Virus record (IMG/VR): IMGVR_UViG_3300008050_000158
Coordinates: 1 to 32,977 of that record
Direction: 5' to 3' (one strand)
Origin: a virus
DNA length: 32,977 nucleotides
A model generated the notes under the pieces. That model had not been told where the DNA came from. It searched no databases and saw only the letters and a program-made list of their open reading frames with translations. Positions 1 to 32,977 of this stretch are shown piece by piece (the stretch's first letter is position 1; each line of letters starts with the position of its first letter). The translations under genes and the position numbers were made by a program.

Positions 1-121
1 TCCAAGTGCCTATATTTTCATTATAAGTAGATTGAATTAGATGTATAGCATCTCTTATCCAAGCTAGTACTAACTTTGTTTCAGTTGTACCAGTTCTTTC
101 CATTACTTCTTGAACCGTCAT
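1..121 (-). CDS. Partial gene, connector-like virion protein (N-terminal 40 residues)
   Basis: Only the first 40 codons are in the window; the gene runs off the left edge. Its ATG (121-119) overlaps the TAA of the upstream gene in a TAATG junction, which implies translational coupling. The visible part starts MTVQEVMERTGTT and continues with an amphipathic stretch, LVLAWIRDAIHLIQ. Small phage head-completion or connector proteins often start with a helix of this type, and the position just after capsid genes fits. That role is inference from position and helix pattern; no diagnostic motif is visible. Confidence 0.6.
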   Translation of the reverse strand, partial: MTVQEVMERTGTTETKLVLAWIRDAIHLIQSTYNENIGTW

Positions 122-588
122 TAGTGAGCCACTTCCTTCCCTGCAAGTATTTCAATATTTGCCAATGTGGATGAAGATGAAGATTTTACCTTCAAAATAT
201 TTAAATTAATACCTTGTGGTCTCAATAAACAAACATCACCTACGCCTATTAGTTTAGATACTACTTGGTCAGCTAAACCGACTGTGAATGAAAGTTCACA
301 ATTTGGAATACCCGTGTCGGCAGCTGATACAATTTTCAATATTAGAAAATCCACATTAGTATATGATGCAAGTGTTACTAGACTAGTAGTAGTTGTCATA
401 GTTATTAATTTTGCGTTAGATGCGCCTGTTCCTGCTTCTATTTCAAGACTTCCACCTACAGATTTATCTACATCGCTATGCACTATGCGAGAACCATCTG
501 TTCCAGAATCATCATTATTCCCAAGAATCTCTTCTATTGGGGTTGCTGATGCTGAATAACTGAAATAATATTTTGCGGATATTGCCAT
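121..588 (-). CDS. Small beta-rich virion protein, function unknown
   Basis: This 155-residue protein starts MAISAKYYFSYSAS. It is rich in Ser, Thr, Val and Ile with alternating hydrophobic residues, has almost no charge clusters, and carries a serine run near its C-terminus (about residues 136-141). This composition is typical of beta-sandwich decoration or head-fibre proteins. An AGGAGG ribosome site lies directly before the ATG. The upstream 519-residue gene ends 2 nt away and the next gene overlaps its stop, so it belongs to the late virion operon. I do not recognise a family; a decoration or adaptor role is inferred from location only. Confidence 0.75.
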   Translation of the reverse strand: MAISAKYYFSYSASATPIEEILGNNDDSGTDGSRIVHSDVDKSVGGSLEIEAGTGASNAKLITMTTTTSLVTLASYTNVDFLILKIVSAADTGIPNCELSFTVGLADQVVSKLIGVGDVCLLRPQGINLNILKVKSSSSSTLANIEILAGKEVAH

Positions 589-590
589 TT

Positions 591-2150
591 TTATCCTCCT
601 TGTTGGATAGCTTGTTGAGTCATAGCTCTAGACGTAGTTCTTTCATTATTAGCAATAAATTTTTGCACTTCTGCCGTTGCCCAAGAATAGTATTTGTCAG
701 CCTGTTTCTCATAAACACCAGAGAGCTGACTACCTGCTTGAATCTCTTGCATTTTCTTAGCGACATCTGCTTGAAATTTGCTTAATTCCGCTTGAAATTT
801 AGCCATAGTTGAAGAATATTCTGCTGAATTCTTTGAAAAGCTTTGTTGATATATTTGAACTTCTCTTTGCACTTCTGCTTGGTACTTAGACATCTCAGCT
901 TGAAATTTAGTTAATTTATTCTTTTCCTCTACTTCTTCAAAAGTAGCATTTTGAACTGATTCTTGAATCTTGGATTGAAAATCTATATTAGCACTATTAA
1001 ATACATTAAGCTGAACTTGAATATCAGCATTAAATTTTCCAATTTTTGTTTGATGTTCAGATTGCCATTCTCCTGTTTGATTCTGGTTGCCTTGTATAAT
1101 TCTATTTACTTCAGCACCATAATCACTTAATTCAGCTTGGAATTTCTGAAGTTTCCTACCTTCAAAGCTTTCTTCTAATTGCGCCTCTTGTATTTTTTCT
1201 TGAATAGTCGCTTGATATATAGACTGGTCTTTATTGAATTGCGCTTGAGATTTTGCTAAATGTGCTTGGAATTCACCTACCTTACCATTAATTACGCTTA
1301 ATGATGCGTTTACCATCTCAGGGTCTTCACCAGTCACAAAGGCAGAAGCTTCCGCGAAATCTAAATTAGGCATAGCTGGTTGCTCAAAAGTCGGGGCTGC
1401 ACCTGAAAAATCTGCTACACTAATAGATGCAATAGAGGGAGCAACAGGAGACGATGGAAATTCCCACGATAAAGTAGGAAAATCCGCCAATTGCAAACTA
1501 GGTGCAACATAAGTAGGCGCAACCCACGAAGTAGTATCTAAAACTGTTTTATCAATACTCGGAGCAACAGGAAGTGATATTGATGACATTGATAAATCTG
1601 CTCCAAAATTTGGGTTTGAAGGAACCGCTGGAGCAGCAACGTCTGTCCAAGCAACTAATTTACCAATGGCTAATTGTAAAAATTCTTTTGATGCTGCATA
1701 AAATATGACAGCGTTTCTTAAATCTGAATCATCGTCTACTTGAAGATAATTCGCAAAAAGTAAATAGCCTTTATCCGTAGCGTCTGGAGCGGGATATATA
1801 GAAATTTTTGCACTATCATCCTTTAGATATTTAGGATGTTTATTGGTTGGATAATATAGACTAGATGTGTCTACTGACTCAACCATTCCTCTATATCTCT
1901 GGTCAAGTTCAGTACAAGTATAATTTCCCCTTACAACACCTAAAAGACTATCAGTATCCACAGGTACAGCACCATCAAAAAATGTGAGTGGGTTGCTTGT
2001 AGCTAAACTAGTTTTACCAACAAAAGTCCAAGTGTAATTCTTGGGAAGACTAGAGATTACAAACTTCTGAGCCGATGCAATATAATTAGTATTTGCGCTT
2101 CCTACCCCAGTTAAAGCTTCTATCTCAGCTGTTATCGCAGTAAGTGCCAT
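591..2150 (-). CDS. Coiled-coil virion structural protein, unknown family
   Basis: This 519-residue protein has three regions. The N-terminal part (about 1-170) looks globular and includes YPTNKHPKYL and ISIYPAPDATDKGYLL, patterns seen in phage neck and virion proteins. A Pro/Ala/Ser-rich linker with repeated VAPS/PxL units covers about 175-270. A long Gln/Glu/Lys-rich coiled coil covers about 280-495, with repeated FQAELSK/FQAEMSK-like heptads. No ribosome site precedes the ATG: the start lies 4 nt after the T-run of the terminator at 2153-2189, so expression should depend on readthrough from the capsid gene. It could be a neck, fibre or internal protein. Virion assignment is by position and architecture, not by a recognised domain. 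Confidence 0.75.
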   Translation of the reverse strand: MALTAITAEIEALTGVGSANTNYIASAQKFVISSLPKNYTWTFVGKTSLATSNPLTFFDGAVPVDTDSLLGVVRGNYTCTELDQRYRGMVESVDTSSLYYPTNKHPKYLKDDSAKISIYPAPDATDKGYLLFANYLQVDDDSDLRNAVIFYAASKEFLQLAIGKLVAWTDVAAPAVPSNPNFGADLSMSSISLPVAPSIDKTVLDTTSWVAPTYVAPSLQLADFPTLSWEFPSSPVAPSIASISVADFSGAAPTFEQPAMPNLDFAEASAFVTGEDPEMVNASLSVINGKVGEFQAHLAKSQAQFNKDQSIYQATIQEKIQEAQLEESFEGRKLQKFQAELSDYGAEVNRIIQGNQNQTGEWQSEHQTKIGKFNADIQVQLNVFNSANIDFQSKIQESVQNATFEEVEEKNKLTKFQAEMSKYQAEVQREVQIYQQSFSKNSAEYSSTMAKFQAELSKFQADVAKKMQEIQAGSQLSGVYEKQADKYYSWATAEVQKFIANNERTTSRAMTQQAIQQGG

Positions 2151-2152
2151 GA

Positions 2153-2189
2153 TTAAAAAAGTGGGGAGTATGGTGAACAGTGACTCCCC
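2153..2189 (-). terminator. Intrinsic terminator after the major capsid gene
   Basis: On the minus strand GGGGAGT (2189-2183) pairs perfectly with ACTCCCC (2169-2163) around a 13-nt loop, and AC plus six T (2160-2155) follow. This is a textbook rho-independent terminator, 17 nt beyond the capsid stop codon and immediately before the next start codon. It should raise capsid mRNA relative to the genes downstream. Confidence 0.8.
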
Positions 2190-2205
2190 ATCATTTCTTT
2201 ATCTG

Positions 2206-3771
2206 CTACTTCCAGATTGCGTGTGCTTCAGGCATTTGCCATTCCATACCAGCTTCGGTGAGAATCATATCGACTCTCTTATCCGTACCAGTGTTCTCTA
2301 ACGATTGAACACCGACATAAACTGATGTGTCACGGGATACGCCATTGCCTACTAGTGGACGATACTTACAATGCTTCATGTTAATACCAACCATTTTAAC
2401 ATCAGTTCCATCTAGCATGACATGACGAGCAACATTCATATCGCCATAGAGAGTGCTGATTCTTGAAATATCAACACCAAACGATTTGGATTTTCCCATC
2501 AACGCAAAATCGGTTCTACCTAAACTATCAGCAGTGGGAGTCATTGACCCTCCTGGATTAACCATACCAACATTGTTGGAAAAGTATCCACTTAGTTTAT
2601 GTAGCCAATTGTATACTGCCGTTGAACAGAAGAACACAGTTGCTTGTGAATCATTATAGCGAGGGTCTACTAAGTTGCTTAAATCATCAAGAAAGGCATC
2701 CTGAGATTTAGTTGCTAAATTCATTGAGAAAATGTTACCATTATTCACAATAAAATCTATTGCACCTTGAGTATAGCCTACGCTATCTACATTTGCTTGA
2801 GAACCAAAGAGCAAGGATTGTTCAACATCCCATTTATGCTCAATCAGTTTTTCACGCCAGATTCTAGCCCACTCATTTGCTTCGTACTTCAATACTGTAG
2901 CACGAGCCGTGTTTGTCATACCGAATTCAGTACGCCAAATCTGAGTTTGCCCATAACCGGTTGAGAAAGGCTGGTCATTCCATGTTTCGTCAGCGAGTTG
3001 TGAACCTTCACCATAAGCACTACCAACAACATATGAGCGATAGCCTTCTAATGCACCTGCGATAGACTTATCATAAACACCTTCATATGGTTTGTTTGAT
3101 GTGAATGATGTTAATTCTGCCTTAGGTGCATTGACTGCGCCAGAAACAATATTAGCAGTGACTTTCACACATGAATGTGCGCCCTCTGAACCACCAGAAG
3201 GTGTATATGTTTCGTTTGCTGCTGCCGCAACTGCGCTGACTCTCGCCAATACATAATCATTGGGAACGCCACCGCCAGCCGTATGCGAAATTGGGATTTT
3301 GATTATTTGATTCTTAAGAAAAAAGTTTGGTGCAGTATCTGCTGCTCCAATTTTTATTTCTCCACTAGCCTGCCCGTAAACATTTTGAATGTTTCCTTGA
3401 GGGTAGTAATCGCCTGCCATAAAAAGCTGTAGTTCGTCACCTTGAGAAAGGTTGCTTGAGCCACCTGCCTCCTTTAATGTAGCATCACCAAATTGTTTTG
3501 ATGATGTGTTGTAACCAACTACATAGGCATAGCGTTTATGGAAAGATGGTCGTCTTTCCGTGAATTTGAAACTTGGGTCGTCAGTAGGATTCTTCCCAAC
3601 CTTCGATAAAAATCGAAAGAAAGGGGTCTGAGCTATCGCCAGTTCGGATACCCTGTCACCAAAATTATACTTTCTGCGAAGTACACCAGTGTTTAGGTCT
3701 GAACCCGCGGAACCCGGAGAATCTACATCAGCTAAGTTCCAATTACTTAGTTGTAATGGTGTTGTAGCCAT
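2206..3771 (-). CDS. Major capsid protein (predicted)
   Basis: This 521-residue protein starts MATTPLQLSNWNLAD. A basic N-terminal region (about 28-85, including GVLRRKYNFGDRVSEL) is followed by mixed alpha/beta sequence ending AGMEWQMPEAHAIWK. It is assigned as the shell protein from three facts: it follows portal and scaffold in canonical order, its length suits a large HK97-fold capsid subunit without a cleaved delta domain, and a strong terminator sits right behind it as expected for the most abundant virion protein. An AAGGAG ribosome site lies 7 nt before the ATG. No single residue motif proves the fold; a structure prediction would settle it. Confidence 0.75.
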   Translation of the reverse strand: MATTPLQLSNWNLADVDSPGSAGSDLNTGVLRRKYNFGDRVSELAIAQTPFFRFLSKVGKNPTDDPSFKFTERRPSFHKRYAYVVGYNTSSKQFGDATLKEAGGSSNLSQGDELQLFMAGDYYPQGNIQNVYGQASGEIKIGAADTAPNFFLKNQIIKIPISHTAGGGVPNDYVLARVSAVAAAANETYTPSGGSEGAHSCVKVTANIVSGAVNAPKAELTSFTSNKPYEGVYDKSIAGALEGYRSYVVGSAYGEGSQLADETWNDQPFSTGYGQTQIWRTEFGMTNTARATVLKYEANEWARIWREKLIEHKWDVEQSLLFGSQANVDSVGYTQGAIDFIVNNGNIFSMNLATKSQDAFLDDLSNLVDPRYNDSQATVFFCSTAVYNWLHKLSGYFSNNVGMVNPGGSMTPTADSLGRTDFALMGKSKSFGVDISRISTLYGDMNVARHVMLDGTDVKMVGINMKHCKYRPLVGNGVSRDTSVYVGVQSLENTGTDKRVDMILTEAGMEWQMPEAHAIWK

Positions 3772-3791
3772 TTTGTTGACTCCTTATGAGT

Positions 3792-4637
3792 TTATTGATT
3801 CCATAGATTTTCTAACCCTTCTTTCAGCATGGTATCAAATATAGCATCTTCTACTGTTTCTTCGGTTGTTGCCGATGCGCCTGTTCCCGCTAATGATTGA
3901 GGCTTTTGCCTTACATTTTGCATTTGAGTCGCAACTTCTTTCCGTGTCTCTGTAGCAATAGTTTCATCTCTAGATTCTCTGTTCATAAGGTAAAAAATGT
4001 CATCATAATTAAGAGGTCTACTTTTAGCAAATTCCATGAATTCTGTAAAAGCTTCATCAGTTAGACCGTGCCTGTCTTTAAAAGACTGCTGGTCTTGCTG
4101 TATTTGTCGTCCACTTTCTTGCTGCTGTAATTTCCCATTTACGATTTTATTAACCTTATCATTTACAATAGAATCAAAGACTTTTGCTGATTCAGACTTA
4201 GGGTCGGAAAAGGCTTCATCTGGGTCGAAGACGAAATCCTCAGAAACTCCAAGTCTATCTTTGATGCCTTGCTGTTTTGTACCGTCAAGATAATTCCTTA
4301 CTGTCTGAATTAAATTGGGGTCTTCTCGCATACGGTCTAAAAGAGGTGCATATCGCTCAAGTTCTTTATTTCGTGTGTTAAGACGTTTCGCCTCTCGGCT
4401 AGAATCTGAATATCTCTTTTGGAGCGTTTCAAGTTCGCCACCTTCTGTGGCTTCGGCAACAGGACTCGTTTGTTTCGAGGTTGTCTGCTGAGGAGGGGGA
4501 GCATCGGAAATCATCCCGTTTGCTGCTGCATCTAAATCTGCAAAAAACTCGCCTGGGTCATTTAGTCCGCTTCCCTGTGTGCCTGTTACGGCTTCTTCTA
4601 CATCAGGGCTGCTTTGCAGGTTGTCTGATTGTGTCAT
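3792..4637 (-). CDS. Scaffolding protein (predicted)
   Basis: This 281-residue acidic, Gln-rich protein lies between portal and capsid genes, the usual place for a scaffold. The N-terminal 70 residues are low complexity (Pro, Ser, Thr, Gly, including APPPQQTTSKQ). A helical segment with coiled-coil character follows at about 70-110, then charged helices, with a Gln stretch near 170-185. The C-terminus is helical (EETVEDAIFDTMLKEGLE), as in scaffolds that bind capsid subunits through a terminal helix. No Ser-His-Asp protease signature was seen, so a prohead protease fusion is unlikely. A good AAGGAG ribosome site precedes it. Assigned by context and composition. Confidence 0.65.
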   Translation of the reverse strand: MTQSDNLQSSPDVEEAVTGTQGSGLNDPGEFFADLDAAANGMISDAPPPQQTTSKQTSPVAEATEGGELETLQKRYSDSSREAKRLNTRNKELERYAPLLDRMREDPNLIQTVRNYLDGTKQQGIKDRLGVSEDFVFDPDEAFSDPKSESAKVFDSIVNDKVNKIVNGKLQQQESGRQIQQDQQSFKDRHGLTDEAFTEFMEFAKSRPLNYDDIFYLMNRESRDETIATETRKEVATQMQNVRQKPQSLAGTGASATTEETVEDAIFDTMLKEGLENLWNQ

Positions 4638-4669
4638 AGTTTACTCCTTTATGTGTGTATTTTGCAAGA

Positions 4670-6886
4670 TTATTTTTCCTGCATTTTTTCTTGTGCCTTA
4701 TCCGCCATTCTCTGACGCATGAGTTTTTGTTGTGCTTTAGATTCTAAGGCTTCACCCTGCATACCATGTTCAACTTTTCTGGACTTATCCTTAATATCTG
4801 CTTGTATAATTTGACGTTTAAGAGTTTCAATGGTTCCATCTCTATCTTTTAATTCACCTTCAAGCCCATCAACCTGAGATTTCAATTGAGAGTATATTGA
4901 TTTTCTCTTGAGAATTTGGTCTTTACCTCGAACATCTGTCTCTGCCAACATAGCAATATCGTCAATAAGACCAGATTGATACCATCTAAAATATTCTTCA
5001 AGTAATGCCCATCTATTTACTGGCATAGATGACCCTGCTACTACCCTTACATCGAATGAAGCACCAGCATAATCATTAAATTTTTCTATAGAATTCCCCA
5101 AATCATTATAGATAGGAACATTAATTGCCACCTCTCTATCTTCTTGAATTGCACTAGGCTGAACAATTCTAAATACTTTATGTGCTTTATACGTCTGCTG
5201 TGCGGTCTGCATAAATACTCTACCTAAATGCTCCAATGCAGGTTCAACAATGGTTTGCATCCACGCTTTTATCCTTCGTGTTCCATGCTCGTCTTGGGCG
5301 AGTAGACCTCGATATGTTTCATGCTGCGCACCAGTATCCCCCTGCATTGAAGAGTAAATACCAGAAATATACTCCATATCCTGCTTCCCCTCTTGAACCG
5401 TAGCGAAGAAAGCATTATTTATAGGTAGCGGCTGAACGGGGGTCGGAGGAGCAAACCCTTGTCTATATTTCAGTAACGCACCGGGAGCGGAAGAGTATTG
5501 CTCCCATTCTGCCTCTGGGACTGAACCCTCTTCATAAATCCATCTAAGATTCGATGCTAAATTTGCATTATGAATCATAAGTTGATGAGATTTATTAATT
5601 TCCTGTTGCTTACCGATAAGTGGAAGAACGGCAGACATTGGATATGGAGTTCCTGTCCACATATAAGGTATCGGTATCAAAGGGTAATCCGCAATTGGTA
5701 ATGCTGTTTCAAATAATAATGTTTCTGCCCCAAGAGAAACGCTAAGTCTAATCCTAGTATCATAAAACTTAACAGCCTCAACAATGGTCTTCTTTAGTAG
5801 TGGGTCTGCTAAAAATAAATCATATTCTTCTTGAGTCATAACCTGTTGTTCTATTTGATTTGATGACTCTTCTATTTCAGCTTCTAATTGGGCTTTAAAT
5901 TGTTCTAGTTGTTGAGTCATCTCTCTCTGAGCTTTTTCAATTTCTATCTTAGCTCTCTCTGGTATAATTTCGCCTTGAGCTGCCAACATCTGCATTTCCT
6001 GCGCCTTCTCTTTAAAGGCGACTTGAAGCTCTTGTTCTCTTAATGCAATTTGTTCTTCCGCTTGTTGTTTCATTTCCTGTACATTTGTTACGCCCGGAGG
6101 AAGTTGAATAAATACATTATATAATACGTATTTCTCCTTGCTATAACATTCATAATAATCAATAACAGGTTCTTGCTCTGAACTCATTGGGTCATAAGCC
6201 TCTGCGCCAATATCAGAAGGCTGAATACTATCTGAAGTCAGAGTGTCTCTAGCACTTGTCATAAAGCCACTAGATTGATTATTACTTGTAGCGGCTTTAA
6301 TAATCTTATTTTTTAACTCAGGAAATAAATTAATTAAATTAGTTTTAGATATATCTTTCTTAATTATAATATATGTAGCATCTCTCATTAAGAAATCCCT
6401 AGCCATAGGGTCTACATAAACATCAAATGGTTCTATTCTTTTATATACAACCTCTCCCATACCTCTATCCATATCGGGGTCTATGTCAATTTGAAACCAA
6501 CCTACTCCCTTAATCAACGCATCTTGTATAATGTGTGCGTACAAAGAATCTCCATTGGATAAATGCCAACAATAATCTGCTATATCTGCGTGTACACCAG
6601 CTATCTCAGTATCGCTACCCTCTGAAGCTACTGCTTGCCATCTAGGAGTTTTAGACGTACAGAAATATTTCATCATCTCTATAACGGGGGTAATCCTATT
6701 AATAGTAAATGTAGGCATCCCAGATTCCTCTAAGACCCTTTGTTCTTTTTCTGTCAGTTGGTCATTGTGGTAAAAGTCAAAACATTTTTGAGCCTGCGAT
6801 TCCCATTTGGAACGCCATGCGCCAGTGGACTTTTGGAACAGCTGGTAAACACTTTCGGCTTTCTTCTTATTACTTATTTTTGGCAT
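4670..6886 (-). CDS. Portal protein
   Basis: This 738-residue protein forms the dodecameric DNA gate at the unique capsid vertex. The N-terminal half (about 1-260) contains a portal-like core with EPFDVYVDPMARDF near residues 155-170. A long Gln/Glu/Lys coiled coil (about 265-355) interrupts the core, and portal sequence resumes with PIPYMWTGTPYPMSAVLPLIGKQQE and YISGIYSSMQGDTGAQHETYRG. The C-terminal 60 residues are Lys/Gln/Glu-rich helices, as in portal barrels. The length matches large podovirus-type portals. The start overlaps the preceding small gene by 17 nt and has only a weak AAAGAAA ribosome site, so translation is probably coupled. Confidence 0.85.
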   Translation of the reverse strand: MPKISNKKKAESVYQLFQKSTGAWRSKWESQAQKCFDFYHNDQLTEKEQRVLEESGMPTFTINRITPVIEMMKYFCTSKTPRWQAVASEGSDTEIAGVHADIADYCWHLSNGDSLYAHIIQDALIKGVGWFQIDIDPDMDRGMGEVVYKRIEPFDVYVDPMARDFLMRDATYIIIKKDISKTNLINLFPELKNKIIKAATSNNQSSGFMTSARDTLTSDSIQPSDIGAEAYDPMSSEQEPVIDYYECYSKEKYVLYNVFIQLPPGVTNVQEMKQQAEEQIALREQELQVAFKEKAQEMQMLAAQGEIIPERAKIEIEKAQREMTQQLEQFKAQLEAEIEESSNQIEQQVMTQEEYDLFLADPLLKKTIVEAVKFYDTRIRLSVSLGAETLLFETALPIADYPLIPIPYMWTGTPYPMSAVLPLIGKQQEINKSHQLMIHNANLASNLRWIYEEGSVPEAEWEQYSSAPGALLKYRQGFAPPTPVQPLPINNAFFATVQEGKQDMEYISGIYSSMQGDTGAQHETYRGLLAQDEHGTRRIKAWMQTIVEPALEHLGRVFMQTAQQTYKAHKVFRIVQPSAIQEDREVAINVPIYNDLGNSIEKFNDYAGASFDVRVVAGSSMPVNRWALLEEYFRWYQSGLIDDIAMLAETDVRGKDQILKRKSIYSQLKSQVDGLEGELKDRDGTIETLKRQIIQADIKDKSRKVEHGMQGEALESKAQQKLMRQRMADKAQEKMQEK

Positions 6887-7076
6887 ATTTCTTTTTATTT
6901 TGCATCATGTTAGGATGTCGTTTTGAAAATTCGGCAGACCCAACAAAAGATTGCCAAACACTTTTATTCCTGCCGCTGTCACTAGGCATTCCCATTTGAG
7001 TCCTTTGAGACAAACTTGCCGAGTCGGGTCTCGCAGGCTCTATTTTGTTGTTCTTTACTTTTAAATTCTTAGCCAT
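6870..7076 (-). CDS. Small basic protein between endolysin and portal
   Basis: This 68-residue, strongly basic protein (KNLKVKNNKIEPARPDS near the start, ending MMQNKKKYAKNK) has no membrane segment and no recognised domain. Its ATG overlaps the endolysin stop in a TAATG junction and its 3' end overlaps the portal start by 17 nt, so it is translationally coupled on both sides. Small basic proteins between terminase and portal are common in environmental phages. A packaging accessory role is only a guess from position. Confidence 0.65.
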   Translation of the reverse strand: MAKNLKVKNNKIEPARPDSASLSQRTQMGMPSDSGRNKSVWQSFVGSAEFSKRHPNMMQNKKKYAKNK

Positions 7077-7453
7077 TATTTTAACTCCACATGAACCAAA
7101 TCATCAAATGAATTATCTGCTATTTCGCCATCAGAGTCCCAGTCCCCTCCCCAGCGTACTTTTACACCCATTTGATGTCCAATCCCACGCAACATTCCAC
7201 CCATATAGTGAAAACGCTCTCTATCATCCCAGTCGATAGGATATGGAGCAAGGTCTACAGCCTTACCCTCCATATGTTTACTATATTTTGTCTTAGTTGC
7301 TTTCTTTTTTAATAGTTCTTCTTGTCTCTCTGCACTCCTTAAGCCCTCAATAATAGTAACATCCATAATTTTAATGAGTTCATTTAGTACATTAACAAGC
7401 TTAGTATCAACGCCTTTTAAACGCTCTTTGCTTCTTTTTCCAAATCTAGGCAT
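7076..7453 (-). CDS. Endolysin, M15-family L-alanyl-D-glutamate/D-Ala-D-Ala peptidase
   Basis: This 125-residue zinc peptidase is predicted to cut peptide cross-links of peptidoglycan for lysis. The M15/VanY signature is complete: GLRSAERQ (37-44), SKHMEGKAVDLAP (58-70) with zinc ligands His60 and Asp67, and His121 in the C-terminal HVEL. WGGDWD (101-106) is also typical of phage M15 enzymes. Length equals that of single-domain enzymes of this class, with no separate wall-binding domain and no signal peptide, so it would need a holin. An AGGAGG ribosome site precedes the ATG. It sits between terminase and portal rather than in a separate lysis cassette. Confidence 0.9.
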   Translation of the reverse strand: MPRFGKRSKERLKGVDTKLVNVLNELIKIMDVTIIEGLRSAERQEELLKKKATKTKYSKHMEGKAVDLAPYPIDWDDRERFHYMGGMLRGIGHQMGVKVRWGGDWDSDGEIADNSFDDLVHVELK

Positions 7454-7592
7454 AGAATTTTATCCTCCTAAAAGTTACTGAAGTATTCTTATCGTTAATT
7501 TTATAGAGGACAGGTACGCAAGTAACATTGCCCCAGAGGTCAGTATTTTGACCCTTTTCTTTTTTTGACTTTTTTTCCAGTTTTTTTGGCAT
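7446..7592 (-). CDS. Candidate 48-residue overlapping gene, unknown
   Basis: This reading frame starts at ATG 7592 inside the lysine-rich gene 7540-7656, in the +1 frame relative to it. It continues through the apparent gap and stops at TAG 7448-7446, overlapping the endolysin start by 8 nt. The N-terminal 15 residues are Lys/Glu-rich, but the rest, including GNVTCVPVLYKINDKNTS, looks like ordinary folded protein rather than shadow sequence. No clear ribosome site precedes the ATG, so it may rely on coupling, or a +1/-2 slip at the A-runs around 7561-7577 could fuse it to the upstream gene. Real-gene status is uncertain. Confidence 0.45.
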   Translation of the reverse strand: MPKKLEKKSKKEKGQNTDLWGNVTCVPVLYKINDKNTSVTFRRIKFYA

Positions 7593-7656
7593 ATTTTTTA
7601 GCAGCTTTTTTACCAGCTTTATCATACTTAAATTTCTTTTTTCCTACTTTCGGCAT
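7540..7656 (-). CDS. Very basic 38-residue protein
   Basis: This 38-residue peptide starts MPKVGKKKFKYDKAGKKAAK and is nearly half lysine. Its ATG overlaps the TerL stop in a TAATG junction, so it is coupled to terminase translation. Very short Lys-rich peptides of this type occur next to terminase or lysin genes in many environmental phages, and their function is unknown. The composition suggests nucleic acid binding or packaged-DNA contact, which is inference. Long A-runs (two runs of seven A on the coding strand) make the gene a potential slippage site. Confidence 0.7.
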   Translation of the reverse strand: MPKVGKKKFKYDKAGKKAAKKYAKKTGKKVKKRKGSKY

Positions 7657-9269
7657 TATGCCACTATCCAACTTTTAGGTTTACGTTTCTGTTTATACCA
7701 CTTTCTTTCTTTTTTATCAAGCTGAAAATCTGGTGGAAAGGAATTTTGGCAGGCGTAGTAGAGGGCTTCTATTGTATCATCGTGCGCCATCTTTGCCCCG
7801 AATGTAACTATTTCGTTGCTTAAATCAAACATATTATCCCGTAAATGTATCAATCCCATAGAAAAGCGACCGTTTAAGCCAGAATAGATTCGATTTCGCT
7901 TCTGGTGACCCCCCGGTTTCTGCGGAATCACTGCAATATCGAACTTATCTAGTCGTTTTCGCTCTTCATTCAAAGATTGGAATACTGACCTATTCATCGC
8001 AACATCCTCTACTGTACTAGATGTACAATGATATTTTTGATGAAGCTCCATAATATAGTCAACAACGCCTTTCTTTTTAAAAGCACCATCATATTTACTT
8101 CCCAAAGTGGGAATAGCCCTATGTCTCTCATACTCTAAAACGTAAACATTCCTATTGTTATCAACTGCAATTACCATTATTACAGAGAAGTCAGATTGCT
8201 TAGTGTCTATATCTGTAGCTGGGTCGCAACCTATAAAACAATTAACGGGTACACGGTCTTTTCCTTCTAGTTTTAAGTAGCCAACTTTACTTTCATCGTC
8301 ATACTCGTGAAACCCGTTAAATGTCCTTACATCTCGTTGCCTCCAAATAGCGTCTTCTTCGCTTTGGACTTGCATAAAATATTCCTGGTAATACTTGGAT
8401 GGTTGACCAGAATCATAATAGAACTTTTTCTTCCCTTCCATAATTTTTGGCGTGAAGAAACTTGACCATAGAAAATTGCCATCATCGTCTATCGCTTTGT
8501 ATGTACAGACTTTCCATGCGAATTCTTTTCCGTCTTTTTCCGCTTTTGCACTATTGATGAGAAGATTGTTGATAAAACTATCATAATGAACTGGTGTACC
8601 GTTAACACGAATCCTGCCAGTTTCAGGCTCCAAAGCTGGGTATACCACCGCAGTAACAAGATTAGCGTTCTTATCTCTAGCTTCTCTTGTGATGGTATTT
8701 TCTTCATGTTCAAAATCATCAAGGATAATAAGGTCATATCGTTTGTGTAATTTTGCCCCACCTCTAATGCCTGTAACATTACTTTTACTAATAAGCTTAC
8801 ATCCGTTCTTTAATTCAATATCCTCTTCAGTCCACTTACGACCCTTCTGTTCACCAAAATAATATAATATTTTAGGATTATGTTCTAAATGATACTTAAT
8901 ATAATCCATATTCCCTACAGCTAATTTCTGTGTAGCGGAAACCCAACCATAAAAATACATATCATCTGGTGGGCAAAAAACAAAATCTTTTAAAATAGAT
9001 GCTTTTGTCAGGATTGTTTTGCCGTGACCTCTAGGCAGGATTATAGCAGATTGTTTAACGCTTAAATCGTCAATTATATCTGCTACTTCATAGTGGAAAG
9101 GAGGTGTTTCGCTCCTTAAATAATCGTCTGGTAAAAATAGCTTACCAAAAGCTATTATATCATTCTTCGCTAGGAGGAGTGCTTCCTCCGCTTGGTTCAG
9201 ATTGTTCTCCAGAATGTTCACTTGCGGCAGCGGTTTTGGCTGCTTCGTTTCTTTTTTCTTGTTGTTCAT
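7656..9269 (-). CDS. terL: Terminase large subunit (DNA-packaging ATPase and nuclease)
   Basis: This 537-residue packaging motor binds the portal, hydrolyses ATP to pump DNA into the prohead and cuts the concatemer. The N-terminal ATPase shows a Walker A PRGHGKT at 79-85, an adenine-binding FHYE region near 58-61, a Walker B with LIILDDFEHEE (180-190), and a coupling motif NGTP (223-226). The C-terminal RNase H-like nuclease has Asp349 in GCDPATD, Glu421 in VEDVAMN, and Asp497/498 in HDDTIEAL. Length is normal. The start lies inside the end of the preceding gene (110-nt overlap) and lacks a well-spaced ribosome site, so the exact start is uncertain, but the conserved region begins by residue 34. 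Confidence 0.95.
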   Translation of the reverse strand: MNNKKKETKQPKPLPQVNILENNLNQAEEALLLAKNDIIAFGKLFLPDDYLRSETPPFHYEVADIIDDLSVKQSAIILPRGHGKTILTKASILKDFVFCPPDDMYFYGWVSATQKLAVGNMDYIKYHLEHNPKILYYFGEQKGRKWTEEDIELKNGCKLISKSNVTGIRGGAKLHKRYDLIILDDFEHEENTITREARDKNANLVTAVVYPALEPETGRIRVNGTPVHYDSFINNLLINSAKAEKDGKEFAWKVCTYKAIDDDGNFLWSSFFTPKIMEGKKKFYYDSGQPSKYYQEYFMQVQSEEDAIWRQRDVRTFNGFHEYDDESKVGYLKLEGKDRVPVNCFIGCDPATDIDTKQSDFSVIMVIAVDNNRNVYVLEYERHRAIPTLGSKYDGAFKKKGVVDYIMELHQKYHCTSSTVEDVAMNRSVFQSLNEERKRLDKFDIAVIPQKPGGHQKRNRIYSGLNGRFSMGLIHLRDNMFDLSNEIVTFGAKMAHDDTIEALYYACQNSFPPDFQLDKKERKWYKQKRKPKSWIVA

Positions 9270-9531
9270 TTAAATGTGTTTGATATTCCTCTCCATCACC
9301 CTTCCAATTAATATACTCCCTAAGGGCATATTCAATTGAATAAATCTTTTGAAAACATGAATGTAGACCATCTTCAAGATTAACGATAGCATCTACCATT
9401 ACTTTTTTCGTTGGTTGTTTTGCTGGATTTTTCTTTTTTGCCATTGTCATATCGCTCCCTGCTTGTTGACTTTGTTCAAATACCTTGTTAAAATTTACAC
9501 CAAATTCAGTATTATTAGTTTCTTCATACAT
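9160..9531 (-). CDS. Small protein upstream of and overlapping TerL
   Basis: This 123-residue protein has a basic patch (AKKKNPAKQPTKK, about 31-43), a helical middle (VDAIVNLEDGLHSCFQKIYS) and an acidic Ser/Gly/Pro-rich disordered tail ending STPPSEE. A GGGAG ribosome site stands 7 nt before the ATG. The start lies just after the phosphoesterase stop. Its last 36 codons are read in another frame as the start of TerL. I do not recognise the family; its position between TerS-like and TerL genes suggests a packaging or regulatory accessory. Confidence 0.7.
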   Translation of the reverse strand: MYEETNNTEFGVNFNKVFEQSQQAGSDMTMAKKKNPAKQPTKKVMVDAIVNLEDGLHSCFQKIYSIEYALREYINWKGDGEEYQTHLNEQQEKRNEAAKTAAASEHSGEQSEPSGGSTPPSEE

Positions 9532-10419
9532 TTAATTCTCCCAACAGTGGATGCCTTCTTTTGAAAACTCCATAGTAACCCAACCTGTTCTTATCATGGG
9601 ATAAAATGAATATCGTGCATAATCTGCGTATCTAAGAAATGAACCACCTCTTATATACCATCTTCTTTTCATCTCTTCTGTATTATCATCTCCTATAATT
9701 AAACTATCCATAGGCTTAACATATAATTGATGATTATGACCTAAGAAGAATACATCTCCCTGACTATAAACAGCAGCCATCTTATCTAATTCTAAATCAC
9801 CATTCTTTCCACCAGACTTACCATGACCAGAAACAAGGTTATAAGAACTACCACCTACGTTAATCCTTGTATAGCCCGGCATCCTGTAATATGGAACACC
9901 CAATTCTTTTGCCAATACTTTACATACATCAAAATCTAGGATATTAAAAGAACGTATATAATCATGGTTGCCGCCCCTAATGAATAAGCACTTATCTTTT
10001 ATGGTTTCTACTAATCTTACAAACTCTAAATATTGTTCTTCTGGGGGGATATCCTGACCTCTTTGATTAATTTTATAATGAGGTGGAATTAACTCTAATA
10101 AATCACCATTGCCAAACCATCTAGCGTCATCGTCCTCTTCTATGACCTTAATCGCTTCTTCAAATTTCTTAAAATCATGCTCGACTGCTCCTACATGAAT
10201 ATCAGTAAGACCATGTATCCTTACCCTTTTTCCACCATCTATTTCTAATATATCCCCAGGCTCGACAGACTTTAATTCGTGTAAAACATTAACATTAATC
10301 TGTATAGAAAAATATCTATGACAATCTGCACATCTAAATTCCTGAGTCCTATTCCCAGATACCAGTATTTTTGTGCCATTTTTCTTTGTACGTAATGAAT
10401 TACACTTAGGGCATCTCAA
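9532..10419 (-). CDS. Calcineurin-like metallophosphoesterase with N-terminal zinc ribbon
   Basis: This 295-residue enzyme has two parts. An N-terminal zinc ribbon has Cys3/Cys6 (CPKC) and Cys30/Cys33 (CADC). A metallophosphoesterase core carries the di-metal motifs in order: LTDIHVGA (73-75 DxH), GNGD (103-106), GGNHD (149-153), SGHGKS (198-200) and LGHNHQ (227-230). Such enzymes cleave phosphodiesters or phosphomonoesters; the substrate here is unknown, and the ribbon suggests a nucleic acid target. I place the start at TTG 10419, six nt after a GGAGG ribosome site; a longer TTG start at 10443 is possible but has no such site. The gene sits between TerS-like and TerL genes, an unusual place for this family. 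Confidence 0.85.
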   Translation of the reverse strand: MRCPKCNSLRTKKNGTKILVSGNRTQEFRCADCHRYFSIQINVNVLHELKSVEPGDILEIDGGKRVRIHGLTDIHVGAVEHDFKKFEEAIKVIEEDDDARWFGNGDLLELIPPHYKINQRGQDIPPEEQYLEFVRLVETIKDKCLFIRGGNHDYIRSFNILDFDVCKVLAKELGVPYYRMPGYTRINVGGSSYNLVSGHGKSGGKNGDLELDKMAAVYSQGDVFFLGHNHQLYVKPMDSLIIGDDNTEEMKRRWYIRGGSFLRYADYARYSFYPMIRTGWVTMEFSKEGIHCWEN

Positions 10420-11194
10420 CAGGCACCTCCGTATTATCTGCAAGAGAAGGACGACTAGCCGCTTCTAACTGGTCTTGACTAAACCCTTGAAATAATCCCA
10501 CAACACCTGTTTCAATTTTCTTTGTTCCCCCCAACGTACCGATTGCTTTGCCTAATTCTTTTACTGCTTGTAATTGTATGTTATCATCACCAGAGTTTTC
10601 AGCTAAACACTTTAATGACCTTAGTATATATCTATGGTCTACTCCTAATTCTTTAGCTACTTCTAATGCGCTTGCTTCTATTTCTTGCATGATTCTCCTC
10701 TGCTTTAATAATATTGCTGCCTTCTTAGTCGCCTTCCCTTCGTCCTTTTCGTTAAAAGACCTCATATACGATTTAACAGCAGATGTTCCCGTGACTAAAT
10801 GAGTTGCGAATTCCTTTTCTTTATGTGTTGCTTTCTTTCTCTTATAAACACGGCTATTTGTATTCTTTATTTTAGTGGAGAATGTGTAGCGATTAGGATG
10901 CTTATCAAAATCAGTATCCATGATAGCCTTATCAGAAACAAGGAATGTACCGACAACAGTTCTACACCAGCCTTTATTAAGTGTATAATTCGGTCTATCA
11001 TTTGGATGTGTAATATTGTGAGAAACTTTTAATAATTGAATTACTCCTTTGTCATCTGCGACAACCCAGTCGCCTTCTTCGCCTTCTCTCCAATTCTTTT
11101 TAGGGACAGGTGCTTTGTTCCCAAAATGGGAATAATATTCATTTAGGTCAGAAAAAACGAGATGCTTTATCCCCTTAATCTTTTTATGCTTCAT
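10406..11194 (-). CDS. Terminase small subunit-like protein (predicted)
   Basis: This 262-residue protein has a unique N-terminal region (about 1-115, rich in aromatic and charged residues). A segment resembling the DNA-binding helices of TerS proteins follows: KEKEFATHLVTGTSAVKSYM, then KKAAILLKQRRIMQEIE (about 125-175), the layout in which a helix-turn-helix precedes a clash-free short helix. A second helical region, LGVDHRYILRSLKCLAE, follows. The C-terminus is acidic and Pro-rich. TerS recognises packaging-start DNA and loads TerL. The location upstream of TerL supports this, although two genes intervene. The start is ATGA-coupled to the previous gene. An unusually long TerS or another DNA-binding protein remain alternatives. 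Confidence 0.6.
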   Translation of the reverse strand: MKHKKIKGIKHLVFSDLNEYYSHFGNKAPVPKKNWREGEEGDWVVADDKGVIQLLKVSHNITHPNDRPNYTLNKGWCRTVVGTFLVSDKAIMDTDFDKHPNRYTFSTKIKNTNSRVYKRKKATHKEKEFATHLVTGTSAVKSYMRSFNEKDEGKATKKAAILLKQRRIMQEIEASALEVAKELGVDHRYILRSLKCLAENSGDDNIQLQAVKELGKAIGTLGGTKKIETGVVGLFQGFSQDQLEAASRPSLADNTEVPVEMP

Positions 11195-11406
11195 TCGGGT
11201 ATAGGTTTGGTTCCCGGGAAAACATCTGCTTGAGCGGCTAAACTGTCAATTAAGTCTGATATGGGTTTTGGAATATAATAAACAATACCATCAACTTCTA
11301 TAGCCACATCTCGTTCAGCTGCATTACTAAGAACCCTCTCCATTGTTTCAACGTCAGTATGACTTAGAGGTTCTATAATTGTATCTGTGTCATTTCTTTT
11401 TGGCAT
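11191..11406 (-). CDS. Small acidic protein, unknown
   Basis: This 71-residue acidic protein includes HTDVETMERVLSNAAERD (about 16-33) and a short VDGIVYYIPKPISDLIDSLA segment. It has no membrane segment, cysteine pair or known motif. It overlaps the preceding gene by 17 nt and its stop overlaps the TerS-like start (ATGA). This coupling and its conservation-like composition support it being real. No function can be assigned. Confidence 0.6.
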   Translation of the reverse strand: MPKRNDTDTIIEPLSHTDVETMERVLSNAAERDVAIEVDGIVYYIPKPISDLIDSLAAQADVFPGTKPIPE

Positions 11407-11584
11407 TTCCCTGTCTCTTGGATTTCGCTTTCATACGTTTCTCCACTTCAGCAGAAATTGCCCTTTCTAATTCACGCTCTGAGTCTCTTGCTTCAAGCTC
11501 CCTACGAACTTGTTCTTGACGAGCAACTCCCGTTAGGGCTGCTCCCCTATCTAAATCTTTTGTTGTCATTACACCTTTAGCCAT
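11390..11584 (-). CDS. Small charged helical protein, unknown
   Basis: This 64-residue protein is dominated by Arg, Glu and Lys (QEQVRRELEARDSERELE, about 24-41) and ends in a basic tail, KRQGNAKKK. It is predicted almost wholly helical, possibly a coiled coil. Its ATG lies within the last codons of the 30-residue membrane peptide gene (8-nt overlap) and its end overlaps the next gene by 17 nt. Function unknown. Confidence 0.6.
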   Translation of the reverse strand: MAKGVMTTKDLDRGAALTGVARQEQVRRELEARDSERELERAISAEVEKRMKAKSKRQGNAKKK

Positions 11585-11669
11585 TTTTATACCTTTTAAG
11601 TTGTCTCTCCCAGTTCCTCGAATTAATATACACTAAAATTACAACTGTTGCCAATGCTATTTCAACCAT
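11577..11669 (-). CDS. 30-residue single-pass membrane peptide
   Basis: A short gene starts at ATG 11669 with an AAGGAAAGG ribosome site just upstream and ends at TAA 11579-11577. The peptide opens with a hydrophobic helix, VEIALATVVILVYIN, and ends in a basic tail, ERQLKRYKNG, giving an N-out/C-in single-pass topology by the positive-inside rule. It overlaps both neighbours by 8 nt, the coupling style of the rest of this operon. A holin-like or lysis-accessory role is possible because the endolysin lacks a signal peptide, but the gene is remote from it, so this is speculation. Confidence 0.55.
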   Translation of the reverse strand: MVEIALATVVILVYINSRNWERQLKRYKNG

Positions 11670-11925
11670 ATCCTTTCCTTTTTAATTTAGTGGGATACGC
11701 TGCTATAAAAACAGTTAACCACCACCCATTACCATTCTCTTTAAATAACTGATTCCTATCTGCTATATACGTAGAGTCTTCTAACATCTCATCAAGATTC
11801 TCAGGATATGGGAATACTCTGTTTTGTTGTCTCCACGGCACATTAGTTTTTAATTCCTTTTTGGGATAGTATCCACCTCTGCCGTTACCTTGACCTCCCC
11901 AGGATTTTTTTGTCTCTGTTTTCAT
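11662..11925 (-). CDS. First gene of the leftward block, small basic protein
   Basis: This 87-residue protein starts MKTETKKSWGGQGNGRGG, a Gly/Arg-rich head, followed by an aromatic region (VPWRQQNRVFPYPENLDEML) and a WWLTVFIAAYP hydrophobic stretch near the C-terminus, too short for a confident membrane helix. It is the promoter-proximal gene of the leftward operon, starting at the divergent control region. The ribosome site is weak (AATGAG). The family is not recognised. Confidence 0.6.
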   Translation of the reverse strand: MKTETKKSWGGQGNGRGGYYPKKELKTNVPWRQQNRVFPYPENLDEMLEDSTYIADRNQLFKENGNGWWLTVFIAAYPTKLKRKGYG

Positions 11926-12242
11926 ATACTCATTATTTTAATATGTTATTAGTAAATCCCCCCCATGACCACCCTCGAAGGTAAGGGTTGTGTCAATCAA
12001 ATGCAACAAATATAATGCCCATGTTATATTGAAGAAAAATTAAGCCCAATGATATGCACCCATATTCATCACGGGTTTCCACAAATCGGATTATTCAAAT
12101 CCAATTTTTGGTTAGAATTGTGGCAGGTCAGGTTATCCTCTGAATCAGCGTGATGGCTATGTATCAAACATCCTTGTGGTGTACAGTAGCTTGACCCTCC
12201 CAATGTATTTGTTTCATCAACCCTTAACTAAAGGAATGCTTT
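11926..12242. promoter_or_regulatory. Divergent intergenic control region
   Basis: This 317-nt gap separates the leftward packaging/virion genes from the rightward early genes. I see no gene in it. It holds a rightward promoter (11988-12016), a small hairpin (GGATT 12088-12092 with AATCC 12098-12102, followed by AATTTTT), a C7 tract at 11958-11964, and a 220-nt untranslated leader before the first rightward gene. A TTGACA box on the minus strand (11996-11991) has no matching -10, so the leftward late promoter may not be of host sigma70 type. Confidence 0.6.
11988..12016 (+). promoter_or_regulatory. Sigma70-type early promoter, rightward
   Basis: TTGTGT at 11988-11993 and a perfect TATAAT at 12011-12016 are separated by exactly 17 nt. 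Transcription would start near 12023 and read into 12243 and the whole plus-strand block. The -35 box matches only the TTG half of the consensus, so an activator may help. This is the only promoter with a consensus -10 and ideal spacing that I found between the divergent blocks. Confidence 0.5.
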
Positions 12243-12572
12243 ATGAGCGCTATGGCAGACTATCGTATCCTCGAAGTCTTTATGTTAATTGACAACAAAC
12301 CAGTACCAGTAACATTACGTGTAGGTAATCCTATCTATGAACTTAGTGATGGTACAGAAGTACACGCGGTTTGTTTTCAGCGGGCTAACGGTACACTTGG
12401 CAAGACTACCCTTTGGACACCAGAGTACATTGAACAGTTAGAGACAGTCTCTTCTGATTATGTAGAAACGGTGAAACTTGCGGATAGCGATGTTAAAGGT
12501 GCAACTTCTGATTCTCTTCCTATTGAATCGGAACCACCCTCTGAACCAATTGCTGAGACTTCAACAGGTTAA
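12243..12572 (+). CDS. First rightward gene, small acidic protein
   Basis: This 109-residue protein has a beta-rich N-terminal half (YRILEVFMLIDNKPVPVTLR) and an acidic Ser/Pro-rich disordered C-terminal third (IESEPPSEPIAETSTG). AAGGA lies 7 nt before the ATG; a second in-frame ATG at 12252 is too far from it. As the first gene behind the early promoter, a host-takeover or regulatory role is plausible but unproven. The leader words TAACTAAAGGA and CTATGGCAGAC recur at the gene starting at 14085. Confidence 0.65.
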   Translation: MSAMADYRILEVFMLIDNKPVPVTLRVGNPIYELSDGTEVHAVCFQRANGTLGKTTLWTPEYIEQLETVSSDYVETVKLADSDVKGATSDSLPIESEPPSEPIAETSTG

Positions 12573-12589
12573 CATTACTTGTTATCGAT

Positions 12590-12645
12590 GGATTCAAGGC
12601 TTGAGACGACACTATCACATTTAAACGTCGTCTTGAGCCAAATCC
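12590..12645 (+). other. Long hairpin after the first early gene
   Basis: GGATT plus a 13-nt arm (12590-12610, with CAA unpaired) folds onto GTCGTCTTGAGCC plus AATCC (12627-12645) around a 16-nt loop. This gives 18 pairs, two of them G-U when read as plus-strand RNA and mismatched on the other strand. It starts 18 nt beyond the stop codon of the first early gene. The downstream tract is only mildly T-rich (TTTATTTGGTTT), so it is either an imperfect terminator, an mRNA 3'-end stabiliser, or a processing signal. Confidence 0.6.
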
Positions 12646-12748
12646 ACATTTATTTGGTTTAAAACTTGTGTGCTTCGCACCCTTATCTATTTAACTACAT
12701 TCATTCATTCTATAATAGTATAATTTTAATCATAACATGGGCTAACAC

Positions 12749-12901
12749 ATGAAACACAGATGGTTCTTTCCAATACTACGGCATTACGGCTTTAGACATT
12801 GGTATCATCACACAGATAATGGTCAAATATTTACATTATGGCTATTGTTTGCGTCAATTGGAGTTATTATAATGCTCCTTCTCAAGTTAATGATATTATG
12901 A
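12749..12901 (+). CDS. Candidate 50-residue single-pass membrane protein
   Basis: A 50-codon frame encodes a His/Arg/aromatic-rich head (MKHRWFFPILRHYGFRHWYH) followed by one membrane helix, FTLWLLFASIGVIIMLLL, and a short basic end. Two TATAAT boxes (12711-12716 and 12719-12724) lie just upstream, although no good -35 is seen. A proper ribosome site is missing, which lowers confidence. The helix quality and lack of nearby alternatives support it being translated. Function unknown. Confidence 0.4.
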   Translation: MKHRWFFPILRHYGFRHWYHHTDNGQIFTLWLLFASIGVIIMLLLKLMIL

Positions 12902-12931
12902 CTTGGCAGTAGTGCCTATAACAGGTTTTAC

Positions 12932-12965
12932 AAGCTTTTCCCTAACATAAATAAAAGCTTCTTTT
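12932..12965 (+). terminator. Possible terminator or first stem of the structured RNA
   Basis: AAGCTTTT (12932-12939) pairs perfectly with AAAAGCTT (12953-12960) across a 13-nt loop, and CTTTT follows. It is AT-rich and therefore a weak terminator; it may separate the small membrane gene from the folded RNA, or be that RNA's 5' stem. Confidence 0.4.
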
Positions 12966-12989
12966 AGTATTGTATTCTATACCATGTCA

Positions 12990-13765
12990 ACTAGGTAGCA
13001 TCCATTCTTTTCAAGATTGATTGTAAGCCTACCTATTTTATTACAGGCAAGACACAGCAAAGCCAGTTAGCTACTAGGTTCAGTGATGGTATCTTAAATG
13101 ATATCTTAGACGTAAGAGACTATGTTGAAACAACTACGGTTATCCATAGTTCGAGTGTCTTGTCTTTAGTTTGGGGATTATCAAATACTTGTTAGTAAAC
13201 AGATGTCGAATCGAGTAAAGTATGAAGTAGCGCACTTCTTAATGACTAAAATAGTCAGCGTAATCCACTATTTTTTCTTCCAGAGTATAATAAATACTCA
13301 ACAATATTTGATGCAGTGTATAGTCTTTGCTTCTAGAGTAAAGGATATATGCGTTGTAATTCACTAGGATAATATCTACTCTCAACCGAGGCGGGTACTA
13401 GTGGTAGGGAACTGGTGAGCCAAAAGCACCAGATAGACTAAAAAGGGGCTAATGTTCTGTCTATGGTGTAATGCCTGACCTATAAGTGTGAAACTCTAAA
13501 AGACGAAGTCTTGGTGAGATGGTATACAGATACGGGGAGTGTAGTCCTCAATCGTATCAATGGTTTAAATCCTGAGAGCTTAAGCTGATGTGAATCGGCA
13601 TAGTTTTGAATGATGATAGGTCTAACCCACCCAAGTCATAGGATGTAGAGTAATCTTAGCGACCTGTATAAACATGACCTGAAAGGGCATAAAACCAAAC
13701 TACTTCACATTGGAAGGTAAGAGTTAAGACTTAAGTCTAACTACTCAGCGACAAGCTTCCTTACA
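12990..13765 (+). ncRNA. Large multi-domain structured RNA (GOLLD-like candidate)
   Basis: About 0.8 kb with stops in all frames and no plausible gene folds into many nested helices. Helix pairs: 12992-12998/13029-13035; 13046-13055/13155-13164 (10 bp, enclosing 13088-13093/13100-13105, 13119-13123/13146-13150 and 13124-13127/13131-13134); 13175-13180/13261-13266 (enclosing 13224-13228/13234-13238 and 13243-13248/13252-13257); 13283-13288/13294-13299; 13335-13340/13377-13382 with 13344-13348/13372-13376; 13412-13417/13427-13432; 13433-13438/13459-13464; 13500-13504/13508-13512; 13529-13534/13553-13558 with an inner stem; 13584-13589/13594-13599 capped by a GNRA loop (GTGA); 13618-13622/13661-13665; 13712-13716/13756-13760. 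Several contain G-U pairs only on the plus strand, fixing orientation. The 5' boundary may extend to 12905. Size, ornate fold and phage location recall GOLLD RNA; I cannot confirm family membership by eye. Confidence 0.75.
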
Positions 13766-13868
13766 GCATCGAAATCTTTCTTTAATCACTAATAAGGAGT
13801 ATGTCTTCATACATTTTATTAAAAGACACCTTGCGTGTCGCAAACTCGAATACTTACTTCGAGAAATA

Positions 13869-14045
13869 GTGTTCTGCAACCAATGTTGCACGGGTGGTAT
13901 TAACCTACCTTTACAGGAATTATGTCGCAAAACTCTTGATAATATCAAGAAAGATGTAGACCATATGGACTGGCGGAGTCAACTTGATGACGATGGTTGG
14001 GATAACTACTTTGATGAAGGACACGAACAACGGGATGAATGGTAG
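13869..14045 (+). CDS. Candidate small Cys-containing acidic protein, start uncertain
   Basis: A frame open from 13728 to the TAG at 14043-14045 reads like protein in its second half: FCNQCCTGG, LQELCRKTLDNIKKDVDHMD, then an acidic tail ending DEGHEQRDEW. No ATG occurs before 13965. GTG 13869 with a weak GAG ribosome site is the best start and gives 58 residues; a strong AAGGAG at 13794-13799 lies before an ATG (13801) in another frame that stops after 22 codons. The 5' part may be a decayed or frameshifted gene. The Cys cluster could bind zinc. Confidence 0.4.
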   Translation: MFCNQCCTGGINLPLQELCRKTLDNIKKDVDHMDWRSQLDDDGWDNYFDEGHEQRDEW

Positions 14046-14084
14046 GTACATTCTATCTTCATCCCATAACTAAAGGAGTACACT

Positions 14085-14432
14085 ATGGCAGACATAATGT
14101 ATTGGTTAGTAGTAATAGCAGTAGCCATCATTCATATGATGTTTGGTGCATTTGTATATCATCTTATGTTTATTGAGAAGATAGCTTGGTTTTGGGATGA
14201 TAAAGACGATGATGTTGACCACTCAATAGATGCACAACACTTGACAGATATTATAATGCACATTGACCAACACACAGAGATAGATGAAGAGTTCTTTAAG
14301 GCTTTCACTATTGAAGTATTCGAAGATTTTGGATGGGATTACTTTGGTATGAAAGATTTAGAACACCAAGTTAACAATATGGACGTTGACAACAGAGATA
14401 TAGTTGAACCCAAGTGGAATCTACCGATATGA
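14085..14432 (+). CDS. Membrane-anchored acidic protein
   Basis: This 115-residue protein has one N-terminal membrane helix (about 6-30, WLVVIAVAIIHMMFGAFVYH) and a very acidic, His-containing cytoplasmic or periplasmic domain (DDKDDDVDHSID onward). AAAGGAG stands 9 nt before the ATG. It overlaps the next peptide gene by 4 nt (ATGA). The family is not recognised. It heads a run of three consecutive membrane proteins, which suggests envelope-directed functions such as superinfection exclusion or holin-type control, inferred from topology only. Confidence 0.7.
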   Translation: MADIMYWLVVIAVAIIHMMFGAFVYHLMFIEKIAWFWDDKDDDVDHSIDAQHLTDIIMHIDQHTEIDEEFFKAFTIEVFEDFGWDYFGMKDLEHQVNNMDVDNRDIVEPKWNLPI

Positions 14433-14506
14433 CAGAATCTTGGATAGTCATATTTCTTTGTGTAGTAACAATAGCAATTTTTAACCATTACCAAATGAAG
14501 AGATAG
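14429..14506 (+). CDS. 25-residue membrane peptide
   Basis: The ATG overlaps the stop of the preceding gene (ATGA). The peptide is essentially one hydrophobic helix, WIVIFLCVVTIAIF, with a short polar basic end (NHYQMKR). Coupled translation and a clean helix support a real gene despite its size. Its function is unknown; it could be a small holin or a modulator of the 14085-14432 protein. Confidence 0.5.
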   Translation: MTESWIVIFLCVVTIAIFNHYQMKR

Positions 14507-14508
14507 AC

Positions 14509-14622
14509 ATGAACAACGATATAATGAATGAAATTACCCTTTTGATGTATGCAATTTGTTTGTGTCTATTCATTTGGGTGATATTTGAATGGATGGCAGT
14601 ATTAACATCATTAACGATGTAA
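14509..14622 (+). CDS. 37-residue membrane peptide
   Basis: It begins 2 nt after the previous stop, with GAAGAGA as ribosome site inside the preceding gene. The peptide has an acidic polar head (MNNDIMNEI) and one membrane helix, LLMYAICLCLFIWVIF, then a short tail. It is the third successive membrane protein in this cluster. No family assignment is possible by eye. Confidence 0.5.
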   Translation: MNNDIMNEITLLMYAICLCLFIWVIFEWMAVLTSLTM

Positions 14623-14653
14623 TAAATAATAGTAATAGGAGGTACCACATACC

Positions 14654-14944
14654 ATGAGCAAACTACTTAATAAAAGTGATAAAGTGACACTTATGGCAAT
14701 ATCACTTGAGTTCGCAAGGTTAATTGCACAGCTTTCATGCCGTGTATCAAACAATACCCCTTTCATAGAGGATGAAGAGGAAGCCACGCAAGCTAACTGT
14801 GTTAATCTACAGGCAGTTATGGCGTTGATTCTTGATGTTCAACCCAATGAATTGGCGGAGGCGTTTAAATTAACACGCTCTGGGCAGGATTTGAAAAACA
14901 GAGTTATTGACGAACTTATGACCCGGATTCAGGCTACGGCTTGA
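14654..14944 (+). CDS. Small helical protein, unknown
   Basis: This 96-residue protein is predicted mostly helical: KVTLMAISLEFARLIAQLSC (about 10-29), an acidic loop, LQAVMALILDVQPNELAEAF and a charged C-terminal helix. No membrane segment is convincing. AGGAGGT precedes the ATG with a spacing near 10 nt. A tandem hairpin/terminator lies directly downstream, so this gene ends its transcription unit. Function unknown. Confidence 0.65.
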   Translation: MSKLLNKSDKVTLMAISLEFARLIAQLSCRVSNNTPFIEDEEEATQANCVNLQAVMALILDVQPNELAEAFKLTRSGQDLKNRVIDELMTRIQATA

Positions 14945-14952
14945 CCTGCCCA

Positions 14953-15016
14953 AGTGTGCTAGAAGTAGTACACACTGATAGGGGGAATTCAGACTAATCT
15001 CATCCCCCATCTTTTT
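14953..15016 (+). terminator. Tandem hairpins ending in an intrinsic terminator
   Basis: The first hairpin pairs AGTGTG (14953-14958) with CACACT (14971-14976). The second pairs GAT-GGGGG (14977-14985, one bulged A) with CCCCCATC (15004-15011) and is followed by TTTTT (15012-15016). A TTGACC box at 15015-15020 right behind it may be the -35 of a promoter for the next gene, but the best -10 at 16-nt spacing (TAATCA) is poor. Confidence 0.65.
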
Positions 15017-15066
15017 GACCAGATAAGGTCGGTAAATAATCAAAATTTCATATAAGGAGACACATC

Positions 15067-15339
15067 ATGTCTTATGACACTATGTATCCTAAAACACGAC
15101 CTATAGAAGATAAGATAAAGCTTCTATTAGTTATGAAGGGATACACAAAAACCGATATCCACTTTAGAGGTGACTTAGATTCAACAAAAGACAATCGCTA
15201 CATAAGAAATGGATATTGGGGACATATAGATAAAAATGATATCGAATATGTTTCAAAAATATGCAAAATAACAATAAATGAATTCAGTTTCTTCGATGAA
15301 GATTGTGGATGGAAATATTGTTATGACATACTATCTTAA
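15067..15339 (+). CDS. Small protein, unknown
   Basis: This 90-residue soluble protein starts MSYDTMYPKTRPIEDK. It is rich in Asp, Lys and aromatics (YIRNGYWGHIDKNDIEYV) and ends in an acidic Cys-containing segment. TAAGGAG precedes the ATG at good spacing. It follows the terminator at 14953-15016 and is 16 nt upstream of the ParB-like gene, so it likely leads a new transcription unit. The family is not recognised. Confidence 0.65.
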   Translation: MSYDTMYPKTRPIEDKIKLLLVMKGYTKTDIHFRGDLDSTKDNRYIRNGYWGHIDKNDIEYVSKICKITINEFSFFDEDCGWKYCYDILS

Positions 15340-15355
15340 TACAAGGAGGCTAGAA

Positions 15356-16084
15356 ATGGCTGACAAGATGAAAGAGGTGAAAACCTATAACACTACAGAC
15401 TATGACAAGTTCAAGTATGTATTGTCTAATAGACCAGTAGCCGAACACCACGTCAAGGAAATTATGGCTGAAATACAGCGTAAAGACTTGACAGCAGAAA
15501 ACCCTGTAAAAGTAACAAGGTCATATGAAATTATGGAAGGTCAACATACAGCTGAAGCTTGTAAAAGACTTAACATACCAGTGTATTACATATATACTAA
15601 AATGACTGACTCTGATATAGGTAAGTACAACTCTGTACAAAAATCGTGGTCTTATGACAATATTCTTAACCATTACTGTGTTAAGGGTGTTGAAGACTAC
15701 AGAATCTTAGCAGGATTCAGAAGAAGGCATCCATACCCATTGTCTACAATCATAATATTGCTGTCAGGTAGAAATACCAAGAAGCTAATGACTGAATTTA
15801 GAAATGGTGAGTTTACAATAACTCAAAGACTGGATACAGTAGAAGAACTATTGAGCCAAATAGGTGAATTCAAAGAATATAATGACAAGATTTATCGTCA
15901 TCGTACATTTGTATTAGCCTATATTGATGTTCTTACCCACCCCGATTTCGACCATACGACATTTATTCATAAATTGTCACTAAGTCCTAATCGTTTTGTT
16001 AAGTGCGACAGTCGTAAAGAATACTTCAGAATGATTGAAGATATTTACAACAAGCGTAATAACAACCCAATAAGACTATTTTAG
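15356..16084 (+). CDS. ParB N-terminal-like domain protein
   Basis: I start this gene at ATG 15356, which has an AAGGAGG ribosome site; a longer in-frame start at 15278 lies inside the previous gene. The resulting 242-residue protein has a ParB/sulfiredoxin-fold domain: NRPVAEHHVKEIMAEI (25-40), a strand region ENPVKVTRSYEIMEG, and the signature EGQHTAEACKRLNIPVYYI (61-79), equivalent to the G-H-R-x-x-A loop of ParB. Domains of this fold bind or hydrolyse CTP in ParB, and several phage relatives act as nucleases or regulators. No HTH or partner ParA is visible nearby, so plasmid-type partition is unlikely. The exact activity is unknown. Confidence 0.7.
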   Translation: MADKMKEVKTYNTTDYDKFKYVLSNRPVAEHHVKEIMAEIQRKDLTAENPVKVTRSYEIMEGQHTAEACKRLNIPVYYIYTKMTDSDIGKYNSVQKSWSYDNILNHYCVKGVEDYRILAGFRRRHPYPLSTIIILLSGRNTKKLMTEFRNGEFTITQRLDTVEELLSQIGEFKEYNDKIYRHRTFVLAYIDVLTHPDFDHTTFIHKLSLSPNRFVKCDSRKEYFRMIEDIYNKRNNNPIRLF

Positions 16085-16093
16085 GAGGTAATT

Positions 16094-16699
16094 ATGGGAT
16101 TTGATTTATATGGTCTAGCACCAGATAATCCAAATAACCTAAAAGCACCTAGCTTAGACTGGTCTCGTTCAGATATTACTGAAGACGAGAAAACTGAGTA
16201 CCTTAAAGCCTCTGATGAGCATCGTAAGAATGTCAGAGGCGAGTACTTCAGAGCCAATGTTTGGTGGTGGCGACCAATTTGGAATTTTACTTGCAATGCT
16301 TGTGATAATATACTCACAAGAAACGATATGGAGAGCGGTCATTCAAATGATTACCATAAAATAAGCAAGACGAAAGCTAAAAGAATCGCTACTAGGTTAA
16401 AAAAGACTATTCAAAATGGTTCAGCACAGAAATATGAAGATGATACTAAAGCAAGGTCAAAAATTGCGAAGGTAAGAAACGATGAAATCAATGCTGCATT
16501 GAAAATAGTAGAAAACGAAGCTAAACGAGTTACAAAGAATCAAAATCTAGCACCCTGTGATTTTCCTAAGCAATATAAGGATAAATGGGATGAAATTTAC
16601 GCCAAAAGGTCATGGGACAGTTCCTATCCTTTTGAAGTAAAGTTTCTGCAAGAATTCATTGAATTTTGTGAATCGTCTGGTGGATTTGAGATAGGCTGA
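16094..16699 (+). CDS. Phage protein with Trp-rich motif, unknown function
   Basis: This 201-residue protein starts MGFDLYGLAPDNPNN. Its striking core is GEYFRANVWWWRPIW (about 48-62), followed by a single CNAC cysteine pair and a Lys-rich helical region. I associate the MGFDLYG start plus YFR-N-WWWRP motif with a widespread family of uncharacterised phage proteins in early regions. An AGGAGG ribosome site 6 nt before the ATG is excellent. It follows the ParB-like gene by 9 nt, so the two are co-transcribed. Confidence 0.75.
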   Translation: MGFDLYGLAPDNPNNLKAPSLDWSRSDITEDEKTEYLKASDEHRKNVRGEYFRANVWWWRPIWNFTCNACDNILTRNDMESGHSNDYHKISKTKAKRIATRLKKTIQNGSAQKYEDDTKARSKIAKVRNDEINAALKIVENEAKRVTKNQNLAPCDFPKQYKDKWDEIYAKRSWDSSYPFEVKFLQEFIEFCESSGGFEIG

Positions 16700-16708
16700 A
16701 ACTTAATG

Positions 16709-16776
16709 CAGGCGAGATAAACACATATCTGTCAAGGTAGTGTTGGTTGTTATCCACAATTACACCATCTCGCCTG
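16709..16776 (+). other. Intergenic long-range stem with nested hairpin
   Basis: CAGGCGAGAT (16709-16718) pairs perfectly with ATCTCGCCTG (16767-16776). The 48-nt enclosed segment contains a nested hairpin (GTGT and TTGT pairing with ACAA and ACAC around TATCC). It fills the 118-nt gap before the Cas4-like gene. A possible promoter, TTGCCT (16777-16782) with TAAATT (16800-16805) at 17 nt, abuts its 3' arm. No T-run follows, so it is not a standard terminator. Confidence 0.5.
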
Positions 16777-16817
16777 TTGCCTTTAACCCTTAATATTATT
16801 AAATTTAGGACACATTT

Positions 16818-17540
16818 ATGAATGAAATAGTTGACATTTATGACTGGTTTTTAAGAAGAGAGCAACAAGTTAGAGACCCCAAGTTCAAGAATTGGTTTAG
16901 GGCTTCATCTGCAGGTTCTTGCTTCAAGAAACAGTGGTTCAATATCAATGAATACGAACAATCAGAATTAGACGAAAGAGTTATGAGACTTTTACGCTTA
17001 GGTACTATTGTTCACGCTGATATTGAAACAGCAGTCAATCAATATGTAGAACATAATAAAGATGTAAATATAATAACAGAAAGTGAAATTGAAATACCAG
17101 AATTAAAAGTGGTAGGTCATTTAGACATTGCTACCGTCACTAATAATGACGATGAAGTCTCTGTTGATATTTATGATGTTAAAACTTGTGCCTCCTATAA
17201 ATGGAGAATGAAGTTCGGTAGAAACCGAGAAAAGAATCCAAGTTTTAACTATGAATTACAAGTAGGTACATATGGTCTTGGTATACAAGCATTGTACGAC
17301 ACAGATAATATAACACTCAGTTTGCTTTGGTATAATAAAGATACCTCAGCTATGAGAAAGCAAGAGATTGACGCTGTACAGTGGACATCTGCTGCTCTTG
17401 AATATTGGACAGAGTGTACTGAAGCCTTAGAAGGTGTCACAGACCCAGATACAATGATGCCAGGACTAGATTATGGCGTTCCTATGATGGACTGGGAGTG
17501 TAGATACTGTGGCTTCACTAAACATTGTAAAGGAATATAA
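16818..17540 (+). CDS. Cas4/RecB-like PD-(D/E)XK exonuclease with probable Fe-S cluster
   Basis: This 240-residue nuclease shows GTIVHADIE (62-70) with His66, GHLD (100-103), DVKTC with Asp120 and Lys122, and the QxxxY motif ELQVGTYGLG (Gln148, Tyr152): the RecB-type catalytic set. Cys35 together with Cys228, Cys231 and Cys237 matches the four-cysteine 4Fe-4S ligand pattern of Cas4/AddB-type enzymes. It is not part of a CRISPR locus; none is visible. Its stop overlaps the start of a Rad52-like annealing protein (TAATG), so the pair probably makes 3' single strands and anneals them, like phage exonuclease/annealase systems. The ribosome site is weak (AGGA). Confidence 0.85.
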   Translation: MNEIVDIYDWFLRREQQVRDPKFKNWFRASSAGSCFKKQWFNINEYEQSELDERVMRLLRLGTIVHADIETAVNQYVEHNKDVNIITESEIEIPELKVVGHLDIATVTNNDDEVSVDIYDVKTCASYKWRMKFGRNREKNPSFNYELQVGTYGLGIQALYDTDNITLSLLWYNKDTSAMRKQEIDAVQWTSAALEYWTECTEALEGVTDPDTMMPGLDYGVPMMDWECRYCGFTKHCKGI

Positions 17541-18154
17541 TGAGTGAAATAATAATACAAGATGACTTAGTTGATATAAAAGAAAGATTAGGTAATCTTA
17601 CAAAACAACATACTTCTATAAGTGATATGGTTACACCTAAGGCTTATATAAAGAAGAAAATGGGCTTGGATTATGTCGAAATAGGATATATGAAAGCCAT
17701 TGCTGATAAAGAATTTCCAGGTTGGTCTTGGGAAATCATTAATAGCGAAGCATTAGGCTCAGAAGCCTATGTCGTTCATGGTAGACTCAAATGGTATGAC
17801 AATGGAGTAATGCGTATAGGTGATATGGTAGCAGCACATCGTATCCAGAAGAAACAAGGCACACAAGTATTTGTAGATGTTGGTAATGATATTAAAGCAG
17901 CTAACACCGATTGTATGAAGAAAGCACTCAATATGTACTTGAATATTGCAGATGACGTATACAAAAATCAATATGAAGACCCTTCATTATCAGATGAACA
18001 AATCAAAGCAATAAGAGTATTAGCTGATGAAATAAGCGCTGATAAATTGATTGAAATGGACACTCTTATTGAAAATAGTAAAATCAATGCCCTTAATTAC
18101 AAGGGTGTGATAGCTAAATTAGAAAGAATAAAGGAATCAGATGAAACCATTTAG
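17540..18154 (+). CDS. Rad52-like single-strand annealing protein (predicted)
   Basis: This 204-residue protein resembles the Rad52/Rad22 annealing fold: YVEIGYMKAIADKEFPGWSW (45-64), a strand pair (VVHGRLKWYDNGVMRIGDM), and DIKAANTDCMKKAL (117-130), which corresponds to the AVTDALKRAL helix of Rad52 proteins. The rest is helical and acidic. Such proteins anneal complementary single strands for phage recombination and concatemer formation. It is translationally coupled to the Cas4-like nuclease and overlaps the next gene by 14 nt. The match is by pattern, not alignment; other annealase families remain possible. Confidence 0.6.
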   Translation: MSEIIIQDDLVDIKERLGNLTKQHTSISDMVTPKAYIKKKMGLDYVEIGYMKAIADKEFPGWSWEIINSEALGSEAYVVHGRLKWYDNGVMRIGDMVAAHRIQKKQGTQVFVDVGNDIKAANTDCMKKALNMYLNIADDVYKNQYEDPSLSDEQIKAIRVLADEISADKLIEMDTLIENSKINALNYKGVIAKLERIKESDETI

Positions 18155-18413
18155 TAAAATAGACGAAGGTCTGTTAACAGAAGGTTTAGAATACACTATT
18201 GGTATCAATGATGGTACGATGTTTAATCGTGTCATATATAAGGGTATTAAGCTCTTTAATGGTAAACCAATGATGTGTTTTGAAACAGAACAAAAGTCTC
18301 AGTTATCAGTAAATCCGAGTTATCATTCATTTATATTGGAAGATAATACGCAATTTCCTGTGCCTGAGGATTTTCAATCAAACAACAAAGAAGGAGATAC
18401 CAAAAATGGGTAA
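18141..18413 (+). CDS. Small beta-rich protein in recombination operon
   Basis: This 90-residue protein contains TEGLEYTIGINDGTMFNRVI and a strand-rich middle (KGIKLFNGKPMMCFETEQ), then a polar tail. The pattern (short strands with VIYKGIKLFNG) suggests a small barrel. It overlaps the annealing protein by 14 nt and the next gene by 8 nt, so the four genes are one coupled set. AAAGGA serves as ribosome site. Function unknown. Confidence 0.65.
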   Translation: MKPFSKIDEGLLTEGLEYTIGINDGTMFNRVIYKGIKLFNGKPMMCFETEQKSQLSVNPSYHSFILEDNTQFPVPEDFQSNNKEGDTKNG

Positions 18414-18681
18414 ACTCACAGTAGCTGACGCTGAAAAGCTGAAGAAAGACGGACTCTTAGATGATAAAACCATCAACCAAATGCAAGAAGAAGGTCTAAT
18501 AAGTAAAGGCAGACGGTCTACAAAACGATACATGAAGACATCAGATGGTGCATGGGTATCGCCACAGCTCTATTTTCAAGGAGTTAATGGTAAGAAATAC
18601 TCAAAAAAGATGGAAGAGTTTCGACAAGCATTTAATACGTTAGTCGAAAAGTTCGCTACTAGTAAAACTACAAACAAATAG
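18406..18681 (+). CDS. Small basic protein upstream of SSB-like gene
   Basis: This 91-residue basic protein starts MGKLTVADAEKLKKDGLLDD, a helix-turn arrangement, and continues with KGRRSTKRYMKTSDGAWVSP. It has a Lys-rich C-terminal helix. GAAGGAG lies 9 nt before the ATG. Its place between an annealing protein and an SSB-like protein suggests a DNA metabolism helper. No motif is diagnostic. Confidence 0.65.
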   Translation: MGKLTVADAEKLKKDGLLDDKTINQMQEEGLISKGRRSTKRYMKTSDGAWVSPQLYFQGVNGKKYSKKMEEFRQAFNTLVEKFATSKTTNK

Positions 18682-18690
18682 GAGTATCAA

Positions 18691-19266
18691 TTGAAAGCTC
18701 TAGAGAACACAACCTTCAATGAAAGCACAGATGCGTTCCAGCCGATTGTGGCTGGTACATATCCTGCTCATGTTACTGCTTTTGAATCAAGAGAAATTAA
18801 CGATTCTATCGTTTTTAATCTGACATTCAAATTAGCAGATAAAGTGGGAGAGATGGAAGTGCCTGTCTATTCACAAATAGATGGTGCATATACACCAACT
18901 CTTGATGAGAATCAAAATCCTATAACAAGGAAAGCGACTCATCTGGTAGGTAAGGAAATACGCTCAACAGGAGTGTGGCTTACGCCTAGCCCTAAAGAAG
19001 GCGAAGGATGGAAGAACAGAAAATACAAGGAATTCTTTGAAAGCATGGGTGTATCATTCCCTGTCGATGACAGCGGTAATGTTGCTCTTGGGGAAATAGA
19101 AGAAGAAGATGTACTGGGATTTCCATGCCTAGCTAAAGTTGGTGAGCAACAGTTCACTAATAAAGAGGGAGAAGAAAAGACGACTATGCGTGTCTTTGTA
19201 ACTTATCCCTGGAATGGAGGACAGAAACTTACTGCTGACGAGATTGGCAGTGACGTTCCGTTCTAA
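18691..19266 (+). CDS. SSB-like single-stranded DNA-binding protein (predicted)
   Basis: This 191-residue protein starts at TTG with AGGAG about 6 nt upstream. The body is beta-rich (VAGTYPAHVTAFESREI, then IVFNLTFKLADKV), like OB-fold proteins, with an acidic segment (GEIEEEDVLGFP) and a C-terminus ending SDVPF. An acidic tip ending in Pro-Phe is the hallmark by which bacterial SSB recruits partners. It lies right behind the exonuclease and annealing genes, where phage SSBs are common. It is not a close match to canonical SSB sequence, so the call rests on tail, size and context. Confidence 0.65.
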   Translation: MKALENTTFNESTDAFQPIVAGTYPAHVTAFESREINDSIVFNLTFKLADKVGEMEVPVYSQIDGAYTPTLDENQNPITRKATHLVGKEIRSTGVWLTPSPKEGEGWKNRKYKEFFESMGVSFPVDDSGNVALGEIEEEDVLGFPCLAKVGEQQFTNKEGEEKTTMRVFVTYPWNGGQKLTADEIGSDVPF

Positions 19267-19278
19267 CCTTCCACATAC

Positions 19279-19441
19279 CAGTAGGCTGGACACCGCATCC
19301 GTTCAGCCTGCTGTTATAGATATAGGCTCAAGAGTCAAACTCTTTAAAGTTATGGGTAATATCTATTAATAGGGCATCTGTCGTGTAAAGTAGCTACCAA
19401 AAGGGATATAACACAAACAACACGTTTCCTTCAGATGCCCT
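19279..19441 (+). other. Three-hairpin intergenic region after the SSB-like gene
   Basis: The 194-nt gap 19267-19460 has no gene but three stems. CAGTAGGCTG (19279-19288) pairs with CAGCCTGCTG (19304-19313), including one G-U pair on the plus strand. AAGAGT (19330-19335) pairs with ACTCTT (19339-19344). AGGGCATCTG (19371-19380) pairs with CAGATGCCCT (19432-19441) and encloses CGTGT/ACACG (19382-19386/19420-19424). None ends in a good T-run. It may be an mRNA-processing region or a small RNA. Confidence 0.5.
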
Positions 19442-19460
19442 TCACTTTAAGGAGAATAAA

Positions 19461-19727
19461 ATGAAACGAGAAACACAGAGAGCAAAAGTAAAAAGATGGC
19501 TACTAAACGATAAAACATTAACACCGATAGAAGCACTTGAAATGTTTGGATGTTTTAGATTAGCAGCTATAGTCCATAACTTAAGGGACGAAGATAATAT
19601 GAATATACATACAGAGCTTGTAACCAATAAATATGGCACTAAATATGCAAGATATAATTTGGTAAAAAGCTCAATAAATGACAGTATATTAGATGAGTTA
19701 AACCCAAGTGGAGAATGGCGACAATGA
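19461..19727 (+). CDS. Small winged-helix/HTH-type phage protein
   Basis: This 88-residue protein starts MKRETQRAKVKRWLLN and carries a common phage helix-turn-helix pattern: LTPIEALEMFGCFRLAAIVH (about 20-39), followed by a wing with TELVTNKYGTKYARYNL. These short proteins are frequent in phage early regions and are presumed DNA-binding regulators. TAAGGAG precedes the ATG. Its stop overlaps the next start (ATGA). Its target is unknown. Confidence 0.75.
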   Translation: MKRETQRAKVKRWLLNDKTLTPIEALEMFGCFRLAAIVHNLRDEDNMNIHTELVTNKYGTKYARYNLVKSSINDSILDELNPSGEWRQ

Positions 19728-19993
19728 AAAAACTATTTCATCAAGAAAAAATTGGTATCGCTTTGACTGAAGAAGAATTTGAAGACTTACACTCATGCGT
19801 CCAAGAAGTAGCATCAAGAATGGAAACCTCGGCAGATAAACAATGGGGTGGTCTATTTATAAAAAAGAAAGTTATTACACTAAGAAAATTGGCTGAAGAA
19901 TTAATGTCAATTAGAAACCAGCAAGGGGTACAAAATGTCGAAGACGTTGAATACAAAGGACTTCCTAAAGAAAACTGCGAAACTTGCGAATGA
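19724..19993 (+). CDS. Small acidic helical protein
   Basis: I choose ATG 19724, which overlaps the previous stop (ATGA) and has GGAG 10 nt upstream; ATG 19715 has only 1 nt of spacing. The 89-residue product is helical (ALTEEEFEDLHSCVQEVASR, then KKVITLRKLAEELMSIRN) with two C-terminal cysteines (CETCE). Its last 59 nt are shared with the next gene in another frame. Function unknown. Confidence 0.6.
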   Translation: MKKLFHQEKIGIALTEEEFEDLHSCVQEVASRMETSADKQWGGLFIKKKVITLRKLAEELMSIRNQQGVQNVEDVEYKGLPKENCETCE

Positions 19994-20261
19994 AAAAGTA
20001 GGATATTCTGCCGGTAAAGATAAATATTTTTTAGGTTCATTACCCTTAGGTACTATCTTTGAAACAGATACCTGCAGAGGTATTCTTCTTCAATCTTCTG
20101 TTAATGCCCAAGTCCAGATTTTTCATATAAAATTGGAAAACTTGGATGATAAATCTCATGCGAAAAGCCTGGTTGGTAAAAGCATATGGTCTTGGGCAAC
20201 AGAAGTATATTTAATAAAACTCGGAATAATAAAGGAGACAAATAATGAATCATTGGATTGA
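19935..20261 (+). CDS. Small protein, unknown
   Basis: This 108-residue basic protein starts MSKTLNTKDFLKKTAKLANE. Its middle is beta-rich (GSLPLGTIFETDTCRGILLQ), and its C-terminal half contains SIWSWATEVYLIKLGI. AAGGGG lies at usable spacing before the ATG inside the preceding gene. The long 59-nt overlap is unusual for this block. The family is not recognised. Confidence 0.6.
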   Translation: MSKTLNTKDFLKKTAKLANEKVGYSAGKDKYFLGSLPLGTIFETDTCRGILLQSSVNAQVQIFHIKLENLDDKSHAKSLVGKSIWSWATEVYLIKLGIIKETNNESLD

Positions 20262-20427
20262 TACTCTCATAGAGGAACAATACTTCCCATTTTATGAATT
20301 TATGTGGGTATGTATGTTAGGTCTATGGTGGAGCGTTATAGTAAGACTAAGAAGGATTGAATCTAAGGTAGATGAAATCGAAGAAATTGAAATGGATATA
20401 ATATCTGAAATAGTGGAGGAAAGATGA
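20245..20427 (+). CDS. Membrane-anchored coiled-coil peptide (60 residues)
   Basis: One membrane helix (about 14-34, PFYEFMWVCMLGLWWSVIV) is followed by an acidic helical tail of heptad type (RRIESKVDEIEEIEMDII). AAAGGAG precedes the ATG at good spacing. It overlaps its neighbours by 17 nt and 4 nt (ATGA). Its architecture resembles small spanin- or holin-regulator-like proteins, but its place in the early block argues against a dedicated lysis role. Confidence 0.65.
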   Translation: MNHWIDTLIEEQYFPFYEFMWVCMLGLWWSVIVRLRRIESKVDEIEEIEMDIISEIVEER

Positions 20428-20579
20428 TTGTATTAAATATAGCAGAATGGATAGCAAATTTATTCATACTTGGTATAGCAGCCCTAATATGGGTTGTAGC
20501 ATTATTTGGATTCGCTATGATGATAAATATAGCTGTAGAAGCAGCTAGAAAAATGGGGAGTGACAAATGGGTAAAATGA
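20424..20579 (+). CDS. 51-residue membrane protein
   Basis: The ATG overlaps the stop of the preceding membrane gene (ATGA), and GGAGGAAAG supplies the ribosome site. The peptide has one long hydrophobic region, FILGIAALIWVVALFGFAMM, flanked by IAEWIAN and a basic tail (AARKMGSDKWVK). With 20245-20427 it forms a coupled pair of small membrane proteins, which may act as a two-component complex. That is inference. Confidence 0.6.
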   Translation: MIVLNIAEWIANLFILGIAALIWVVALFGFAMMINIAVEAARKMGSDKWVK

Positions 20580-20821
20580 GTTATATACATCATCTATGTG
20601 AAACAAATAATAAAAAAGCACTAGTAGAAGAACTTGGAAGCACTCGTATGGCTGAAGGATTCTTAGAAGCACATAAAGAAATGAGAAACAAGAAATATAA
20701 CAAAGCATTTGGTAAATTAAATGAAATAGTAAATGATAGTATCAATGAATATACAAGTCAATGTTGTGATGCTAAAATAATACATCACGATATATGTTCA
20801 TCGTGTAAGGAGCATATCTAA
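20567..20821 (+). CDS. Small protein with C-terminal zinc-binding Cys pairs
   Basis: This 84-residue protein has a helical, Lys-rich body (STRMAEGFLEAHKEMRNKKY) and a C-terminal CCDAKI...CSSC arrangement (about 66-81), matching a small zinc ribbon. A GGGGAG ribosome site lies before ATG 20567, and an in-frame ATG at 20576 is an alternative. It ends in a TAATG junction with another Cys-containing gene. Function unknown; zinc ribbons in phage early genes often contact nucleic acid. Confidence 0.65.
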   Translation: MGKMSYIHHLCETNNKKALVEELGSTRMAEGFLEAHKEMRNKKYNKAFGKLNEIVNDSINEYTSQCCDAKIIHHDICSSCKEHI

Positions 20822-21300
20822 TGCCTACGCCATTTATGTGCCATTGGTGTGATAAGCCAACAATGAATGAAAGTGGAATATGTATTGAATGTGAACAGAA
20901 ATATGAAGAAGGTAATAAAGATATAGCAGAATCTGTAAGAGAACTTGAAACTAGAATAAGATGGTTAGAAGATGGGTTAAAACAAATTGCAAGTAAAACA
21001 TTAGGATTAGACAATGAAATACAAGCAGTATTAGATGGAGAACCTACAACAGCTGATGAACATAATAAGGACTTTATTGAATACAGAGATACTGGAGATG
21101 AAAATGTTGTTCGTATATCTGATGTAAATAAAGAAATAGCTGAAGAATGGCATGATAAAGAGAAGATGCTGTGGAACAGAGATAGAGAAGAAAAAATCAG
21201 AAAAGAATCATATGAAAAAAGTAAAGAAATAACCGAAGAAGATAGGAAAAATTATAAAAAATCAATGGTTACAAGTATAGGATATAGAGGTGAAGACTAA
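20821..21300 (+). CDS. Zinc-ribbon plus coiled-coil protein
   Basis: This 159-residue protein has an N-terminal zinc ribbon, CHWCDKPTMNESGICIECE (Cys7, Cys10, Cys21, Cys24), then a long charged helix (about 30-60, ESVRELETRIRWLEDGLK) and a second charged helical part rich in Glu/Lys (about 105-150). The layout suggests a dimeric nucleic-acid or protein adaptor. Start and stop are coupled to both neighbours. Its exact role is unknown. Confidence 0.65.
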   Translation: MPTPFMCHWCDKPTMNESGICIECEQKYEEGNKDIAESVRELETRIRWLEDGLKQIASKTLGLDNEIQAVLDGEPTTADEHNKDFIEYRDTGDENVVRISDVNKEIAEEWHDKEKMLWNRDREEKIRKESYEKSKEITEEDRKNYKKSMVTSIGYRGED

Positions 21301-21676
21301 ATTTGCTTGTCCTCAATGCGGATATAATTTTAATAAACCCACTAATATGTCGATGAAGATATTGCAAATGGTATCATCTTGGACAAAAGAAACATCTGTT
21401 GCGTTAAAAAAGGTTATGCGTAATATATATGATAATATTCCAAGCGACAGAAGTAAAGAGGCTTACTATTATTTCCTAAAGAATATACAGAAATTCGATG
21501 AAGAACATATTAGGTATGGCATAAGAATATACACCAATGGTAATCATCATAAACAAGGTAAAGGATTTGCTTTTCTTCGTGCTATTATCGAGAATAGGCA
21601 ATCCAATTTTTCAAAACAACTAGAAAACGAGAGGTCATTATATGGCAAATCACCAACAAAGCGTAAGCTTAATTGA
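21290..21676 (+). CDS. Small protein with N-terminal CxxC, GTG start
   Basis: This 128-residue protein starts at GTG 21290, overlapping the previous gene by 11 nt, and begins with a CPQCG half-ribbon. The rest is helical and basic, with AYYYFLKNIQKFDEEHIRYG and GKGFAFLRAIIENRQSNF. The C-terminal pattern (conserved aromatic helices plus GFAFLRAII) looks like small phage replication-associated proteins, but I cannot name the family. It overlaps the DUF932 gene by 35 nt. Confidence 0.65.
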   Translation: MKTKFACPQCGYNFNKPTNMSMKILQMVSSWTKETSVALKKVMRNIYDNIPSDRSKEAYYYFLKNIQKFDEEHIRYGIRIYTNGNHHKQGKGFAFLRAIIENRQSNFSKQLENERSLYGKSPTKRKLN

Positions 21677-22433
21677 TACGCAATTTCCAGTAATAGAGAA
21701 ACCTGCACAGCTTGGAAGACTTTTACCACACAAAGACGACAAGCCAACAGGATATAAATTCATCTTAAGAGAAGATACTGGTGAAGTAATAAGTTGTATG
21801 ACAGACGAATATAAACTAGTAACAAATGAAGAAGTGGTTACACAAATAAAACCAGTAATGGACGCTAATCAAGCAGTATTTAAAGAAGCGCATATATTTG
21901 GTGATGGAGCAAGAGCAAGTTGGACTTGGTACTTTCCCAAAATTAAAGTTAAAGTAGCAGAAAATGATGTACTCAACCCCGAAATAACTGTTAAGAATAG
22001 TTACGATGGTAGTCTTGAGTTATCATTTACAGCTGGTGCTTATAGATTAGTATGTTCTAATGGTATGATAATAGGTACAATCATAGACATGAAGAAAAAC
22101 AGACATTCAATATACAATACAAATCTATACAAGATAGGCGAAGCAATCACGGATACAGTAAATAAATGCAATGAAGTATTTGTAGATGATTTTCAAGCCT
22201 TAATAGATAAGAAAGTAACTAAGAGACATATAGCAGATGTAATCAAAACGCTCCCACAACAAGCAGTTAATCCATTCGTAATGTATATAGGTAGGAACTC
22301 AATGGAAAACTATTGGGACTTACTCAATGCTTTTACTTGGGTGACAACTCATGCTTTAAATCGCACACACGAAAGCACACATAAGTTAGAAAATAAAGTA
22401 TATCCTTTGATTAGGAAAATGGCACAGGCTTGA
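21642..22433 (+). CDS. DUF932-type phage/plasmid protein
   Basis: This 263-residue protein is related to the DUF932 family of phage and plasmid proteins of unknown biochemical function. Supporting motifs are FILREDTGEVISCMTDEYKL (about 40-59), the central RASWTWYFP, and especially GAYRLVCSNGMIIGT (about 130-144), followed by the long helical C-terminal half. Family members are found next to replication and recombination genes, as here. An AGAGGT ribosome site precedes the ATG. The stop overlaps the TTG start of the methyltransferase (TTGA). Confidence 0.75.
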   Translation: MANHQQSVSLIDTQFPVIEKPAQLGRLLPHKDDKPTGYKFILREDTGEVISCMTDEYKLVTNEEVVTQIKPVMDANQAVFKEAHIFGDGARASWTWYFPKIKVKVAENDVLNPEITVKNSYDGSLELSFTAGAYRLVCSNGMIIGTIIDMKKNRHSIYNTNLYKIGEAITDTVNKCNEVFVDDFQALIDKKVTKRHIADVIKTLPQQAVNPFVMYIGRNSMENYWDLLNAFTWVTTHALNRTHESTHKLENKVYPLIRKMAQA

Positions 22434-23260
22434 ACCCGACTTGCCCGGTCATTATACCCTACTGGGGAGGAAAATATAAACTATCTAAACAGTTAGTTGC
22501 TATGATACCTCCCCATGATAGGTATATTGAAGTATTCGCAGGAGGATTGTCTATGTTTTTCCGTAAAAAGAAAGCAAATGTGAATATAATTAATGACCTA
22601 GACTCAGACATAGTAAACTTATATGAATCAATAAGAATAGATTATGATGAATTTAAATATCACTGTAGATGGTTAGTAAAAAGCAGAGAATTATATAATA
22701 AATACAAAGCGTTTATCAAAGGGAATAAGGTAATAGATATACCAAATCCTAAACGAGCAGCAGAGTATTATTATATAATAAGAAATGCGTTTAATAACAA
22801 TTTTATGCAACCAATGAGCAAGTATCAAGATTGGAAAGATAGCCTTGTAGATGAAATAGAGTATTCTCGTAAATATTTTGATAATGTAATGATAGAAAAC
22901 TTTGATTACAGAGAGTTAATTAATAAATACCCTCCAACTTTAGGAGATTTTTGGTATTTAGACCCACCTTATGTAGCAGCTACCGAGAGACATGATTATT
23001 ATTTTCATAGCTTTACTAAAAAAGACCACCACGATATGTTGGGAATATTAAAGATTATTAACGATGGCGGTGGTAAATTCATGGTCAGCTATGACGATAG
23101 AAACGAGATTTCAGACCTTTTAAAAGAATTTGAAATATGCAAGGTTAAAACTAAATACGGTGGTCGTCATTTTGACCCTAGTAAAATATATAATGAGTTA
23201 GTAATAACTAACTATAAACCAGTAAAACAGGAGACTTTATTCGATGAACCAAAAGAGTGA
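22430..23260 (+). CDS. Dam-type (D12) DNA adenine N6-methyltransferase
   Basis: This 276-residue enzyme is predicted to methylate adenine N6 using S-adenosylmethionine. It shows the class D12 order: PYWGGKYKL (10-18) for the N-terminal glycine-rich SAM loop, YIEVFAGGLSMFF (32-44) for motif I, INDLDSDIVNLY, and the catalytic YLDPPYV (176-182). Length matches Dam-like enzymes. The start is TTG, overlapping the previous stop, with a poor ribosome site. No restriction enzyme is adjacent, so it is an orphan methylase, probably for protection from host restriction or replication timing. Target site unknown. Confidence 0.9.
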   Translation: MNPTCPVIIPYWGGKYKLSKQLVAMIPPHDRYIEVFAGGLSMFFRKKKANVNIINDLDSDIVNLYESIRIDYDEFKYHCRWLVKSRELYNKYKAFIKGNKVIDIPNPKRAAEYYYIIRNAFNNNFMQPMSKYQDWKDSLVDEIEYSRKYFDNVMIENFDYRELINKYPPTLGDFWYLDPPYVAATERHDYYFHSFTKKDHHDMLGILKIINDGGGKFMVSYDDRNEISDLLKEFEICKVKTKYGGRHFDPSKIYNELVITNYKPVKQETLFDEPKE

Positions 23261-24557
23261 AGTAATCCAAGTCCAGCCAAATTCATTCACAGCAGAGAAA
23301 GCTGTGTTGGGTGCTATCATGCAAGGAGGCGCACCAATTATGGAAAAATGTGCTGGGTGGATTAGAAGAAGTGATGCCTTTTACACAGAACTACATCGTC
23401 AAATATGGGACGCAGTGGTTGAACTATATAGGAATCATTTACCAATAGATATGGTAACAGTAACACAAAAAGTATCAGATATGTTCCAAATAACAGAAGG
23501 ATATTATATATCGGGCTTGTATGATGATTGTCCAACAACAGCCAACATAGAAACATATACAAAAATAGTATGGGAAAAATATATACAAAGAAGAATAGCT
23601 AAGTCATCCTATGAATTATACAAGATGTCATATGACGAATATGAAAAAGTTAATAATAAACTAGATGCACATACACAATTAATATCTGAATTACAAATAC
23701 TAGCACCAAGTAAAAGACGAGAAATACAAGATATTATAGAAGAAACAATGTCGGCAATTGAAGAAGGTACTAATGTAATCCAATTCGGTCTTAAACAATT
23801 AGACGAACCAGCTGGGGGTATGACAAGAAAAGAAATAACAGTTCTTGGAGGTCGTCCAGGTCATGGTAAGACAACTCTAATGATAAATGCAGTACGAACA
23901 CTGATAGAAAGTGGACATAAAATTGTATTATTTAACAGAGAAATGTCAAATGTAGAGATGATGAAGAAAATAATAGTGATGGAAAGTAAAAATCTAATTT
24001 ATTCAGACTTAAGACAAAATCAATTAAATGGAACAAAAGAAGTAGTACATAAAACAGCAGACCAAATCAAAGAAAAATATAAAAATTTAATCATGTATGA
24101 TGATATTAGAACTTTAAGTGAATCAATACGAGAAGTTAATAAATTAAAGCCAGATGTAGTATTTGATGATTATATTCAGTTAATAGGTGTAGATAACAAT
24201 AAAAATGATGGTAGGCGATTTGAAATAGAAACCATTATGCAAGAATATAAATGGGCTTGTAAGCGTAACAATTGTTCTGCTTTCTTATTAAGTCAGCTTA
24301 ATAGGGCAATAGAGCAAAGAGCAGACCCATTACCTAGAATGAGTGATTATAGTGAAAGTGGAGTCATTGAGCAAACAGCAGAATCAGCATTATTTATATG
24401 GTATGGCTATCAATTCGATGATTCAGCATATGATAAGAATGAAAGTGAAATAATAACTGCAAAGTCAAGATATGGTCAAATAGGTAGATACGCTATGGGA
24501 TTCAATGGAGATAGATGTAAGTTTTATGAGACAGTTGAAGAAGCCTATAAGGGGTAA
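23244..24557 (+). CDS. dnaB: Replicative DnaB-family helicase
   Basis: This 437-residue hexameric helicase has an N-terminal DnaB domain (SFTAEKAVLGAIMQGG at 14-29) and a RecA-like domain with Walker A GRPGHGKTT (203-211), NREMS (231-235), Walker B VVFDDYIQLI (305-314) and FLLSQLNR (347-354). It unwinds DNA at the phage fork in the 5'-3' direction. It is slightly shorter than bacterial DnaB, as usual in phages. It overlaps the methyltransferase by 17 nt. No primase or polymerase gene is near, so these must be elsewhere in the genome or supplied by the host. Confidence 0.95.
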   Translation: MNQKSEVIQVQPNSFTAEKAVLGAIMQGGAPIMEKCAGWIRRSDAFYTELHRQIWDAVVELYRNHLPIDMVTVTQKVSDMFQITEGYYISGLYDDCPTTANIETYTKIVWEKYIQRRIAKSSYELYKMSYDEYEKVNNKLDAHTQLISELQILAPSKRREIQDIIEETMSAIEEGTNVIQFGLKQLDEPAGGMTRKEITVLGGRPGHGKTTLMINAVRTLIESGHKIVLFNREMSNVEMMKKIIVMESKNLIYSDLRQNQLNGTKEVVHKTADQIKEKYKNLIMYDDIRTLSESIREVNKLKPDVVFDDYIQLIGVDNNKNDGRRFEIETIMQEYKWACKRNNCSAFLLSQLNRAIEQRADPLPRMSDYSESGVIEQTAESALFIWYGYQFDDSAYDKNESEIITAKSRYGQIGRYAMGFNGDRCKFYETVEEAYKG

Positions 24558-24570
24558 AATTCAGTTCTAA

Positions 24571-24614
24571 CCGAGGCTGGGGGTGGCGAGGCACCGAGCC
24601 GCTGAGCCGCCACC
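24571..24614 (+). other. GC-rich intergenic hairpin
   Basis: In an otherwise AT-rich genome, this segment is strongly GC-rich. GGTGGCG (24582-24588) pairs perfectly with CGCCACC (24608-24614) around a 19-nt loop with internal GGC/GCC complementarity. It lies in the 78-nt gap between the helicase stop and the RuvC-like start, and no T-run follows. It may be a transcription pause, processing site or small mobile palindrome. Confidence 0.5.
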
Positions 24615-24635
24615 TGCCGCACAACAGGAGACAGA

Positions 24636-25127
24636 ATGACTGATATGTTCATAGGAATAGACCCGGGTGCCAGTGGTGGCATAGCGGGTATCTGCAGAAC
24701 TAAATTAGGTAATATAATAAGAGTCTTAAAACCATTCAAAAACACAGAAGAAGCCAATAATAATATAAAAGAATGTTTAAAATATGAACCAACAACAGTC
24801 ACAGCTTGTATAGAAAATGTTCATGCTTTCCCAACAGACGGAAGAAGTAGTGCTTTTAAGTTTGGTAAAAATGCTGGTATATGGGAAGGCTTATTAACAT
24901 CTTATGATATTCCTTATTTCAAAGTAGTGCCTCATCAATGGATGTCTTACTATGGAGAATTACCAAAGGACAAATCAGAACGAAAACGGATGCTAAAAGA
25001 AAAGGCTAAAGAAATCGTAACGGAATATGGCTCACTTGAAATGATAAAAAGAGTCACATTAAAAACGGCAGATGCTCTTCTTATAGCAAATTACTTCACA
25101 GAAAAGGAGACAGAATGGCTGAAATGA
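24636..25127 (+). CDS. RuvC-like Holliday junction resolvase
   Basis: This 163-residue RNase H-fold nuclease has the acidic catalytic set GIDPGASGG (Asp9), ACIENV (Glu60) and KTADALLIA (Asp146 with Lys143). Such phage enzymes cut Holliday junctions and branched DNA before packaging. Length is normal for RuvC-like phage proteins. AGGAG lies upstream of the ATG. It ends 13 nt inside the next gene. Together with the exonuclease and annealing proteins it completes a recombination toolkit. Confidence 0.85.
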   Translation: MTDMFIGIDPGASGGIAGICRTKLGNIIRVLKPFKNTEEANNNIKECLKYEPTTVTACIENVHAFPTDGRSSAFKFGKNAGIWEGLLTSYDIPYFKVVPHQWMSYYGELPKDKSERKRMLKEKAKEIVTEYGSLEMIKRVTLKTADALLIANYFTEKETEWLK

Positions 25128-25384
25128 GAAAAATGGATAATTTAGATATAAATACGATATCCATAGAAAAAAGAAAGATGATAGGAAATAAATGGTATGG
25201 TGCAAAATACACAAAGATATTAATAGAAAACTTCGCCCAACATAAAATAGAACTGTATTGTATGCCAATAGGCTTATGTATTTATGTTGTACAGAAACAA
25301 TCGTTCTTGTTTGAAATTAGTTTTCTAAAAGCGTTGTCTTGCTCAGTAATTATATCATTTATGAAGGATAGGTGGTATGCCTAG
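25115..25384 (+). CDS. Small protein, unknown
   Basis: This 89-residue basic protein starts MAEMRKMDNLDINTISIEKR. It contains a hydrophobic segment with cysteines, ELYCMPIGLCIYVVQ, and a second one, FLKALSCSVIISFMK, neither a certain membrane helix. AAAGGAG precedes the ATG, and both ends overlap neighbours (13 and 8 nt). The family is not recognised. Confidence 0.55.
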   Translation: MAEMRKMDNLDINTISIEKRKMIGNKWYGAKYTKILIENFAQHKIELYCMPIGLCIYVVQKQSFLFEISFLKALSCSVIISFMKDRWYA

Positions 25385-25484
25385 AAACAATAAAGAATTA
25401 AACAAAATTCGTACAGAACTTAAAAGAATAAAGCAAATGTGCCAAAATCTAATAGAATATATCGAAAAGACTCTACTTAGTTAA
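25377..25484 (+). CDS. 35-residue helical peptide, last gene of the rightward block
   Basis: It starts at ATG 25377, overlapping the previous gene by 8 nt, with AAGGATAGG as ribosome site. The peptide is one charged helix (NKELNKIRTELKRIKQMCQN) with heptad spacing, likely a coiled coil. It ends 14 nt from the 3' end of the convergent giant gene, and no strong terminator separates the two. Function unknown. Confidence 0.55.
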   Translation: MPRNNKELNKIRTELKRIKQMCQNLIEYIEKTLLS

Positions 25485-25498
25485 AAGATACGGGCTGG

Positions 25499-28400
25499 CT
25501 AGTCCCAATATGGAGGAGCTTCTTCATTGTCGAGCAAACTTGTTCCTGCTTTCCAGCCCCATCTTGCAAACATACTTATAATAGCAGGAGTAGTTAAAAA
25601 TAAAATTCTAGTATACCAATCTTCTCTTAAGTCATCTTCGTCATCTCCTCCATCTCCGAATCCACCCATAAACATTAGTGAAGTCCAAAGCATTATCCTC
25701 ATTGAAGTACCTATGACTGGATTTTCTAATCCTCTCAATAGCCCTGCTCCCCCAACAGTCCCTCCAAACCCAACAGAGAACTCAAGTTTTCTTAACAATC
25801 TTGCACCAAGCGGCCAGACGTGCATTAGAGAGACAACTGTGGAAGATGCTACTCTTGTTATAAGTAACCTTAAGAAAGCAGCTGCTTCATGGTCAAAGTC
25901 ACTATCTGTTAAATCATACTTCTTTCCAATGCCCGGTGTTAATGTTGGAATAACACTTAAGAGTCTCATAACTTTACTATGACCACCATCAAGAAAGTTT
26001 CTTGTTGTGTTCCAATCTCTAATCATTTGAAATAATGGATAGCTTTTATATTGTCCAAGCATCCTTCCCATCCCAGAGAACGCTTCGCCTAAGAACACTG
26101 GAGACATACCAAACATAGTCCCATATACTGCGTCCCTCGCTATTTGAACAGCGACAGGGCTTTTCATTCTATCTTGTTCTGTCCCTTCGGTGCCAAGAAG
26201 ACCTTTCTTTTCAGCCACATATATAGCCATCACAGCAGTTTCATGACGCATCTCTTGTTCACCTTCAGTAAAAGTAAACAGATTTGGAGCCATGCTATCA
26301 AACCACCATGATAGTTTCCATGTTACCATTTGTTTAAGGTGGAAATCATCAATGTCCCCATATAATGTTCTCATCCTTTCCATCATAACAGCTTCAGTAT
26401 TTTCATCTTTTGTAGTGAGCATTACATTCCAGTAATCCCCCCTTTTTTTCTGGAGTTCTAGCTTTTCCGCTGCTGACAAACTAGAAATATCTACAGCCCC
26501 ATTTTTATAATAGTCATTAAGGATACCCTCAACCTTTCTACCGTATGCTATCATTTCCGCTGTGCCTTCTTCTCTACTCCTTAATAACATTTTCAATAAG
26601 GTAGCATCTGTGGTTTTCTCGCCATCGGTAATGAAAGAGTTTTTTCCTGCACTTACTATTTTTCTCCACTGCCTAGCATTGGGACCAGGAATAGGGATGT
26701 CTGCACCAGTACCAAGTTTCATAAGAGTATCAGAGAACGGATAATAGCCATAGTCTTTTATATCTGGTTTACCTCCCTGTAACATAATGTCATTAAACAT
26801 AGATAACAAGTTTAGTACACCCGTGTTTGCTACTATTCCATTCCAATAATCTGGTCTAGATTTTATTTCTTTTCTTGTTTCCCAATATGCTTCGCTTCCC
26901 CATATGATAGCATCATTTAAAATCTGACTTCTATTACCAATTGCACCAGCCGCTCCAAGAAACTTCATTGTTAATAATCCATTTATCTGAAGCCACATTT
27001 TTTCAGCACTATCTGTGTCCCATGTTCTTCCAAGTCTTAAGGCGGATGGTAGTTTATTTAACCAAGCAGCTACTTTTTCATTAGATACGTCTTTCCATCC
27101 AAGAGGAGTCCATGCTCTAGAAATAGTATCGGTTCTGCCGAAGGCTAACTTAGTTCTGTTGACCATATATTCGATACTAGCCTTAGGCATATGCTTCTCT
27201 GTTTCAAGAACATTGACCATCTGTTCCATTAAAGTAGTAATAACATTTTGTTTGTGTAGATTACGAAAAGTAGAATCAAGATAATCACGATGAACAAGAC
27301 CATCACGTCTTCTTGTAGATGGATTAGTCCAAGTAACACGCTGTTCTTGATGCACAGTACTAGCTTGGTCTTGCATACCCTCGCCTTGACCACGCTTTGC
27401 AGTCTCCATCCTCATGTCTTGAAAGTTTTGTAAGAGGTCTTTATATACTGCTCTTGTTTTAGCGTCCCCCGCTTGTTCCATTTTCAATTGTATTTCATAA
27501 TAAGCCTTATCTAGCATATCATGGAATTGTTCATCTCTCCACATCATAGGAGCATAATTAATTCCCTTAGTTCTAAATCTTGAGTCTGGTGTAACTATGT
27601 CGCCAGTTGGATTACCAACTTGGTCAACTGGTTGCCAAACAGATGTGTCTAGTCCCCCTAATTTAAAAAGGTTCTCATTTATCCAGTCTCTTACTTCTGA
27701 AGGCGTTAGCCCTTTGGCAATTAACTTTTTATATATAGTCTTTTCAAGTCTGTCTCTCTTGTTGATATTCATTCTATCAAACTTCTTAATATCATTAGCA
27801 ACATTTTCATATACTTTTCTATACTGAACAATCACATCCCATAGATTTGCATATTTAGTAGTCCCATCACCAATAGTAGTTTTGTTTATCATCCAATCAT
27901 CTGGTTGACCTTCCATCTTTTCAAAATGAGCAAAGTTATTATGCTTATTCATTTGATAATAAGTTGAGTTTTTAGCAGCTATCGCATCAGTTTGCCATGC
28001 TCTATAATCATCCCAATTAACACTACCGTCTGGATTAAGAAGACCCTCTGTCTCCATACTTATTCCTGACTCTCCTATATCTAATTTATACGGCAGAGTT
28101 GTCTGATAGTTATTAGAAGTTATGTGGCGGTCAGCCCTATAGAAACCATCTTGTAAAGAATTAGTAATAGATGTAAACATTTTTTTATCTGATTCTGTAG
28201 AATTTGCACTTAAGTCCATGTAAGTACCATTATCATTAACAGCAGATAATAAATAAGCAGTATATACCTCTGGTCCCTCACCTTCTTTATTCTTCAGCAT
28301 TATATAATGAATCTCTCCTGCCCAAATAGTAGTACCATCAGTATCCTTAAGAATATGGGTTTGTGTTAAATAATTTTTATCATGAGAGTCAATATCCATT

Positions 28401-29383
28401 TCTGCTTCAATATCATAACTTCTTCTTTCTCTTTTAAGTTTCTCTTGGGCGATTAAAGCTTCATGCTCTTTTGATATACCTTTTAATCCTCCCCTATGCC
28501 ATTTAACATCTCTTGTTTGTCCATGAAGTAAATCATTGATAAGAAAGTCTCTGTATTTAGAGATATATGCTTCTCTGTACATCTCGGGGGTCATACCTAG
28601 CGTCCCTCCAGTCAGCCACTTAGTCTCTGGAACAAGATTTCTATCTGCATCTTCTATCAATGGTGCATCTGTAAATACCACTTTATACGTTGTGTTACCA
28701 CTAGTATTAACACCTACCTCTAAGATACTATATCTTCTTCCTTTTTTATCAACAAGGTTATGGAGTCCATCCATAATTTTAGTTTTATCTGCATCGGCAT
28801 AGAAATTAGCAGCATTATTATAATACTCTTCTAATATCTTTGTCATTGTATTTTCATGTGCAGTATATGATTGCTTGACCTTATCAGACATATCTTTTGT
28901 TGCTTTCACAAGTTTAGTGATAAATCCAAACCTATCTGCCTTCATAGCCAATAGAGAAGGAGGCATTAAAGCACGGGCAGTATTACTCATACCATCCTTA
29001 CCTCTTGCTTCCTTACTCATAATTTTTTCTCTCTGCTGCTTAATTCTCTTAAATTTATTCCACATAGATTCAAGTCTATACTTAGAGAAAGACGCTGTTT
29101 TGCCAACAGTATAATCTAGGTATGTTTCAGAAAAATAGTCTCTCCATTGACCAGCTACTTCCCAAGCATCTAATTGAAAACTTGATATTTCACCACTCTC
29201 CATTATATAAGCATACAAGTCATCAAAGAATCTTCTATGAACCTTATAATTCTTTTTATTTTTATTAGGAAATCCAATAAGACCAGCTACCGCATCATGT
29301 GCATCAATTTCAAATGCAACTTGAACTTGGTCAAATGCTCCTTGTAAATGCTTTAATTCTCTTGTGCAAGATTTATCAGCCAC
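25499..29383 (-). CDS. Giant virion-type protein with hydrophobic C-terminus
   Basis: This 1294-residue protein starts at GTG 29383, with GGAG about 8 nt upstream, overlapping the polymerase-like gene by 8 nt. It is mostly charged helical sequence without a recognised catalytic motif. Near residues 1105-1120, GQYKSYPLFQMIRDW resembles a motif I associate with C-terminal regions of large phage internal or polyvalent proteins. The last 130 residues contain several hydrophobic segments (MRIMLWTSLMFMGGFG and ILFLTTPAIISMFARW) around a Gly-rich stretch, suited to membrane insertion. I infer a virion cargo or ejection protein that travels with the polymerase. It is the last gene of the leftward block. 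Confidence 0.65.
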   Translation of the reverse strand: MADKSCTRELKHLQGAFDQVQVAFEIDAHDAVAGLIGFPNKNKKNYKVHRRFFDDLYAYIMESGEISSFQLDAWEVAGQWRDYFSETYLDYTVGKTASFSKYRLESMWNKFKRIKQQREKIMSKEARGKDGMSNTARALMPPSLLAMKADRFGFITKLVKATKDMSDKVKQSYTAHENTMTKILEEYYNNAANFYADADKTKIMDGLHNLVDKKGRRYSILEVGVNTSGNTTYKVVFTDAPLIEDADRNLVPETKWLTGGTLGMTPEMYREAYISKYRDFLINDLLHGQTRDVKWHRGGLKGISKEHEALIAQEKLKRERRSYDIEAEMDIDSHDKNYLTQTHILKDTDGTTIWAGEIHYIMLKNKEGEGPEVYTAYLLSAVNDNGTYMDLSANSTESDKKMFTSITNSLQDGFYRADRHITSNNYQTTLPYKLDIGESGISMETEGLLNPDGSVNWDDYRAWQTDAIAAKNSTYYQMNKHNNFAHFEKMEGQPDDWMINKTTIGDGTTKYANLWDVIVQYRKVYENVANDIKKFDRMNINKRDRLEKTIYKKLIAKGLTPSEVRDWINENLFKLGGLDTSVWQPVDQVGNPTGDIVTPDSRFRTKGINYAPMMWRDEQFHDMLDKAYYEIQLKMEQAGDAKTRAVYKDLLQNFQDMRMETAKRGQGEGMQDQASTVHQEQRVTWTNPSTRRRDGLVHRDYLDSTFRNLHKQNVITTLMEQMVNVLETEKHMPKASIEYMVNRTKLAFGRTDTISRAWTPLGWKDVSNEKVAAWLNKLPSALRLGRTWDTDSAEKMWLQINGLLTMKFLGAAGAIGNRSQILNDAIIWGSEAYWETRKEIKSRPDYWNGIVANTGVLNLLSMFNDIMLQGGKPDIKDYGYYPFSDTLMKLGTGADIPIPGPNARQWRKIVSAGKNSFITDGEKTTDATLLKMLLRSREEGTAEMIAYGRKVEGILNDYYKNGAVDISSLSAAEKLELQKKRGDYWNVMLTTKDENTEAVMMERMRTLYGDIDDFHLKQMVTWKLSWWFDSMAPNLFTFTEGEQEMRHETAVMAIYVAEKKGLLGTEGTEQDRMKSPVAVQIARDAVYGTMFGMSPVFLGEAFSGMGRMLGQYKSYPLFQMIRDWNTTRNFLDGGHSKVMRLLSVIPTLTPGIGKKYDLTDSDFDHEAAAFLRLLITRVASSTVVSLMHVWPLGARLLRKLEFSVGFGGTVGGAGLLRGLENPVIGTSMRIMLWTSLMFMGGFGDGGDDEDDLREDWYTRILFLTTPAIISMFARWGWKAGTSLLDNEEAPPYWD

Positions 29384-32300
29384 AAAGCTTCTCCAGTTCT
29401 GTTCTTTCTTTATTGCTTACTCTATTAAAATCATATCCAATATTAGCTTTCTTACCAAAGTCTTGAGGTCTTTTTGGTACGCCCTCATTTAATCTATCAG
29501 ACATAAGATTGTCATGCCATTGGGTTAAGTACATTTTAAGTACGCCCTCGTGCATCATATCAATAGGTAAAAACTTTTTCATTTTATTATATTTTCTAGC
29601 AAAATTACCACCTAAATCAGATGATGTACCAATTAGTTGATAAATAGTAGACAAAGCTTGTTGGTCAGGGGTCATTGCTTCCCATACGGGCATCCATTTG
29701 TCCTTAAAAGCATCTACATCATCACTAAAATCTAAGGATATTTTCTTATCTGCTTCTCCAACCATGGGATAATACTCAGCAGCTGTGGCTTCTGCAAATT
29801 GTACTGCTCTTTTCAAATCAGTTTCGCTTGGTGTCCACTCAACTCCTTTTTCCTTATTAAATTTTTCCTCCCAGTTTCTATTAAGTAACATAATTGATTT
29901 CCTGTGAGCTTTAAGTGAGCTTTCGTTTGTATAATAAAAAGGAACCTCACCTAAATTACCATGTACTGATGGATTAACTACTTTTTTATAGAAAGTTCCT
30001 AATGATTTTATAATTCTATCTTGAGGGGTTTCCTGTTTAAAGTCATAATATATTCCACCCTCATCTTTAAGCTGTACTCCTTGTGCCTCCCTCCATAATT
30101 GCTGTTGTAACTTTAAGGCATTTCCACCGAATACTGTTCGATTCTGTGCTTGTCGTGCAGTCTTTTCTCTATTCTGAGATACATATATCTTTTGTAATCT
30201 AGCGGGAAACTGAGGCTCACCATACTTGTTAACATTTTTAGAGTTTTCAAAGAATCCTTTTAAATCAAATTCTATTGGTTGTACACCAGTTTTATCCTGA
30301 CCCTGTCTCATTGGACTAAAGTTAAATGATTTTTTTACTTGCCTTAATGTATCATAATATTTCTGAACCTTTAGTATATTATAATAACCAGACATAACCT
30401 TATCCTTTCCTTGTTTCCCCTGCTGGGTAAACATTAATCCTACTAAAAATTGGTTATTATTATCTAGTCTACCCTTTAATCCACCAAGTAATCCAAACTT
30501 TGAATCATCTACAGCCATTTGAAGAATATTAGAGAGTTCATGTTCCTTAGTTGTTTGTAAATGAAATCCTCCCTTACCTCCTTTAAGTACATATTCTTGT
30601 GCCTTAGCCACATCATCTACTGTCTTTAATTCATGATTGTATGCACCAAAATCGTTTTTCTTTCCACCTCCAATATTTTCTTCAGAAACAAAATACACAG
30701 CATCTCCATCAAGTTGTATATCTTGAAATAATTTAGCAGGCACACCATCTACAGTTTTCATTATAGTATCAATATCTAAATGAACATAATCCATTAACAC
30801 TTTTTGTTGAGGATTATAGGTTACCATAGTTGTACCATCGTTAAACTCTAGCTTCATTCGTTTGTAATTCATACTAAACAAAGTGTTTCTTGCATTAGTA
30901 ATCATACCTATTTGATTCATACCTGCATTAATATTATTAACAGTCCTAGCAACATCATGTGGATTAGTTAACGTAGTATCCTGAAGTCTCTTTCCAAAAT
31001 AAATAAGATTAACGGCTTTCTTTTTCTTTGCAAATTCCTTGCCTTTGTTAAACTTTACATAAGAATCTAGGATTTTCTTATTGGTTATAACTGCTACCAT
31101 TCCAGTATCACCATCCCAATCACCATCAAACACTTTTAATACATCATGGTTACTAAGAAATATAGTTTGTCCATGACCACCTTCTTTTAAATGTCTTATA
31201 TTGCGAGTAACAACGCCTGTTAACTTTGCTATGGGTTGTCTTGACAATAGAACTGGTACATGATTTACATACTTACCATCTACTTTTTCATCTAACCACC
31301 TGTTTAATTCTTTAAGATAAAGATGACTAGGGTAGCCATGTCTTCCTTTCATACCATCTAGTTCATCAGCTTTTTCTGGTTGAGCCTCTTTATATGCTCT
31401 TTCTACTTGCTGCCTTATCGCTGCATTATCAGAGCTTGCTGCAAAGTCTCTTTCACCTAATTCTCTGTCTCCAAAAGCTGGTGGAAAATAAGGCTTATAA
31501 AATAATATAGTACCAAGCCCCTTCTTCCGATTTCTCAGTTTCATCATACCGTGTTTAATGAACTTGTTTTTAATGCTATCAATCCACATCGGTACAAGAG
31601 ATGGGTGCATAAATCCTTTGCCATCTCGCCCAATTAATTCTGTATATCTTTGCATCTCTGTCATTAAATCATTATCTTGGACTTGCTTATTGAGATGTTT
31701 AAATAATGCTGGTGCTGAGACACTCCCATCAGCATCTCTTTCTCCTATAAATAAAGACATATCATCTGTGTATGATTTAATAATCTCATCAACGTACTCA
31801 TTCATTGCCTCTGACCAATTTCCAGCAGTAATATCCTTAAGCATTTCTCTATCCATTGCAATTTCACCCTGAGTAACGGGGAAAGCTGCGCTAGTAGCAT
31901 AATGAGGAACCTTAGTTACTTTCTGATAACCTTCTGGAAGCTTTTGAACTGTGTTTAATTCTGAATATATACCATTAGTCATTTTACTTGTATCAGTAGG
32001 AGATACATGGTCAAACTTTACTCCATCTGGTGTCTCCCATGAACCTGCTCTACCTTGTCTTCTATAGATTGCAATTAAATTATCTGTCCCCTTTTCATAT
32101 ATTTTCATACCGGGGAATGGTCGCATTTGCATACTCTTAGTTCCAATATAGTTTATATTAGAACCCTCTCCTGACCTACTTCTTAATGCACCCTTAATAG
32201 CAGTTAAATTCTCTTCACCAAGAGCGTCTCCAAGTTTCTTAAACCATGTACCACTTGAAAGCATCCATCCATCAAATTCTTCCAATGATTTTCTTGGACT

Positions 32301-32977
32301 GTTGCCAATTGTCACCTCAGCATTTTCAGAATCAATAGACATTATACTAGATTCCCCAAGAGCCCTCACGGTAAAACCTTTCTGAAAGTTAATCTTTAAT
32401 CTATCGTAGTGGTCTTGTACGCCCATTTTCTTCTCAGCAGATGAACCAATATGTGTGCCTCTTAAATACTGTGGATATTTAACAGACTTCCACCATTCAT
32501 GCTTTGCTACATTATGTGAATACTCCTGAGTTTTACCACCTTGAACAATTTCATTTGTATGTCTATACATTGTTTTAAAATCTTCTAAAGTGATATGTCC
32601 GTTATCCAATTCCTTCTGCCAATAGGCTGTAAATTCCTCTCTAGTCATATTCTCAAATCTTTTTGGGACTTTAGTAAATAATAGTGAGGCGTGGTCACCA
32701 CCTTTTGATGCAACATATATATACCCAGCAGCTTCCATCTCATTCATAGATAATATAGCAGCTGATGAGCCTTGTGGTCGTTCAGACGACTGTTGAAAAA
32801 GTACTTGACTAGGTGCTGTCCACCATTTATGTTGACTTACAACTTCATCACTCCCCATTTTCCCTTTACTGCTTATATGCTCTTGAACAATATCATTTAA
32901 ATTAAGAAAAATCGTATTTACTCCATCAAGTTCAGTAAAAGTCATGTTTGAATATGGAGGAATATTCTTTAAATCAA
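29376..32977 (-). CDS. Single-chain DPBB RNA polymerase (RdRP/YonO/crAss vRNAP-like), partial
   Basis: The frame is open through the right edge, and the first ATG (32945) has no ribosome site, so the true N-terminus lies outside; numbering here is from that ATG (1189 residues). Signature elements in order: DGWMLSSGTWFKKLG (225-239) followed by Lys251, Lys270 and Lys281 in a region resembling the lysine-bearing barrel of RNAi polymerases; VPVLLSRQPIAKLTG (563-577), equivalent to beta' LLNRAPTLHRLG; FDGDWDGD (606-613), containing the metal-binding DxDGD loop (Asp609, Asp611, Asp613); and ELSNILQMAVDDSKFG (803-818), like the AVDxxKTG element. Two barrels in one chain define this polymerase type. 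The late-strand position and giant partner suggest it is packaged in the virion, as for the crAss-like enzyme. The fold call is pattern-based. Confidence 0.75.
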   Translation of the reverse strand, partial: DLKNIPPYSNMTFTELDGVNTIFLNLNDIVQEHISSKGKMGSDEVVSQHKWWTAPSQVLFQQSSERPQGSSAAILSMNEMEAAGYIYVASKGGDHASLLFTKVPKRFENMTREEFTAYWQKELDNGHITLEDFKTMYRHTNEIVQGGKTQEYSHNVAKHEWWKSVKYPQYLRGTHIGSSAEKKMGVQDHYDRLKINFQKGFTVRALGESSIMSIDSENAEVTIGNSPRKSLEEFDGWMLSSGTWFKKLGDALGEENLTAIKGALRSRSGEGSNINYIGTKSMQMRPFPGMKIYEKGTDNLIAIYRRQGRAGSWETPDGVKFDHVSPTDTSKMTNGIYSELNTVQKLPEGYQKVTKVPHYATSAAFPVTQGEIAMDREMLKDITAGNWSEAMNEYVDEIIKSYTDDMSLFIGERDADGSVSAPALFKHLNKQVQDNDLMTEMQRYTELIGRDGKGFMHPSLVPMWIDSIKNKFIKHGMMKLRNRKKGLGTILFYKPYFPPAFGDRELGERDFAASSDNAAIRQQVERAYKEAQPEKADELDGMKGRHGYPSHLYLKELNRWLDEKVDGKYVNHVPVLLSRQPIAKLTGVVTRNIRHLKEGGHGQTIFLSNHDVLKVFDGDWDGDTGMVAVITNKKILDSYVKFNKGKEFAKKKKAVNLIYFGKRLQDTTLTNPHDVARTVNNINAGMNQIGMITNARNTLFSMNYKRMKLEFNDGTTMVTYNPQQKVLMDYVHLDIDTIMKTVDGVPAKLFQDIQLDGDAVYFVSEENIGGGKKNDFGAYNHELKTVDDVAKAQEYVLKGGKGGFHLQTTKEHELSNILQMAVDDSKFGLLGGLKGRLDNNNQFLVGLMFTQQGKQGKDKVMSGYYNILKVQKYYDTLRQVKKSFNFSPMRQGQDKTGVQPIEFDLKGFFENSKNVNKYGEPQFPARLQKIYVSQNREKTARQAQNRTVFGGNALKLQQQLWREAQGVQLKDEGGIYYDFKQETPQDRIIKSLGTFYKKVVNPSVHGNLGEVPFYYTNESSLKAHRKSIMLLNRNWEEKFNKEKGVEWTPSETDLKRAVQFAEATAAEYYPMVGEADKKISLDFSDDVDAFKDKWMPVWEAMTPDQQALSTIYQLIGTSSDLGGNFARKYNKMKKFLPIDMMHEGVLKMYLTQWHDNLMSDRLNEGVPKRPQDFGKKANIGYDFNRVSNKERTELEKLCG

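Follow-up and report, generated by a model that had tools for sequence, protein, structure and literature searches.

The window analysed here, an IMG/VR virus record of 32,977 bases, belongs to an uncultured phage and raises the question of what is encoded at the junction between its packaging and structural arm and its replication arm, where about 0.8 kb appears to be free of genes. The left arm, on the minus strand, contains terminase and portal genes and a weak match to a major head protein, while the right arm, on the plus strand, contains ParB-like, Cas4-like, DnaB-type helicase and Holliday resolvase genes. The initial annotation had interpreted this region as a single large structured RNA, either a divergent GOLLD or ROOL or a member of a new class. 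In our analysis the locus almost certainly encodes conserved structured RNA, and the reading we favor, with a probability of roughly 0.7, is that the plus strand of 12992-13773 specifies a modular noncoding RNA composed of separately inherited folded modules.

The absence of genes was confirmed. Between 12573 and 13744 neither strand contains an open reading frame of at least 60 aa, and the gene-free stretch proper spans 12902-13868, bounded by two small ORFs with conserved counterparts in relatives. The upstream ORF has its homologue in L006 at 3762-3860, directly upstream of GOLLD (tblastn 59% over 34 aa), and the downstream ORF has 93% amino acid identity in L097 (DNA 91.6% identical over 251 nt). 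The proposed limits of the RNA, 12990-13765, are accurate to within about 10 nt, M1 starting at 12992 and D ending at 13773. The features of the locus are as follows:

12749-12901, plus strand: small ORF of 50 aa, immediately preceding the RNA locus
12992-13036, plus strand: M1, a 42-nt hairpin with an invariant core and a freely covarying outer stem
13037-13174, plus strand: M2′, a predicted 138-nt closed multi-helix domain, closing helix GCAAGACAC/GUGUCUUGU
13175-13266, plus strand: M3, a 92-nt cloverleaf-like RNA with a closing helix and three arms
13286-13303, plus strand: short hairpin GAGUAU/AUACUC between M3 and D, folding in the window and in L002
13307-13773, plus strand: D, a 467-nt closed domain of about 25 helices, predicted closing helix UUUGAUGC/GCAUCGAA
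13413-13431, plus strand: D helix UGGUG/CACCA, with compensatory changes in L004
13632-13681, plus strand: D helix CAGUCAU../..AUGACUG, A-U replaced by G-C in L004
13712-13760, plus strand: D helix GGAAG/CUUCC, G-C flipped to C-G in L002 and L004
13721-13746, plus strand: D helix GAGU/ACUC, U-A replaced by G-C in L002
13869-14045, plus strand: ORF of 58 aa that ends the gene-free stretch and also follows the RNA island of L097/L099

One side of the short hairpin at 13286-13303 is shorter in L004. We also noticed a hairpin at 12590-12650, after the ORF 12243-12572, whose stem is rewritten in L004 with pairing kept (window GGCTTGAGACGAC..GTCGTCTTGAGCC; L004 GGCTTGTGGTG..CACCATGAGCC).

Three sister contigs were obtained from one protein search, and more distant relatives from additional protein searches and from scanning with short DNA patterns. 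Over the full 776 nt the fold has a z-score of −1.41 for the plus strand (0 of 20 shuffles as good) vs +0.50 for the minus strand; M1, M2′ and D taken singly score better (−2.40 to −2.68). Such a folding energy is by itself unimpressive for 776 nt, and the decisive evidence is covariation: comparison with related phages reveals compensatory changes in M1, M3 and D, which supports the proposal of a large structured noncoding phage RNA.

The M1 core, CAUUCUUUYCAAGAUUGAU, is almost invariant (the same core served as a search pattern). Across seven homologues 96.7% of cells are paired and 6 of 13 pairs are changed on both sides, with a covariation score matched by 0 of 500 shuffles and a fold z-score of −2.68; these substitutions show that the RNA structure of M1 is conserved. 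Model R2 locates M1 in L002, L003, L004, L006, L017, L086, L087, L091, L093 and L095. It lies directly before the GOLLD body in L006 and occurs without GOLLD in L086/L087 and L091/L093/L095. No antisense target of the core was found within the window.

The alignment of M3 (model R1) comprises six sequences, from the window, L002, L095, L101, L097 and L100, in which 98.0% of cells are paired and 12 pairs are changed on both sides (0 of 500 shuffles); in slid controls the paired cells drop to 35-45%. Folded singly, five of the six sequences adopt the full arrangement; in the window copy the closing helix and two arms are preserved, but the minimum-energy fold departs from the others in the second arm. 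On the plus strand G-U pairs outnumber A-C pairs 18 to 1 and two G-U pairs are present in all six sequences, which speaks for an RNA of the plus strand. That its structure is conserved is shown by the paired changes. M3 is reminiscent of a tRNA in having three arms and a closing helix some 7 pairs long, but judged by sequence it lacks the conserved T-loop, and neither ARAGORN nor Rfam identifies a tRNA in the window. M3 is missing from L004, stands alone between genes in L095 and L101, and is found inside other RNA islands in L097 and L100; it has no DNA match in plasmids.

M2′ is predicted from folding alone (z = −2.68; 2 of 200 shuffles as good) and has been seen nowhere but in the window and a sister contig identical to it. 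M2′ and M3, which measure about 90-140 nt, correspond to the closed multi-helix domains described initially. In L002, L004 and L017 the slot 13037-13174 is occupied by a different, unrelated module, M2, which also occurs alone in L006 (3218-3297) and L098 and within another RNA island in L097. This replacement in the M2/M2′ slot, together with the loss or solitary occurrence of M3, indicates that in all likelihood modules are exchanged as units. M2, present in L002, L017, L004, L006, L097 and L098, has a hairpin with AUAAAUA after it, an arrangement also known from Pistol ribozymes. The Pistol model (RF02679) gives no match in the window or in the M2 of L097; M2 is a possible candidate for a ribozyme of a new type, the Pistol resemblance being a lead only.

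The largest module, D, folds from the window alone with 148 pairs (z = −2.40 vs shuffles), in agreement with the many nested helices proposed earlier. Its identity to L004 is 94.2%, as compared with 90.5% and 92.4% for two neighboring genes; between sister phages D is conserved as well as genes or slightly better. When the structure computed from the window alone was applied to L004, 3 compensatory pairs were found vs 0.31 expected (permutation P = 0.0026) and 6 pairs were broken vs 14.6 expected (P = 0.0004). The consensus of three homologues, in which the helix 13712-13718/13754-13760 was imposed (its two strands change in concert), retains about 25 helices, leaves 2 broken pair-cells and has compensatory changes in four helices, the three distinct sequences belonging to one lineage and being related, hence the few independent compensatory events. 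The clearest compensation is CUGGUG..CACCAG in the window vs CUGGA..UCCAG in L004. The GNRA-capped stem reported initially is indeed found at about 13680-13689, as CCU-GAAA-GGG, and reads CCC-GAAA-GGG in L004. The compensatory changes show that the structure of D is conserved among the sister phages, while its deeper helices and closing helix are predictions from three related sequences. No conserved reading frame emerged from the comparison, each of the six frames of D containing 6 to 19 stops.

Two pieces of D scanned as exact 16-mers against viral contigs gave only chance matches outside the lineage, and likewise one piece scanned against genome contigs. D is apparently a new RNA domain, otherwise unseen beyond the sister phages. 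Two 10-nt palindromes in D were weighed as possible dimer contacts and discarded, their rate being by estimate about that of chance. We also observed in L097 a 540-nt noncoding stretch (4140-4680), directly after a tRNA at 4021-4093, with a fold z-score of −1.83 and no Rfam match, which is possibly another large RNA. As regards a possible link with D, the alignment of the two has a z-score of 3.0, and model R3 scores the stretch at 7.0 bits (E = 0.63), which is not the best match of that stretch.

The RNA was compared with known families. GOLLD, the expression of which rises during lysis, and ROOL, also a large ornate RNA of phages and bacteria, were the families to which the initial annotation had assigned the locus as a possible divergent member, and this assignment was not supported by the covariance-model searches. 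None of 4227 Rfam families, including OLE, HEARO and group I/II introns, matches at E ≤ 10. The GOLLD model (RF02032; curated cut-off 150 bits, conserved 3′ region 416 nt) gives no match at E ≤ 10 in a 1.5-kb stretch, in D or in the whole record, and alignments of D with the GOLLDs of L006, L008 and L024 are no better than shuffles (z = 0.9, −0.2 and −0.3). The ROOL model (RF03087; 99.1 bits, 574 positions) likewise has no match at E ≤ 10, nor does it have one in the named control genomes, which thus provided no positive control. A 16-nt match near a conserved GOLLD stem-loop, TGATrGGTCTAACCCA, was dropped as being at chance level, and only the M1 hairpin is common to the window locus and the GOLLDs of its relatives. 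The RNA of this locus is very probably neither GOLLD nor ROOL, and for the 467-nt domain a new class is the best remaining reading.

The likeness to GOLLD lies elsewhere. Both are encoded by phages (the record contains portal, terminase and helicase genes), both measure about 800 nt with a large 3′ domain and a variable 5′ part, and both lie upstream of ParB, with M1 preceding GOLLD in L006. In contrast, a single long-range helix is predicted to close D over its 467 nt, D has no sequence or covariance-model similarity to GOLLD, and no tRNA was found in the window. GOLLDs are often near tRNAs. GOLLD assembles into a 14-mer cage in which the 5′ and 3′ regions form separate domains; its linker sometimes contains tRNAs, and what the RNA does is unknown (PMC12286853).

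The GOLLD-like setting noted initially is borne out by six relatives that carry true GOLLD upstream of ParB, their ParB being 52-70% identical to that of the window. The scores are 175.6 (L006), 173.7 (L027), 171.2 (L021), 132.1 (L007), 130 (L008), and 109.1 bits (L024), three of the six above the Rfam cut-off. L006 is the GOLLD carrier nearest the window, with ParB identity of 70% (53% for L008), and has the order homologue of ORF 12749-12901, M1, GOLLD; on the right flank of the RNA its gene order is not collinear with the window until ParB. In the ParB tree the window lineage groups with L006, L086/L087 and L097, and GOLLD is found on both sides. The GOLLDs of L006 and L008 are about 72% identical though they come from opposite sides of the tree, so that a slow divergence of GOLLD into D on the side of the window is unlikely, and exchange at the GOLLD site is the simpler reading. 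Other relatives have other contents. L025/L026 keep ParB with no large RNA there. In L097/L099, M2 and M3 are part of some 750 nt of noncoding sequence, bounded at its end by the 58-aa ORF also seen in the window. L004 has extra inserts at 4785-5015, before the RNA and closed by AGGTTGGA/TCCAACCT, and at 5665-5975, after the RNA. Annotated phages have no DNA match to the RNA stretch or to the RNA islands of the relatives, and no ParB relatives were found in genome contigs.

Several further RNAs were observed in these islands. Pistol ribozymes lie upstream of GOLLD in L008 (3552-3608) and L024 (3979-4035); L023, which is another cut of the L008 contig, has the same ribozyme. A module named M4 is common to L006 (3310-3410) and L100 (4480-4605), with the core GATGACGCAAGCGGGAGATATCCTTG, and is enclosed by a closing helix. 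In L101, nearly every intergenic gap in 9383-10725 folds into a closed structured RNA, with mononucleotide-shuffle z-scores of −3 to −7 in five of six gaps tested.

The main rival to the single-RNA reading is an island of independent short RNAs, in which M1, M2′, M3 and D are produced or cleaved off individually, D is simply the longest of them, and no giant RNA exists; we give it a considerable chance, short of an even one. Each module has its own closing helix, M1 stands alone in L086/L087 and L091/L093/L095, M3 in L095 and L101, and M2 in L098 and L006, and the Pistol ribozymes upstream of GOLLD make cleavage plausible in such islands. However, the modules lie 0-40 nt apart with no visible terminator or processing site in between, and inserted RNAs such as tRNAs also occur in known GOLLDs. 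The original picture of one giant RNA holds only in part, since the modules of the 5′ half are exchanged or missing in some phages and occur singly in others. Less probable, and in our view unlikely, is a structured leader that controls the early operon by antitermination or in a riboswitch-like manner and is not a free-standing RNA. Its location at the head of the early genes that run rightward, with small ORFs directly after it, and the invariant 19-nt core of M1, suited to a protein or ligand, are what such a leader would have, but the size is far above that of known phage leaders, modules are swapped or lost with the downstream genes unchanged (L002 vs the window), and in relatives the large RNA GOLLD occupies the site.

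A GOLLD diverged beyond recognition would share the site, a similar length, M1 in front and the 16-nt match, yet that match is at chance level, the D-GOLLD alignment does not exceed shuffles, and the covariance model is silent at E ≤ 10. Moreover, GOLLD is still recognizable in relatives farther from L006 than the window is, the L008 body retaining about 72% identity to that of L006 in spite of its more distant ParB. We regard this explanation as largely refuted and very improbable. Hardly tenable is a DNA element, that is, a replication origin or partition site with hairpins in single-stranded DNA: the ParB-like gene is 1.5 kb away and the gap between the divergent arms is AT-rich, but the 18 to 1 ratio of G-U to A-C pairs in M3 fits a plus-strand RNA and not DNA or the other strand, and L025/L026 keep ParB without such an RNA.

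We return to the modular noncoding RNA as the preferred reading. Its order would be the M1 hairpin, the M2′ domain, the M3 junction, the short hairpin and the large closed D. One transcript over the locus is predicted and is somewhat probable; it would start on the plus strand at about 12985 and be read with the downstream early genes. Promoter-like matches at the locus are at chance level only. The 5′ modules M1, M2′ and M3 would be variable passengers, like the tRNAs in some GOLLD linkers. D may do the job of GOLLD as a functional substitute, an idea to which we give somewhat less than an even chance, most likely as a self-folding scaffold and possibly as a self-assembling one. That D represents a third class of self-assembling giant RNA in phages, having replaced GOLLD at its site, is a tentative and rather doubtful proposal, and a symmetric RNA assembly, suggested by site, size and domain plan only, is slightly more doubtful still.

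If the third-class proposal is true, the site is a slot for the exchange of RNA machines and their passengers (M1-M4, tRNAs, Pistol ribozymes), and giant RNAs of unrelated origin can fulfil one function. For structural work D offers a candidate for a new class of large RNA, and M1 and M3, which recur in several phages and have no Rfam entry, are compact motifs with strong covariation. The comparison points to an exchange of entire RNA machines among phages at a single site. The functions of GOLLD and ROOL are unknown. In this phage group the same position is taken by GOLLD in some members, by an unrelated large RNA or other RNA arrays in others, and in still others by nothing large, which amounts to a swap experiment made by nature; the gains and losses that accompany each RNA would point to their common function.
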